64,000 nucleotides of DNA, taken from assembly GCF_000016185.1 (NCBI RefSeq), contig NC_011420.2, positions 1,818,501-1,882,500 of the forward strand. Direction: 5' to 3'. The position numbers and the translations under genes were made by a program. This DNA comes from Rhodospirillum centenum SW. GTDB taxonomy: Bacteria > Pseudomonadota > Alphaproteobacteria > Azospirillales > Azospirillaceae. The notes under the pieces were generated by a model, which did not search any database, was not told the DNA's origin, and was given only the letters and a program-made list of their open reading frames with translations. Positions 1-64,000 of the stretch are shown piece after piece. Each line of letters begins with the position of its first letter. The first letter of the stretch is position 1.

Positions 1-936
1 CCGATCGAACTGGTGGCGCCGGACATCGAGCCCTACCGGCACGGCAACACGGGCATCGAGCATGTCGGCAGCATCACGGCGGACGAACCGGGACCGCATG
101 TGCTGGTCAACGCGCTGATGCATGGCAACGAACTGTGCGGGGCGGTGGCGCTGGACTTCCTGGTCCGGCACGGCATCCGCCCCCGCCGCGGCCGGCTGAC
201 CCTGTCCTTCTGCAATGTCGCGGCCTATGCCACGTTCGATCCCCGCTCGCCCGCCGCCTCGCGCTACGTGGACGAGGACATGAACCGCGTCTGGTCGCCC
301 GCCGTGCTGGACAGCCCGCGGGACAGCGCCGAGCTGCGGCGGGCCCGCCAGCTCCGCCCGCTGTTCGAGAGTGCGGACTTCCTGCTGGATCTGCATTCCA
401 TGCAGAATCCGACGGCACCGCTGATGCTCTGCGGCCGCACCTCCCGGGGCGAGCGACTGGCGCGGGCGGTCGGCTTTCCCGCCTGGATCGTGGCGGACGG
501 GGGCCATGCCTCCGGCCGTCGCCTGATCGACCATGGCCGCTTCGCCGACCCGGACGGCGACGCCATCGCCCTGCTGGCGGAATGCGGCCAGCACTGGCGC
601 AGGGACACCGGCCCGGTGGCGGTGGAGACGACCCTGCGCTTCCTGCTGGCGACCGGCTGCATCGACGCGGCCGACGCCGCCCCCTGGCTGCCCGGCGGGG
701 AGCGGCCCGATCCCTGCCTTGTGGAGGTCACGGACACCGTGACCGTCGGGTCCGACGCCTTCACCTTCAGCGAACCCTATCTGGGCATGGAGATCATTCC
801 GGCGGCCGGCACCGTCATCGCCAGCGACGGCGGCCGGCCGGTCCGCACGCCCTATGACGACTGCATCCTGATCATGCCGTCCCGCCGCCTCTCCCGGGGA
901 CAGACGGCCGTCCGGCTGGGGCGGCTGCGTCCGTGA
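1..936 (+). CDS. Succinylglutamate desuccinylase/aspartoacylase family hydrolase (5' end cut by window)
   Basis: Zinc-dependent amidohydrolase of the AstE/aspartoacylase (M14-like) family; these enzymes cleave N-acyl amino acids, and the substrate here cannot be told from sequence. The frame is open to base 1, so the true start lies just outside; the GTG at 13 is probably internal. The zinc motif HGNE (in NALMHGNELCG) is near the N-terminus, a third ligand candidate is the His of LLDLHSMQNP, and a conserved RxxDEDMNR segment lies between them. At least 311 residues remain, close to full family length. The stop overlaps the GTG start of the downstream membrane protein by 4 bases (GTGA), so the two are translationally coupled; an uptake-plus-hydrolysis pairing is an inference. 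Confidence 0.85.
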   Translation, partial: PIELVAPDIEPYRHGNTGIEHVGSITADEPGPHVLVNALMHGNELCGAVALDFLVRHGIRPRRGRLTLSFCNVAAYATFDPRSPAASRYVDEDMNRVWSPAVLDSPRDSAELRRARQLRPLFESADFLLDLHSMQNPTAPLMLCGRTSRGERLARAVGFPAWIVADGGHASGRRLIDHGRFADPDGDAIALLAECGQHWRRDTGPVAVETTLRFLLATGCIDAADAAPWLPGGERPDPCLVEVTDTVTVGSDAFTFSEPYLGMEIIPAAGTVIASDGGRPVRTPYDDCILIMPSRRLSRGQTAVRLGRLRP

Positions 937-2069
937 CGGCGGCGGAGGAAACGGAGCGGCAGGCGCCGGAGGCTGCCGGGGTGCCGGCGGGCACGGACTG
1001 GCGCGGCCTGGCCGCCACGCTGGGGCTGGGGGCAGCGGGCGGCAGCCTGTTCTTCCTGCTGCATGTGCCGCTGGCCTTCATGATCGGCGCCCTGGTGTCC
1101 GTCACGGCGGCGGCGATGGCGGGCGTGCGGGTGTCGGTGCCGCGGCGGCTGCGCACCGCGATGGTGGTCGTGCTGGGCATCATGCTGGGCAGCGCCTTCC
1201 GCCCGGCCATGCTGGAGCATCTGTCCGAGTGGGCGGTCAGCCTGGGCGGGCTGGTGCTCTATACCGTCGCCGCAGCACTGGCGGGTCTGCTCTATCTGCG
1301 CCGGGTCGCCCGGTATGACGGGGTGACCGCCTACTTCACGGCGATGCCCGGCGGCTTCCAGGAGATGGTGCTGATGGGGGCGGCGATGGGCGGCGACGAC
1401 CGCACCATCGCGCTGGCCCACAGCATGCGGATCATGCTGACCGTGCTGACGGTGCCCTTCGCGTTCCAGCTCCTGCCCGGCTTCGCCCCGGCGGCGCGCG
1501 ACTGGTCGCTGGGCGGGCTGGGGCCGGGGCTGATCGACCTGCCGCTGCGCGACGTGGCGCTGCTGGCGGCCTGCGCCCTGGGCGCACCGGTCGCCCAGCG
1601 GCTGCGCATCCCCGCCGGCATGCTGGTGGGGCCGATGCTGCTGAGTGCCGCCGTCCACCTGAGCGGGCTGACCGTGGGCAAGCCCCCCGGCCTGCTGGTC
1701 GCGGCGGCGCAGGTGGTTGTCGGCGCCGGCATCGGCTGCCGCTTCGTGGGCGTGCCGCTGCGCACGATCGTCGCCGTTGCCGCCGCTGCCCTGGGGCTGA
1801 CGGTGGCACTGCTGGCGGTGACGGTGCTGATGGCGCTGTCTGTCCACCTGCTGACGGGCCTGGATCTCGCGGCACTGATCCTGGCCTACGCCCCCGGCGG
1901 GCTGGCGGAGATGAGTCTGGTGGCCCTGTCGCTGCATGTGGACGCGGCCTTCGTGGCGACGCACCACATCGCCCGCATCGTGCTGATCGTCATCTTCGCG
2001 CCGCTGGCCTGGCGTCTGTGGCAGGCCCACCGGCGGCGCGGCGCCGGAACGCCCCCCGGCGTCAGGTGA
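933..2069 (+). CDS. AbrB-family (AmoA-like) integral membrane protein
   Basis: 378-residue polytopic membrane protein of the family Pfam calls AmoA/AbrB (putative ammonia monooxygenase, or AbrB membrane regulator); members have two repeats of membrane helices and no firmly known substrate. Two copies of the diagnostic Pro-Gly-Gly loop are visible, one as TAMPGGFQEMVLMG near residue 140 and one as YAPGGLAEMSLVAL near residue 325, supporting an internally duplicated transporter fold. The GTG start sits inside the stop of the upstream hydrolase. The 3' end overlaps the stop of the convergent 594-aa gene by 8 bases. The name 'ammonia monooxygenase' is historical and should not be read as function. 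Confidence 0.85.
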   Translation: MTAAEETERQAPEAAGVPAGTDWRGLAATLGLGAAGGSLFFLLHVPLAFMIGALVSVTAAAMAGVRVSVPRRLRTAMVVVLGIMLGSAFRPAMLEHLSEWAVSLGGLVLYTVAAALAGLLYLRRVARYDGVTAYFTAMPGGFQEMVLMGAAMGGDDRTIALAHSMRIMLTVLTVPFAFQLLPGFAPAARDWSLGGLGPGLIDLPLRDVALLAACALGAPVAQRLRIPAGMLVGPMLLSAAVHLSGLTVGKPPGLLVAAAQVVVGAGIGCRFVGVPLRTIVAVAAAALGLTVALLAVTVLMALSVHLLTGLDLAALILAYAPGGLAEMSLVALSLHVDAAFVATHHIARIVLIVIFAPLAWRLWQAHRRRGAGTPPGVR

Positions 2070-3846
2070 ACCGGGCCCGGTTCAGCAGGTCGTAGAAGGT
2101 CCGCAGCGCCTGGGCCTTCTCCTCCGCCGAGTTCAACCCCTCAATGAACTTGCCGTCGAAGTTCGGCTGACGCAGGTGCCCGATGATCTGGTCGCGGACG
2201 ATGCGGCGGGCGCGGGGGCTGGCCAGAACGTCCGCGGCGGCGAACTGTACCAGACGGGTCGCGCGCACCCGCAGGGGGGCGGAGGGATCGTCCAGCTTCT
2301 CGATGATGCGGGCCTGGACGATGTAGTCCGCCACCATCCTGTCCAGCCGGTCGGCCAGCGGGTCCTTGTCCGCTTCCCGCAGACGGGAGCCGATCAGGCC
2401 GCTGTAGACGGCGGCCAGCGCCTGCATCTTCGGCTTCAGCGGTGTCGCCGTCGGCATCAGGCCCTGGATGCCGCCAGGATGGCCCAGCGTACCCTGAAGC
2501 CGGTCGAGCACGGCGGCCTGCTCCGCCTGACCGGCAGGGCTGTCCGCCAGGGCGATCAGGTAGGCCAGACGGTCTGCCCCCGTGGGCAACAGCGACAGCA
2601 CCCCGTCCATGGAGAGACGCCGCCCCTCCCCGCCGCCCTGTTCGATGAAGCGGAAGAAGCCCAGGGTCAGCGCCTCCGCCACACGCGCACCGCCGAACAC
2701 GCCGGTCGGTTTCACCAGCCGGGCGGCCAGGGTCTGGAAGGCGTCGCGCTGCCGGTGCGGATCCCCGGTCAGGGGATGTGTGGAGCGCAGGCTGCGGACC
2801 AGCGATTCCAGCAGGATGCTGCGGGTTTCCGGCGCCTGGCCCGAGGCCGCCCACCGGCTGAGCACGGCCGTGACGGCCGGCGCCTTCTCCCGCTCCGACG
2901 GTTCGTAGCTGCCCTCGACGATGTCCACCAGCCGGTTGAGCGCGGTGGAGAGATCGGGCTGACGGCCCAGCAGATCCTGTACCACCGCCGGGTTGATGAT
3001 GGCGTCCGCCACCAGGGAATCGAGGACGCGGATGTACTGGGCCGCGTGGTTTCCGGCGGTCCCGGCGATCCCGTCCTCCCCGCCCAGGGAGAGAATCCAT
3101 TCGACCTTGCCCAGCAGGTTGCGGATGTTCACCAGATCGCGGCAGAGCACGACCTTGGCCAGATAATCCGTCTCTTCCGGATCGCCGTTGGCGTGCCGCT
3201 CCACCTCCGCCATGGTGGCGGGCAGGCCGGCTTCCTTCGGATAGGGCAGGTTGCGGCGGGCCACGGCCCGCTCGGCCCGGGTCCGCAGTTCCTCGATCCG
3301 GGCGTAGATGTCGTCGCGGCGGTTGCGGACATCCTCCCCCGTGGTCCTGGCCTGGATCGACGCGACCCGGCTGACCGCGTTGGGCAGCAGCGCCTCGAAA
3401 TTCATCACCCGCTTCATCTCCCCCGCATTGTGCAGGAGTTCCGAGGCGGTGAGGCCCTTCTCCTCCAGGTACTGGCGCAACAGACGGGAGATCGTCTGGC
3501 GGCTGTCGGGGCCGAGATACTGCTGCGACGCGGTGCAGACGGGCGCTTCCTCGATCGGGGAGATGGCGATGGGCCTGCGGCTGTGCAGGCGCATCTCGGT
3601 GAAGATCACCGTCTCCACCGTTCCCTGTCCGCCGGGGCGGTTGAACTCCCGCACGATGCGGACACCGTCGTGTCTGGGCAGGATGTGGACGGCGAACTCA
3701 CGCGCTTCCTGCTCGGAACGGCATATCCGTTCCAATACCCAGTGATCGGTCCTGAAGACCTGGACCTCGAAGCTTATGGTCGGTGCGATGCGCCCCGTCC
3801 CCCCGACATTCACCGCCTGCCGCATGGCTTTTTGCCCCCGGCGCAC
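2062..3846 (-). CDS. Conserved protein of unknown function, 594 aa, paralogue of the protein at 26016-27758
   Basis: I do not recognise a named domain. The product is soluble, with no signal peptide or membrane helix, mainly alpha-helical in character. The N-terminal ~95 residues look like a separate small alpha/beta module (FEVQVFRTDHWVLE...DGVRIVRE), followed by a long helical region that opens with LLRQYLEEKGLTASELL. A second protein in this window (580 aa, minus strand from 27758) aligns along its whole length: the W-x-GVR-V-R N-terminal block, the L-x-x-YL-[DE]-E-[KR]-x-LT-x-x-E-[IL]-L block, a DSLxAxxxxxP block near residue 290, and a matching C-terminal helix pair. The gene stands alone; the relatively AT-rich stretch at about 3890-3945 is its likely promoter region. 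An ATG slightly inside (MRQAVNVGG) is a possible alternative start. Confidence 0.8.
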   Translation of the reverse strand: MRRGQKAMRQAVNVGGTGRIAPTISFEVQVFRTDHWVLERICRSEQEAREFAVHILPRHDGVRIVREFNRPGGQGTVETVIFTEMRLHSRRPIAISPIEEAPVCTASQQYLGPDSRQTISRLLRQYLEEKGLTASELLHNAGEMKRVMNFEALLPNAVSRVASIQARTTGEDVRNRRDDIYARIEELRTRAERAVARRNLPYPKEAGLPATMAEVERHANGDPEETDYLAKVVLCRDLVNIRNLLGKVEWILSLGGEDGIAGTAGNHAAQYIRVLDSLVADAIINPAVVQDLLGRQPDLSTALNRLVDIVEGSYEPSEREKAPAVTAVLSRWAASGQAPETRSILLESLVRSLRSTHPLTGDPHRQRDAFQTLAARLVKPTGVFGGARVAEALTLGFFRFIEQGGGEGRRLSMDGVLSLLPTGADRLAYLIALADSPAGQAEQAAVLDRLQGTLGHPGGIQGLMPTATPLKPKMQALAAVYSGLIGSRLREADKDPLADRLDRMVADYIVQARIIEKLDDPSAPLRVRATRLVQFAAADVLASPRARRIVRDQIIGHLRQPNFDGKFIEGLNSAEEKAQALRTFYDLLNRARFT

Positions 3847-3987
3847 CCCGACCGCCGGAGGGCGGCACCTGCAGGGCGCTTCAGAATTGCGGATGATTTT
3901 GAAGTAAATGCATCGGATGTCAATGAACGGATTTACGGCGAAGGAAAAGGGCCGGACGGGTCCGCCGAGGACTGGTCCGGCTCGCCG

Positions 3988-4500
3988 TCAGTCCTTCGGC
4001 TTGCCTCGGGACCAGGTGGCATTGGCGGCGAACAGCGGCACCGTGGAAATCGCCATCTTGGCCGAGGCTTCCTTCACCTGCCGGCTGTAGACGACATAGA
4101 TCAGTGTGTCGTTGGCCTGATCGTAGATGCGGCGCACGGCGATGGACTTGAAGACCAGGCTCTTGCGCTCGGAGAAGACCTCCTCGCCGCTCTTCGAGGT
4201 GTCGATCTTCCCGATCACGACGGGACCGGTCTGCCGGCACGAGATGGAGGCGTTGGACGGATCCTCGAACCAGTTGCCCTGGGCCAGACGGTCGATCACC
4301 GAGCGGTCGAAATGGGCGATGTGGCAGGTGACACCCTGGATGTCGGGGTCGGCCACGGCCTCCACGGCGATCCCGTTGCCCGTCCAGTCGTTGGAGAATT
4401 CCCCGACCTTCTCGGCAGCGGCGGGGCCGGCTGCAAGGCAAAGGGCGCCCAGGGCCGCGGAGGGGGCAAGGCGGCGCAGGAAACGGATCGGCAGGCGCAT
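3988..4500 (-). CDS. creA: CreA family protein, exported
   Basis: 170-residue member of the CreA family (PF05981), secreted proteins of unknown biochemical role found across proteobacteria. The N-terminus has a typical Sec signal: basic MRLPIRFLRR, a hydrophobic core and AAGPAAA before a likely cleavage near residue 29. The mature part carries family features including FSNDWTGNGI, DPDIQGVTCHIAHFDR and SISCRQTGPV; the two cysteines could form a periplasmic disulfide. Length is normal. No operon partner: both neighbours are separated by more than 140 bases. Confidence 0.9.
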   Translation of the reverse strand: MRLPIRFLRRLAPSAALGALCLAAGPAAAEKVGEFSNDWTGNGIAVEAVADPDIQGVTCHIAHFDRSVIDRLAQGNWFEDPSNASISCRQTGPVVIGKIDTSKSGEEVFSERKSLVFKSIAVRRIYDQANDTLIYVVYSRQVKEASAKMAISTVPLFAANATWSRGKPKD

Positions 4501-4685
4501 GGTCGGGTCCCATCGGTTCGGAGCGGATCAGCCGCGGCAAGCCTAACGGTTGGGAGCGGTCCTGCGCAATCGCCCGCCGGCCCCGCCGCACGACGGCGCT
4601 GAACCAACCGTCGCGGGCGGTGTTCTACCCTGCATCCCGGCCCGCCCCGGCGGGCCTTCCCCGGAGCACAGGAGCGTTGGGCGGC

Positions 4686-5798
4686 ATGCCTGAACAGACC
4701 GCGGTGGACCGCACCTTCGCGGAGGCGCAGGCCGGGCGGACGGCCCCGGCCGACGGCCGCGACCTGCTCCGGGTGCAGACGGTGGCCGTTCTGGTGCTGC
4801 TCGCGCTGGCGGTGATGTACACGCTCCACTTCACCCGCGAGGTGCTGCTGCCGGTCTTCCTGGCCTTCCTGCTGAGCCTGCTGCTGCGCGGGCCGGTCAA
4901 GGCCCTGCGCCGCCTGCACCTGCCCGAACCGCTGGGCGCGGCGCTGGTGACGCTGGCGCTGCTGGCCGCGGCGGGCGGGCTGGCCTATGTGCTGTCGGAG
5001 CCGGCGACCGCCTGGGTCCGCCGGCTGCCTGTCATTCTCTCCGAGGTGCGGGAGAAGTTCGGCGACATCCAGGCCCAGATCGAACAGGCCCGCCTGGCCA
5101 CCGAACGGCTGCAACAGATGACGGGTGCCGGCGATGCCCCGCCGGAAGTGGTGGTGCGCGGTCCCTCCCTGGCGGCCGAGATCCTGTCGCAGACCCAGAT
5201 CGTGATGGCACAGGCGGCCGTGACCCTGGCGCTGACCTTCTTCTTCCTGGCGTTCGGCCGGCACACGCTGGAAAGCGTGCTGCGCTCCCTGCCGCATGTC
5301 CGCGACCGGCTGCATCTGGTCGATATCGTCAACACGGTGCAGATCAACATCTCCGCCTATCTGATGACGATCACGCTGATCAACTCGGCGCTGGCCTTCG
5401 TCACCGCGACGCTGCTCTGGGCGCTGGGGATGCCCAACCCGGTCCTGTTCGGCGGCATCGCCGGCCTGCTGAACTTCATCCCCTACATCGGATCGGCCTG
5501 TACGACCATCATCCTGGCGATCGTGGCGCTGCTGAGCTTCGACACCTGGTGGGCCGTGCTGCTGCCGCCCGCCTGCTTCATCATGCTGACCGCCCTGGAG
5601 GGCAACTTCGTCACGCCCACCATCGTCGGCCGGCGGCTGACGCTGAATCCGATCTTCGTCTTCGCCACCGTGCTGTTCTGGGGCTGGCTGTGGGGCATGC
5701 CGGGGGCGTTGCTGGCCGTACCGATCCTGGCCGTCTTCAAGATCCTGTGCGACGCCACCCCGCCCCTGCGCACCCTGGGCGCCCTGATCGGTGGCTGA
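4686..5798 (+). CDS. AI-2E family transporter (PF01594 permease)
   Basis: 370-residue membrane protein of the AI-2E transporter / PerM family. These are inner-membrane permeases; some export autoinducer-2, others are Na+/H+ antiporters, so the substrate is unknown here. Visible features are two N-terminal membrane helices, a soluble helical insert around residues 120-160 (rich in Q and E), and the family signature [10 protein letters not shown] followed by the C-terminal helices. The ATG at 4686 was chosen because AGGAG at 4670-4674 precedes it and the sequence before it has no membrane character. The SPFH/NfeD pair begins 80 bases downstream on the same strand and could be co-transcribed. 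Confidence 0.87.
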
Positions 5799-5878
5799 TC
5801 CCTGCACGCGGCATTGCGGAATTCCCCAAAGAGACGCATCTAAGGGAGGATTGCGCAACCGCTGGAATCAGAAAGGCC

Positions 5879-6901
5879 ATGGTGGAGATGGAAGGCGTGA
5901 GCCTGTTCGTCGTGGCGATCGTGGTGTTCGCGGTCGCCCTCGTCCTCTTGAGCGTGAAGACCGTGCCGCAGGGCCGCGAATACACGGTCGAGCGCTTCGG
6001 CCGCTACACCCGCACCCTGTCACCGGGGCTGAGCTTCATCGTGCCGGTCGTGGACCGGATCGGCTCCAAGCAGAACATGATGGAAACGGTGCTGGACGTC
6101 CCCAGCCAGGAGGTCATCACCAAGGACAACGCCATGGTGACGGTGGACGGTGTGGTCTTCTTCCAGGTGCTGGACGCCGCCCGCGCCGCCTACGAGGTCA
6201 ACAACCTGCAGCTCGCCATCCTGAACCTGACCATGACCAACATCCGCACGGTCATGGGATCCATGGATCTGGACGAACTGCTGTCGCAGCGCGACCGCAT
6301 CAACGCCCAGCTCCTGCATGTGGTGGACGAGGCGACGCAGCCCTGGGGCGTCAAGGTCACCCGCATCGAGATCCGGGACATCCAGCCGCCGCGCGATCTG
6401 GTGGACAGCATGGCCCGCCAGATGAAGGCCGAGCGCGACCGCCGCGCCGTCATCCTGGAGGCCGAGGGCGCGCGTCAGGCCGCCATCCTGCGCGCCGAGG
6501 GCGAGAAGCAGGCCGCCATCCTGGAGGCCGAGGGCCGGCGCGAGGCCGCCTTCCGCGATGCCGAGGCGCGTGAGCGCGCAGCCGAAGCGGAAGCCGCTGC
6601 CACCCGCATGGTCTCCGAGGCCATCGCCAGCGGCAATGTCCATGCCATCAACTACTTCGTGGCGCAGCGCTACGTCGATACGCTGAAGGAGTTCGCCACC
6701 AGCCCGAACCAGAAGATCCTGTTCATGCCGGTGGAGGCGGCGAGCGTCATCGGGTCCATCGGCGGCATCGCCGAGATCGCCCGCGACGCCTTCCCGCCGC
6801 GCACCGGCGGCGGAACCGGGGAAGGCCCCGGCGGGAACCGACCGGCCGCCGCACCGCGCAGCCCCTGGGCGACCTCCGGCGCCCCGGCCGGCGAGAGCTG
6901 A
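5879..6901 (+). CDS. SPFH/Band 7 (stomatin-like, QmcA type) membrane protein
   Basis: 340 residues. A single N-terminal membrane helix (about residues 7-25) is followed by the SPFH/Band 7 domain ([28 protein letters not shown]) and a long alanine/glutamate-rich coiled coil with repeated EAEGxRQAAI segments around residues 190-240. Such proteins form large oligomeric cages in membrane microdomains and are often encoded with an NfeD protein, as here (12 bases to the next start). The ATG at 5879 has AGAAAGG just upstream; a second ATG nine bases on is also possible. QmcA-like naming is by architecture only. Confidence 0.9.
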
Positions 6902-6913
6902 CGGAGCACGGCC

Positions 6914-7363
6914 ATGGAGGGAGTCCGCATCGTCTTCTGGCACTGGTGGGTGGCGGCCGTCCTGCTGGGCCTGCTGGAAATGTTCGTGCCGGGGGCTGCC
7001 CTGATCTGGCTGGGGCTGGCTGCCGGCGTCGTCGGGCTGACGCTGCTGGTCCTGCCGGACCTGTCCTGGCAGGTGCAGTTCGGCGCCTTCGCCGTGATCG
7101 CCATCGCCGCCGTTGCGGCCTCACGCTTCGTGCCGACACGCCGGCTGGAGGAGACCGACCAGCCGACGCTGAACCGGCGCGCGGAGCAGTATCTCGGCCG
7201 CACGCTGCGGCTGGAGACGGCCATCGTGAACGGCCGAGGCCGCGCCTATGTCGGCGACAGCCTGTGGACCGTGGCGGGGGTGGAGGACCTGCCGCAGGAT
7301 ACCGCGGTGCGGGTGGTCGGCGTGGACGGCGCCCTGCTCCGGGTGGAGCGGGCGCCGGGCTGA
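6914..7363 (+). CDS. NfeD family protein
   Basis: 149-residue short NfeD protein: three hydrophobic helices within about residues 8-75, then a C-terminal OB-fold beta domain (YLGRTLRLETAIVNGRGRAY, DSLWTVAG, LLRVERAPG). Short NfeD proteins are the usual partners of stomatin/SPFH proteins, and the gene follows the SPFH gene with 12 bases between them, so the two almost certainly form one operon and one membrane complex. It lacks the N-terminal ClpP-like protease domain of long NfeD proteins, which is normal for the short type. Confidence 0.9.
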   Translation: MEGVRIVFWHWWVAAVLLGLLEMFVPGAALIWLGLAAGVVGLTLLVLPDLSWQVQFGAFAVIAIAAVAASRFVPTRRLEETDQPTLNRRAEQYLGRTLRLETAIVNGRGRAYVGDSLWTVAGVEDLPQDTAVRVVGVDGALLRVERAPG

Positions 7364-7400
7364 CGGAACAGAGGGGGGGCGAAGGGACGGCCGGGGAGAC

Positions 7401-7823
7401 TCACTCGTCAGCCGTCAGCTCCTCCATGGTCTGACGGACCACCTGGACGATGGCCGCGCCGCGTTCGCGGGTGTCCACGCCCAGCGAGCCGGCGATGACC
7501 GACAGTTCGATCTCCGTCGTCGGGGCGTAGCGGCAGATCTCCGTCAGCAGCGCGTTGGAGAGGATCTCTTCGCGCGACAGGCCGGTGGCCCGGGACACAT
7601 CCGCCCGCCAGGACTTCAGCGCCTCCATGATGGCGCTCTCGATCTGTTCCTGCTCTTCCTTGCGGCGCAGGTCGCGGTACTGGACCAGCAGGCGCCAGGC
7701 CCCGTCGGCATAGGCGGTATCGACCCGCACCGCCTCGACGCTGCGAAGGAAGGAGGCGACTCTGGCCTCGTCGTCCTGGGCGGACTCTTCGCGGATGGTG
7801 AAAGTGCGGATGTCCAGGCTCAT
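7401..7823 (-). CDS. Small protein with a stand-alone HRDC-like domain
   Basis: 140 residues, soluble. The N-terminal ~60 residues form a small alpha/beta segment (MSLDIRTFTIREE, AWRLLVQYRD) and the C-terminal ~70 resemble an HRDC domain, the helical nucleic-acid-binding module of RecQ helicases and RNase D: LKSWRADVSRATGLSREEIL, LTEICRYAP and a final LSVIAGSLGV...IVQVV helix pair match the usual HRDC pattern by eye. No helicase or nuclease domain is present, so a role as a nucleic-acid-binding accessory protein is possible but unproven. It is convergent with nfeD (37 bases apart) and has no obvious operon partner. Confidence 0.7.
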   Translation of the reverse strand: MSLDIRTFTIREESAQDDEARVASFLRSVEAVRVDTAYADGAWRLLVQYRDLRRKEEQEQIESAIMEALKSWRADVSRATGLSREEILSNALLTEICRYAPTTEIELSVIAGSLGVDTRERGAAIVQVVRQTMEELTADE

Positions 7824-7963
7824 AGCGGGTTCCGTCGCTCCGATGGGCAGGGCCGGGCGATCCGTCTCCCGGCCGCGACAGTATAGGGCCTCGGGATGAC
7901 GAACGCACGATCTACCCAGTTCAGCCGGGGTATCGCACGGATAGATTAAGGGAGGGCTAAGAA

Positions 7964-7993
7964 GAACAGGGCGCCCGTGCGGGCGCCCTGTTC
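7964..7993 (-). terminator. Strong hairpin, probable terminator of the SapC-family gene
   Basis: A perfect 13-bp inverted repeat (GAACAGGGCGCCC, loop GTGC, then its complement) starts 22 bases after the stop of the gene ending at 8016. On the minus strand it is followed by a short T-containing tract (TTCTTAG), so it fits an intrinsic terminator for that gene. Confidence 0.7.
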
Positions 7994-8015
7994 AGAAGAG
8001 CGGGAGCCGGGCGGA

Positions 8016-8765
8016 TCAGGCCGCCGCGGTGCGGCGGGCCGTGGCCTCGACCAGCTCGTTCCAGTGACCCAGCGACATCAGGTGCGCATAGACCAGCCCG
8101 ATCCAGTTCCGCTTGCGCCATTCGAGGAAAACCTCGTCGGGCAGCTCGTTGAACTTCTTCTCATCCACGACGCAGAAACCGGAGAGCGAGATGCGCTTGT
8201 TCTCCGGCGTCACCATGTCGGCCCGCTGTTCGGTCAGCAGGCCGCGGGACTTCAGCTCCTGGCAGAAGGCCTGGGTCTGGAACGCCGACTGGTTGAAAGT
8301 GCCGCAGAAATTCAGCGCATCCTGGCCCGCCGCCGCAGGCTGATCGCCGTCGAACAGGGCGAACTCCCCGTCGGGACCGACCACCCCCTTGTCCTCCTCG
8401 ATGCAGAGGATCAGGCGCTCGCGGTCCGGCGTCTCCATCAGGATGAAGGGGTAGCGCCGGACATAGGCCGGGATCGGCTTGCCGCGCTTCCAGGTGCCGT
8501 CATCCTCCAGGTACAGGTTCTCCTGCGGACGCAGGCCCACCAGCGCCACGACGGACGGCTGTTCCCCGTTGGTGAAGACCAGCGGGTAGTGGCCCTGGAG
8601 CACCGGAAATTCCTCCAGCACCACCGGGATCGCATTCGTCCCGGACGCATAAGCGAAGCTGCGGCGCTGCTTCACCTTCCAGTCCTTGTGGCGCTCGATC
8701 GCCACGGGTACCGGCGCCTTGTAGAACAGCGGCATCCCTGCCGGCGCGCCCGTCGCTTCGCTCAT
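8016..8765 (-). CDS. SapC family protein
   Basis: 249-residue member of the SapC family (PF07277), named after a Campylobacter surface-layer gene; biochemical role unknown and unrelated to the SapC peptide-transporter permease. Family features seen: MPLFYKAPVPV near the start, SFAYASGTNAIPVVLEEF, ENLYLEDDGTWKRGKPIPAY, YPFILME and the C-terminal LSGFCVVDEKKFNELPDE followed by HLMSLGHW. No signal peptide. The gene is monocistronic, with its own terminator hairpin. Alphaproteobacteria often carry such genes singly; a surface-layer role here is only an inference. Confidence 0.87.
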   Translation of the reverse strand: MSEATGAPAGMPLFYKAPVPVAIERHKDWKVKQRRSFAYASGTNAIPVVLEEFPVLQGHYPLVFTNGEQPSVVALVGLRPQENLYLEDDGTWKRGKPIPAYVRRYPFILMETPDRERLILCIEEDKGVVGPDGEFALFDGDQPAAAGQDALNFCGTFNQSAFQTQAFCQELKSRGLLTEQRADMVTPENKRISLSGFCVVDEKKFNELPDEVFLEWRKRNWIGLVYAHLMSLGHWNELVEATARRTAAA

Positions 8766-8888
8766 GACTCGTCCCTCGCCTCATCGCATTCCGGTCCGAC
8801 CCGTCCGGCCGGACATATCGGCTCCACCTGCACAATCGCGGCTGACGTGTCAACAATGCTCGTCCGACGGGCTTCGCTTTGTCGCCGC

Positions 8889-8916
8889 CGGCACGGCACG
8901 ACACGGCACGGCACGG
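8889..8916. repeat. Short tandem repeat of CGGCA-like pentamers
   Basis: Five adjacent 5-bp units (CGGCA, CGGCA, CGACA, CGGCA, CGGCA) plus a trailing CGG lie in the intergenic region between two minus-strand genes. One unit differs by one base. No coding sequence overlaps it. Confidence 0.7.
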
Positions 8917-8941
8917 CGGCCCCGGAGGGCGCGACGACCGG

Positions 8942-9310
8942 TCAGGGGCGGCGCACCGGCCGCTGCAAGGACTTCCGGGGGGGCGGCACGACATCGGGCA
9001 GCCAGATCACCAGAGTCGGCTGCCCGGCGATGATCTTCAGCACCTTCTCCCCCCGGGCCGGCAGCCTGACCTTGCGGTCCATGCAGAACTGCACCAGGGC
9101 TGCCGCGACCTCCGTCTCCTCGAAGGAGAGGGTGCGCACCTCGCCATAGTCGTCGCGGACCGGCAGCGTGATGCGGACGGGCGGCCCCAGGTCGATGCGG
9201 GTGTCCTCCAGGGTGCCGGAGGGAAGCTGGCGGCGCAGGCGTCCGGCGAACTGGACGAGGGCGCTGGTCAACTCGCGGTCCGTGAAGCTGATGGCGCGCA
9301 TCTCGCGCAT
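8942..9310 (-). CDS. Hypothetical protein, 122 aa, with two similar ISF/LSF...ALVQF segments
   Basis: I do not recognise this family. The frame is open from 9430, but the first 40 residues of the long version are Pro/Ser rich, and the ATG at 9310 (MREMRAISF) has a good ribosome site (CGGAG six bases upstream), so I prefer it; ATG at 9415 is the alternative. The protein contains two related segments, RAISFTDRELTSALVQF and RTLSFEETEVAAALVQF, each followed by a basic LP-containing stretch, which suggests an internal duplication. No signal peptide, membrane helix or catalytic motif is visible. The C-terminus is proline and arginine rich. Confidence 0.65.
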   Translation of the reverse strand: MREMRAISFTDRELTSALVQFAGRLRRQLPSGTLEDTRIDLGPPVRITLPVRDDYGEVRTLSFEETEVAAALVQFCMDRKVRLPARGEKVLKIIAGQPTLVIWLPDVVPPPRKSLQRPVRRP

Positions 9311-9550
9311 GGAGGGCTCCGAGAAGGATTCCGAGGCCGACGGAGGGGGCGGCATCATACCCGTTCCGGAGCCGGTTTCCACACGGGGGATCGGGTCTTG
9401 TCGCGCGCCAGTCATGCTTACGTATGCCATCCCGATACCGCCGACGTTCCTGGCTGCCGGACTGGCCGCTGGCGGCGTTGCCCCCTAGGATGCCGGTCGA
9501 GCAGCCGCCGGGACGGTGGCCGGAACGGCAACGACAAGGAGGAGATGCGC

Positions 9551-11104
9551 ATGAACGGAGCCGAAGCCCTGGCCCAGGGACTGCGGTCGGCGGGCCTGGA
9601 CACCGTGTTCGCCAACCCCGGCACCTCGGAGATGCATCTGGTCGGTGCCCTGGCCGCGGTGCCGGGGATGCGCCTCGTGCCCGGCCTGTTCGAGGGGGTG
9701 CTGTCCGGGGCGGCGGACGCCCATGCCCGTCTGACCGGCAGGCCCGCGGGTCTGCTGCTGCATCTCGGCCCCGGCCTCGCCAACGCGACGGCCAACCTGC
9801 ATAACGCCAGCCGCGCCGGCAGCCCCGTCGTCAGCATCGTGGGCGAGCACCGCTCCAGCCTGCTGCCGTTCGACCCGCCCCTGGCGTCGGACATCGAGGC
9901 CATCGCACGGCCCTATGCCGGCTGGGTCCGGCGGCTGGAGCGGCCGGAGGAGGCGGCGGAGGCGGCGCGGGCCGCCGTGGCCGCAGCCCTGGGAACCCCG
10001 GCCCGGCATGCCGTGCTGATCGTCCCGGCCGATGTCGCCTGGGGCGAGGCGGGACGCCCGGACACGGGCGGCGACGCACCGGCCGCGCGGGTCGATCCGG
10101 TGCCGGATGCCCGCATCGAGCTGATGGCCGACATGCTGCGCACCGGCGGCCACGCTTCGGCCCTGCTGCTGGGCGGGGGCCTGCTGGACGGGCGCGGCAG
10201 CCTGCTGGCCGGACGGATCGCGGCGGCGACCGGCTGCCGCGTCCTGAGCGAGACCTTCCCCACGGCGCAGCGCCGCGGCGCCGGCCTGCCCTATCTGGAA
10301 CGGCTGCCCTACTTCCCGGCCGATGTCCTGCAGACCCTGGACGGGGTGCGCTCCCTGGTCCTGGCCGGGGCGCGGGAGCCGGTGGCCTTCTTCGGCTATC
10401 CCGGCAGGCCGGACCGGCTGGTGCCCGAAGGCTGTGGCGTGGACCGGCTGTGCGGCCCCGGTGAGGACGGGCACGCTGCCCTGGAGGCCCTGGCCGGGCT
10501 GCTGGGGGCAGGCAGCAGCGACCCGGTTCTGCTGCCGGAACAGCGGCCGCTGCGGCCGGAGGGGCGGCTCACGGTGGACGCCGTGGGACAGGCGATCGGC
10601 TCCCTGCTGCCGGAGAATGCCATCGTGGTGGACGAGGCGATCACCTCCGGCGCGCCGTGCTACCGCTTCACGGTGCAGGCGCCGACGCACGACTGGCTGT
10701 CGTTGACGGGCGGCTCGCTGGGCTTCGGCCTGCCGGCGGCGCTGGGGGCGGCCATGGCCGCACCAGGCCGCAAGGTGCTGGCGCTGGTCGGGGACGGCTC
10801 CGCCCTCTACACCAACCAGGCGCTCTGGAGCCTTGCCCGCACCGGGGCCGACGTGGTGGTCGTGGTCTTCGCCAACCGCGCCTACCGCATCCTGCAACTG
10901 GAATACGCCAACATGGGGCTGGGCAGTCCGGCGCCGGCGGCGCAGGACCTGATGCGGCTGGATACCCCGGATCTGGACTTCGTCAGCCTGGCGCGGGGCT
11001 TCGGCATCCTGGCCGCGCGCGCCGACGAGGCCGGGGAGTTCACCCGCATCCTGGAACGGGCCCTGGCCGAGCCGGGCCCGTTCCTGATCGAGACGGTGGT
11101 CTAG
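9551..11104 (+). CDS. ThDP-dependent enzyme, acetolactate synthase large-subunit-like
   Basis: 517-residue thiamine-diphosphate enzyme with the full Pyr / central / PP domain order. The N-terminal block reads FANPGTSEMHLVGAL, the likely catalytic Glu is in LFEGVLSGAADAHARLTG, and the ThDP/Mg site is GDGSALYTNQAL followed ~20 residues later by FANRAYR. It belongs to the shorter 'acetolactate synthase large subunit' branch with the GTSEMH motif, which is distinct from IlvB and includes decarboxylases of 2-oxo acids; no small regulatory subunit is encoded nearby, so true acetolactate synthase activity is doubtful. AAGGAGG at 9536-9542 fits ATG 9551 better than ATG 9545. It is convergent with the leucine dehydrogenase gene. 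Confidence 0.83.
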   Translation: MNGAEALAQGLRSAGLDTVFANPGTSEMHLVGALAAVPGMRLVPGLFEGVLSGAADAHARLTGRPAGLLLHLGPGLANATANLHNASRAGSPVVSIVGEHRSSLLPFDPPLASDIEAIARPYAGWVRRLERPEEAAEAARAAVAAALGTPARHAVLIVPADVAWGEAGRPDTGGDAPAARVDPVPDARIELMADMLRTGGHASALLLGGGLLDGRGSLLAGRIAAATGCRVLSETFPTAQRRGAGLPYLERLPYFPADVLQTLDGVRSLVLAGAREPVAFFGYPGRPDRLVPEGCGVDRLCGPGEDGHAALEALAGLLGAGSSDPVLLPEQRPLRPEGRLTVDAVGQAIGSLLPENAIVVDEAITSGAPCYRFTVQAPTHDWLSLTGGSLGFGLPAALGAAMAAPGRKVLALVGDGSALYTNQALWSLARTGADVVVVVFANRAYRILQLEYANMGLGSPAPAAQDLMRLDTPDLDFVSLARGFGILAARADEAGEFTRILERALAEPGPFLIETVV

Positions 11105-11121
11105 CCTCCCCCCGCTCCAGG

Positions 11122-12204
11122 CTACTCCGCGACGCGGGCGAGCGGCCCGGCGGCCTTGCCGCCCCGGGCCGCGGCCAGCCGCTCCCGGGCCATGCGGTCG
11201 GCGACCTCGCTGGTCGGGCGGCCGTCCGCGTCGGCGCGGCGGAACACCTCCGCCAGGGTGGCGGGAATGCGCTCCACCTGACGCAGCACGGCGTCGCGGT
11301 CGTAGGCGTGCATCACCTCGGCCGCGACGTTGATGATGCCGCCGGCGTTGATGACATAGTCCGGCGCGTAGAGGATGCCGCGCTGGCGCAGCAGCTCGCC
11401 CACCGGGTCGGTGGCGAGCTGGTTGTTGGCCGCACCGGCGACGACGCTGGCCTTCAGCTCGGCCACGCTGCGCTCATGCAGCACGGCCCCCAGGGCACAC
11501 GGCGCGAAGACGTCCACCTCGGCGGCGTGGATGCGCTCCGGCGGCAGGGTCGTGGCGCCGTAGGCCGCCACGGCACGGGCGACGGCGTCGGCGTGGATGT
11601 CGCTGACCACCAGCGTGGCGCCCGCCTCGGCAAGCTGGCGGGCGAGGTTGCCGCCGACATTGCCCAGGCCCTGCACCGCCACGCGCAGCCCCTTCAGGCT
11701 GTCGGTGCCGAGCCGGTGCCGCACCGCCGCCTTCAGGCCCAGGAAGACGCCGTAGGCCGTGAAGGGGGACGGGTCGCCGCTGGCCGCACTGCCCTTCGCC
11801 AGACCGGCGACATGGCGGGTGGACTGGCCCATGGCCTGCATGTCGGCGACACTGGTGCCGACATCCTCGGCCGTGATGTAGCGGCCGCCGAGCTGCTCCA
11901 CGACGCGGCCGAAGGCCCGCATCATCGCCTCGGTCTTGTCCTTGCGGCTGTCACCGATGACGACCGCCTTGCCGCCGCCCAGCGGCAGCCCGGCCATGGC
12001 GTTCTTGTAGCTCATGCCGCGCGACAGGCGCAGCACGTCGCGCACCGCCTCGGCCTCGCTGGCGTAGGGCCACATGCGGCAGCCGCCGCAGGCCGGGCCG
12101 AGGGCGGTGTCATGCACCGCGATGATGGCGCGGAGGCCCGTCTCCGGGTCGCTGCCGAACAGAATCGTCTCGTGATTGTCGAAATCCGGGGCGTCGAAAA
12201 CCAT
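11122..12204 (-). CDS. Leucine (branched-chain amino acid) dehydrogenase family
   Basis: 360-residue Glu/Leu/Phe/Val dehydrogenase. It oxidatively deaminates a branched-chain or aromatic amino acid to the 2-oxo acid with NAD+. Visible: the substrate-binding glycine-rich segment with catalytic Lys ([19 protein letters not shown]), the catalytic Asp region (ITAEDVGTS), and the Rossmann motif [17 protein letters not shown] near residue 175. Length and layout match leucine dehydrogenase rather than the longer glutamate dehydrogenases. It faces a ThDP enzyme (convergent, 17 bases apart) that could act on the resulting 2-oxo acid; this link is inference. Confidence 0.87.
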
Positions 12205-12400
12205 CCGGGGGATCTCCTGCCAGATCGTCAGCCCCGCGGCGCGCCGGGGCAGCGGCGCCGGGTCCGCCGAAGGCCGCGGGGAACAAGGGTCAAGGGTGCC
12301 GCCATGCGGCAGCCCGCCGCATCCATCCTATTTCCGGAGAGAGGACGGGGTCGATTTCGTTTCCGCCCGCCGATCCGCACGAATAGCCCGGTATGGGGCC

Positions 12401-12429
12401 GCCTCCGGGACCGTTCATGTCCCGGAGGC
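12401..12429 (-). terminator. Hairpin downstream of the peptidoglycan-binding gene
   Basis: A perfect 11-bp stem (GCCTCCGGGAC / GTCCCGGAGGC) with a 7-base loop lies 30 bases past the stop at 12459 on the minus strand. There is no T-run, so intrinsic termination is likely but unproven. Confidence 0.5.
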
Positions 12430-12458
12430 CAGGAGTGACGGGGCGGCGGGCGGCGGGG

Positions 12459-13427
12459 TCAGGGCATGCGGGACCGCAGGCCGGTGGAGCCACGCGCCCC
12501 ACCGGCACCGGGCGGACGCGGCGGGGGATCGAAGCGCGGCTCGCGGCGGCCGTCGGGTGCCCGTGGGGGAGCGCCCAGGGTCGGCTCCCGCCGGGCGGGA
12601 CCGCCCCCGACGGGCGCGCGCCCCGCCGGAGGGCGGCGCCGGGCAGCGGCCCGGGTGCGGCCGCTGGACCACCAGGAGAAGCCGAGATAGGCGACGATCA
12701 CCCCGACCAGCCCCATCAGACCGTAGCTGATGTAGCCGGGGTCGATGACGGAGCGCAGGTCGAAGCCGGCCCCCTCCCCCTCCTCGGCACCGACCGTCTC
12801 CACGCCGGCGCGCGGGGCCGAGGCCGGAGCGGTCGGATAGTCCGGGGACGCCGCCGTTTCCCGCGACACCGCCGGAGCGGTGGCGGCGGAAGGCGCCGGC
12901 CCGCGGGGCGTGACCGGCGACACGGCACCGGGTTCGATGATGCTGCCGGTCTCTCCACCCTCCACGGCAGAGACGCCGGGGGCCGAGGGGGCCGCCGTGG
13001 GGCGGACATCCCGCTCCTTGACCATGGGGCTGGAGGAACGGGCCCGGCTGTTGGGGTCGGCGAGGTTGCCGACGGTCGGCTTCTCCGCCGTGGAGCGATC
13101 CGCCAGCAGGCGGTCCACCGTGGCCTTGTCGAGCGTCCCGGTGACCTTCAACCCCACGGACTTCTGATAGGCCTTGACGGCCGCCGTGGTGGCCGCATCC
13201 AGCCGGCCGTGGGCACGACCCTGGTAGAAGCCCTTCTCGTCCAGGATCTGCTGCGCCCACTGGATGGTGGCACCGTTCGGCGCATCCTCCGCCCGGGGGG
13301 CCGGGGGGGCCGCGGTGAGCGCCGCCAGCGCGAGCAGAAGGCCGAGGGCGGGGCCGCGGCTGCGGCGGGCCCAGGCGGGGCTGCGGAACGGACGGGCGGG
13401 GCCGGAAGGGCCGGAAACGCTGGTCAT
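12459..13427 (-). CDS. Peptidoglycan-binding (PF01471-like) membrane-anchored protein
   Basis: 322 residues. A basic N-terminus with a hydrophobic stretch (ALGLLLALAALTAAP) acts as a signal or anchor. Residues ~50-105 form a PG_binding_1 domain (IQWAQQILDEKGFYQG, DAATTAAVKAYQKSVGLKVTGTLD). A long Ala/Pro/Ser linker follows, then a C-terminal membrane helix around residues 240-265 (ISYGLMGLVGVIVAYLGFSW) and a basic, Pro/Arg-rich tail. The start at 13427 is chosen because it puts the signal sequence near the N-terminus; the frame stays open upstream. Target and partner are unknown. It is divergent from the phosphorelay gene at 13626. Confidence 0.75.
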   Translation of the reverse strand: MTSVSGPSGPARPFRSPAWARRSRGPALGLLLALAALTAAPPAPRAEDAPNGATIQWAQQILDEKGFYQGRAHGRLDAATTAAVKAYQKSVGLKVTGTLDKATVDRLLADRSTAEKPTVGNLADPNSRARSSSPMVKERDVRPTAAPSAPGVSAVEGGETGSIIEPGAVSPVTPRGPAPSAATAPAVSRETAASPDYPTAPASAPRAGVETVGAEEGEGAGFDLRSVIDPGYISYGLMGLVGVIVAYLGFSWWSSGRTRAAARRRPPAGRAPVGGGPARREPTLGAPPRAPDGRREPRFDPPPRPPGAGGARGSTGLRSRMP

Positions 13428-13625
13428 GGACGTCGATGCTCCCCCGGACAGGCGCGATCCGGGCACGTCAGGAAGGGTGATGGATGGCCGCCCGGTCAGG
13501 GCGGCGCGCACGGGGGCCGTGCGCCGGGGTCCGTGCGCCTGTACCTATACGCTTGGACCGGCGCGGCGGATGGACCAACCATAATCACTGATACTATAAA
13601 GTGGCAGCAAAATGCCGCCTGTGCC

Positions 13626-15467
13626 ATGCCATCCCCCACTGCGCCACCCTCCGCTGCACCGCCCCCTCCCTCGGATGCGCTTCCCGCGTGGCGTCTGCTG
13701 ACCCGGCAGGCTCAGACCGCCCTGGCGGTCGTCGGGCTGGTTTCCCTGCTGACCATCGTCGCAGACCTGACCCTGGCGGGATCGGGCGGGGACGTGACCG
13801 CCCTGATCGCGGGACGCCTCGGCCTGGTGGCGGCGTCGCTGGCCGTGCTGCGGCTGACCTTCCTGCCGCCCGCACCGAAACGGCTGGGCATGGCGCTGGC
13901 GCTCTGGCAGGCGATGCTGATCCTGCTCCAGTTCGCCACCGTGACCGTATGGCCGCCGGGCCTGCCGGCCGACGTGGCGGCTCTGGTCTTCCTGCTCGCG
14001 GTCTACATGCTGCTGCCGAACCCGCTGGCGGTTGCGATCGGGTTGGGAACGGTCCTGACGCTGGGGCATCTCGGCCTTGCCTGGGGTCTGTCGCCGACCG
14101 GCTCTCCGCCGGAGCCGGCCGTGCTGCTGGCGGCTGCTGCAGCGAACTTCATCGGCATCCTCTCCATCCAGCGCCAGCAGATGCAGGCCCGCGTTCTCAG
14201 CGTGCTGCGGGAGGAGGAGGAGCGGCGGCGCGGCGCCGAGCTGATGCTGGCCGCCGAGCGCGACGGCTGGGAGCGCGCCCGCGCCATCTCCCGTGCCGAG
14301 CGCGCCGCCTTCCTCCAGTGCGTGCCGGTTCCGCTGCTGCTGCTGGACGCTGACGGCACACCCACCGTCCACAGCCGCATGGCGGAGGACCTGCTGGACG
14401 GGCTCTCGCCGGAGAAGGTCCAGACCTGGTTCAAGGCTCTGCTCACCTGCCCCAGCGGCCAGTGCCGCGAGGCGCATTTCCAGACCGTAGACGGCGCTGC
14501 CCGCATCCTGATGGCCTCCAGCCGCCCGGTTTCCATCGAGGGGGCGCCCCTGCTCGTGGTGGTGCTGGCCGACGTGACGAAGCTGCGCCGGCTGGAGACG
14601 GAGGCCCTGACCCAGGAAGCGGCCCGCCGGGCGCCCGCCATCGGCGGTGCACCTCCCCGGCAGGGCCGGAGCCTTTCGGTGCTGCTGGTGGAGGATGACG
14701 ATGTCAGCCGCATCCTGGCGCGCACCCTTCTGGAACAGGACGGCCACCGGGTGACCGAAGCGGTCACCGGCAACGAAGCGGTGACCTGCGCCGCGGCCGG
14801 CGGCTTCGACGTGGTGCTGATGGACATCCGGCTGCCGGGCCTGGGGGGACCGGCAGCAGCCCGGGCGATCCGCGCGTTGCCCGACGACGCGCAGCGCGTT
14901 CCCATCGTCGCCATGACGGCCAGCATGGCGCCGGCCCAGCTGGCGCGCTACCGCGCGTCCGGCATGGATCTGGTGCTGGCCAAGCCTGTCGATCGTGATT
15001 CCCTGCGCGCCCTGCTGGCGGAGATCGTGGCCCCTGCAGCCTGCCCCCTGCCGGGCGGGGCAGCCCCCCCGTCCGGACCGGAGGATGTCAGCGTCCCCGC
15101 CGTCAGCGGGTCCGCCGAGGCGCATCTCGACCACAGCGTGCTGGACGGACACCGGGCGGTACTGGGCGAATCGCGCATCGCCGTGGTGATCGACCGCTTC
15201 CTGGATGCCGCTCCGGAGACGGTCGGTGCCGCCGTCAGCGCCGGCAGCGACGGCGACATGGCCGCGCTGGCGAAGGCCGCGCACAAGCTGGGCAGCGGGG
15301 CCCTGACGGTGGGGCTCAGGCCGCTGGCGGATCTGGCCCGGCGGATCGAGGCACAGGCGGAGAAGGGCGACGAAAGGGAGGCCCGCGCCGGGGCCGAACG
15401 TCTGCACACCCTGTTCCGGGCCGGGGCGGACGAGCTGAACGCCTACCGGCGGCGTCTGGCGGAATGA
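13626..15467 (+). CDS. Membrane PAS-REC-HPt phosphorelay protein without a histidine-kinase core
   Basis: 613 residues in four parts. Residues ~30-185 hold about six hydrophobic helices; ~190-225 a charged coiled coil (LREEEERRRGAEL); ~225-325 a PAS-like domain (FLQCVPVPLLLLDADGTP). Next comes a receiver domain (LSVLLVEDDDVSRILARTLL, phospho-acceptor Asp400 in VVLMDIRLPG, Lys in VLAKPVD) and then an HPt domain at the C-terminus with His553 in KAAHKLGSGAL. No HisKA dimerisation helix and no HATPase N/G1/G2 box lie between the PAS and receiver domains: only ~20 residues separate them. The layout resembles TorS-type hybrid kinases with the catalytic core missing. The downstream convergent gene encodes a TorR-like regulator that could receive phosphate from His553; the donor kinase would have to come from elsewhere. 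There is a small AT-rich patch (TACTAT at 13592) upstream. Confidence 0.82.
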   Translation: MPSPTAPPSAAPPPPSDALPAWRLLTRQAQTALAVVGLVSLLTIVADLTLAGSGGDVTALIAGRLGLVAASLAVLRLTFLPPAPKRLGMALALWQAMLILLQFATVTVWPPGLPADVAALVFLLAVYMLLPNPLAVAIGLGTVLTLGHLGLAWGLSPTGSPPEPAVLLAAAAANFIGILSIQRQQMQARVLSVLREEEERRRGAELMLAAERDGWERARAISRAERAAFLQCVPVPLLLLDADGTPTVHSRMAEDLLDGLSPEKVQTWFKALLTCPSGQCREAHFQTVDGAARILMASSRPVSIEGAPLLVVVLADVTKLRRLETEALTQEAARRAPAIGGAPPRQGRSLSVLLVEDDDVSRILARTLLEQDGHRVTEAVTGNEAVTCAAAGGFDVVLMDIRLPGLGGPAAARAIRALPDDAQRVPIVAMTASMAPAQLARYRASGMDLVLAKPVDRDSLRALLAEIVAPAACPLPGGAAPPSGPEDVSVPAVSGSAEAHLDHSVLDGHRAVLGESRIAVVIDRFLDAAPETVGAAVSAGSDGDMAALAKAAHKLGSGALTVGLRPLADLARRIEAQAEKGDEREARAGAERLHTLFRAGADELNAYRRRLAE

Positions 15468-15510
15468 GGCGACGCCGACCGGGGTCGCGGAGAGACCCGC
15501 GGAGAGTCCC

Positions 15511-16236
15511 TCAGACCGGGTCGGTCACGTCCACGCCGAGACGGTAGCCGAGTCCCTTCTCCGTCAGGATCAGCCGGGGCGAGACGCCGGTGTCGCACAT
15601 CTTGCGGCGCAGCCGGCTGACCAGCACGTCGATGGTGCGGTCGTTGGGGTTGCGGTCGGTGCCGCTGACCGCGTCGATGAGCTGGTCGCGGGTCACCACC
15701 CGCCCGCCGGAGCGGACCAGCAGCGCCAGCAGTTCGAACTCGCCGCGGGTGACGCGGATTTCCTGCCCCTCCGGGTCGATCAGACGGCGGCGCGCCAGAT
15801 CCATGGTCCAGCCGCCGAAGCGGCGCACCGTGCCCTCCGCCCGGCGCATCTTGCTGGGGTGCGTGCGGCGCAGCAGGTTGCGCGCCCGCGCCAGCAGTTC
15901 CCGCGGGTTGGGCGGTTTCGTCACATAGTCGTCGCCGCCCGTCTCCAGACCGAAGACACGGTCGTCCTCGTTCGCCCGGTTGGTGACGATGATGATCCCG
16001 ACGTTGGAAATCTCGCGGATGCTGCGGGCGATGGAGAATCCGTCCTCGTCCGGCAGTTCGATGTCCAGCAGAACCAGGTCGGGCGGCTGACGCAGCAGCG
16101 CCTCCCGGGTCTGCCGGCCGTTCTCGGCCTCGGCGATGAGGAATCCCGCCTCATGGAAATAGGCGGCGAGAAGGGCCCGCGTGGCGGGCTCATCCTCGAC
16201 GATCAGTACCAAGGGCGCATCAGCAATTTCTGGCAT
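15511..16236 (-). CDS. OmpR/TorR-like response regulator
   Basis: 241 residues: an N-terminal receiver domain with the acidic pair ED in IVEDEPATR, phospho-acceptor Asp58 (LVLLDIELPDEDGF), the Thr/Ser position in IIIVTNRANE and Lys in DDYVTKPPNP, then a C-terminal winged helix (RGEFELLALLVRSGGRVVTR, DRTIDVLVSRLRRKM, GLGYRLG). The receiver closely recalls TorR (VGIIIVT, GLExGxDDYVTKP). It lies tail-to-tail with the PAS-REC-HPt gene, 43 bases apart, so the two probably form one signalling pathway. Regulon unknown; the gene is divergent from nothing and has a ~150-base upstream region shared with the end of putA. Confidence 0.93.
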   Translation of the reverse strand: MPEIADAPLVLIVEDEPATRALLAAYFHEAGFLIAEAENGRQTREALLRQPPDLVLLDIELPDEDGFSIARSIREISNVGIIIVTNRANEDDRVFGLETGGDDYVTKPPNPRELLARARNLLRRTHPSKMRRAEGTVRRFGGWTMDLARRRLIDPEGQEIRVTRGEFELLALLVRSGGRVVTRDQLIDAVSGTDRNPNDRTIDVLVSRLRRKMCDTGVSPRLILTEKGLGYRLGVDVTDPV

Positions 16237-16332
16237 GCGCTACCGCCGCCGCCTTCCATCGATCGGACCTATTGCTTCAATGCCTATACGAAAGGGAGGG
16301 TGCCTGCCAAGTCACTTCGAAAGGGGTGGGAC

Positions 16333-16373
16333 AGCCATCCGCACTTCCCCGATCGGGGTAGGGGCGGATGGCT
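16333..16373 (-). terminator. Extended hairpin downstream of putA
   Basis: Outer arms AGCCATCCGC (16333-16342) and GCGGATGGCT (16364-16373) pair perfectly and enclose a second small palindrome, CCCC-GATC-GGGG. It lies 18 bases beyond the putA stop on the minus strand and separates putA from the response-regulator gene. No long T-run follows. Confidence 0.55.
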
Positions 16374-16390
16374 CGATCCACTGCCCCGGG

Positions 16391-19300
16391 TCAGCCGCCC
16401 AGGGCGAGAAGCGCCGTATTCCCGCCGAAGGCCGTCGTATTCACGGTCAGGGTCTTCTCTGTTGCAAAACGCAACAGATAGTGCGGCCCGCCGGCCTTGG
16501 GACCAGTGCCCGACAGGCCCTGCCCGCCGAAAGGTTGTACCCCGACGACGGCCCCGACCATGTTGCGGTTGATGTAGGTGTTGCCGACCCCCATCGTCCG
16601 GAACAGTTCGAAGGCACGGGTCTCCAGCCGGCTGTGGATGCCGAAGGTCAGACCGTACCCGGTGGACTGCAATCCGCGCACGACGCCGTCGATCTCGCCC
16701 GAGCGGAACCGGATCATGTGCAGCACCGGCCCGAACACCTCCCGCGGCAGCCGCGCGATGCCGTCGATCTCGTAGAAGCGCGGGCCGAAGAAGGTCCCGG
16801 CGGAGAGCGACTCCGGCACCGGAACGGCCTTGATCAGCCTGGCCTCCCGGTCCATGCGCCGGACATGCTCCTCCAGCACCTGCCGGGCGGGATCGTCGAT
16901 GATCGGGCCGACATCGGTGGCGAGATGGCGCGGATCGCCCAGGGTCAGCATGTCCATGGCGCCGGACAGCATCGCCGCCAGCCGGTCGGCGATCTCCTCC
17001 TGCGCGTAGAGGACCCGCAGGGCGGAGCAACGCTGCCCGGCGGAGAGGAAGGCGGACTGGATGCAGTCGTCCACCACCTGTTCCAGGAGCGCCGTGCTGT
17101 CCACGATCATGGCGTTCTGCCCGCCCGTCTCCGCGATCAGCGGCACGATGGGGCCGTCGCGGTCGGCGAGCGTGCGGTTGATGGCGCGGGCCGTCTCGGT
17201 CGAGCCGGTGAAGGCGACGCCGGCCACCCGCGGGTCGGCCACCAGCCGCGCGCCCACCGTCTCGCCCGTACCCGGCAGCAGGTGCAGCACCGCCCCGGGC
17301 ACGCCGGCCCGGTGGAAGCGCCGGACCACCTCGGCCGCGATCAGGGGCGTCTGTTCCGCCGGCTTGGCGACGACGCTGTTGCCCGCGGCCAGCGCCGCCG
17401 CCATCTGGCCGACGAAGATGGCGAGCGGGAAGTTCCACGGGCTGATGCAGGCGAAGACGCCGCGGCCGGCGAGGTAGAGGTCGTTGCTCTCCCCCGTCGG
17501 GCCGGGCAGCCGCAACGGGGTGCCGAACTGCTCGCGGGCACGGGCGGCGTAGTAACGGCAGAAATCCACCGCCTCGCGCAGCTCGGACGTGGCGTCGGGC
17601 AGGATCTTGCCGGCCTCGTGAACCAGAAGCCCCAGCAGCGGCGCGTCGTCGGCCTCCAGCGCGTCGGCCATGCGGTTCAGGATGTCCGCCCGGCGCTTGC
17701 CGCCCAGGCGGTCCCAGCCCGGCTGCGCCGCGGCGGCCAGCCCCACCGCCTCTTCGACCTGCGCGGCCGTGGCCTCGACCAGCGTGCCGACCGTCCGGCT
17801 CCGGTCAACGGGACTGGACACCGGCCGCCCCTGCCCGGAGAGCTGCCGCCCGCCCACGATGGGCGCGGCGGTCCAGCCGCCACCGGCCATCGCCTTGTCG
17901 ATCCGATGCAGCAGCGGCTCCACCGTCTCCGGCGCCGAGAGATCGTAGCCGCGGGAGTTGCGCCGCTCGCCGCCGTAGATGTCGGCCGGCACCGGGATCT
18001 TGGGATGGCGGGTCGCCGCCTCCTCCGTCATGGCCGCGACGGGATCGGCGACCACCCGCCCGACCGGCACGTCGGGGTCCATGTAGGTGTTGACGAAGCT
18101 GCTGCTGGCCCCGTTCTCCAGCAGGCGCCGGATCAGATAGGGCAGCAGGTCCGCATGCGTGCCGACAGGAGCGTAGACGCGCACCCGCGGCATCGCCGTC
18201 AGGGTCTCCCGCGCGGCCGTGTAGAGCAGTTCGCCCATGCCGAACAGCCGCTGGAACTCCAGATCGCGGTTCTCCCCCGCGATGTGCAGGATCGCGGCGA
18301 TGGTGAAGGCGTTGTGCGTGGCGAACTGGGGGAAGATCGCGTCGGAGGCGGCCAGCATCCGGCGGGCGCAGACCAGATAGGACAGGTCGGTCGCCGCCTT
18401 GCGCGTGTAGACCGGATAGTCCTCGTGCCCGGCCTGCTGGCTGTGCTTGATCTCCGAATCCCAGTAGGCGCCCTTGACGAGGCGGACCATGAAGCGGCGG
18501 CCGGCACGGCGGGCCGTGGCGGCCAGCCAGTCGATCACCCGCGGCGCCCGCTTCTGGTAGGCCTGCACGGCGACCCCCAGGCCGTTCCAGCCGGCCAGAT
18601 CGGGGTCGGTCGCCAGCGCCTCGACCACGTCCAGCGACAGGTCCAGCCGGTCCGCCTCCTCGGCGTCGATGGTGAAGTTGATGTTCCAGCGCTTCGCCGA
18701 GAGCGCCAGCGTCTTCACCCGCGGCACCAGCTCCGTCATCACCCGCGCCCGCTGGGCGAACTCATAGCGCGGATGCAGGGCGGACAGCTTGATCGAGACG
18801 CCGGAGGATTCCTGCGGGCCGCGTCCGCCGGCCTGGGCACCCACGGCGTCGATGGCCTGCTGGTAGGCGTCGAAATAGCGCTCCGCCTGTTCGGGATTGC
18901 GCGCCCCCTCGCCCAGCATGTCGAAGCTGAAGACGGTGCTGGCCGGCCTGGCCGAGCGGGCGACGGCAAGGGCAGCGTCGATGGTGCCGCCCATGACGAA
19001 ATGCTCACCCATCATGCGCATGGCCTTCGCCATGGCGGAACGGATCACCGGCTCGCCCGCCCGCTGTGCCACCCGCTTCAGGAAGCCCGGTGCATTGCCG
19101 CCGACCTCCGCCGGGTCCAGCTCGACCAGCCGGCCGGACAGCGCCAGGGCCCAGGCCGTGGCGTTCACGAAGGCGCTGTCGCTGTGGCCCAGATGGGTGT
19201 CCCACTGCCCCTGGCTCAGCTTCTCGGCGATCAGCCGGTCGGCCGTCTCCGGGTCGGCGACCCGGAGCAGGCACTCGGCGATGCACATCAGCGCGATGCC

Positions 19301-19549
19301 TTCGTGGTTGGTCAGCCCGAATTCCTGCAACAGCGCATCCAGCGGCCCCAGCTCGCGCCGGCGGCCGCGGGCGCCGTCCACCACCTTCACCGCCAGCTCG
19401 TGGATGAGCGCGCGCTCATCCGGCGTCAGGCCGTGCGCACCGGCCAACTGGGCGATGGCCTTGTCCTCGCACAGATGCTTGAGCGCGCGCAGGGCGTCGC
19501 GGATGACGGCGGGGTCGCTGGGCGGCGGGACGGCGAGCGGAGAGGGCAT
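16391..19549 (-). CDS. putA: Bifunctional proline dehydrogenase / L-glutamate gamma-semialdehyde dehydrogenase
   Basis: 1052 residues; converts proline to glutamate in two steps, first with FAD, then with NAD+. The PRODH domain includes the conserved RLVKGAYWDSEI (around residue 355) and YEFAQRARVM. The aldehyde dehydrogenase domain has GVAFTGSTETAR, the general base region IAETGGQNAM and the catalytic Cys in FLSAGQRCSALRV (around residue 840). There is no N-terminal ribbon-helix-helix DNA-binding domain and no long C-terminal extension, so this is the ~1000-residue class of PutA that does not regulate itself; the divergent Lrp-type gene fits that. ATG 19549 has AAGGTG eight bases upstream; ATG 19570 is an alternative. 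Confidence 0.96.
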   Translation of the reverse strand: MPSPLAVPPPSDPAVIRDALRALKHLCEDKAIAQLAGAHGLTPDERALIHELAVKVVDGARGRRRELGPLDALLQEFGLTNHEGIALMCIAECLLRVADPETADRLIAEKLSQGQWDTHLGHSDSAFVNATAWALALSGRLVELDPAEVGGNAPGFLKRVAQRAGEPVIRSAMAKAMRMMGEHFVMGGTIDAALAVARSARPASTVFSFDMLGEGARNPEQAERYFDAYQQAIDAVGAQAGGRGPQESSGVSIKLSALHPRYEFAQRARVMTELVPRVKTLALSAKRWNINFTIDAEEADRLDLSLDVVEALATDPDLAGWNGLGVAVQAYQKRAPRVIDWLAATARRAGRRFMVRLVKGAYWDSEIKHSQQAGHEDYPVYTRKAATDLSYLVCARRMLAASDAIFPQFATHNAFTIAAILHIAGENRDLEFQRLFGMGELLYTAARETLTAMPRVRVYAPVGTHADLLPYLIRRLLENGASSSFVNTYMDPDVPVGRVVADPVAAMTEEAATRHPKIPVPADIYGGERRNSRGYDLSAPETVEPLLHRIDKAMAGGGWTAAPIVGGRQLSGQGRPVSSPVDRSRTVGTLVEATAAQVEEAVGLAAAAQPGWDRLGGKRRADILNRMADALEADDAPLLGLLVHEAGKILPDATSELREAVDFCRYYAARAREQFGTPLRLPGPTGESNDLYLAGRGVFACISPWNFPLAIFVGQMAAALAAGNSVVAKPAEQTPLIAAEVVRRFHRAGVPGAVLHLLPGTGETVGARLVADPRVAGVAFTGSTETARAINRTLADRDGPIVPLIAETGGQNAMIVDSTALLEQVVDDCIQSAFLSAGQRCSALRVLYAQEEIADRLAAMLSGAMDMLTLGDPRHLATDVGPIIDDPARQVLEEHVRRMDREARLIKAVPVPESLSAGTFFGPRFYEIDGIARLPREVFGPVLHMIRFRSGEIDGVVRGLQSTGYGLTFGIHSRLETRAFELFRTMGVGNTYINRNMVGAVVGVQPFGGQGLSGTGPKAGGPHYLLRFATEKTLTVNTTAFGGNTALLALGG

Positions 19550-19609
19550 GGCGGCGACACCTTGCTGCATGGGCCTGGGGTGGATCGTCCGGCAATCTAG
19601 CCGATACAT

Positions 19610-19647
19610 CTGCGGATTTTCCGCCAACTTATACAGATTCGCAGTAT
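19610..19647. promoter_or_regulatory. Dyad-rich putA-putR intergenic region, candidate operator
   Basis: The divergent 134-bp spacer is AT-richer than its surroundings and holds a short palindrome, GCGGA-TTT-TCCGC (19612-19624), and an inverted pair, CTGCGGAT (19610-19617) and ATTCGCAG (19637-19644, complement CTGCGAAT). Lrp-family regulators bind imperfect dyads of this size, and the divergent gene is such a regulator. Binding itself is inferred. Confidence 0.5.
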
Positions 19648-19683
19648 GATCCACCAGAGCATGGCGGATCGACGGGAGAATCT

Positions 19684-20169
19684 ATGGCGGGAGATCAGAC
19701 GGCGCCACGCCTGGACCGGATCGACCTGAACATCCTGCGCATCCTGCAACAGAACGGCCGGATCCCGAATGTGGAACTGGCCCGCCGCGTGAACCTCTCG
19801 CCCACGCCCTGCCTGGAGCGGGTGCGCCGGCTGGAGCGGGAGGGCTATATCCAGGGCTACATGGCGCTGCTGGACCCCGACCGGCTGGACCGGGGCCTGC
19901 TGGCCTTCGTGGAGGTGCGGCTGGAGCGCACCTCGGGCGATGTCTTCCGTGTCTTCGCCGAAGCTGTATCGAAGCTGGAAGAAATCCTGGAGTGCCACAT
20001 GGTGGCCGGCGGGTTCGACTATCTGATCAAGGTGCGGGTGGCCGACATGGCCGCCTACCGGGCGTTCCTGGGCGACAAGCTCTCCATCATCCCCGGCGTG
20101 GCGCAGACCCACACCTACATGGTGATGGAGGAGGTCAAGGCGACCCACTCCATCCCCGTCCCCCGGTAG
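19684..20169 (+). CDS. putR: Lrp/AsnC family regulator, probable proline-responsive activator of putA
   Basis: 161 residues. An N-terminal winged helix (LDRIDLNILRILQQNGRIPN, NLSPTPCLERVRRLEREGYI) is followed by the ligand-binding RAM/ACT-like domain (FVEVRLERTSGDVF, CHMVAGGFDYLIKVRVADM, IIPGVAQTHTYMVMEEVK). In alphaproteobacteria the divergent partner of putA is typically PutR, which activates putA in response to proline. The name rests on this position and on family; the sequence alone shows only an Lrp/AsnC protein. The dyad region between the two genes is its likely site. Confidence 0.9.
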   Translation: MAGDQTAPRLDRIDLNILRILQQNGRIPNVELARRVNLSPTPCLERVRRLEREGYIQGYMALLDPDRLDRGLLAFVEVRLERTSGDVFRVFAEAVSKLEEILECHMVAGGFDYLIKVRVADMAAYRAFLGDKLSIIPGVAQTHTYMVMEEVKATHSIPVPR

Positions 20170-20224
20170 CCCCCACCGTCTCCGGCCCCCGGCGGGCTTC
20201 GCCGGGGACCGGATCGGGCTCGCG

Positions 20225-20354
20225 CCCGGCTGGGGCCGGGTCATGATCGCCTGTCCGGCCGGGGCCGGATCACGATCGCCTGTCCGGCTGGGGCCGGATC
20301 ACGATCAGTTGTCCGGCTGAGGCCGGATCATGATCGGTTGTCCGGCTGAGGCCG
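20225..20354. repeat. 29-bp tandem repeat array, four full copies plus a partial copy
   Basis: Units begin at 20225, 20254, 20283 and 20312, with a 14-base partial copy from 20341. The shared pattern is [TC]CCGGCTGGGGCCGG followed by [AG]TCA[CT]GATC and a variable CCTG/GTTG end; copies differ at a few positions. The copies are directly adjacent without spacers. The last 27 bases of the array are the 3' end of the YjhX-like gene on the minus strand, so the array appears to be repeated copies of that gene's end. Confidence 0.85.
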
Positions 20355-20588
20355 GACGGCGGCCAGCCCCTTGCGCGTGATGCGGTAGGGGCCGCCGTTC
20401 TCCGACGCGATCAGGCGCTTGGAGCGGAGTTTCCTGAAGGTGGTCATGTCGCAGTCGAGTAGGCGCCACCCCTCGCGGGTGATGCAGTCAACCTCGATGA
20501 TGCGGCGGTCGTCGTCCTTCTCGATGTCGATACGGCCACCACGGGCGAGCGCATGCAGAGTGCGCTGCTCCGGCTTGGAGATGTTCAT
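20328..20588 (-). CDS. YjhX / TopAI-family toxin (UPF0386)
   Basis: 86 residues, matching E. coli YjhX nearly end to end by recall: [59 protein letters not shown] and a C-terminus in VRPQPDNRS where YjhX ends VRAQLDNR. YjhX (TopAI) binds and inhibits topoisomerase I and is neutralised by YjhQ, a GNAT-type antitoxin. No YjhQ-like gene is adjacent here: neighbours are putR and a flavoprotein. Either the antitoxin is elsewhere, or this homologue is not toxic. The last ~8 codons and the stop lie in the 29-bp tandem array. GGAAAA precedes the ATG. Confidence 0.85.
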
Positions 20589-20748
20589 TTTTCCGGGATA
20601 TGTCGTCAGTCAGCGGACAGGCTGAGGCAGCCGAGGAAACCAGCGCCCGCGGAAGCGGACGGCGGCTCGGACTTACGCAGGCTGATCCGTGGCGCCAGGG
20701 GCGCGGAACACGGGTCAGCGGACGGTGACAATCCCAGACATAAAGCCC

Positions 20749-22017
20749 TTACGGACCGGAAAGGATGGGAACAGACATATCCGATTGCGGATGGAAAGAC
20801 AAGAAGCGCAATGCCCCCTCCCCCGCCGCGACGCCGCTGGCGAAGCATCCCTGCAACAGGTAGCCGCCGGTCGGCGCCTCCCAGTCCAGCATCTCGCCGC
20901 AGCAGAAGACGCCCGGCAGCCGGCGCAGCATCAGCCCCTCGTCCAACTCGTCCAGCCGGACGCCGCCGGCGGTGGAGATGGCCCGGTCCAGCCCGCGCAG
21001 GCCGGTCAGTTCCACCGGCAGGGCCTTGACCGCGGCGGCCAGCCGGCCGGTACCGGCCAGCGTCCCTTCCGGCGCCAGTTCGCGCAGCAGGGCCGGCACC
21101 GGCGGCGCCAGCGACAGGGCCTTGCGCAGCCGGTTGGCGAGGCTGTCCGCCGCCGGCACCCGGGCCAGCCTGTTCTGCACCTGGGCCAGGGTCAGGTCGG
21201 GCTTGAGATCCAGGCTGATGACGGCACGGCCGTCGCGCTCGATCGCCTCCCGGACGGGAGCGGACAGGGCGTAGAGCGCGCCGCCCTCCAGGCCCGCGCG
21301 GGTGACGACCAGTTCCCCCGGCACGGTCCGGCCGGCGAAGCTGACGGCGATGCGCTTCAGCGGCTGCCCCTCCGCCCGCTCCAGGAAGCCGGGACTCCAG
21401 GGCCGCTCGAAGCCGCTGTTGGACGGGCGGAAGGGCGCCAGCCCCACACCGCGCGCCGCGAGCCAGCCGGCCCAGGCGCCGTCCGATCCCAGGCGCGGCC
21501 AGCTCGCCCCGCCGAGCGCCAGGATGGTGGCCGCCGGGCGCAAGGCCAGCGGACCGTCCGGCGTCGTGAAGGCCAGGGCACCGTCCGGTGTCCAGCCGGT
21601 CCAGCGATGGCGCAGGTGCAGCCGCACCCCCTGCCCGTCCAGCCGGCGCAGCCAGGCGCGCAGCAGCACGCTGGCCTTGAACGTCTCCGGGAAGACCCGG
21701 CCGGAACTGCCGACGAAGGTCGGCACGCCCAGGGACGCGCACCAGTCCCGCAGGTCGGCGGGGGAGAAGCGGTCGAGCAGGCGGCGGAACAGGTCGCGGG
21801 CCGGGCCGTAGCGGCCCACGAAGCGGTCCAGCGGTTCCGAATGGGTGATGTTCAGGCCGCCGCGGCCGGCCATCAGGAGCTTGCGGCCGGGCGACGGCAT
21901 GGCGTCATGGACGTCCACCGCCACGCCCGCGGACGACAGGATCTCGGCCGCCATCAGCCCCGCGGGGCCGGCGCCGATGATGACTGCTGACGGAGGTCTT
22001 TCTGCACGGTCGGTCAT
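20749..22017 (-). CDS. FAD-dependent oxidoreductase, YhiN/BaiN-like (HI0933 family)
   Basis: 422-residue flavoprotein of the HI0933/YhiN family, matching the TIGR03862 subgroup. The FAD-binding dinucleotide motif is VIIGAGPAGLMAAEIL at the start, followed by the family signature GRKLLMAGRGGLNITHSE, and the C-terminal FAD contact has GVFCCGEMLDWEAPTGGY. Physiological substrate unknown. The frame is open to 22053, but ATG 22017 places the Rossmann motif at residue ~10, as usual. No operon partner. The upstream spacer leads to the small chemoreceptor-tip gene. Confidence 0.9.
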   Translation of the reverse strand: MTDRAERPPSAVIIGAGPAGLMAAEILSSAGVAVDVHDAMPSPGRKLLMAGRGGLNITHSEPLDRFVGRYGPARDLFRRLLDRFSPADLRDWCASLGVPTFVGSSGRVFPETFKASVLLRAWLRRLDGQGVRLHLRHRWTGWTPDGALAFTTPDGPLALRPAATILALGGASWPRLGSDGAWAGWLAARGVGLAPFRPSNSGFERPWSPGFLERAEGQPLKRIAVSFAGRTVPGELVVTRAGLEGGALYALSAPVREAIERDGRAVISLDLKPDLTLAQVQNRLARVPAADSLANRLRKALSLAPPVPALLRELAPEGTLAGTGRLAAAVKALPVELTGLRGLDRAISTAGGVRLDELDEGLMLRRLPGVFCCGEMLDWEAPTGGYLLQGCFASGVAAGEGALRFLSFHPQSDMSVPILSGP

Positions 22018-22102
22018 GCCCGGCAAGGGAGCACGCCGGAACGGCCGGGGCAAGACCCCGTCACGGACTGTCGGGTGCGCTGCCAGGCATCAGGGGCCGC
22101 CG

Positions 22103-22459
22103 TCAGGCGGTTGTGATCGCCCGCTCGACGAGCTGGCCCAGATGCTGGGTCCGCTTGGTCAGGCTCTGCAACACGCTGGAAATCTCGGCGGTGGCCGCCG
22201 CGGTCTGGCCGGAGAGGTTCTTCACCTCGCCCGCCACGACGGCGAAGCCCTTGCCGGCCTCCCCGGCGCGGGCCGCTTCGATGGTGGCGTTCAGCGCCAG
22301 CAGGTTGGTCTGCTTGGCGATGGCGTCGATCTGCTGGGCCACGGTCCCCACCTTCTCGATCTCGGCCCGCAGTCCCTCCAGCTCGCGGCTGATCTCCTGC
22401 AGGGCACTGGCGAGGTCGGACGTACTGACGCCGGTGGGCGTTCCTGTGCCGTACTTCAT
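22103..22459 (-). CDS. Minimal stand-alone chemoreceptor signalling-tip protein
   Basis: 118 residues consisting of little more than the conserved cytoplasmic hairpin of methyl-accepting chemotaxis proteins: [38 protein letters not shown] and [14 protein letters not shown]. There is no ligand-binding domain, membrane helix or HAMP, and the methylation helices are cut short on both sides. The ATG at 22459 has a start-proximal Gly/Thr-rich stretch ([15 protein letters not shown]). It is too short to form the full ~200-residue coiled-coil hairpin, so it may be a remnant, or a soluble modulator of CheA/CheW arrays. No chemotaxis gene is nearby. Confidence 0.8.
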
Positions 22460-22582
22460 GGGGCGCCCCTGGACGCTGGAGGAAAACCGGACGCCGCACA
22501 GGATCGTGCGGCCCCCTCCTTTTACCACGCCGAGGGGGCCGCAATCGTTACAAAACGCTGCAGAAGACTTCGGAAAACCTTA

Positions 22583-24160
22583 TCAGAAGGTGAGTGCCTT
22601 GGCCCGCACCACGCTGGGCAGCGCGCGGATGCGCTCGACCAGATCGTCGCCCAGCGGCTGGTCCACGCAGACCAGCGCGATGGCCGTCTCGCCCGCGGCG
22701 GTGCGGCCCAGGTGGAAGGTGGCGATGTTCACGCCCGCATCGCCCAGCGCCGTGCCCAGCTTGCCGATGAAGCCCGGCTTGTCCTCGTTGCGGATGAACA
22801 GCATGTTGGGCGTGACCTCGGCCTCGATCGGCACGTCCTCGATCTCGACCAGCCGGGGCTTGTCGCCGCCGAACAGGGTGCCGGCGAGGGTGCGCGTCCG
22901 TGCCTCGGTGGAGACGATGACGCGGATCAGCGTCTGGTAATCGCCCGCATCCTGCCGCTTGGTCTCCGACACCTTGATCTCCCGCTCCCGCGCGATGACG
23001 GGGGCGTTGACCATGTTCACCGACTCCATCAGCGGCGCCAGCAGGCCCTTCAGCACGACGGCGGTCAGCGGCCGGGTGTTCAGCTCCGCCACCTGGCCCT
23101 CGAACTCCACCGTGACGGCCTTCAGCCCCGTCTCGGTGATCTGGCCGGCGAAGCTGCCGAGCTGCTCGGCCAGCTTCATGTAGGGGCGCAGCCTGGGCGC
23201 ATCCTCGGCCGAAACGGACGGCATGTTGAGCGCATTCACCACCGCCCCGCTGACCAGGTAGTCGGCCATCTGCTCGGCGACCTGGAGGGCGACATTCTCC
23301 TGCGCCTCGGTCGTGCTCGCGCCCAGATGCGGGGTGCAGATGACGCGCTCCATGCCGAACAGGCCGTTCTGCTTCGCTGGTTCCTCGGCGAAGACGTCCA
23401 GGGCGGCGCCGGCGACATGGCCGCTCTCGATCGCCGCCTTCAGATCCTCTTCGACGATCAGGCCGCCGCGGGCGCAGTTGATGATGCGCACGCCCTTCTT
23501 CGTCCGGGCGAGGCTGTCGCGGTTCAGGATGGCGCGGGTCTCGTTCGTCAGCGGCGTGTGCAGGGTGATGAAGTCGGCGCGGCGCAGCAGCTCGTCCAGC
23601 TCCACCTTCTCCACCCCCAGGTCCTGGGCGCGTTCGGGCGACAGGAAGGGATCGAAGGCGACGACCTTCATCTTCAGGCCCAGGGCGCGGTCGGCGACGA
23701 TGGAGCCGATGTTGCCGCAGCCGATCACGCCCAGCGTCTTGCCGTACAGCTCGACGCCCATGAAGCGGTTCTTCTCCCACTTGCCGGCGTGGGTGGAGGC
23801 GTTCGCCTCCGGAATGTCGCGGGCCAGCGCCATCATCATGGCGATGGCGTGCTCGGCCGTGGTGATGGAGTTGCCGAAGGGCGTGTTCATCACCACCACG
23901 CCGCGGGCGGTGGCGGCCGGCACATCCACATTGTCCACGCCGATGCCGGCGCGGCCGACGACGCGCAGGTTGGTGGCGACCGCCAGCACGTCCTTGGTCA
24001 CCTTGGTCGAGGACCGGATGGCCAGACCGTCATAGCCGCCGATGATGGCCTTCAGCTCGTCCGGCTTCAGGCCGGTCTTCACATCGACCTCGATGCCCCG
24101 CTCCTTGAAGATCTCGACCGCGCGGGGGCTCAGGCTGTCGGAGATGAGAACCTTGGGCAT
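22583..24160 (-). CDS. serA: D-3-phosphoglycerate dehydrogenase
   Basis: 525 residues; oxidises 3-phosphoglycerate to 3-phosphohydroxypyruvate, the first step of serine synthesis. The substrate/NAD core has the Rossmann motif KTLGVIGCGNIGS near residue 145, the active-site Arg region INCARGGLIVEE and the catalytic His in VICTPHLGASTTEA. It is the long form: an intervening domain (~residues 320-450) precedes a C-terminal ACT domain (MLFIRNEDKPGFIGKLGTAL), the usual serine-feedback site. It is the last gene of the minus-strand set serC-DUF486-serA. Confidence 0.97.
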   Translation of the reverse strand: MPKVLISDSLSPRAVEIFKERGIEVDVKTGLKPDELKAIIGGYDGLAIRSSTKVTKDVLAVATNLRVVGRAGIGVDNVDVPAATARGVVVMNTPFGNSITTAEHAIAMMMALARDIPEANASTHAGKWEKNRFMGVELYGKTLGVIGCGNIGSIVADRALGLKMKVVAFDPFLSPERAQDLGVEKVELDELLRRADFITLHTPLTNETRAILNRDSLARTKKGVRIINCARGGLIVEEDLKAAIESGHVAGAALDVFAEEPAKQNGLFGMERVICTPHLGASTTEAQENVALQVAEQMADYLVSGAVVNALNMPSVSAEDAPRLRPYMKLAEQLGSFAGQITETGLKAVTVEFEGQVAELNTRPLTAVVLKGLLAPLMESVNMVNAPVIAREREIKVSETKRQDAGDYQTLIRVIVSTEARTRTLAGTLFGGDKPRLVEIEDVPIEAEVTPNMLFIRNEDKPGFIGKLGTALGDAGVNIATFHLGRTAAGETAIALVCVDQPLGDDLVERIRALPSVVRAKALTF

Positions 24161-24199
24161 GGCACTGCTCCTTGGAAGATGGCTGGCGACCCGCGCGGG

Positions 24200-24550
24200 T
24201 CAGTTCCAGTCGTGGACCGAAAAGAAAACGGCGACGAAGATCAGCACGAACGCCACCCAGTCGTTCCAGCGCAGCGATTCACCCAGATAGAGGGTGGAGA
24301 AGCCGGCGAAGACCAGGAGCGTGATCGCCTCCTGGATCATCTTGAGCTGGGGGGCGGTATAGACGGCGTGTCCCATCCGGTTCGCCGGCACCTGGAGGCA
24401 GTATTCGAAGAAGGCGATGCCCCAGCTCGCCAGGATGACGAGCGTCAGGGGGGCCGCCTTGAACTTCAGGTGCCCGTACCAGGCCAGCGTCATGAAGACG
24501 TTGCTGGCGACCAGCAGGAAGACGGGAACGAGATAGGCAGACAGGGGCAT
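24200..24550 (-). CDS. DMT-superfamily small membrane protein (DUF486)
   Basis: 116 residues with four hydrophobic helices, matching DUF486 (PF04342): the start VPVFLLVASNVFMTLAWYGH, the mid ILASWGIAFFEYCLQVPANR and the C-terminal FSTLYLGESLRWNDWVAF are typical. Function unknown; a small multidrug-resistance-like fold has been proposed for the family. It lies 39 bases upstream of serA and 110 bases downstream of serC on the same strand, so co-transcription with the serine genes is likely, although its own role in serine metabolism is not evident. Confidence 0.88.
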   Translation of the reverse strand: MPLSAYLVPVFLLVASNVFMTLAWYGHLKFKAAPLTLVILASWGIAFFEYCLQVPANRMGHAVYTAPQLKMIQEAITLLVFAGFSTLYLGESLRWNDWVAFVLIFVAVFFSVHDWN

Positions 24551-24660
24551 GGGTCGGAGACCGCAGTGACTCGGGACCGAGTCCGGGCGGGCGATGGCGA
24601 CAGGGCCGGCCGCAGCCGGCCCCCGCCACCTTCCGGTCGGGTTTCCCGACGGGAAAGGGA

Positions 24661-25821
24661 TCAGCCCGCCTTCACCGTGGCGTAGGCCCAGTCGAGCCAG
24701 GGCAGCAGCGCCTGGATGTCGGCCGTCTCCACCGTGGCGCCGCCCCAGATGCGCAGCCCCGGCGGGGCGTCGCGGTAGGCGCCGGCGTCAAGCGCGACGC
24801 CCTCCTTCTCCAGCAGAGCGGCGACCTTCTTGGCGATCTCCGCCTGCGCCTCGGCCGACTGGCCGGTGGCCCAGGGATCGACGATCTTCAGGCAGATGGA
24901 GGTGCAGGAACGGGTTTCCGGCCGCTGCGGCAGGAAGTCCACCCAGTCGGTCCGCGCCACCCAGTCGGTGACCGCCTTCAGGTTCGCCTCCGACCGGCCG
25001 ATCAGGGCCGGCAGGCCGCCGATGGACTTCGCCCAGGTCAGGCCGTCCAGCGCATCCTCCACCGCGATCATGGAGGGGGTGTTGATCGTCTCGCCCTTGA
25101 AGATGCCTTCGACGATCTTCCCGTCCTTGGTCATGCGGAAGATCTTCGGCATCGGCCATGCGGGCTTGTGGCTCTCCAGCCGCTCCACGGCGCGGGGGCT
25201 GAGCACGAGCATGCCGTGCGCCGCCTCGCCGCCCAGGACCTTCTGCCAGGACCAGGTGACGACATCGAGCTTGGACCAGGGCAGGTCCATGGCGAAGGTG
25301 GCGGAGGTCGCGTCGCAGATGGTCAGGCCCTGCCGGTCGTCCGGGATCCAGTCGCCGTCCGGCACGCGCACGCCGGAGGTGGTGCCGTTCCAGGTGAAGA
25401 CCACGTCGCGGGCGAAATCGACCTGGGTCAGATCGGGCAGCGCGCCGTAGGGCGCCTTGAACTCCCGCACGTCGGTCAGCCGGAGCTGCTTGACCACGTC
25501 GGTGACCCAGTCCTTGCCGAAGCTCTCCCAGGCCAGCATGTCGATGCCGCGGGCGCCGAGCAGGGACCACAGCGCCATCTCGACGGCGCCGGTGTCGGAG
25601 GCGGGCACGATGCCCAGCCGGTAACCGGCGGGGATGCCCAGGATTTCCTTGCTGAGGGTGATCACCTGCTCAAGCTTGGCCTTGCCGGGCTTGGAGCGGT
25701 GGGAGCGGCCGACGAGGGCACCCTTGAGGGCCTCGATGGTCCAGCCGGGGCGCTTGGCGCAGGGGCCGGACGAGAACTGCGGATTCGCGGGGCGCGAATC
25801 CGGCTTCGGCAGAGCCGTCAT
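24661..25821 (-). CDS. serC: Phosphoserine aminotransferase (SerC2 type)
   Basis: 386 residues; PLP enzyme that makes phosphoserine from phosphohydroxypyruvate and glutamate. The PLP lysine lies in [17 protein letters not shown], and the N-terminal substrate segment reads [15 protein letters not shown]. It matches the alphaproteobacterial/archaeal SerC2 branch (TIGR01365) rather than the E. coli type. The ATG overlaps the end of a hairpin that also holds its AAGG ribosome site (the serC leader below), so translation is probably controlled by that RNA. serA follows after one small membrane-protein gene. Confidence 0.95.
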
Positions 25822-25895
25822 AGACTATTCCTTACAGAATAGAGCGCCCCGTTGGGGGGGCGTGTCCCGCCGCGGAAAGTAGGGGGCGCCGCAAG
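25822..25895 (-). ncRNA. serC leader RNA (candidate), with the ribosome site in its last hairpin
   Basis: Immediately before the serC ATG on the minus strand two hairpins can be drawn. The first is GC-rich: CGCCCC pairs with GGGGCG across a 6-base loop (25845-25862). The second, CTATTC / GAATAG with loop TGTAAG (25825-25842), contains the Shine-Dalgarno TAAGGA in loop and stem. The known serC leader (Rfam serC), found upstream of serC-serA in alphaproteobacteria, is described as having its last stem overlapping the serC ribosome site, as here. The match is by position and shape, not by a covariance search. Confidence 0.6.
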
Positions 25896-26015
25896 GTCGG
25901 TCAATCGCCACCAACGCGGGCGGACACATTGCGGCCATGCCGGGCACGCAGGCGAAACTTCCTTGCGGGCAGGAGCCGGTCCCGGGGCCGGCGCGGAAGC
26001 GCTTCCGGCGGGCCT

Positions 26016-27758
26016 TCAGGCGAGCGCGTTGGGGATCAGCGCGGCGGGAACCAGTCCCGACTCGGCCAGCAGGGCGCACAGCTTCTGGAGCGCGTCCTTG
26101 CGCTCCTGCGGGCCGGGAAAGCGCTCCAGGTAGCGCAGGATGAACTCCGGCCGGTGCAGGGCCTGGGTCAGCAGCTCCGACGCGATCTGCCGGGCCTTGC
26201 CCTCGGCCGGCAGACAGGGACCGAGCCGGACCAGGCCGAGGATGCGGTCGGCATAGGGAACGGAGGAATTGCCGATAACTTCCTTCCGGATCAGGTCGTG
26301 CAGCGCCGTGTCGATCAGCTCCAGCAGTTCCCGCCGCGGCCCGGCCGGCAGGCCGATTCCCGCCACTCGGGAGGCGATGGTCGCCAGGGGCATCATCGCC
26401 TCGCCCCGGCTGTGCAGCCCGCCCGTCTCCCGGATGATGTCCTCCGGCACCAGCAGCGAGCGCAGGTAGGGCGCGAGCTTGGCCTTCGGCGCCTCCCCCG
26501 GCGCCTGCTCCATCAGCCCGAGCACAAGGTCGATGCGGCCCGTGCAGGTGCGCGACTGGCCCAGCAGGTCGGCCATCGCCTCGGGCTGGATCAGCCGGTC
26601 CACGCGGGTCGCCAGCGCCTCCAGCACCTCCTCGTCGCGGGCCAGGGTCGGCGCCTTGCGCCGGATGTACCCCAGGATCTCGACACTGGCCGCGATCTCG
26701 TCGCGGATGCCGATGCCGGCGCGCAGCGGCTGGCGCGCGTGCAGATGGCGCAGCAGCCCCAGCCGCAGCTCGGCCATGGTGCGTGGCAGCGCCCCCTGGG
26801 CCAGCAGCCTGGACAACGCCTGCACGCCCGGCGGCAGCGAGCTGGACGCCGCAAGGGCAAGGTTGCCGACATAGAGATCGACGGCGTTCAGCACCAGCTC
26901 GAAGCGCGGCCGCTCGGCCCCCGCCAGTTCGCGCAGGGCCAGGGGCGAAGCGAGGATCTCCGCCGCGAGCGAGTCGACGACCCGCATCTCCACGACCGTC
27001 AGGTCGGGGGTCCAGAGGCGGAACAGCCGGTCCAGCTTCTCCACCCACGACTTCGAGTCGGCCAGATGGGCCGCCACGGCACGGTAGAGCGGCGGGTGTG
27101 GATCGCCCGGCCGGCCACGGAGCTGCCGGCCGACCTCCGCCAGGGTCGGCGGTCCCAGCCGGAGCGGCGGCCCGGCCTTCGCCTCCTTCTGCAACCGCCC
27201 GAGCCCCTCCTCCACGATCGCCAGCAGTTCCTTCACGCGGGCGACGGCCGTCTGCTTGGTGCCGCGCACCTGGGTGCTGGCGAGCCGTTGCAGGGCGCCC
27301 TGCACGGTCGTGCCGGCCTGGTCCAGCGTCTTGGCGTGGACCTCGTAGTAGAGGATTTCCAGCGGGGTCAGGCGCCGCTCGTCCAGGTACTTGGCGAGCA
27401 GACCGCGGAACACCTGCCGCTGCGGGTCGCCGCCGAGGTCCTCGGGGCTTTCGCACCAGGAGGCGTCACGGCCGGGGTTGGCGCGCAGCAGGGGATCGGT
27501 CTCCTGAACGCCCGCGCGCATGCGCTTGACGATGGTGACCGTGGTGGAGAAGTCGTGGTCCACATAGTCGGTGCGGCGGACGACGCGCACCCCCTCAACC
27601 TCGTTGCGCTGGACCAGCAGCGCGGCCGCCGGCTCGATCTGGCGCAGGTCGGTGGCATCCTTGACGACCAGCCACTGGTCGCCATGGAAGCTGTGCAGCT
27701 CGAAGGAATGGCGAACCCGGCCGACGAGCTGTGCCTTGTTCAACGCCTGGTCCAACAC
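26016..27758 (-). CDS. Conserved protein of unknown function, 580 aa, paralogue of the protein at 2062-3846
   Basis: Second copy of an uncharacterised family in this window. Soluble, helical, without signal peptide. The same ordered blocks occur as in the 594-aa protein: an N-terminal small module (GDQWLVVKD, VEGVRVVRR), then LLAKYLDERRLTPLEILYYE, then VVDSLAAEILASPLAL, and a C-terminal pair FILRYLERFPGPQERKDALQ. Identity is low but the order and spacing agree over the full length. Both stand alone as single genes. ATG 27758 gives the N-terminal module at the right place. I cannot assign a function; the pattern of a sensor-like head with a long helical repeat body is only a description. Confidence 0.8.
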   Translation of the reverse strand: MLDQALNKAQLVGRVRHSFELHSFHGDQWLVVKDATDLRQIEPAAALLVQRNEVEGVRVVRRTDYVDHDFSTTVTIVKRMRAGVQETDPLLRANPGRDASWCESPEDLGGDPQRQVFRGLLAKYLDERRLTPLEILYYEVHAKTLDQAGTTVQGALQRLASTQVRGTKQTAVARVKELLAIVEEGLGRLQKEAKAGPPLRLGPPTLAEVGRQLRGRPGDPHPPLYRAVAAHLADSKSWVEKLDRLFRLWTPDLTVVEMRVVDSLAAEILASPLALRELAGAERPRFELVLNAVDLYVGNLALAASSSLPPGVQALSRLLAQGALPRTMAELRLGLLRHLHARQPLRAGIGIRDEIAASVEILGYIRRKAPTLARDEEVLEALATRVDRLIQPEAMADLLGQSRTCTGRIDLVLGLMEQAPGEAPKAKLAPYLRSLLVPEDIIRETGGLHSRGEAMMPLATIASRVAGIGLPAGPRRELLELIDTALHDLIRKEVIGNSSVPYADRILGLVRLGPCLPAEGKARQIASELLTQALHRPEFILRYLERFPGPQERKDALQKLCALLAESGLVPAALIPNALA

Positions 27759-27933
27759 GGTCCGCCACGTTCAGCTAAAGCCGGAGCGTGCCCGCGGTAT
27801 CGTCCGCAGGCCCGTATCCGGCAGTTGTGATCGGTCGGGCCTATCTTGCTGGATTACGCCCCCAGGGTAAACCTGTTTGTCTGGCGGGACGGCATCCGGA
27901 AAAGACCGGGTGCCGGGCGCGGCGTTCCATGGT

Positions 27934-28725
27934 TCAGATGTGGATCACCCCTTCCAGATAGAGCACGGCACGGCCGCCGATCCGCACCCGGTCGCCCTCC
28001 AGAGCGCAGTGCAGCCGGCCGCCGCGGCGGGACACCTGCTCCGCCTCCAGCCGGGTGCGGCCCAGCCGGCCGGCCCAGTAGGGGATCAGGGTGCAGTGGG
28101 CGGAGCCGGTGACCGGGTCCTCCGGCACGCCCTTGGCGGGCGCGAAGAAGCGGGAGACGAAGTCGATGCCCGGCGCGTCGCCGGGCGCGGTGACGATGGT
28201 CATGCGGTCCAGTCCCGCCAGCCGGTCCATGCGCGGGCTGAGCGCGCGGACCTGCTCCGCCGTCGGATAGACCACCAGGAAGTCCCGGGCGGTCAGGACC
28301 GCGGCCGGCGGCGGACCGCCCAGCCCCTCCAGCAGGTCGGCCGGCGGTTCGACCGGCACGGGCGGCCGGGCCGGGAAGTCCAGGGTGAAGACGTCGCCGT
28401 CGCGGCTGACGGACAGGTCCCCCGCCCTGCGCGTGCGGAAGGCGAAGCGCTCCCGCCCGGGATCGACGAAGCGGGACAGCACATAGGCGGTGGCCAGGGT
28501 GGCATGGCCGCAGAGGTCCACCTCCGTGCCCGGCGTGAACCAGCGGATGGCCCAGACCCCCTCCCCCTCCGGCACGCAGAAGGCCGTTTCGGAGAGGTTG
28601 TTCTCGGCCGCGATGGCCTGCATCGTCGCCTCGGGCAGCCAGTCCCGGAGCGGCACCACGGCCGCCGGGTTGCCGGCGAACACCCCGGTGGCGAAGGCAT
28701 CGACGGTGTAGCTGTTCAGGCGCAT
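27934..28725 (-). CDS. PhzF family isomerase/epimerase-like protein
   Basis: 263 residues of the PhzF family (diaminopimelate-epimerase fold). Features: YTVDAFATGVFAGNPAAVV, the conserved Glu in AAENNLSETAF, DLCGHATLATAYV, and DPVTGSAHCTLIPYW in the second lobe. Members range from phenazine synthesis enzymes to proteins of unknown substrate; no phenazine genes are present, so the substrate is open. The ATG at 28725 begins MRLNSYTVDAF, the normal family start. The upstream GNAT gene ends 10 bases before it, and thiD overlaps that gene, so these three form an operon. Confidence 0.9.
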   Translation of the reverse strand: MRLNSYTVDAFATGVFAGNPAAVVPLRDWLPEATMQAIAAENNLSETAFCVPEGEGVWAIRWFTPGTEVDLCGHATLATAYVLSRFVDPGRERFAFRTRRAGDLSVSRDGDVFTLDFPARPPVPVEPPADLLEGLGGPPPAAVLTARDFLVVYPTAEQVRALSPRMDRLAGLDRMTIVTAPGDAPGIDFVSRFFAPAKGVPEDPVTGSAHCTLIPYWAGRLGRTRLEAEQVSRRGGRLHCALEGDRVRIGGRAVLYLEGVIHI

Positions 28726-28735
28726 GGCCGGTCCC

Positions 28736-29194
28736 TCACAGGTCGGTGAAGTCGAAGGCGTTGTCCAGCGCCGCCAGCCCGACATGCGGGTAGTAGCTGC
28801 GCGCCTTGGGCGCTGCCAGCAGCAGGCAGCGCAGCGGCGGACCGCCCGCGGCAGGGTCCAGCAGGCGGACCGCCTCGTCGCGGGTCCGCCGCATCAGCGC
28901 CCGGCCGATGCCCTGCCCCTGCCAGTCCCGGTCCACCGCAAGATCGGACAGGTAGCAGCAGAAGGAGAAATCGGTGACGGAGCGGGCGACGCCGACCAGC
29001 AGCCCGTCCGGCGTCCGCGCCGTCACGGTCAGGCCGGCATGGCGCAGCATCGCGGCGATGCGCGCCGGATCGTCCACCGGCCGCCGCTCGGCCAGACCGG
29101 AGCGGCGCAGCACGTCCACGAACGCCTCCGGCGCCAGATCCGCCTCCACGGCATAGGCGATGCCGGCATCCCCCTGCGGTCCGGCCATGCTCAT
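28736..29194 (-). CDS. GNAT family N-acetyltransferase
   Basis: 152 residues. The acetyl-CoA motif A is clear (YLSDLAVDRDWQGQGIGRAL), preceded by the strand DGLLVGVARSVTDF and followed by YYPHVGLAALDNAF. Substrate unknown. Its ATG overlaps the thiD stop by four bases (ATGA), which couples the two, and phzF follows ten bases after its stop. Confidence 0.88.
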   Translation of the reverse strand: MSMAGPQGDAGIAYAVEADLAPEAFVDVLRRSGLAERRPVDDPARIAAMLRHAGLTVTARTPDGLLVGVARSVTDFSFCCYLSDLAVDRDWQGQGIGRALMRRTRDEAVRLLDPAAGGPPLRCLLLAAPKARSYYPHVGLAALDNAFDFTDL

Positions 29195-29991
29195 GGGAAG
29201 GGTCTGACGGTATGGCTGTGGTTCAGCGGCCCGTGGCCATGGCCGTAGCCGGGCGCGGTCTGGATCGCCAGATCGACATAGGCCGAGGCGCGGGCGACCG
29301 CCTGGGGCAGCGCCAGCCCCTGCCCCAGCCCGGCGGCGATGGCGGAGGCGAGCGTGCAGCCGGTGCCGTGGGTATGCGGCGTGTCCACCCGCTCGCCGGT
29401 GAAGTAGATCTCTCCCTCCGGGATCACCAGCAGGTCCGTCACCTCCGGTCCCGGCAGGTGCCCGCCCTTCATCAGCACGGCCCTGGCCCCCATGGCGAGC
29501 AGCCGGCCGCCAGCCTCGCGCTGGCCGTCCAGGTCCCGGATCTCCAGCCCGGTCAGGGCCTCCGCCTCCGGCACGTTGGGCGTCAGCAGGTCCGCCAGCG
29601 GCAGCAGGCGGGCGACCAGCGCCGCGGTGGCGCCTTCGTCCAGCAGGCGCTGCCCGCCCTTCGACACCATCACCGGGTCGATCACGATGGGGACGCGGCC
29701 CGCCAGGGGCGCGATCTCGTCCGCCACGGCGTCGATGATCTCCGCCGTGGCGAGCATGCCCGTCTTCACCGCGTCGGCGCCGATATCGTCCAGCACCACC
29801 CGGATCTGCTGCCGGATGAAGGGAACCGGCACCGCATGCACGCCATGGACGCCGCGGGTGTCCTGCGCGGTGAGCGCGGTGATGGCGGTCATGGCATAGC
29901 CGTCCAGGGCCGTGACCGCCTTGATGTCCGCCTGGATGCCGGCGCCGCCGCCCGAATCCGAGCCGGCGACGATGAGGATGCGTCCGTTCAT
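29191..29991 (-). CDS. thiD: Hydroxymethylpyrimidine / phosphomethylpyrimidine kinase
   Basis: 266 residues; phosphorylates HMP and HMP-P in thiamine synthesis. Ribokinase-fold signatures are the N-terminal IAGSDSGGGAGIQADIKAVT and the C-terminal anion-hole motif DTPHTHGTGCTLASAIAAGL with its catalytic Cys/Asp region, plus IDPVMVSKGGQRLL. Length is typical of the single-domain enzyme. It leads an overlapping operon with a GNAT gene and phzF. I saw no TPP-riboswitch pattern upstream. thiE lies at 58907, far away. Confidence 0.96.
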   Translation of the reverse strand: MNGRILIVAGSDSGGGAGIQADIKAVTALDGYAMTAITALTAQDTRGVHGVHAVPVPFIRQQIRVVLDDIGADAVKTGMLATAEIIDAVADEIAPLAGRVPIVIDPVMVSKGGQRLLDEGATAALVARLLPLADLLTPNVPEAEALTGLEIRDLDGQREAGGRLLAMGARAVLMKGGHLPGPEVTDLLVIPEGEIYFTGERVDTPHTHGTGCTLASAIAAGLGQGLALPQAVARASAYVDLAIQTAPGYGHGHGPLNHSHTVRPFP

Positions 29992-30095
29992 GCCCGATCC
30001 GCTGTCAGGATGGCTGGGTCGCCGGGCGGCAGGATCGCGCGCCCGGCCCGTTGCGAAGCCTTACCGCAACGGCGGGCCGGGTCAACGCGGGAACG

Positions 30096-31517
30096 CTATT
30101 CGGCCGGCTGGACCTGGGTGACGGTCGCCGCCTCCCCGGCGGCGCGGGGCACGGTGGCCGCCTCCACGGCGGCGACGATGTCCGCCACGACGGACGCCAC
30201 CAGCCCTTCGTCCTCCCCCTCCGCCATGACGCGGATCAGGGGTTCGGTGCCCGACTTGCGGATCAGCACCCGGCCGCGGCCGCCCAGCCGCGCTTCCCCT
30301 GCCCGGATGGCGGCCTGGACGCCGGCCGCCTCCAGCGGGCGGACGCCGCCTGCGGGATCGAAGCGCACGTTGCGCAGGAGCTGCGGCAGCGGCTGGAAGA
30401 CCCGCAGCACCTCCGACGCGGGACGGCCCGTCCGCTGGATTTCCGCCAGCACCTGCAACGCCGCCAGCAGCCCGTCGCCCGTGGTGGCGAAGTCGGACAG
30501 GACGATGTGGCCGGACTGCTCGCCGCCCACGTTGAACCCGTACTCGCGCATGTGCTCGACGACGTAGCGGTCGCCCACCGGCGTCCGGACCAGGGTCAGG
30601 CCGCGGTCGCGCAGGAACAGCTCCAGACCGAGGTTGGACATGACGGTGGCGACGACGCCGCCGCCCTTGAGCCGGCCGTCCTCGGCCCAGCTCCGGCCGA
30701 TCAGGGCCATGATCTGGTCGCCGTCGATCTGGGTGCCGCTCTCGTCCGCCAGGATCAGCCGGTCGGCGTCGCCGTCCAGGGCAAGGCCCAGATGGGCCTT
30801 GTGCTCCAGCACCGCGGCCCGCATGGCGGCCGGCGCCGTGGCGCCGCAGTCGCGGTTGATGTTGAAGCCGTCCGGCCCCACGGCCAGCGGCACCACCTCC
30901 GCCCCCAGCTCCCACAGCACCTTGGGCGCCACGCGGTAGGCGGCGCCGTTGGCGCAGTCCACGACGATCTTCAGCCCGTCCAGCCGCAGCCCGCGGGGGA
31001 AGCTGGCCTTAACCTGCTCGATATAGCGGCCCGGCGCGTCCTCCAGGCGGGAGGCGCGGCCCAGGTCGCGCGGGCCGGCAAGGTCCGCCGCGGGACCGCC
31101 CGCGGCCCCGTCCGCGGCGATGCGCGCCTCGATCGCCGCCTCCATCTCGTCCGACAGCTTGTAGCCGTCCGGGCCGAACAGCTTGATCCCGTTGTCGTGG
31201 AAAGGGTTGTGCGAGGCGGAGACCATGACGCCCAGATCGGCCCGGAGCGAGCGTGTCAGCATCGCCACCGCCGGCGTCGGCAACGGCCCGACCAGCACCA
31301 CATCCATGCCCATGGAGACGAACCCCGCCGTCAGCGCCGGTTCCAGCATGTAGCCCGACAGCCGCGTGTCCTTGGCGATCACCACGACATGACGATGGCT
31401 GCCGCGGCGGAACTGCGCCGCCGTGGCCATGGCCACCTTCAGCGCCATCTCCGCCGTCATCGGGTCCGTGTTGGCCGTGCCGCGGATTCCATCCGTGCCG
31501 AACAGCCTGCGCGTCAT
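30096..31517 (-). CDS. glmM: Phosphoglucosamine mutase
   Basis: 473 residues; interconverts glucosamine-6-P and glucosamine-1-P for UDP-GlcNAc, and so for peptidoglycan and LPS. It begins [14 protein letters not shown], has the phosphoserine loop [16 protein letters not shown] (Ser102), the metal loop [15 protein letters not shown] and the phosphate-binding [17 protein letters not shown]. It lies after folP and ftsH on the same strand, an order common in proteobacteria (ftsH-folP-glmM). About 80 bases separate it from folP, so co-transcription is plausible. Confidence 0.97.
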
Positions 31518-31595
31518 CCCCCTCTCCCCCGTGCCTCTCAGAAACCGGCGCGCCTTATAGCAGATCGGACCCGTCCGGCCATGCCCGGCGCCGGG

Positions 31596-32753
31596 TCATA
31601 GCCCGATGCTCCCCCAGACCGCCCGGGCCTGCCAGGTTTCCGCCACATCGTGGACCCGCAGGATCTGGACCCCCTGGGAAAGGGTCGCCAGACCGGCGGC
31701 CAGCGACCCGGGAAGGCGCTGCTTCGGTTCCTCTCCGCGCGACAGGCTGGCGATGAAGCGCTTGCGGCTGAGCCCGACCAGCACCGGGCAGCCCAGCGCG
31801 TGGAAGATCCCCACCTGCCGCAGCAGGGCGAGATTGTGCTCCACCGTCTTGCCGAAGCCGATGCCGGGGTCCACGGCAATGCGGTGGCGCGGGATGCCCG
31901 CGGCCTCCGCCGCCAGGAGCCGCTCCTCCAGCCCGTCGAAGACGTCCAGCACGACATCGCGGTACTGCGGGTCCTGCTGCATGGTGCCCGGCTCGCCCTG
32001 CATGTGCATCAGCACGACAGGGCAGCCCGCCGCCGCGGCGACGGTGAGGCTGTCCGGGTCGCCGGCCAGGGCCGTGATGTCGTTGACGATCCGCGCGCCC
32101 GCCGCCAGCGCCGACCGCATCACCGAGGCCCGGCGGGTGTCCACGGAGACGACGGCGCCGGCCTCCGCCAGCGCCCGGATCACGGGGACGACCCGGGCCG
32201 CTTCCTCCGCGGGGTCCACCGGCTGCGCGCCCGGCCGGGTCGACTCGCCGCCCACGTCCAGGATGTCCGCTCCCGCTTCCAGCAGGGCCCGGCCGTGCGC
32301 GACCGCGGCGGCGGAATCGGCATGATCGCCCCCGTCGGAGAAGCTGTCCGGGGTGACGTTGACGATGCCCTGGATCAGCGGCCTGCCCAGCCCCAGCCCG
32401 GCCCAGGCGGGCTCACCCACGGTCAACGGCGGCGTGGTGAGCGCGGCCAGCAGCACGGCGGCACGCCGCGCCGCCGCCGGCTCCAGCCCGGCCATCCAGT
32501 CGCGCACGGCGTCGGCCGGAGCGATGGCGCGGACGCTGCCCTCGGGAGTCCTCACCGCCACCTCCAGCAGGGCGAAGGCGAAGCCGCTGCCGGCCAGCCG
32601 CAGCGCCTGCCCCGCCGCGACGGCGCGGTCCGCCTCCGCCCCCGACAGGAAGGCCGTGGGACGCAGATAGAGGTCGGCCGGGCGGACCGGCGGGGGAAGC
32701 AGGGCAAGGGTCGGCACGGCACCCGGGACGGTCATCGGCACGGTGGAGGTCAT
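31596..32753 (-). CDS. folP: Dihydropteroate synthase with an N-terminal extension
   Basis: 385 residues; joins p-aminobenzoate to hydroxymethyldihydropterin pyrophosphate. The TIM barrel spans roughly residues 115-385, with GIVNVTPDSFSDGGDHA, ILDVGGESTRPGAQP, VVSVDTRRASVM, VDPGIGFGKTVEHNLALL and VGLSRKRFIA. The first ~110 residues (LYLRPTAFLSG..., FALLEVAVRTP...) are not part of the usual ~280-residue enzyme; similar extensions occur in other alphaproteobacteria, with no role known to me. ATG 32753 was chosen over further upstream codons because the codons before it look non-coding. It lies between ftsH and glmM. Confidence 0.94.
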   Translation of the reverse strand: MTSTVPMTVPGAVPTLALLPPPVRPADLYLRPTAFLSGAEADRAVAAGQALRLAGSGFAFALLEVAVRTPEGSVRAIAPADAVRDWMAGLEPAAARRAAVLLAALTTPPLTVGEPAWAGLGLGRPLIQGIVNVTPDSFSDGGDHADSAAAVAHGRALLEAGADILDVGGESTRPGAQPVDPAEEAARVVPVIRALAEAGAVVSVDTRRASVMRSALAAGARIVNDITALAGDPDSLTVAAAAGCPVVLMHMQGEPGTMQQDPQYRDVVLDVFDGLEERLLAAEAAGIPRHRIAVDPGIGFGKTVEHNLALLRQVGIFHALGCPVLVGLSRKRFIASLSRGEEPKQRLPGSLAAGLATLSQGVQILRVHDVAETWQARAVWGSIGL

Positions 32754-32849
32754 GGCGGCTCGCGGCTGCGGAAGGGTCCGGCAAGGTAGCCCGGGACAAC
32801 GGTTCACCGGAAGCACCATCGCCGGCAGGACAGTACCGGCCGCAATGAA

Positions 32850-32881
32850 GAAGGGCCCCCGGATCGCTCCGGGAGCCCTTC
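32850..32881 (-). terminator. Hairpin terminator downstream of ftsH
   Basis: Arms 32850-32863 and 32868-32881 pair with one mismatch (GAAGGGCCCCCGGA against TCCGGGAGCCCTTC) around a TCGC loop. It starts 28 bases past the ftsH stop and is followed on the minus strand by TTCATT, so folP may often start from its own promoter. Confidence 0.65.
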
Positions 32882-32908
32882 AGACACTCACCTGCAGCCG
32901 GCTCCGGC

Positions 32909-34849
<1,941 letters not shown>

Positions 34850-34952
34850 GTCGTAACCTTTCAAAGACCGCCCCGCGGGCCGACGCACCGCTGGACCGGG
34901 TCGGCTGGGCACCGATGCGCGACAGACCCTGCGATGCAGGGGGAGCTTCCCA

Positions 34953-36314
34953 TTAGATAATCCTCGTGTCCGCCCAGACAACAGAGAAGCGTGGGCCCGA
35001 CGCTGCTTCCGGCGGCTGGAATCGCACCCGGCAGGGTACGGGGTCGGCATCCGTATCGATACCCCACAGATGGGGTACGCAGAGCACCCGCCCGTCCCGG
35101 CGCAGCGCCGGCAGGGTGCGGCGGACAAGCGCGGGCAGCCGGGGGGACCCGTCGGACGGCAGCGCCGCCGCCCCCTCGCCCAATGCCCCGACGGTCACGG
35201 AACCCGCGCCGTTCCAGGCGATCCGGAAGCGCCCGTCCCAGAGGACGCTGGCACCGGAAACCACCTCAACGGGTGGTGATACGGCCCGCGGCTCGCGCAG
35301 GATGCGCCAGCCGGCCCGGCTCGGGACCACGAGACAGCCGTGCAGCGTGGCGCCACGGGAAAGCGCGGTCCCCTCTTTGTCACCGCCGCCACCGGAACCC
35401 GCGGCGCCGGACCGGCGGAGCGCGGCCAGCAGCCGGTCCAGCCGCGCGCTCCGGGGCGGCAGGGCGGCCCCGCCCACCACCTGCAGGAGACGCAGCAGCA
35501 CGCGCCGGGCGACATCCTCCGGCGGATCGCAGAGGGCTGCCGCGGCGACCTCACCCCATCCTTCAGGATAGAGCGCCGCCTGCCCGGCCAGCACCGCGGC
35601 GGCGGCATCGTCGAGCGCGGCGCGGGTCCGGCCCGCCGCCAGCGCCCGCTGCCATGGCTCCTCCGTCCCGGCGGCGCCGGCCCGGCGCAGCCGGCCGCGG
35701 GCGAAGCGGTCGGACAGGTTGGAGGGATCGTCCAGCCAGGGCTGGCCCAGGGCCTCGCAGGTGGCCGCCAGCCGCACCCGCGGAATGTCCAGCAGCGGCC
35801 GCAGCAGCCGCAGCCCGGCCAGCTCGCGCACGGCGGCCATGCCGGCCAGGCCGTCGGGACCGCTGGACCGTGCGGCACGCAGCAGCACCGTCTCTGCCTG
35901 ATCCTCGCGCTGGTGTCCCAGCAGCAGGTGCAGCGCCCCCTCCGCCCGGCAGCGGGCCTCCAGCAGGGCATAGCGCGCCGCCCGTGCCGCCTGCTGCACC
36001 CCGCCGGACGGCTTCTGCCCCTCCCAGCGCAGGACGGCGTGGCGGATGCCGCGGGCCGCCATCCAGGCGCCGACCTGCGCCGCCTCGGCGGCCGATTCCG
36101 GCCGCAGGGCATGATCGACGGTGAGGGCGAGGACGCTGCCGCCCCGCGCCCGCGCCCAGGCGTCGGCCAGCAGCACGAGCGCCAGACTGTCGCGGCCGCC
36201 GGACACGCCGACAGCCAGCAGCGGCCGGGCCTCGAACGACCCCAGCGCCGCCATGCGGGCGGCGAACTCGGCGGCGGCGACCGGCGCGCCCTGCTGCGGC
36301 TCCGTCAGCCGCAC
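34953..36314 (-). CDS. tilS: tRNA(Ile)-lysidine synthetase
   Basis: 453 residues; modifies C34 of tRNA-Ile(CAU) to lysidine so it reads AUA. The N-terminal PP-loop ATPase has [18 protein letters not shown] and the TilS-specific [36 protein letters not shown] and [17 protein letters not shown] complete the core. The C-terminal half is less conserved. It starts at a GTG whose region overlaps the cpoB stop by 10 bases, so the pair is translationally coupled; ftsH follows. The tol-pal-cpoB-tilS-ftsH order is widespread in alphaproteobacteria. Confidence 0.95.
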
Positions 36315-37261
36315 CGCAGCCGGTTTCGTTCCTGCTCGGCCCGGCGCTGGATGGTACCCGGCGCATCCTTGAAGTCGGTGCGGAGCTGGTCGAGAGCGAG
36401 GCAGGCATCCTCGCGCTGGTTGAGGTTGCCCAGCGCCATGGCCAGCTTCAGCAGGCTGTCGGGGGCCTTGTTGCTCTTCGGGTACTTCTTGTAGCCCTCG
36501 GCGAAGGCGCGGGCCGATTCCTTGTACTTGTTGCGGACATAGAGCGTCTCGCCCAGCCAGTACTGCGCATTGGGCGCGAGCTGGTGCGTCGGGTGCTGCG
36601 CCAGGAACTGGGTGAAGGCCCGCTCGGCGCCGGCATAGTCGCCCTGCCGGGTCAGGTTGAAGGCGTAGTCGTACTGCTCCTGCGCGCCGCCCGTGGGCAG
36701 GTTGCCCGTCGCCGGCTCGGATGCCGACGGGGCTTCGGAGCGGGTCGGAGAGGATGGGGCCGGAGAGGACGGGGCCGGAGAGGACGGGGCCGGGGACGAC
36801 GGCTCGGCGGCGGACCCCGCCAGCGGCGCCGGACTCGTGGGCGGCAGGCCGCCGCCGGCCCCCTGCTCCAGCCGCGACAGGCGGAAATCAATGTCGGCCG
36901 AAAGCTTGGAGAGCTGGTCGCGGAGCTGGCCGATCTGGAACGCCGCCTCTTCATAGCGGCCGTTCAGGGTCAGCATGTCGTTCTCCATCCGGGTCAGCCG
37001 CGCCTCCAGGCTGGCGGCGACGCTGGGCGGGGCCGTCTCCATCCCGCCGGCGGCCGGCGCCGACGGGCGCGCGCCGCCACGGTAGACATCGCGGGACAGC
37101 GTCTGGAGCTCCGTCTCCAGCCGGTTGACCCGGTTGATCAGCTCCCGCAGGTCACCGCTCTGGGCAGCGGCCGGGGCGGCCGTTCCCAGCAGCGACGCCG
37201 TCAGCAGCAGGACGGTCGGCAGAAGCGGGCGACGACGCAGGGATGGCTCGGAACGGATCAT
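36305..37261 (-). CDS. cpoB: Tol-Pal system protein CpoB (YbgF)
   Basis: 318 residues, periplasmic. A signal peptide (RRRPLLPTVLLLTASLLGTA...AAPAAAQ) is followed by a coiled-coil trimerisation region (LRELINRVNRLETELQTLSR, ENDMLTLNGRYEEAAF), a Ser/Pro/Ala linker and C-terminal TPRs (YDYAFNLTRQGDYAGAERAF, LGETLYVRNKYKESARAFAE). CpoB coordinates Tol-Pal with outer-membrane constriction and PBP1B activity in E. coli. ATG 37261 places the signal peptide at residue ~10. A 15-bp microrepeat within the linker encodes PSSPA-type units. It follows pal on the same strand and overlaps tilS. Confidence 0.93.
   Translation of the reverse strand: MIRSEPSLRRRPLLPTVLLLTASLLGTAAPAAAQSGDLRELINRVNRLETELQTLSRDVYRGGARPSAPAAGGMETAPPSVAASLEARLTRMENDMLTLNGRYEEAAFQIGQLRDQLSKLSADIDFRLSRLEQGAGGGLPPTSPAPLAGSAAEPSSPAPSSPAPSSPAPSSPTRSEAPSASEPATGNLPTGGAQEQYDYAFNLTRQGDYAGAERAFTQFLAQHPTHQLAPNAQYWLGETLYVRNKYKESARAFAEGYKKYPKSNKAPDSLLKLAMALGNLNQREDACLALDQLRTDFKDAPGTIQRRAEQERNRLRCG
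36746..36790. repeat. Three tandem 15-bp repeats inside the CpoB linker
   Basis: Units CGGAGAGGA[TC]GGGGC start at 36746, 36761 and 36776, followed by a degenerate partial copy. Because the unit is a multiple of three, copy-number change would keep the cpoB reading frame and only lengthen the Ser/Pro/Ala linker. Confidence 0.8.
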
Positions 37262-37375
37262 GGTCTCGCGCAGGGCTGGCGGTGGACGGGTCCGGACGGT
37301 AACGCGACCGGCAAGGTAGCGTCTCCGGCGCCGGGCAGGAAGAGTGGACGGCACGGGCCCGCCCGAACGCAGAAA

Positions 37376-37399
37376 CGCCGCCCGGTTTCCCGGGCGGCG
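37376..37399 (-). terminator. Hairpin between pal and cpoB
   Basis: A perfect 10-bp stem (CGCCGCCCGG / CCGGGCGGCG) with a four-base loop lies about 48 bases past the pal stop. On the minus strand it is followed by TTTCT. It may partly end pal transcripts and reduce cpoB expression relative to pal. Confidence 0.6.
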
Positions 37400-37446
37400 C
37401 TCCTTAGGCTTGGACCTTGACGGTCCGCGGGATCAACCGACCGAGA

Positions 37447-37938
37447 TCAGTTGATCACCGTCACGCCACGACGGTTCTGGGCCCAGGCGGACTCGTCGGA
37501 ACCGAGAACGGCCGGGCGCTCCTTGCCGTAGCTGATCGTCTGGACGCGAGCGGTATCGACGCCCAGCGCGGTCAGGTAGTTCTTCACCGCGGTGGCGCGG
37601 CGCTCGCCGAGGGCCAGGTTGTACTCGCGGGTACCGCGCTCGTCGGCGTGGCCTTCAACGGTCACGGTGACGTTCGGGTACTGCTTCAGCCAGGCGGCCT
37701 GACGGTCGAGGGTGGCGGTCGCCTCCGGCGTCAGATCGAAGCGATCGAAGCCGAAGAAGACGCGGTCACCGACGTTGGCGACGAAATCTTCAGCGGAACC
37801 CGGGACCGGGCCGGTCGGCGTAGCCGGAGCCGCAGTCGTGGTGCCGCCCGTCGTGGTGGTGGCGGTGGTTTCCGGCGCGGACTGGCAGGCGGAAACCAGC
37901 ATGAGCGCTGCGAACAGGCTCAGGAACTTGAAGCGCAT
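37447..37938 (-). CDS. pal: Peptidoglycan-associated lipoprotein Pal
   Basis: 163 residues. The lipobox LVSAC gives a lipidated Cys at residue 18 after a short signal peptide. A Thr/Ala/Pro-rich linker leads to the OmpA-like domain with FFGFDRFDLTPEA, TVTVEGHADERGTREYNLAL and QNRRGVTVI, whose Asp/Arg pair binds diaminopimelate. Pal sits in the outer membrane and binds peptidoglycan and TolB. It is separated from tolB by about 150 bases and has its own AT-richer upstream region. Confidence 0.97.
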   Translation of the reverse strand: MRFKFLSLFAALMLVSACQSAPETTATTTTGGTTTAAPATPTGPVPGSAEDFVANVGDRVFFGFDRFDLTPEATATLDRQAAWLKQYPNVTVTVEGHADERGTREYNLALGERRATAVKNYLTALGVDTARVQTISYGKERPAVLGSDESAWAQNRRGVTVIN

Positions 37939-38036
37939 TTCAGAGACCCCCTAACTTCGACACTGTTGCTTATGATCGGATGTTGCCCCACGAGCGACGC
38001 TAACTAACATCCAGTCGCCGATGTCTTCCGATCTTT

Positions 38037-38050
38037 AGACTGTTAAGTCT
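38037..38050. promoter_or_regulatory. Short perfect dyad in the pal upstream region
   Basis: AGACT-GTTA-AGTCT is an exact inverted repeat about 100 bases upstream of the pal start, inside the tolB-pal spacer, which is locally AT-rich. It could be a regulator site or part of the pal promoter. No known consensus was matched. Confidence 0.3.
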
Positions 38051-38088
38051 TAGCGCCGTTCTTGCGATGCGAAAATAATGTGACCACC

Positions 38089-39444
38089 TTAGGGAATCAA
38101 GGGCGACCAAGCCGGGTCCGACGCATCGGTGGCAGTCACCATCTGCCGTTCGTTCACGCCCGTCAGATCGATCGTGAACAGACGGCTCTGGCGCTGCCGG
38201 GCGCCCGCCCCCACCGGCTTCTCCTTGAAGTACATGAGGACGCGGCCGTTCGGGGCCCAGGTCGGACCCTCGACATGGAACGCTTCGGTCAGGAGGCGCT
38301 CGCCGGTCCCGTCCGGACGGATTACCCCGATATAGAAGCGACCACCGTTGAGCCGCGTGAAGGCGATCAGGTCGCCGCGGGGGGACCAGACCGGCGTAGC
38401 ATATCGCCCCTGGCCGAAAGTAATCCGCTTCACGTTCGAGCCGTCGGCATTCATCGTATACAGCTGCTGCGTACCGCCGCGGTCGGATTCGAACACGATC
38501 TGCTTGCCGTCCGGTGAGTAGGACGGGGCCGTGTCGATGCCGGGATGGTCGGTCAGCCGGGTCTGCCGCCGCGTCCGGAGGTCGAGCGTGTAGATGTCCG
38601 TGTTCCCGGACTGCGCGAGACTCATGATGACCTGATTGCCGTCGGGGGAGAACCGCGGGGCGAAGGTCATGCCCGGAAAGTCACCCAGCAGCTCCTGCCG
38701 GCCGGTGTCGATGTTGAAGAGATACACCCGAGGCTTGTTGTTGAAGTAACTCAGGTATGTGATTTCCTGGGCGGTCGGGGAGAAGCGCGGCGTCAGCACC
38801 AGGACGCGGCCGTCGGTCAGGAAGCGGTTGTTCTCGCCGTCCTGATCCATGATGGCGAGCCGCTTGACCCGCTGGTTCGCAGGGCCGGACTCGGCGATGT
38901 AGACGACGCGGGTATCGAAGTAGCCCTCCTCGCCCGTCAGCCGCTTGTAGATGGCGTCGGAGATGATGTGCGCGACTCGGCGCCATCCTTCCGCCTGGGT
39001 GAAGTAGGCCAGCCCGGTGAGCTGCTTGCCGTAGACCACGTCGAACAGGCGGAACTGCACCCGCAGGCGACCGTCCGGCTGGGCCTGCACGCCGCCGGCG
39101 ACCAGCGCCTGGGCCCCGATCAGGCGCCAGTCGGCAAAGCGCGGCGGCGCGGAGGCGAGCTGCTCCGGCGTCTGGATGAAACGGGCCGGGTCGAGCGGCT
39201 GGAACAGGCCCGACCGCTCCAGGTTGGCCGTGATCACCGAGCTGATCTGGCGCGCGACCGTCTGCTCCTGCGGGGTGCCCCCGAGGAACGTCGTGATCGC
39301 GATCGGCATCGGTTCGGTGACGCCCTTGGTGATGTCGAGCCGGAGTTCCTGCGCCGACGCGGCGCCGACCGGCAGGGCCGCGGCTAACGCGACCAGCAGG
39401 GCCGCCGCGAGACGGCGGCCGATCGTGAGGACGGTGCGGATCAT
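38089..39444 (-). CDS. tolB: Tol-Pal system beta-propeller protein TolB
   Basis: 451 residues, periplasmic. A signal peptide ([22 protein letters not shown]) precedes the TolB N-domain ([37 protein letters not shown]) and a six-bladed propeller with repeated SPDG motifs ([52 protein letters not shown]). The mature N-terminus is the TolA box. The ATG overlaps the tolA stop by one base (TGATG). Pal, its partner, is the next gene. Confidence 0.97.
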
Positions 39445-40436
39445 CAGAACATGTCCCTCGGGCTGAAATTCATCACGATGCTGCCGCGGTTACCGTACTT
39501 GTCCCGCGGAAGGTTCAGGGTAGCGCAGGCCGGAAGCTGTGGCGCGCGCAGGGCGCTCTCCACGAAGGCGCGGAAGTGCGGATCGCTCAGATTGCCGTTG
39601 CCGCGGATGAACTGCACGCCGGTGACCCGCATGTTCGCATCAAACAGAACCCGGATCTCGGCCTGCATGCTCTCCACCCCGCGCGCACCGCTCGGAACGT
39701 TCCAGCACTGGCCGATCTGCCGGCGCAGGGCGTCCTCCTCGCTGATGCTCAGGCGCTCCCCGGCGGCGGCCGGCGGACTGCCGGACTCCACGGGGCGTTC
39801 CTGCGGCTTCTCCTTGGCCGGAGGCGCGGGCTGCTCCTTCTCCAGGCTGTTCAGCAGGTCGGACAGGGTCCGCTCGGGCTTCGGCTTGGGTTCTTCCTTC
39901 TTCGGCTCGGGCTTCGGCTTCGGCTCTTCCTTCTTGGGTTCAGGCTTGGGCTTGGGCTCTTCCTTCTTGGGCTCCGGCTTCGGCTGTTCCTTCTTCGGTT
40001 CCGGCTTGGGAGGCTCCGGCTTCTTCGGTTCCTCCTTCTTCGGCTCCGGTTTCGGTTCCGGCTCGGGCTTCGGTTCGGGCTTCGGCGGTGCAGGCTCCGG
40101 CTTGACCGGCGGCTTGGGCGGTTCAGGTTTCGGCGTCGGCTCCGGCTCGGGCGGAGGCGGCAACGCCTGGGCCTTGGGCGGCGGGGGCGGCGGCTCCTGC
40201 TTCGGAGGCTCGGGCTTGGGGGGTTCGGGCTTGGGCGGCTGTGGTTTCGGCTGGGCGCGCGGCTTGGGCGCGTCCTGTTGCAGGCGGGCGATGGTCATGG
40301 GCCCGACCTCGACCACGTCCACCGGAATCTCCTGAAGCATCAGGACGTCCTGGCTCTTCAGGGCGGGCAGGCCGAACAGCGCGATCAGGAAGAGCGCGAC
40401 GTGCAGCACACCCGAGAGGACAAGGGCCCTACGCAT
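39444..40436 (-). CDS. tolA: TolA inner-membrane linker protein
   Basis: 330 residues. One N-terminal membrane helix ([18 protein letters not shown]) is followed by a long Pro/Lys/Glu-rich spacer (about residues 55-190, repeats such as [11 protein letters not shown]) in place of the helical domain II of E. coli TolA, and then a C-terminal domain ([49 protein letters not shown]) with conserved cysteines. It bridges the inner and outer membranes in the Tol-Pal machine. It overlaps tolB and follows tolR by 42 bases. Confidence 0.94.
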
Positions 40437-40478
40437 GATGGTGTCGGTTTCACCCCGGAATGACCGTGCAGACGCGGA

Positions 40479-40943
40479 TCAGCGGTTACGCCCGTCCGAC
40501 TCGATGACCAGCTTCGCCTCGGTCAGCCCGGCGCGGCGGGCCTCGCTCAGCACGTCGATGATGACGGCGTACTGCGCCTTGCGGTCGCCGCGGACCAGGA
40601 CCTTGCGGTCCGGGGTCTTTTCCGCGACCGCGATCAGGCGCGGCTGAAGCTCCTCCAGCGTGTACTCGTCATCGTCGAACACTGCCTTGTCCTTGAGCGA
40701 GATGCGGCCGTCCGACGTGACCGTCAGCCAGAGCGGGTCTTCCTGCGTCTCCAGCGCCTGCGCCGCTCCCTTCGGCAGATTGACGGGAATGCCCGCGGTC
40801 AGCAGCGGAGCGGCGACCATGAAGACGATCAGAAGAACCAGCATGACGTCCACGAAGGGCGTCACGTTGATCTCCGCCAAGGGACGGTAGGCGCGGCGCC
40901 TGCCGCCGCGTCCGGGCTGCTTTCCGGAAAGGGACGCCCCCAT
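40479..40943 (-). CDS. tolR: TolR (ExbD-family) proton-channel subunit
   Basis: 154 residues. The single membrane helix contains the ion-conducting Asp in the family motif EINVTPFVDVMLVLLIVFMV, followed by a periplasmic domain (DPLWLTVTSDGRISLKDKAV, DRKVLVRGDRKAQYAVII). A Gly/Arg-rich N-terminal tail precedes it. The ATG at 40943 is four bases from the tolQ stop. With TolQ it forms the proton-driven motor that moves TolA. Confidence 0.96.
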   Translation of the reverse strand: MGASLSGKQPGRGGRRRAYRPLAEINVTPFVDVMLVLLIVFMVAAPLLTAGIPVNLPKGAAQALETQEDPLWLTVTSDGRISLKDKAVFDDDEYTLEELQPRLIAVAEKTPDRKVLVRGDRKAQYAVIIDVLSEARRAGLTEAKLVIESDGRNR

Positions 40944-40947
40944 TTCG

Positions 40948-41682
<735 letters not shown>

Positions 41683-41705
41683 GGGGGATCAGTCCTGACT
41701 TTGCC

Positions 41706-42224
41706 TCAAGGGGCGGGCCTCGGGAACAGGGGCTTCAGTGCCGTCCGCACCGCATTGGGTAACCGGGCGGGCCTTCCGCTCTGGTTAATGCAGGCCAGCC
41801 GCAGGCGCACATGGACAAGAACGTCACCGTCCGTCGCGGATCCCGCACTGCCGTCCGCGTATCCCGCGCCGGTGGCGAAAGTGCGGCGGATGATCTGTAC
41901 CGCGTCCAGTGTCGCGCCGCCGATATCGGAAATCTCCGTATGCACTTCAAGCGCATCGTCCAGCCGCGCCGGACGCAGATAGTCGATTTCGCAGCGCCGT
42001 ACCGCGAACGCAACACCGCTCTCCGCCACCATGGCCGAATGCGGCACACCCAGCAGGCGCATCATCTCGGTGCGGGCCCTTTCGCAGTAGCGAAGATAGG
42101 TCGCATGGTAGACGATGCCGCCGGCGTCCGTGTCCTCGTAATACACACGGCAGGGATAGACGTGCAGCGGCCCGACCAGATGGCCCGTCGCCGGGCCGCG
42201 GGGGGCTTCCGGACCGTCAGACAT
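41706..42224 (-). CDS. ybgC: Tol-Pal-associated acyl-CoA thioesterase YbgC
   Basis: 172-residue hot-dog thioesterase. The active-site segment is [20 protein letters not shown] (Asp in the DTDxxG motif), followed by [16 protein letters not shown] and [20 protein letters not shown]. YbgC hydrolyses acyl-CoA thioesters at the inner membrane and is encoded at the head of tol-pal operons in many proteobacteria. It overlaps the ruvB stop by eight bases. Confidence 0.94.
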
Positions 42225-43305
42225 CCTCGCCCTCCCCCTCCGGTGTCCCGCCGCCGGGTCCCGCCCCGCCCAGCAGGTCGAGCTGGCGGGCCGGCGTGGC
42301 CGGCGGCGGCAGGCCCAGATAGCGGTAGCCGCTGTCGGTCAGGAGCCGGCCGCGCGGGGTCCGCTGCAACAGGCCCTGCTGGATCAGGTAGGGCTCGATC
42401 GTCTCCTCCAGCACGTCGCGCTGCTCGCCCAGCGCCGCCCCCAGCGTCTCCACCCCGACCGGGCCGCCGCCGTAATTGTCCGCGATGCAGCGCAGATAAC
42501 GCCGGTCCATGGCGTCGAAGCCCAGCCGGTCCACCTCCAGCCGGGTCAACGCCCCGCCCGCCGCCGCCGCGTCCACCACCGCCAGCCCGGCGACGCCGCA
42601 GATGTCCCGGACCCGGCGCAGCAGCCGCCCGGCGACACGCGGCGTCCCGCGGGAACGGCGGGCGATCTCCAGGGCACCCTCGCCGGTCAGTTCCATCCCC
42701 AGGATGCGGGCACCGCGGGCGACGATGAGCTGCAACTCCTCCGGCTCGTAGAACTGCATCCGCAGGGGGATGCCGAACCGTTCCCGCAAGGGGCGGGTGA
42801 TCAGGCCGGACCGGGTGGTGGCGCCCACCAGGGTGAAGGGCGGCAGGTCGATCCGCACGCTGCGCGCGGCCGGCCCCTCGCCGATGATGAGGTCGAGCTG
42901 GAAGTCCTCCATCGCCGGATAGAGGATCTCCTCCACCGCCGGGGAGAGGCGGTGGATTTCGTCGATGAACAGCACGTCGTGCGGCTGCAGGTTCGTCAGC
43001 AGCGCCGCGAGATCGCCGGCCTTGGCGATGACCGGCCCGCTGGTAGCGCGGAACCCGACATTCAGCTCCTTGGCGACGATCTGGGCCAGGGTGGTCTTGC
43101 CCAGGCCCGGCGGCCCGAACAGGAGCACATGGTCCAGCGCCTCCTTGCGGCCGCGGGCCGCCTGGATGAACACCGACAGGTTCTCGCGCACCTGCCGCTG
43201 GCCGATGAACTCCGCAAGGCTGAGCGGACGGATCGACGCCTCCGCGGCGTCGCCGCCGATGCGGTCCTGCTCCACCAGCCGCTGCGGTCTGTCGGGCGGG
43301 CTCAC
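42217..43305 (-). CDS. ruvB: Holliday junction branch migration helicase RuvB
   Basis: 362-residue AAA+ ATPase. Walker [15 protein letters not shown], Walker [18 protein letters not shown], sensor [19 protein letters not shown] and the C-terminal winged helix ([37 protein letters not shown]) are present. The start is a GTG in a GTGA overlap with the ruvA stop. RuvB drives junction migration around RuvA tetramers. Confidence 0.97.
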
Positions 43306-43922
43306 GGGCTAAGCTCCTTCAGTCCGGCGCGGATCAGGTCCGACACCCCGGCCTCCGGCCCCAGCCGCTGGGCCACGGCATTGACGGCGGTGAAGGCTTC
43401 GACCCGCCTGTAGCCCAGATTGACCAGGGCGGAGACGGCATCCGCCACGGCCCCGGCCGGACCGGCGGGGGCGGCCCCCCCCTTGCCGGCGGTGGCGGCG
43501 GCCGGAGCCGGCGCGCCGAAGCTGGCGACCTTCTCCTTCAGCTCGTTCAGGATGCGCGCGGCCAGCTTCGGCCCGACCCCGTCGGCCTGGCACAGGGCGG
43601 TCCGGTCCTGCGCGGCGATGCTGTTGGTCAGCTCGGCCGGCGACAGCGCCGACAGCAGGTTCAGCGCCACCCGGGCGCCCACCCCCTGCACCGTCGTCAG
43701 CAGGCGGAACCAGTCCCGCTCCTCCGTATCGGCGAAGCCGAAGAGCTGGATGTTGTCCTCCGACACCCACATCTCGGTCAGCAGCGACACGGCCTCCCCC
43801 GGGGCGGCCAGCCGGCGCAGGGTCCGGGCCGAGGCGGAGACGAGATAGCCCACCCCGCCCACATCCACGATGGCCCAGTCGAGCCCCGTGGAATCCAGCA
43901 GACCCGTCAGCTTGGCGATCAT
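43302..43922 (-). CDS. ruvA: Holliday junction DNA helicase subunit RuvA
   Basis: 206 residues: N-terminal OB-fold ([20 protein letters not shown]), tandem helix-hairpin-helix motifs ([20 protein letters not shown] and [20 protein letters not shown]), a Gly/Ala linker and the C-terminal RuvB-binding domain ([20 protein letters not shown]). It lies between ruvC and ruvB in the usual order and overlaps ruvB. Confidence 0.96.
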
Positions 43923-44013
43923 GCCGCCCCTCCCTTCCATGGCAGGGCGAAGATGGGCCGGCAGGAACAGAACAGCAACAAATTTGCCGGCGGGCGGTGA
44001 CCTGCCGGCGGGA

Positions 44014-44553
44014 TCATCGCCGGACCCCCAGCATCCCTTCCATGACACGGCGGTTGGTCCCGGCCGTGTGGGCGTGGCAGATGGCGACGGCGAGCGCGTC
44101 CGCCGCATCGGCGGAGGAGCGCTGGAAACCCGGCAGCAGCATCCGGACCATGTGCTGCACCTGCTCCTTCTCGGCATGGCCGGTGCCGACGACGGACTTC
44201 TTCACGATCATGGGCAGGTACTGCTCCACCACCAGACCGGCGCGCGCCCCGACCAGCAGCGCCACCCCGCGCGCCATGCCGAGCTTGAGGGTGGATTGCG
44301 GGTTCCGGTTGGCGAGGGTCTCTTCGACCGCCACCTCGTCGGGCCTCCAGACCCCGATCACCTCGACAAGGCCGTCATGCAGCCGTTCCAGCCGCCGCGG
44401 CAGATCCTGCTTCTCGTCCGTGTTGATGGTGCCGTCCGCGACATGGGTCAGGCGGCTGCCCGCCACGTCGATCACACCCCAGCCCGTATGCCGGAGGCCG
44501 GGGTCCAGCCCCAGGATCCGGATCGGGACAGCGGCGCTGGACGTGGCGGTCAT
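44014..44553 (-). CDS. ruvC: Crossover junction endodeoxyribonuclease RuvC
   Basis: 179-residue Holliday junction resolvase. Catalytic acidic residues are seen in [37 protein letters not shown] and [15 protein letters not shown] short N-terminal extension precedes the first strand. It follows yebC by 19 bases and precedes ruvA by about 90. Confidence 0.96.
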
Positions 44554-44571
44554 CGGCGCCCACCCCGGCCG

Positions 44572-45324
44572 TCAGCCGTTCAGCTTGTCGAGCAGGTCCT
44601 GGGGGATGTCGAAGTTCCCCAGCACCGTCTGGACGTCATCGTTGTCGTCCAGCATGTCCAGGAGCTTCATCAGGCTCTGGGCGGCGTCCTCGGCGGCGAC
44701 CGGGACGGTGTTCTGCGGCTGCCAGGTCAGCTTGGCGCTCTCCGGCGGGCCGAAGCGGGTTTCCAGGGCGTCGCGCACCTCACCCAGGCTGTCCACGGCG
44801 GTGCTGATGTAGTGCCCGCCCTCGTCGGACTGCACGTCGTCGGCGCCCGCCTCGATGGCGGCCTCCAGCACCGTGTCGGCATCGGCCACGGAGGCCGGGT
44901 AGACCACCTGCCCGATCCGGTTGAACATGAAGCTGACGGAGTTCGTCTCGCCCAGGGTGCCGCCGAACTTGGTGAAGGCGGTCCGCACCTCGCTGGCGGT
45001 GCGGTTGCGGTTGTCGGTCAGCGCCTCCACGATCAGGGCGACGCCGCCGGGGCCGTAGCCCTCGTAGCGCACCTCCTCGTAGTTGGCGCCGTCCGCGCCG
45101 GGCGTGCCCTGCTTGATCGCCCGCTCGATCCGGTCCTTCGGCATGTTCTCGGCCCGGGCCGCCTGGATCGCGGCACGCAGGCGCGGGTTCGACGCCGGGT
45201 CCGGCAGGCCGGCCTTGGCCGAGACGGTGATTTCGCGGGCGAGCTTGTTGAACTTCTTGGCCCGCTTGGCGTCCTGCGCGCCCTTGCGGTGCATGATGTT
45301 CTTGAACTGGCTATGACCTGCCAT
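44572..45324 (-). CDS. yebC: YebC/PmpR/TACO1 family protein
   Basis: 250 residues, starting with the invariant [20 protein letters not shown] and carrying [40 protein letters not shown] and a C-terminal domain rich in acidic residues. Family members act as transcription regulators or, as recent work on homologues suggests, help ribosomes through difficult proline stretches. It is encoded upstream of ruvCAB in many bacteria, as here. Confidence 0.95.
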
Positions 45325-45466
45325 GGCCCCGTGGCATCCTTAATGGAGTTATCGAACTGATATATGGATAGGCAAGGCGTGCTTGTACCATATCTGGTGG
45401 CGCATAGCACGCCTCCCGCCGCTTGTCTCGGGTCACTTCCGGGAGGCCGGACCCGGATTCCGCCGG

Positions 45467-46300
45467 TCAGGCCGCGGCGGAGGGCATGGCCGGCTTCAGC
45501 CGGCCGCCCAGGCGCAGCGGCTCCACCCGGACAGCCAGCCCGGTGCGGTCGTCCGTCTCCACGAACAGGCCGCAGACCGTGACGGTGGCATCATTCTCCG
45601 CCGGGGTGAAGCGTTCCCCCGGCAGCCGGCGCACCAGCTTGTGGATGGCCGCATCCTTCTTCATGCCGATGACGCTGTCATAGTCGCCGCACATGCCGGC
45701 GTCCGTCTGGTAGGCGGTGCCGCCGTTCAGGATCTGGAGGTCGGCCGTGGGGACATGGCTGTGCGTGCCGACGACAAGGCTGACGCGGCCGTCCAGCACA
45801 TGGCCCATGATCATCTTCTCCGACGTCGCCTCGCCATGGAAATCCAGGACGGCGGCGTCCACCCCGCCCGGCCCCATGCGGTGGACGCGCAGCACCCGCT
45901 CGACCGCCGCGAAGGGATCGTCCAGCGGGTCCATGAAGACCCGCGCCATGGCGTTCATCACCAGCACCTTGCGCCGGCGGTCCTTGCTGGGCAGCACGGT
46001 GAAACCGCGGCCGGGCGTGCCCTCGGGATAGTTGATGGGGCGCAGCAGGTTCGGCATCCGGTCGATCTGGCCGACCAGTTCGCGCTGGTCCCAGACATGG
46101 TTGCCGGTGGTGATGCAGTCCACGCCGGCGGCGAAGAACTCCGCCGCGATCTTCTCGGTGATGCCGAAGCCGCCGGCCGCGTTCTCCCCGTTGGCGATCA
46201 CGAAGTCGAGGGCGAGGTCCTTGAGCAGCGCCGGCAGGTGCCGCAGCACCCCCTCGCGCCCGCTGCGCCCCACGATGTCGCCGAGGAAGAGAATCCGCAT
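45467..46300 (-). CDS. ymdB: YmdB family metallophosphoesterase (TIGR00282)
   Basis: 277-residue calcineurin-like phosphoesterase. Metal-ligand motifs: MRILFLGDIVGRSGREGV, VIANGENAAGGFGIT, DCITTGNHVWDQRE and LVVGTHSHVPTADLQILNGG. Bacillus YmdB cleaves cyclic nucleotides; the substrate here is unproven. The gene follows the cyclo-ligase stop by three bases and probably shares its transcript. Confidence 0.92.
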   Translation of the reverse strand: MRILFLGDIVGRSGREGVLRHLPALLKDLALDFVIANGENAAGGFGITEKIAAEFFAAGVDCITTGNHVWDQRELVGQIDRMPNLLRPINYPEGTPGRGFTVLPSKDRRRKVLVMNAMARVFMDPLDDPFAAVERVLRVHRMGPGGVDAAVLDFHGEATSEKMIMGHVLDGRVSLVVGTHSHVPTADLQILNGGTAYQTDAGMCGDYDSVIGMKKDAAIHKLVRRLPGERFTPAENDATVTVCGLFVETDDRTGLAVRVEPLRLGGRLKPAMPSAAA

Positions 46301-46303
46301 GAA

Positions 46304-46915
46304 CTAGTCCTTTCCGATCCTTGATCGCGTCCAGTTCGTCACCACCCAGTGGAGCGGGTTGTCCAACCCGTCATGGGGCACCGCGGGAACCTCCTGCGCC
46401 GCATGGCCGATGCCCGACCGCCCGTCACCGCCCCGCCCGACGCGCAAGCAGAGCGAGCGTGCGGTCGTAGAAGCCGGCGCCGTAGCCCAGCCGCATCCCC
46501 GTCCGGTCGAAGGCCAGCAGCGGCACCAGCACCCAGGGACGGGCACCAGTTCCGGCGCCTCGGGCCCCGGCTCCTGCACGCCGAAGGCGCCGGGCCGCAG
46601 CGCCTGACCCGGCGCCCAGGCGCGGAAGCGCAGCGGCAGCCCCGGCCCCTGCATCACCGGCAGGGCGGGCCGGCCGCCGGTCCGCGCAAGGTGGTGCAGC
46701 AGCGGCCGCACGTCGATCTCGTCCCCCAGGGGCCAGTAGCCGGCGACGACGGTGCCCGCCGGCAGCGCCGGGAAGGCGGCCGCGAAGCACGCCGTCAGCC
46801 GCTCCCCCGCCCCGGCCGGGTCCAGTCCGGCGCGCAGGCGCCGCGCCGCCGACCGGGCGGCGGCCTTGGCCCGGCGCAGATCCTCCGACGGGGCGGGGGC
46901 TGCGGCATCGGTCAT
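46304..46915 (-). pseudogene. 5-formyltetrahydrofolate cyclo-ligase with two compensating frameshifts
   Basis: As read, the frame is open for 203 residues, and both its ends look like 5-FCL: the start RRAKAAARSAARRLRAGLDP with GYWPLGDEIDVRPLL, and the end GIGHAAQEVPAVPHDGLDNP. The middle does not: it reads CWCRCWPSTGRGCGWATAP. The conserved core, VLVPLLAFDRTGMRLGYGAG followed by FYDRTLALL, is in another frame at about 46425-46540. A one-base loss near 46528-46548 and a one-base gain near 46422-46450 (minus-strand order) would explain this. Either two sequencing errors in G/C runs or a real damaged gene. The GTG at 46927 is an alternative start. The 5-FCL/zapA neighbourhood is the classic one. 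Confidence 0.8.
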
Positions 46916-46987
46916 CGGACGGGACACGGGGAAGCGGGGGCCATGGGGTCTGCGGCCATGGGAGCGGGAACCGGCTGTCGGGCATCA

Positions 46988-47021
46988 AGAAAAACGCCGC
47001 CCCCGGCCACGGGAGGCGGCG
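46988..47021 (-). terminator. Intrinsic terminator of the 6S RNA candidate / zapA transcript
   Basis: CGCCGCCCCCG pairs with CGGGAGGCGGCG (one bulged A) around a GCCA loop, and on the minus strand is followed directly by TTTTTCTT. This is the clearest intrinsic terminator in the window. Confidence 0.85.
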
Positions 47022-47165
47022 TCGGAATCCGGGTTGGAAGGACAGCCGCGACGGCCGTTGGTATTGCGTATCCTCCGCGGCCTGCATCAGCAGGTGGGCG
47101 CCGTGTGTCCGACACCAGGGCGTCGGCAGGGACAGCTCCCTAGAGGATGGGTATCGGCCCCGGGG
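46990..47165 (-). ncRNA. ssrS: 6S RNA candidate (ssrS)
   Basis: The 295-base spacer between zapA and the 5-FCL gene is where 6S RNA is encoded in many proteobacteria. On the minus strand it can be folded into a long rod: GGGAG (from ~47137) with CTTCC (~47037), GCC-GAC-GCC with GGC-GTC-GGC allowing small bulges, and TGGTGT with ATACCA, enclosing a hairpin CCTGC-TGAT-GCAGG. A strong terminator closes it. 6S RNA mimics an open promoter and binds the housekeeping RNA polymerase. Ends are estimates; no covariance model was run. Confidence 0.6.
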
Positions 47166-47210
47166 ATTATGCGACCTGACGCACCGCGCAGCCGCCTTCC
47201 GGGGGGTAAT

Positions 47211-47567
47211 CTAGGCACGTTCGAGGCGGGCGGCAATGTCTTCGATGCGCTTTGCCAGGCTGTCCACCGCCGCGATCACGGTTTCGTCCTCCTCGACCGC
47301 GCGGGGCGCGGGGGTGTGAACGGCAACCGGGACGGGCCGGCCGCTGCGCAGCGCCTGGGTTTCGGCCCGCAGGTCGAAGATCTCGTCCGCCAGCATCAGG
47401 CTGGCCAGCATCAGGAGCTGCGCCTCGCTGCTGCCGACGGAATCGGCGGCGATCTCCTTCAGGCGGGCATCGACATAGGCGCCCAGTTCGCGCAGCCGCT
47501 GTTCCTGCCCGTCCTCGCAGGCCAGCGCATAGCCGCGTCCGTTCAGCGTGATCTCCACGCGGGCCAT
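47211..47567 (-). CDS. zapA: Cell division protein ZapA
   Basis: 118 residues. It starts MARVEITLNGRGYALACEDG, then EQRLRELGAYVDARLKEIA and LMLASLMLADEIFDLRAE, the typical ZapA head, followed by a coiled coil ending in DSLAKRIEDIAARLERA. ZapA bundles FtsZ filaments. It is followed on the same strand by the 6S RNA candidate and preceded by a small coiled-coil gene. Confidence 0.93.
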   Translation of the reverse strand: MARVEITLNGRGYALACEDGQEQRLRELGAYVDARLKEIAADSVGSSEAQLLMLASLMLADEIFDLRAETQALRSGRPVPVAVHTPAPRAVEEDETVIAAVDSLAKRIEDIAARLERA

Positions 47568-47570
47568 CGG

Positions 47571-47831
47571 TCACTCCTCCAGCACGATGCGCAGCCGGTC
47601 TATGGCGCCGTCCAGCCGCCCGGCCACGGCCTCTACCGTCTCGTTCGCCCGCCGCTCCCCCGCCAGCGCGGCGGCGAGGGCGCGGTTGATCTCCGCCACC
47701 TCCTCCTCGCTGAGGGCACGGCCGTCGCCGTCACCGACGAGGGCCGCCCGCTCCAACCGGAAGGCGATGGCCTGGTCCAGACGTCCGATGGCGCGGTCCA
47801 GGCGGTCGAGGGCGGTCTTCAGGCGGTCCAT
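47571..47831 (-). CDS. DUF4164 family small coiled-coil protein
   Basis: 86 residues, almost wholly coiled coil (MDRLKTALDRLDRAIGRLDQ, ALSEEEVAEINRALAAALAG, VAGRLDGAIDRLRIVLEE). Such genes (DUF4164) sit directly upstream of zapA in alphaproteobacteria, three bases before it here; a role with ZapA in division is suspected but not shown by the sequence. The frame is open to 47897; ATG 47831 gives the normal start. Confidence 0.85.
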   Translation of the reverse strand: MDRLKTALDRLDRAIGRLDQAIAFRLERAALVGDGDGRALSEEEVAEINRALAAALAGERRANETVEAVAGRLDGAIDRLRIVLEE

Positions 47832-47939
47832 GCTCGGCTGTGGCAGGTGCGCCGGCCGGCCCCGGCGCACGGAAAGGCGGTGTGTGCGTGGCAGCACAGT
47901 AGGGGGGGCCGGCCCCCGCCGTCAACGGGCGCCCCGACG

Positions 47940-49106
47940 TCAGCGCCGGGACCAGTCCGGCTCCAGCACGAAGCGCAGCCGGAACCAGGCGACGGCGAAG
48001 CCGGCCAGCGTCCAGGCGGCGACCGCGGCGAGGCTCCACTCCAGCGGCTGCACGCCGACGCGGCCGCTGAGCGCCATGTCGAACAGCTCGGTCAGCGGGC
48101 CGAGCGGATTGAACAGGGTGAACAGATCCGGCCCGTCCGTCGGATCCGCACTCTTGCCCGCGGCATAGCCGAAATGGACCGAGGCCAGCATGATGAGGAT
48201 GATCAGGAGCGGCGTCGCCCCCTTCTCGTCATCCACCGGCTTGAAGGACAGGGCGGCATAACCGATCGCCGTCAGCATCGCCGCGGCACCGATCGCGGCG
48301 GCCAGGGCCAGCAGCGGGTTGATGTTCGCCCCCTCCCCCGTCAGGACCAGGGAGACCAGCAGGAGCATGGACTGCGCCACGGCCAGAATCCCGACCGCGG
48401 TGGCATGGCTGACCATGACCAGCCCGCGGGAAACCGGGCTGACGGAGAAGAAGCGGAGCTGGCCCTTGCGCGTCTCCACCACGAAGGCGACGGCGCCGGT
48501 GGTGAAGCAGAAGGCCGCGATGCCGATGGCGAGATAGAAGGCGGCGAAGCGCAGGATGCCGCTCTTGGTGTCCTGCGGCACCTCCACCACCCGCACGTCG
48601 TAGCGCGCCCCCGGGGGCGGCCCCGCCGCGGCCGGGGTGCCGGTGGCGTCGCCGCCGATGGCGTCGCCATGGAGCAGGAGATCGCGCACCAGATCCGCCT
48701 GGTCGATCAGACGCAGGGGCGAGCGCACCAGCACCGCCTGCCCGTCGGGGGCCGGCAGCACCAGCAGGTCCGCATCCTCCGCCGCCAGCGCGGCCTCCGC
48801 CTCCGCCAGGGGGGCGGTCCGCACCGCCATGCCGCCGAAGCGGCCGATGCGCTCCGCCGCCTCGGCGGCGGTGAGACCCAGGCCGGGCAGGGCCTCGCCC
48901 GTGTCCGCCACCAGCACGGTGTAGCTGGACCCGACCAGCTTCTGCGCGAAGCTGATGTCGCGGAACACGGTCGCCTTGTAGAAGACGATGAAGGCCAGGG
49001 CGACCAGCGGCGTGCTGATCAGCCCGTTGCGCACCTTGCGGTCGCGCAGCAGCGAACGCAGGAAGGTCAGCACGAAGCGGGGGAAGAGAAGCAGCGTGTG
49101 CATCAT
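47940..49106 (-). CDS. ABC-2 type permease, second subunit
   Basis: 388 residues. One N-terminal membrane helix (ISTPLVALAFIVFYKATVF) is followed by a large non-membrane domain (~residues 60-195, with VLVADTGEALPG) and five C-terminal helices (FYLAIGIAAFCFTTGAVAF, LLIILIMLASVHFGYAAG). This ABC-2 layout is shared with drug, lipid or Na+ exporters such as NatB and YhiP-like pumps; the substrate is not evident. It overlaps the next permease gene by four bases. Confidence 0.83.
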   Translation of the reverse strand: MMHTLLLFPRFVLTFLRSLLRDRKVRNGLISTPLVALAFIVFYKATVFRDISFAQKLVGSSYTVLVADTGEALPGLGLTAAEAAERIGRFGGMAVRTAPLAEAEAALAAEDADLLVLPAPDGQAVLVRSPLRLIDQADLVRDLLLHGDAIGGDATGTPAAAGPPPGARYDVRVVEVPQDTKSGILRFAAFYLAIGIAAFCFTTGAVAFVVETRKGQLRFFSVSPVSRGLVMVSHATAVGILAVAQSMLLLVSLVLTGEGANINPLLALAAAIGAAAMLTAIGYAALSFKPVDDEKGATPLLIILIMLASVHFGYAAGKSADPTDGPDLFTLFNPLGPLTELFDMALSGRVGVQPLEWSLAAVAAWTLAGFAVAWFRLRFVLEPDWSRR

Positions 49107-50199
49107 GCCCTGGCCTCCGCCAGCTTGGCGCGCCGGCCCAGCAGGGTGATCCCGACAGCGGCCACGAGCGTCCAGCCGGCCAGCACGAGCAGCGCCGACC
49201 CGGCACCCATGGCCGCCGGCTCCCCGCCCAGGGCCAGCCGGAACAGGTCGTAGACGGGCGTCACCGGGTTCACCCAGGCGACAGGCGCGATGGCCGGGAT
49301 CGACAGGACGTTCCAGAACACGGGGCTGAGCAGCACCAGCGGCCAGATCGCGGCACCGAAGGTCTCGGCACTGCCGCGGTAGGCCGGCAGCAGCAGGCCC
49401 AGGAAGGACCCGACCGCACCGAAGACCATGGTGCCCAGCAGCACGACCGCGGCCAGGGCCGGGACGCTGGCGCCGGTCGGCAGGCCGATCACGAGGTCCA
49501 GCAGCAGCGCCGTGTAGGCCGTCCCCCCCAGGGTGACCAGGATGCGCCCGAAGGCCAGCCCGGTCATGGCGAAGCCGGGCGTCACCGGCGTGATGCGCAG
49601 GAACCCGGTCCAGCCGCCCAGCCGGTCGTGGTGGATCTGCTGCACGGCCACGCTCAGGGTCAGCGCCAGGAGAAGGGTGAAGAAGGCGGCGACCGGCTGC
49701 ACCGGGGTGCCGTCCTTCTCCGGCGCCGGCAGCGGGTCCAGCAGGATACGGGCCGTGGACGGCGGGGTTTCGATCACCCGCGCCAGGAAGGGCCAGAGAT
49801 AGAAGCCGGCGTCGCGGACCTGAAGCTCCAGCACCGTCGGCCCGCCGGGGTCGGAGGCGTCCGCGGGGGCCTTCCCGTCCGTCGGCGGGACGACAGGCGT
49901 CAGCACGGCGTCGAACTGGCTCTGCTCGAAACGCCGCTGTGCCTCCCCGGCCGGGAGACGTCCGGCCACGATGTAGTCCATCCCGCGCAGCACCGGCCGC
50001 AGGTCCTTCGCGGCCGGGCCGACATCCGCCACCACCACCCGCGCGGCCGGCTGTTCCAGCACGGCATCGAGCGTGAAGGGCAGCAGCGCCAGCACGTAAA
50101 GCACCGGCAGAAGAACCTGCGCCACCGAGCGCCAGGGCGAGCCGAACCAGTCGAACAGGCCGACCCGGGCGAAGCTGAGGAAGAGCAGCAGGCTGCGGA

Positions 50200-50203
<4 letters not shown>
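49103..50203 (-). CDS. ABC-2 type permease, first subunit
   Basis: 366 residues with the same plan as its neighbour: an N-terminal helix (SVAQVLLPVLYVLALLPFTL), an external domain with VVVADVGPAAKDLRPVL, and five C-terminal helices (FFTLLLALTLSVAVQQI, WPLVLLSPVFWNVLSIPAIA). Both half-permeases probably pair as a heterodimer with the ATPase. Overlaps both neighbours by four bases, so the three are one operon. Confidence 0.85.
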
Positions 50204-51120
<917 letters not shown>

Positions 51121-51412
51121 GCCGCCCCCGAAATTTCTCACACGTTTCGCTATCCGACGCGATCCTGGCTGTCAACCGTGGCGCGCGGCCATTGCACCGC
51201 AGCAAGGGAAAACCGGCTTGCCCTTGACGCGCCCGGCAGCGCTTGGGCATGGTCGCCCGTCGCGGGTCCTGCAGGCGCGGCAGTGCCCCGGTGCCGGACC
51301 CCGAGCGCATCTGTTGGTGTTCCAGGCCCGGCCCTGGCGCCCGGCTTGGCCGGGTGCGCTCCCGCGTCCCCGAAGCCTGCGGGCCCGAAGCCCGCGTCCC
51401 GAAAGGCCCTTC

Positions 51413-53443
51413 ATGCACCAGTCCGCTTCCAACGGGTCCGCCAACGGCATCTTCTTCGACGGCATTCCCCATGCCGATCTGGCGAACGCCGTGCGTGCCC
51501 TGTCGATGGACGCGGTGGAGGCCGCGAAGTCCGGCCACCCCGGCCTGCCGCTGGGCATGGCGGACGTGGCGACGGTGCTGTTCACCCGCTTCCTGAAGTT
51601 CGACGCGGCCCGGCCGCGCTGGCCCGACCGTGACCGCTTCGTGCTGTCGGCCGGGCACGGCTCGATGCTGCTCTATTCGCTCTTGCACCTGACCGGCCAC
51701 GAGGACATGCCGCTGGAGGAGCTGAAGCGCTTCCGCCAGCTCGGCAGCCGCACGGCCGGACACCCCGAATTCGGGCTGGCCGCCGGCATCGAGATGACCA
51801 CCGGACCGCTGGGCCAGGGCATCGCCACGGCCGTCGGCATGGCGCTGGCGGAGCGGGTGCTGAACGCCCGCTTCGGCGACGATCTGGTGGATCACTACAC
51901 CTATGTCATCGCCTCCGACGGCGACCTGATGGAGGGGGTGTCGCACGAGGCCGGATCGCTGGCCGGCCATCTGGACCTGTCGCGCCTGATCGTCCTCTGG
52001 GACGACAACCGGATCTGCATCGACGGGCCGACGGAGATGTCCTTCACGGACGACACGCTGGCCCGTTTCCGCGCCTATGGCTGGGACGTGCAGACGATCG
52101 ACGGACACGACGCGCACCAGATCGCCACGGCCATCGAGTACGCCCGCACCACCGACGCCCCGTCGCTGATCGCCTGCCGCACCGTCATCGGCTATGGCGC
52201 CCCGACCAAGGCCGGCACCGCCGCCAGCCACGGCTCGCCCCTGGGCGCGGCGGAGGTGGAGGGCGTGCGCAAGGCGCTGAACTGGCCGCACGCGCCCTTC
52301 GAGGTGCCCGAGCCGGTCCGCCGCGCCTGGCGCACCGCCGGCCGCCGCTGGGCCGAGGCCGCCGATGCCTGGGAGGAGCGGCTGGCGACGGCCGGGCACG
52401 AGCTGCGCGAGGCGTTCCGCCAGGCCGTGGACGGCCGCCTGCCGGCCGAGGCCGACGCCATCATCGACCGGATCAAGCGGGAAGCGTCGGAGACGAAGCC
52501 CGCCGTCGCCACCCGGCAGGCCTCCGGCACCGTGCTGGACGCGCTGGTTCCGACGGTGCCGGAGCTGCTGGGCGGCTCCGCCGACCTGACCGGCTCGAAC
52601 AACACCAAGGCGAAGAACGTCCCCATCATCCGCAAGGGCAGCTACGGCGGCCGCTACCTGCATTACGGCGTGCGCGAGCACGGCATGGCCGCCGCCATGA
52701 ACGGGCTGGCGCTGCATGGCGGGGTGATCCCCTTCGGCGGCACCTTCCTGACCTTCAGCGACTACTGCCGCCCCTCCATCCGCCTGTCGGCGCTGATGAA
52801 GCAGCGGGTCGTCTATGTCATGACCCACGACAGCATCGGCCTGGGCGAGGACGGCCCCACCCACCAGCCGGTGGAGCACATGGCGGCCCTGCGCTGCATC
52901 CCCGGCCTTCTGGTCTTCCGTCCGGCGGACGCGGTGGAGACGGCGGAGGTCTGGCAGATCGCGCTGCACCAGAAGGCCCGCCCGTCGGTGCTGGCGCTCA
53001 CCCGCCAGAACCTGCCCACCCTGCGCACCGTGCACCATGAGGAGAACCTCTCCGCCCGTGGCGCCTATGTGCTGCGCGAGGCGACGGGCGAGCGGCAGGT
53101 GACCCTGCTGGCCACGGGGTCGGAGGTCGCCATCGCCGTGGCGGCGCGCGACCTGCTGGAGGCGGACGGGATCGGCACCGCCGTCGTGTCCATGCCGAGC
53201 TGGGAACTGTTCGAGGAACAGCCGGCGGAGTACCGCGCCGGCGTGCTGGGCAGCGGCGTGCGCGTGGCCGTGGAGGCCATGGTGCGCTTCGGCTGGGACC
53301 GCTGGACGGGGGCCGCGGACGGCACCCCGGGGGCCTTCGTGGGCATGCCCGGATTCGGGGAGTCCGGCCCCTACCAGGATCTCTACCGTCATTTCGGGAT
53401 CACGCCGGAGGGGGTCGCGGCCGCGGCCCGGGCACGGCTCTAG
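51413..53443 (+). CDS. tkt: Transketolase
   Basis: 676 residues; ThDP enzyme moving two-carbon units in the pentose phosphate and Calvin-type pathways. Motifs: [44 protein letters not shown]-type ThDP site ([20 protein letters not shown]), [12 protein letters not shown], and the active-site loop [22 protein letters not shown] 51413 gives [17 protein letters not shown]. It starts the plus-strand tkt-gap stretch; a spacer of 166 bases separates it from gap. Confidence 0.97.
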
Positions 53444-53567
53444 GGTTCCGCAGGCGGGTTTCCGGGCCGCTGCCGGCCGTGCGCCAGACGCATGGCCGAC
53501 CACGCCGGGTGCATGCTTGCGTATCGCGCCGGGGGACGCTGGACTGCCCCCGGACCGTCTCAAAAAA

Positions 53568-53585
53568 GGCCGCCGGGGGGCGGCC
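53568..53585 (-). terminator. Hairpin just before gap, with its T-run on the minus strand
   Basis: GGCCGCC / GGCGGCC with a GGGG loop is preceded on the plus strand by six A residues, which is the pattern of an intrinsic terminator read on the minus strand. It lies 25 bases before the gap start. No minus-strand gene ends here, so it may stop antisense transcripts or act as a leader hairpin. Confidence 0.4.
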
Positions 53586-53609
53586 GCCATGCAAACTCGG
53601 AGGAAGGCT

Positions 53610-54623
53610 ATGGCAGTCAAGGTTGCGATCAACGGGTTCGGCCGCATCGGCCGTCTGGTTCTGCGGGCCATCTACGAGAGCGGCCGCACCGACGTGGAGG
53701 TCGTCGCCATCAACGACCTCGCCGACGTGAAGACCAATGCCCACCTGCTGAAGTACGACAGCGTGCATGGCCGCTTCCCCGGCACCGTCGAGGTGGATAC
53801 CGAGGGCCAGAAGCTGGTCGTCAACGGCCACGCCATCCCCTGCTTCCAGCAGCGCGACCCGGCCCAGCTCCCCTGGCGCGACCTGGGCGTCGAGGTGGCG
53901 ATGGAATGCTCCGGCATCTTCACCAAGCGCGACGATGCCGCCAAGCATCTGACCGCCGGTGCGAAGAAGGTGCTGATCTCCGCCCCCGCGACGGACGAGG
54001 ACATCACGGTCGTCTACGGCGTGAACCACCAGAAGCTCACCGCCGAGCACAAGATCGTCTCCAACGCGAGCTGCACGACGAACTGCCTCGCCCCGGTCGC
54101 CTATGTGCTGAACAACGCCATCGGCATCGACCATGGCTTCATGACCACGATCCACAGCTACACCGGCGACCAGCGGACCGTGGACACGATGCACAAGGAC
54201 CTGCATCGGGCCCGCGCCGCCGCGCTGAACATCATCCCGACCTCGACCGGCGCCGCCAAGGCGGTGGGCAAGGTGCTGCCGGAGCTGAAGGGCAAGCTGG
54301 ACGGTACCGCCATCCGCGTGCCGACGCCGAACGTCTCGGTCGTGGACTTCAAGTTCGTGGCGAAGCGCGCGACCTCCAAGGAGGAGATCGCGTCTCTGAT
54401 CCAGGACGCCGCCAAGGGCCCGCTGAAGGGCATCCTGGCCTGCTATACCGAGGATCTGGTCTCCACGGACTTCAACCACGACCCCGCCAGCTCCATCTTT
54501 GCGCTGAACGAGACCAAGGTCATCGAGGGCACCTTCGTGCGTATCATGACCTGGTACGACAACGAATGGGGCTTCTCCAACCGCATGAGCGACACCGCCG
54601 TGGCCATGGCCAAGGCCGGCTGA
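53610..54623 (+). CDS. gap: Glyceraldehyde-3-phosphate dehydrogenase
   Basis: 337 residues. [18 protein letters not shown] starts the NAD domain, the catalytic Cys155 is in [14 protein letters not shown], and the substrate loop reads [13 protein letters not shown] followed by [12 protein letters not shown]. The order tkt-gap is conserved. ATG 53610 with GGAGG six bases upstream is preferred over the upstream in-frame ATG at 53589. A clear terminator follows, and pgk, the usual next gene, is absent from this position. Confidence 0.97.
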
Positions 54624-54648
54624 TCCCCACGCGGTCACCGAACCTGGA

Positions 54649-54684
54649 GAAGGGCGCCGTCGCCGTGCGGCGCCCTTCCGTTTT
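54649..54684 (+). terminator. Intrinsic terminator of gap
   Basis: GAAGGGCGCCG pairs perfectly with CGGCGCCCTTC around an 8-base loop, followed by CGTTTT. It lies 25 bases after the gap stop. Confidence 0.85.
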
Positions 54685-54713
54685 CCGGACACGGCAGCAT
54701 CAGGACAGAACGC

Positions 54714-54947
54714 ATGACCCCGAACGAGATCGCCCGCCTCCAGGCCTATCTGCGCAAGACCTTCGGCAACGACCGGCTGACCGTGATGGCCCCGGCCAAG
54801 AAGGGCCAGCCGGTGGAGGTGATGCTGGGCGAGGAGTTCATCGGCACCCTCTACCGCGACGAGGACGAGGGCGACGTCTCCTACAATTTCAACATGAGCA
54901 TCCTGTCCGAGGACCTGCCCAGCGTGGCCCCGGCCAAGGGAAAGTGA
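54714..54947 (+). CDS. DUF3126 family small protein
   Basis: 77 residues, matching DUF3126, a family found mainly in alphaproteobacteria: PNEIARLQAYLRKTFGNDRL, KKGQPVEVMLGEEFIGTLYR and DEDEGDVSYNFNMSIL. Function unknown. It comes after the gap terminator and has its own spacer, so it is probably expressed on its own. Confidence 0.88.
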   Translation: MTPNEIARLQAYLRKTFGNDRLTVMAPAKKGQPVEVMLGEEFIGTLYRDEDEGDVSYNFNMSILSEDLPSVAPAKGK

Positions 54948-55042
54948 AGCCGGGGCCGCTTGCCCGGGCAGCCGCACCCGCGGCCGGTCCGGCCGGCGGT
55001 CCTGCCGCCGCCTTTGCCTGTTGACCGTGTCCCGGCTGGCCG

Positions 55043-57109
55043 TCACCGCGCCGGCTGCGTGCCGGGGCCGGCGGCCCCGCCGGCCGGCGGCGCGTAGTTT
55101 CTGATCCAGTCCTGCACCTGCTGATACCAGAAGACCGAGTTCTGGGGCTTCAGGACCCAGTGGTTCTCGTTCGGGTAGTAGATGAAGCGGGACGGCACGC
55201 CGCGCCGCTGCAAGGTGTGGAACAGCTCGATGCCCTGGTTCACCGGCACCCGGTAGTCGAGCTGGCCATGGATCACCAGCGTCGGGGTTCTGAAGTTCCC
55301 CGCCGCCATGTGCGGCGAGTAGCGCTGGAATTCCGCCGGATCGTCCCAGTGCTCGCCGAAGCGGTCCACCGAACCGCCACCGTCCCCGCCTTCCTGCGTG
55401 TAGCTGTTGTAGACCGCAGCGTGCGCGATCAGCGCCTTGAACGGATGCTCGCGCCCCAGCAGCACGGTGGCGAGGAACCCGCCGTAGCTGCCGCCGCCGG
55501 CCACCATGCGCGTGCGGTCCGCCCAGGGCTGCGCCGCCAGCCAGTCCGCAGCCTTGATCGTGTCCTGATAGGGCTTGTCGATGCGGTCGGGATTGATGCT
55601 GTCGGTGAAGGCCTCGCCGAAACCGCTGGAGCCGTGGAAATTGTGCCAGGCCACGACATAGCCCCAGCCGGCGAAGACGTGCGCGTTCCAGCGCCACTGC
55701 CAGGTGTCGGTGATCGCATTGTGCGGGCCGCCGTGCAGCAGCAGGAAGACGGGATAGGTCTTCTTCGGGTCGAAGCCGGGCGGCTTGATCACCCACATCT
55801 GGATATCGTCGCCACCGGCCCCCTTGTAGTTCACGCTCTCCACCGTGCCCATCGCCGTGCGGGCCAGCAGATCGTCGTTGAAGCTGGTAAGGGGGGTGGT
55901 CTCGCCGTTGCGGGGATCGACCCGGACCAGTGTCGGCGGCTCGCTGAAGGACTGCCGCAGCGCCACCAGGACCGCCGGCTTGCCGGCCATCCCCAGTTCG
56001 GCGAAATCCCGGCCGGCGGTGACCGGCTTCGGCGTTCCGCCGTCCACCGCGAAGCGGTAGATGCGGCGCGTGGCGGCATCGTCGATGGCGCCGTAGAGCG
56101 CCTTGGAATCCGGGGCCCAGACGATCCCGGACGCCGACCTGTCCCAGTCTTCCGTAAGGCCGCGGGTCTTCCCGGCGCGGCGGTCGTACAGCATCAGCTT
56201 CGCATTGGCGCCGTAGAAGCCGTAGACGCGCTGCTGCTGGAAGGCGAGCCAGCGCCCGTCCGGCGAATAGAGCGGCGAGCCGTCGGAGCCGTCGGGGTTG
56301 TCCGCCGTCAGATTGCGCGGGTTGCTGCCGTCGATGCCGGCGACGAAGAGATCCACGTTCGGCCGCGTGCCGGTCGGGTCAACGTCCACGGCGAAGGCGA
56401 TCTCCGTGCCGTCGGGAGCGATGTCGTAGGGCACGGGTCCTGGATCGCGGAAGGCCACGGCCTTTCCGGTCGGCCGCGTCACCGCCACCGGCGCGCCGCC
56501 GTCGAGCGCGGCGATGTAGACATGCGCCTCGCGGTCATCCAGCCACTGGTCCCAGAACATGAGCGGCGGCCTGTCCCAGACCTTGGCGGTCATCTTCGAG
56601 GAGTCGCGCTCGGCAAGGCGCCTGCCCTGTTCCTGCCAGTCGTCGATGTCCGTCCAGACCCGGGTCAGGAAGGCGATGCGCCGACTGTCCGGCAACCAGC
56701 GCGGCAGCCGCACCCCGGTCGGCACCTCCGTCACCCGCCGCGCCTCGCCGCCGGCGACGGGCAGCACGTAGAGCTGCGCCGCCTTGTCTCCGTCGCGCCT
56801 GGCGACGAAAGCGATCCAGCGCCCGTCGGGGCTCCACTGCGGTTCGCTCTCGGCCGCCGGATCACTGGTCAGTTGCCGGGCTTCCCCGCCCGCCGTCGGA
56901 ACCAGCCAGAGATCGACGTCGCGCCCGTCCGTCGCGGTGTCGTAGGCTGTGACCGGGACGACCGCGGAGCGGCCGTCGGGCGAAAGCGCGGGTGTGCCGA
57001 TGCGCTTGAGCTGCCACATCGTCTCCGCGCTCAACGGCGCGGGCTCGGCCGCCGCCGCCGGGGCGGCCAGCAGCGCGGCCGCCGCCAGGGCCAGACAGGT
57101 TCTTCTCAT
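55043..57109 (-). CDS. S9 family (prolyl oligopeptidase/acylaminoacyl) peptidase, secreted
   Basis: 688 residues. A signal peptide (RRTCLALAAAALLAAPAAAA) precedes a WD-like propeller (SPDGRSAVVPVTAYD, QWSPDGRWIAFVARRDG, YSPDGRWLAFQQQ). The C-terminal alpha/beta hydrolase domain has LLLHGGPHNAITDTWQWRWN and the nucleophile Ser in GGGSYGGFLATVLLG, then LVIHGQLDYRVPVNQGIELF (Asp) and YPNENHWVL (His). ATG 57109 gives the signal peptide; the upstream open frame is not protein-like. It lies between gap and fba on the opposite strand to both, an insertion relative to the usual tkt-gap-pgk-fba order. Confidence 0.93.
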   Translation of the reverse strand: MRRTCLALAAAALLAAPAAAAEPAPLSAETMWQLKRIGTPALSPDGRSAVVPVTAYDTATDGRDVDLWLVPTAGGEARQLTSDPAAESEPQWSPDGRWIAFVARRDGDKAAQLYVLPVAGGEARRVTEVPTGVRLPRWLPDSRRIAFLTRVWTDIDDWQEQGRRLAERDSSKMTAKVWDRPPLMFWDQWLDDREAHVYIAALDGGAPVAVTRPTGKAVAFRDPGPVPYDIAPDGTEIAFAVDVDPTGTRPNVDLFVAGIDGSNPRNLTADNPDGSDGSPLYSPDGRWLAFQQQRVYGFYGANAKLMLYDRRAGKTRGLTEDWDRSASGIVWAPDSKALYGAIDDAATRRIYRFAVDGGTPKPVTAGRDFAELGMAGKPAVLVALRQSFSEPPTLVRVDPRNGETTPLTSFNDDLLARTAMGTVESVNYKGAGGDDIQMWVIKPPGFDPKKTYPVFLLLHGGPHNAITDTWQWRWNAHVFAGWGYVVAWHNFHGSSGFGEAFTDSINPDRIDKPYQDTIKAADWLAAQPWADRTRMVAGGGSYGGFLATVLLGREHPFKALIAHAAVYNSYTQEGGDGGGSVDRFGEHWDDPAEFQRYSPHMAAGNFRTPTLVIHGQLDYRVPVNQGIELFHTLQRRGVPSRFIYYPNENHWVLKPQNSVFWYQQVQDWIRNYAPPAGGAAGPGTQPAR

Positions 57110-57300
57110 TCTTGCTCCCCGTTCGTGTGGACTGGTCCGTTCCGATAGTGCCACTTCCGGGGTAGCGTGAAAGGACCGATCCGGGCCGCGGCGACGGGTC
57201 CATCCGTCGCGCCCCGCCCCCGGCCCGATCTGCGGTTGCGGCGCCTCGGCCCAGGGTGGTAGGCGGACGGCGGTCCAGGAACGACGGGAGGACGGCACGG

Positions 57301-57750
57301 ATGACCCGCCCGGTGCGCATCCGCGGCATCGAGGACGCACGGCTGGTCCTGGGCGTGGCCCGGGACTGCGGGTGCACGGTCGTGCTGGTCTCCCCCGCCG
57401 GGGCCGCGGGCTATCTCGGCGGCGGCTGGTGGGCGGCGCTCACGGCACTGCTGCGGCAGGAGTTTCCCGGGACGGAGATCACGGCCGTGCTGGACTGCGC
57501 CGACGACCCCGGCCACGTGCTGGCGGCCCTGCGCGCCGGCTGCACCGAGCTGTCCTTCGCCGGACCGCCGGAGGTGGTGGTGAAGCTGGCCGACATCGCG
57601 GCGCAGCACGGCGCCCGCCTGCACCCGCCGGCCGCGGATGCCGTCGAGCCCTGGCGGGAGCGCATCCCACGGGCCGCGCTGCACGCGCTCCTGGCCGGCC
57701 CGGGCACCGCCCCTGCGGACACCAGCCCCCCCGGAACCGCCGGGCGGTAA
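57301..57750 (+). CDS. Conserved hypothetical protein, 149 aa
   Basis: I do not recognise a named domain. It has alternating beta/alpha character: VRIRGIEDARLVLGVARDCG, CTVVLVSPAGAAGYLGGGWW, TEITAVLDCADDPGHVLAAL, ELSFAGPPEVVVKLADIAAQ. This looks like a partial TIM-barrel or Rossmann fold. The ATG at 57301 has GGGAGG upstream. It lies 108 bases before the aldolase gene on the same strand, which suggests co-transcription. Confidence 0.7.
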   Translation: MTRPVRIRGIEDARLVLGVARDCGCTVVLVSPAGAAGYLGGGWWAALTALLRQEFPGTEITAVLDCADDPGHVLAALRAGCTELSFAGPPEVVVKLADIAAQHGARLHPPAADAVEPWRERIPRAALHALLAGPGTAPADTSPPGTAGR

Positions 57751-57858
57751 GGCGGATGGTTGCGTTGCAATGCGAAGGGGCGTGGGCTATCTAGCCGCCG
57801 GTAATGCCCGAGAGGGCCGGACCCCGCACATCCCCGGCAACTAGGCAGGAAAACCGTC

Positions 57859-58788
57859 ATGAAGCTGACCCGGCGCGTCAAGGAAATCCTCTCCTGGTAT
57901 GAGAGCGACAATCCCGGCACCAAGGCCAATCTGGCCCGCATCCTGATGGAGGGGCGGCTGGGCGGCAGCGGCAAGCTGGTGATCCTGCCGGTCGATCAGG
58001 GCTTCGAGCACGGCCCCGCGCGCAGCTTCGGCGTCAATCCGCCGGCCTACGATCCGCACTACCATTTCCAGCTCGCCATCGACGCCGGCCTGTCGGCCTA
58101 TGCCGCCCCGCTCGGCCCGCTGGAGGCCGGGGCCGGCACCTTCGCCGGCTCCATCCCGCTGATCCTGAAGATGAACAGCTCCAACAGCCTGTCCCGGCTG
58201 AAGGAGGGCGCGGACCAGGCGGTGACCGCCAGCATCGACGACGCTCTGCGCCTGGGCTGCTCGGCCATCGGCTTCACCATCTATCCCGGCTCCGACGCCA
58301 TGTTCGGCCAGTTCGAGGAAATCCGCGAGCTGTCGCGCGAGGCCAAGTCCAAGGGGCTGGCGACCGTGATCTGGTCCTACCCGCGCGGCGGGGAGATCAC
58401 CAAGAAGGGCGAGCTGGCGCTGGACATCGACGCCTACGCCGCGCACATGGCCGCCCTGCTGGGCGCCCACATCATCAAGGTCAAGCTGCCGACCGCCGAC
58501 CTGGAGCAGGAGGAGGCGCGCAGGATCTACGAGCAGACGAAGGTCCCGCGCGAGACCCTGACCGACCGCGTGAAGCACATCATGCAGGCGTCCTTCAACG
58601 GCCGCCGCATCGTCGTCTTCTCCGGCGGCGCGCACAAGGGCGAGGACGCGATCTTCGACGATGCCCGTGCCATCCGCGACGGCGGCGGCAACGGTTCCAT
58701 CATCGGCCGCAACGCCTTCCAGCGCCCGCGCGAGGAGGCCCTGGCCCTGCTGGACAGGCTGGTCCGCATTTACCAGGGCAAGGAATAA
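57859..58788 (+). CDS. fbaB: Class I fructose-bisphosphate aldolase (DhnA type)
   Basis: 309 residues; Schiff-base aldolase for fructose-1,6-bisphosphate, working in glycolysis and gluconeogenesis with Gap and Tkt. Features: [20 protein letters not shown], the Schiff-base Lys in [13 protein letters not shown], and the phosphate-binding [10 protein letters not shown] and [20 protein letters not shown]. This is the DhnA/FbaB type rather than the class II enzyme. Downstream is a terminator-like hairpin, then thiE. Confidence 0.94.
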
Positions 58789-58800
58789 GTCCCCTGCCCG

Positions 58801-58822
58801 GGGCGGTCTTCCGGGACCGCCC
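58801..58822 (+). terminator. Hairpin downstream of the aldolase gene
   Basis: GGGCGGTC pairs with GACCGCCC around a six-base loop, 13 bases after the stop. It has no T-run, so termination is only moderately likely. Confidence 0.45.
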
Positions 58823-58906
58823 GTCCGGCGTTATCGTCGGCCCCGGCGGGCATCTGCCCCCGGGGCCGCTTCCTTTCCGGCGGCCCGCCGCCCTTTCCGG
58901 ACTGCC

Positions 58907-59530
58907 ATGACCGACTGCCGCCTGTACCTGATCACCCCGCCCGCCTTCGACCCGCAGGCGTTCGCCCCCACGCTGGCCGCGGCCCTGGATGCCGGCGACG
59001 TCGCCTGCGTGCAGCTCCGCCTCAAGGACGCGCCCGACGAGGCGATCCTGCGGGCGGTGGAGGTGCTGCGGCCGCTGGTGCAGGCCCGCGACGTGGCCTT
59101 CATCCTGAACGACCGGCCGGACCTCGCCGCACGGTCGGGCTGCGACGGGGTGCATGTCGGGCAGGAGGACACGCCCTACCGCGAGGCGCGGCGGCTGGTC
59201 GGGGCAGACGCCATCGTCGGCGTGACCTGCCATGACAGCCGCCACCTCGCCATGGTGGCCGGCGAGGAAGGGGCGGACTACGTCGCCTTCGGCGCCTTCT
59301 TCCCGACCGGGACCAAGGAGCCGAAGACCACGGCCGATCCGGAGATCCTGACCTGGTGGCAGGAGATGATGGAGGTGCCGTGCGTCGCCATCGGCGGCAT
59401 CACTGTAGAGACGGCGCCGCTGCTGGTGCAGGCCGGGGCCGACTTCCTGGCCGTCTGCGGCGGCGTCTGGAACCACCCCGCCGGTCCCGCCGCCGCGGTG
59501 GCCGACTTCAACCGCGTGATGCGGGGCTGA
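58907..59530 (+). CDS. thiE: Thiamine-phosphate synthase
   Basis: 207 residues; joins HMP-pyrophosphate and thiazole phosphate. Motifs include [55 protein letters not shown] and [17 protein letters not shown] 58907 ([12 protein letters not shown]) is the family start. The last 23 bases overlap the 3' end of the convergent epmA gene. A stop is shared in no operon; a preceding aldolase gene may be co-expressed. Confidence 0.94.
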
Positions 59531-60614
59531 CGGCAGGCGCCGCCACCGGCGCCCAGAGCACGTCCTCGATCCGCGCCGCGCCGGTGACGAGCATCACCAG
59601 CCGGTCGAAGCCCAGCGCGATGCCCGCGCTCTCCGGCATCAGGGCCAGGGCGTCGAGGAACTCCTCGTCCAGCGGGTAGCGCTCGCCGTACAGGCGCTGC
59701 TTCTCCGCCATGTCTGCCTCGAACCGGGCGCGCTGCACGGCGGGATCGGTCAGCTCCCCGAAGGCGTTCGCCAGCTCGACGCCGCAGGCATACAGCTCGA
59801 ACCGCTCCGCCACCCGCGGGTCGCCCGGCTTGGCCCGCGCCAGCGCGGCCATGGACACCGGATAGTCGGCCAGGAAGGTCGGCCGTCCGTAGCCGAGACG
59901 GGGCTCGATCCGTTCCAGGCTGATGCGGAAGAACAGGTCTTCCCAGGTGTCGCCCGGCGCGGTGCGGATGCCGATGCGCGCCGCCTCCGCCGCCAGCAAC
60001 GCGGGATCGGGCCGCAGCGGGTCGGGGGCCGTCGCCAGCAGGTCCACGTCCGCGTAGCGCCGGAAGGCATCGGCGACGCTGAGCACCTCCCACGCCCCGA
60101 AGGGATCGCACGTCGCCTCTCCCCGGCGCAGCAGGTCCGTCCCGCCCGCGCGGCAGGCGGCCCGCACCAGCGCCTCGCAGTCGCGCATCAGGTCGGTGTA
60201 GCCGGCCCCGGCGCGATACCATTCCAGCATGCTGAACTCGGGATGATGGGTCGCCGACCGCTCCCCGTTGCGGAAGACGTGCGCAAGCTGGAACAGCCGC
60301 GGCAGCCCCGCCGCCAGCAGCTTCTTCATGGCGAATTCGGGGGAGGTGTGCAGGTGCAGCACCCGCCGGTCGTCGGGATGCGGACCCCGGAGTTCCGTCG
60401 AGAAGGCCTGGAGATGCACCTCCAGCCCCGGCGAGACCTGGAGCGCCGGTGTCTCGACCTCGGCGAAGTCCTCCGCCTCGAACCAGGCGCGCACGGCCCG
60501 GGTGATGCGGCCCCGCGCCGCAAGCGCGGTGCTGCGGCGGGCGAAGGCGTCGGGGTGCCACCAGGGAAGGGCGGACGGCAGCACGGAGGGCGGAATCGGC
60601 GGCAGGGACGTCAT
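59508..60614 (-). CDS. epmA: EF-P lysine lysyltransferase EpmA (GenX/PoxA)
   Basis: 368-residue class II aminoacyl-tRNA synthetase-like enzyme without the tRNA-binding OB domain. Motif 2 reads [20 protein letters not shown] and motif 3 [16 protein letters not shown]. EpmA attaches beta-lysine to elongation factor P. In many bacteria epmB and efp are neighbours; neither is within this window. The 3' end overlaps thiE tail-to-tail. Confidence 0.93.
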
Positions 60615-60688
60615 GGCGCAGGGGCTGGCGGCGGGAGACTGCGCGCACCATACTGGACTTCGCTTGCCGAGGGGAATGGGCGCACACC

Positions 60689-61651
60689 GTGGGGTCAGAC
60701 ACGCTTCCGACGCTCCGCATCCTGTGGGACGTCGGCCGCATCAGCGAATGGTACAGCGCCCTGGCGGAGGTGCCGTGCAGCACCCTGACCCAGTGCTTCG
60801 GCTATGCCCAGGCCATGGCGACGGTGGAGAAGTGGAAGCCGCGCCTGGGCCTGATCGAACTGGCCGACCGGCCGGTCGGGCTGGTCGTCGTGATGGAGAA
60901 GCGGATGATGGGGCTGGTGCGCGTCGTGCGCATCCACCGCGGACCGCTGATCCGGCCGGAGGCGGCGAAGCCGGCCGTCGTGGCGCAGGTGCTGAAGCTG
61001 CTGCGCGAGGCCTATCCGTCCGGTCCGACGCGCTGGACCGCCATCGTGCCCGAACTGCCCGCGACGGAGGAGAACGCCGCCATCCTGCGCTGGGCCGGGT
61101 TCCGCCGGATGGGCGGCCCCGGCTACCGCACCCTCTGGCTGGATCTGACGCAGGACGAAGCCACCTTGCGCCGGCGCATGGCGCAGAGCTGGCGCAACGC
61201 CCTGAACAAGGCCGAACGTTCCGGCCTGACGGTGGAGCTGGACCGCACGGGGACCCTGCTGCCCTGGCTCCTGGAGGAATACGCCCGCGACAAGGCGGCC
61301 AAGGGCTACCGCGGCGCCTCCGCCCCGCTGCTGACCCGGATGCGGACCGGCATGCACAAGGACGGCGACGTGCTGATCCTGCGCGCCCTGCTGGACGGCG
61401 TACCCGTGGCCGGCATCCTGGTCTTCGGCCACGGCCGGGCCGCCACCTACCAGATCGGCTGGAACGGGCCGGAGGGGCGCCGCTGCAACGCCAACAACCT
61501 GCTGCTCTGGCGCGCGGTGCAGGAACTGAAGGCGCAGGGGCGCCTGCGCTTCGACCTGGGCGGCATCCTGCCGGACCAGGCGCCCGGCGTGACCGCCTTC
61601 AAGCGCGGCCTGGGCGGCGAGGAGGTCGAACTGGTGGGCGCCTGGGCCTGA
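60689..61651 (+). CDS. FemAB-like peptidyltransferase / GNAT-fold protein
   Basis: 320 residues, of the 'lipid II:glycine glycyltransferase (FemX-like)' / FemAB-related group: QCFGYAQAMATVEKWKPRL near the N-terminus, LWLDLTQDEATLRRRMAQSW, RNALNKAERSGLTVEL and the second GNAT lobe (AGILVFGHGRAATYQIGWNG, LRFDLGGILPDQAPGVTAFK). The start is a GTG at 60689; the next ATG is well inside. Gram-negative members are not linked to a cross-bridge, so the amino-acyl acceptor is unknown. It is divergent from epmA with only 74 bases between. Confidence 0.8.
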   Translation: MGSDTLPTLRILWDVGRISEWYSALAEVPCSTLTQCFGYAQAMATVEKWKPRLGLIELADRPVGLVVVMEKRMMGLVRVVRIHRGPLIRPEAAKPAVVAQVLKLLREAYPSGPTRWTAIVPELPATEENAAILRWAGFRRMGGPGYRTLWLDLTQDEATLRRRMAQSWRNALNKAERSGLTVELDRTGTLLPWLLEEYARDKAAKGYRGASAPLLTRMRTGMHKDGDVLILRALLDGVPVAGILVFGHGRAATYQIGWNGPEGRRCNANNLLLWRAVQELKAQGRLRFDLGGILPDQAPGVTAFKRGLGGEEVELVGAWA

Positions 61652-61671
61652 ACGGGCAGTCCGGCCGGCCC

Positions 61672-62706
61672 CTAACGCGCGTCCAGCTTGATCTCGATGC
61701 GGCGGTTGCGGGCCAGGGCCTCGGCCGAGGTGCCGGGATCGAGCGGCTGGTACTGGCCGAAGCCGGCCGCGGCCAGCCGGTCGGCCGGGATGCCCTGGTC
61801 GATCAGGTACTTCACCACCGCCGTGGCGCGCGCCGTGGAAAGCTCCCAGTTGCTGGGGAAGCGGGCGGAGCGGATCGGCACGCTGTCGGTATGCCCGTCC
61901 ACGCGCAGCACCCAGTCCACCTCCGGCGGCACCCGGGCCGCGATCTCCTTCAGCGTCTCCGCCAGCCGGGACAGACGTTCCTTGCCGGCCTCGCCCAGTT
62001 CGACGCTGCCGCTGCCGAACAGCACCTCCGACTGGAAGACGAAGCGGTCGCCCACGACGCGCACGTCGTCGCGCTCCCCCAGCGCCTCGCGCAGCCGGCC
62101 GAAGAATTCCGAGCGGTAGCGGGCCAGCTCCGTCACCTTGTCGGCCAGGGCGACGTTCAGCCGGTTGCCCAGGTCGGCGATCTGCGCCTCCTGCTCCCGC
62201 CCCTTCCCCTCCGACACCTCCAGCGCCGCCGCCACCCGGGCAAGCTGCTCGCGCAGGGCGGCGACCTGCTGGTTCAGCAACTCCACCTGGGCGCGCGCCT
62301 CGTCGCCCAGCGCCCGCTCTGACTCCACACTGCCCTTCAGCCCGGCCTCCCGCGCGGCCAGGGCGTCGCGCTCTCCGGCCAGGGCGGCGATGTCGGCCTG
62401 GAGCTGCTCCCCGCGGGCCAGAGTGCTGCGCAGCCGGTCGGTCAGTTGCGCCACGTCGGCACGCAGGCCGCCCGACGTTTCCCGTTCCAGCGCCAGCATG
62501 TCCGCCAGTTCGGCGATGCGGCGGTTGACCTCCGCGAGCTGGCGGTCACGGCCCTGCAGGGCGCTGGACAGGTAGACCTGCGCCAGCACGAAGACCAGCA
62601 GCAGGAAGACGATCACCATCAGCAGGGAGGACAGCGCATCCACCCAGCCGGGCCAGATGTCCACCGCCGCCCCCCGCCCGCCCCGCCGGCCGCCGAAGCC
62701 GGGCAT
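61672..62706 (-). CDS. OmpA/MotB-domain inner-membrane protein
   Basis: 344 residues. A MotB-like membrane helix (ALSSLLMVIVFLLLVFVLAQ) is followed by a long coiled coil (ELADMLALERETSGGLRADV, VAALREQLARVAAALEVSEG) and a C-terminal OmpA domain (GHTDSVPIRSARFPSNWELS, RLAAAGFGQYQPLDPGTSAE, ARNRRIEIKLD). The critical membrane Asp of MotB is not evident at the expected place (WPGWVDALSS has one Asp before the helix). It overlaps in operon with the upstream ExbB-like gene (three bases apart). Confidence 0.85.
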   Translation of the reverse strand: MPGFGGRRGGRGAAVDIWPGWVDALSSLLMVIVFLLLVFVLAQVYLSSALQGRDRQLAEVNRRIAELADMLALERETSGGLRADVAQLTDRLRSTLARGEQLQADIAALAGERDALAAREAGLKGSVESERALGDEARAQVELLNQQVAALREQLARVAAALEVSEGKGREQEAQIADLGNRLNVALADKVTELARYRSEFFGRLREALGERDDVRVVGDRFVFQSEVLFGSGSVELGEAGKERLSRLAETLKEIAARVPPEVDWVLRVDGHTDSVPIRSARFPSNWELSTARATAVVKYLIDQGIPADRLAAAGFGQYQPLDPGTSAEALARNRRIEIKLDAR

Positions 62707-62709
62707 GGC

Positions 62710-63858
62710 TCAGCGCTCCCCGCCGTCGCCCAGCGCGGCGACGGTGCGCGCCAGGATGCGGATCTCGTTGCGCAGTTCGGCCACCGCCTCGGCCCGGCCG
62801 CTGGAACTGTCCTCCAGCAGCCGCGCGGTATACAGCTCCAGGTTCCGGATGTGGGTGCGGGTGGCGTCGTCGATGCCCATGTTGACGCCGGCGGCCAGCG
62901 TGGCCGCCAGTTGAGCCAGCACCGGGCGCAGTTCCATCTGGCTTTCCGCCAGCCGGGCCATGAGCTGCTGCTCCGCCCGCATCTGCTCGGCCAGCGCGGT
63001 GATCTTCTCCGTGAGCTGGGTCAGGTGGACGTTCTGCGTCCGCCGCCCCTCCTCCGTCGAGGCCATGGCATACTGCAACCGCTCGATGCTCTCCGCCGTC
63101 GTCTCCAGCAGCGCCTGGACATAGGCCGGGACGGAGCCGCCCTCCCCGCCGTCCCCGGCGATCCCGCCGGTCAGCCGGGTGGCACCGGCCAGCCAGTCCT
63201 CAAGCTCCGCATAGAAGCGGTTCTGCGCCTGCCCCGCCTGGAGTTCCAGGAAGCCCAGCACCAGCGAGCCGGCAAGGCCGAACAGCGAGGAACTGAAGGC
63301 CGTGCCCATGCCGGCGAGCGGCGCCTGGAGCCCCTGTTGCAGATCGCCGAAGACGCTGCCGGCATCGGCCGCCCCGTCGATCCGCAGGCTGCCGATCACG
63401 CCGCCGATGGCGCCGACCGTCTGCAACAGGCCCCAGAAGGTGCCCAGCAGGCCCAGGAAGATCAGCAGGCCGATGAGGTAGCGGCTGGTCTCACGGCTTT
63501 CGTCCAGCCGGGCGCCGACGCCGTCCAGCAGCGAGCGCGTGGCGACCGCCGAGAGGCTGAGCCGCCCCTGCCGCTCGCCCAGCATCCTGGCCATGGGGGC
63601 CAGCAGGCGCGGGGCCGCCGGCGGCACCTCCCCGGCGCGGAAGGCGTCCAGCCAGGCCGCCTCCGGCCGCAGCATCAGCACCTGCCGGAAGATGAAGGCG
63701 ATGCCCAGCAGCAGGACGACGAGGATCAGCCCGTTGAGCGCCGGATTGGCCAGGAAGGCGTGCGCGATCGCCGGGAAGAGCGCCACCGCGACGGCGGCGA
63801 CGGCGAGGAGGAACCCGGCCATCCGGCCGAGGAACCGCTGCGGGCGAGACATGGGCAT
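62710..63858 (-). CDS. MotA/TolQ/ExbB-family-like membrane protein
   Basis: 382 residues. Two N-terminal membrane helices (FLLAVAAVAVALFPAIAHAF and LILVVLLLGIAFIFRQV) and two more near residues 130-210 (LIGLLIFLGLLGTFWGLLQT, FSSSLFGLAGSLVLGFLELQ) carry the GTFWGLLQTVGAI motif typical of MotA/TolQ/ExbB. A C-terminal coiled coil follows. The adjacent OmpA-domain gene suggests a motor/stator-like pair outside flagella. The 142 bases beyond its start hold only GC-rich repeats. Confidence 0.82.
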   Translation of the reverse strand: MPMSRPQRFLGRMAGFLLAVAAVAVALFPAIAHAFLANPALNGLILVVLLLGIAFIFRQVLMLRPEAAWLDAFRAGEVPPAAPRLLAPMARMLGERQGRLSLSAVATRSLLDGVGARLDESRETSRYLIGLLIFLGLLGTFWGLLQTVGAIGGVIGSLRIDGAADAGSVFGDLQQGLQAPLAGMGTAFSSSLFGLAGSLVLGFLELQAGQAQNRFYAELEDWLAGATRLTGGIAGDGGEGGSVPAYVQALLETTAESIERLQYAMASTEEGRRTQNVHLTQLTEKITALAEQMRAEQQLMARLAESQMELRPVLAQLAATLAAGVNMGIDDATRTHIRNLELYTARLLEDSSSGRAEAVAELRNEIRILARTVAALGDGGER

Positions 63859-64000
63859 GATCCTGGCTCCCCTGCTGTGCCGGCCTGTGCCGGTCTTCTC
63901 CGTCCCTGCCGGCCTGCGCCGGTCTGTCCGGTGCCGGTCCCTCTTCGGCGTCCTCTGCCGGGCCGGCCTGTCCCTGCGGACGGGGGCCCTGGGGACGGCG

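Follow-up and report, generated by a model that had tools for sequence, protein, structure and literature searches.

How can a protein that carries a receiver and an HPt domain and lacks a kinase core take part in a phosphorelay, and from what could it have descended? These questions are raised by a 613-aa membrane PAS-REC-HPt protein, called X here, which is encoded on the plus strand at 13626-15467 of the window, the 64,000-nucleotide stretch of the Rhodospirillum centenum SW genome that was analysed. The initial annotation had offered two readings of this gene, a phosphate shuttle working with a kinase in trans and a relative of TorS that had lost its core, and proposed that the membrane and PAS parts gate phosphotransfer.

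Domain Architecture of X

The predicted layout was recovered in full by Pfam, AF2 modeling, hydropathy, and Foldseek. The open reading frame has a coding-like GC content by codon position (0.79/0.53/0.88), and its product has six membrane helices and a leading coiled-coil helix (residues 20-213, 13683-14264; AF2 model and hydropathy). A PAS domain (about residues 226-320, 14301-14585), a receiver domain (residues 352-464, 14679-15017; Pfam Response_reg, 73.8 bits), and an HPt domain (residues 522-595, 15189-15410; Pfam Hpt, 40.9 bits) follow on the same plus strand. The receiver and HPt folds are confident in the AF2 model, and inspection of the residues shows that X retains D400 (codon 14823-14825), the acidic residues 356-359, the receiver Thr, K453, and H553 of the HPt domain (codon 15282-15284). 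The PAS domain escapes Pfam at E<=1 and is missing from the whole-length AF2 model because the input alignment (A1) pairs it with the DHp domain of the homologue in genome G008. Folded separately, residues 196-345 yield a PAS domain with a pLDDT of 88, and the best Foldseek matches of this segment are PAS structures, FixL among them (E 2e-7).

Neither HisKA nor HATPase_c was matched in X by Pfam at E<=1. The PAS strands end at about residue 316 and the receiver starts at residue 352, leaving a gap of roughly 30 residues into which a kinase core cannot fit, as the initial annotation had argued. Loss of the core through an assembly or frame error was considered and rejected, given that the genome forms one contig of 4,355,543 bases and that homologues of X likewise lack HATPase. 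An ATPase domain encoded in an adjacent gene was also rejected, the nearest of the 56 HATPase matches in the genome lying about 21 kb away. A search of genome contigs for X returned mostly receiver-only matches from ordinary hybrid kinases, with no full-length relative among them.

The Convergent Regulator and Its Neighborhood

The X gene converges, across 43 bases in which no terminator was seen, on a minus-strand gene (15511-16236) for an OmpR-family (TorR/ArcA-like) regulator of 241 aa with Asp58 as phosphoacceptor. PF00072 and PF00486 both match above cut-off, corresponding to a receiver and a winged-helix C-terminal domain. Its description as TorR-like was borne out, in that TorR (NF008034) is the top model, though at 219.5 bits it falls under the curated cut-off of 275; the second NCBIfam model, ArcA, scores 204.8 bits against a cut-off of 334.

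A putA-type gene (16391-19654, minus strand) lies next to the regulator gene and is, by synteny, part of a conserved neighborhood, outside the relay itself. The gene order dehydrogenase, peptidoglycan-binding-like protein, X, regulator, putA, and Lrp-type regulator is largely kept in relatives, and at nearly all loci the regulator gene is downstream of putA on the same strand. A tie of the regulator to proline use is possible. In the draft genome G008, the regulator gene (L111:7113-7832, plus strand) has an in-frame TAG near codon 64, either an error or a mutation.

X Accompanies One Regulator in Many Layouts

Orthologues of the regulator, 86-91% identical across genera, were found in 20 of the 82 genomes of the family (the window genome included), and among 289 sampled genomes of the class, none beyond the family gave a match at E<1e-75. 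This identity and the position downstream of putA indicate that the output of the system is under strong constraint. All 20 of these genomes also encode a homologue of X, so that the kinase-less partner expected next to TorR-like genes is kept throughout; it adjoins the regulator in 17 and is located elsewhere in three (G018, G104, and G105), where the unlinked X proteins are 71-73% identical to that of G011. In those three genomes the regulator gene adjoins, as judged by eye, genes that resemble spoVR and the usual companions of spoVR (G018, L161; G105, L164; G104, L165). Genome G103, which is 93% complete, has a close match to neither X nor the regulator.

The layouts of the homologues differ widely. 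X of the window has the order TM-PAS-REC-HPt, the G008 protein TM-PAS-HisKA-REC-HPt, the G027 protein TM-HisKA-REC-HPt, and the 317-aa G032 protein REC-HPt. In eight genomes of genus g12 (L158-L160, L162, L163, and L178-L180), membrane helices are followed by what may be a DHp remnant, a pseudo-receiver lacking the Asp, in which ALVSARIG replaces VLMDIRLP, and an HPt domain. The degenerate DHp of these proteins is only suggestive (hhalign E 0.05, compared with E 0.025 for the membrane parts). In seven genomes of genus g2 and in G012, the protein is reduced to an HPt domain of 128-134 aa. HATPase was found neither in X of the window nor in any of the ten other X proteins that were scanned, two of which have HisKA; the other nine either align with scanned proteins over their whole length or consist of the HPt alone. 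Thus, the close homologues are not kinases from which the window copy would differ by an internal deletion.

Besides the start Met, only H553 and its HPt surroundings are invariant across the 20 proteins. The receiver is absent or lacks the Asp in 16 of the 20, which indicates that D400 is not essential to the function they share. Since the HPt is the only domain common to all of them and X accompanies the regulator even where the two genes are unlinked, the sequences suggest that HPt and regulator form the constant pairing. Relatives can do without the membrane, PAS, and receiver parts, so the gating of phosphotransfer proposed for the membrane and PAS parts can apply to some X members only.

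Probable Descent from a Hybrid Kinase

Outgroup comparisons point to the likely starting state. In genus g11, which we take to be Azospirillum-like, the genes of ten regulators of about 50% identity all converge on full HisKA-HATPase-REC-HPt hybrids, three of which carry a TorS sensor domain. In the regulator tree, the regulators with kinase-less partners form one group (support 100/100). The REC-HPt tails of X likewise form one group among 91 such tails in a quick tree (SH-aLRT 99), which places them, weakly, with some TorS-type hybrids (support 79). A PutA tree, used as a rough proxy for the species tree, separates the loss of the receiver and the origin of the pseudo-receiver into distinct events.

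The simplest account of these patterns would be a single loss of the ATPase domain before the genera split, followed by lineage-specific trimming. More broadly, the regulator may have kept its HPt partner while the sensor kinase was dismantled by different routes and control passed to a hybrid kinase acting in trans, so that the present proteins would be living intermediates on the way to free HPt proteins. The routes would comprise loss of the ATPase domain first and of the DHp next, loss of the receiver or its conversion into a tightly constrained pseudo-receiver, and finally retention of the HPt alone; taken as one account with its routes, this scenario has an even chance of being correct.

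Selective Constraint on X

In close pairs, X has an overall dN/dS of 0.21-0.36, which corresponds to purifying selection, with values of 0.08-0.11 for the pseudo-receiver and 0.12-0.19 for the HPt of the same proteins. Because the pseudo-receiver is the most constrained part of X despite its missing Asp, it probably serves in contacts. When X of the window is compared with that of G008, constraint is strongest on the receiver (dN/dS 0.34), against about 0.8 for the membrane and PAS parts; these are rough values, as divergence at synonymous sites is large. The fast divergence of the membrane and PAS parts, together with the lack of some domains in many homologues, could be taken as signs of gene decay or of an assembly artefact, X then being a kinase seen partway through its loss; this reading is disfavoured and highly improbable, because the catalytic residues of the receiver and HPt are all intact in a single-contig genome, no homologue has HATPase, and the close pairs are under purifying selection.

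A Proposed Model for Phosphotransfer by X

Based on the comparative data, X is probably a hybrid kinase minus its catalytic core, which would survive as the dedicated HPt phosphotransferase of the regulator, in an RcsD-like role, with its kinase supplied in trans. The two readings of the initial annotation would therewith be combined into one. The ancestor of X would have been a TorS/ArcB-type hybrid kinase convergent on its OmpR-family regulator. In the clade ancestor the ATPase domain would have been lost and the HPt retained as the regulator's phosphotransferase, the other domains later being kept or shed differently by lineage. X of the window would then act as a membrane-anchored REC-HPt shuttle, with membrane and PAS parts that may sense a signal. 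A hybrid kinase encoded elsewhere would give phosphate to D400, or to H553 from its own receiver; H553 would hand it to D58 of the regulator, this being the presumed direction of flow, and D400 may also drain phosphate.

Lacking a kinase, an HPt depends on a receiver supplied in trans. The window genome encodes about nine hybrid kinases that have a C-terminal receiver and in which HPt was undetected, so that potential trans donors exist, and outside kinases its Hpt matches are limited to X and two small proteins. For one hybrid kinase (G000:C1:2659888-2662170), matches at E<1e-150 are confined to the four genomes with an intact X receiver. This PAS-rich kinase, which has no HPt, is part of a locus (L239:3234-7674, corresponding to G000:C1:2657733-2662173) in which its neighbors are a small DHp-like protein and a NarL-type regulator. 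This NarL-type regulator may, we assume, be a relative of FlcA. The kinase is a lead only as the trans donor, since the NarL-type regulator lies beside it and the family survey covered just two kinases; another kinase (L212) showed no comparably clean pattern in 12 genomes.

The same observations bear on a broader role for X. Many HPt-less hybrid kinases for few stand-alone HPts, and a candidate donor that is confined to the four intact-receiver genomes and sits beside a NarL-type gene, would fit a general HPt for other regulators, for which the place beside the TorR-like regulator was inherited and that regulator is one client, with G000:C1:2659888-2662170 as candidate donor. This is a doubtful reading, however: X accompanies one and the same regulator in all 20 genomes, and just two losses on the PutA tree suffice for the four-genome match of the kinase, so that co-occurrence in a survey of two kinases may be coincidence.

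The main rival to the dedicated phosphotransferase concerns the direction of flow. X could work chiefly in reverse, as a phosphatase or sink: phosphate would leave the regulator by way of H553 and end up on D400 or on a receiver in trans, and the regulator would receive its charge from another kinase or a small-molecule donor. Phosphate can flow either way through HPt relays, and the phosphate on RcsB is lowered by RcsC with RcsD (PMC5651002). The receiver and HPt of the window protein are both intact, and no dedicated kinase is present nearby, which would suit such a sink. However, the sink role is judged unlikely, as 16 of the 20 X proteins lack a functional receiver of their own and a built-in drain is therefore not the conserved function.

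Relation to Known Phosphorelays

RcsD lies in the membrane, does not autophosphorylate, carries an HPt at its C-terminal end, and works with a hybrid kinase in trans (PMC5651002). X resembles it, in domain content only, as a kinase-less membrane protein with a C-terminal HPt serving a regulator. X differs from RcsD in the receiver that precedes its HPt, in its six-helix membrane part with a PAS domain, in having relatives reduced to a bare HPt, and in its OmpR-family partner, RcsB being of the FixJ/NarL family. No RcsD name appears among the best 25 of the 87 NCBIfam matches, and ABL is unmatched in Pfam. The receiver-HPt tail of X is best matched by the TorS model (TIGR02956, positions 702-967), and the likeness extends to the TorR match of the neighboring regulator and to the full TorS-type pairs of the outgroup within the family. 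However, X lacks HisKA, HATPase, and the TorS sensor domain, and scores 119.4 bits against a cut-off of 676.5.

In the ShkA-ShpA-TacA relay, ShpA is a stand-alone HPt fed by the receiver of a hybrid kinase (PMC7010744). The bare HPt homologues of genus g2 and G012 would be proteins of this kind, whereas in X of the window the HPt is joined to a membrane part, a PAS domain, and a receiver. Five common phosphorelay layouts (M1-M4 and M2') cover 5,182 of 5,219 surveyed operons (PMC8199921); the same four types of phosphorylatable domain are expected overall in the relay of X, but its receiver-HPt fusion without a kinase falls outside all five. No description of the X protein came up in literature searches, and the portion of an Azospirillum survey that was consulted (PMC4618731) describes no such class. 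X is a variant within a kind already known, the kinase-less HPt proteins, and its homologues make up an unusually full series of intermediate layouts.

More generally, arguments about the origin of stand-alone HPt and kinase-less relay proteins have mostly started from end points such as RcsD. In the present case, the homologous partners of a single regulator include proteins with HisKA but no ATPase domain, proteins with neither, pseudo-receiver proteins, and bare HPts, which makes the order of loss testable. The point at which control shifts to a kinase in trans becomes testable in the same way.
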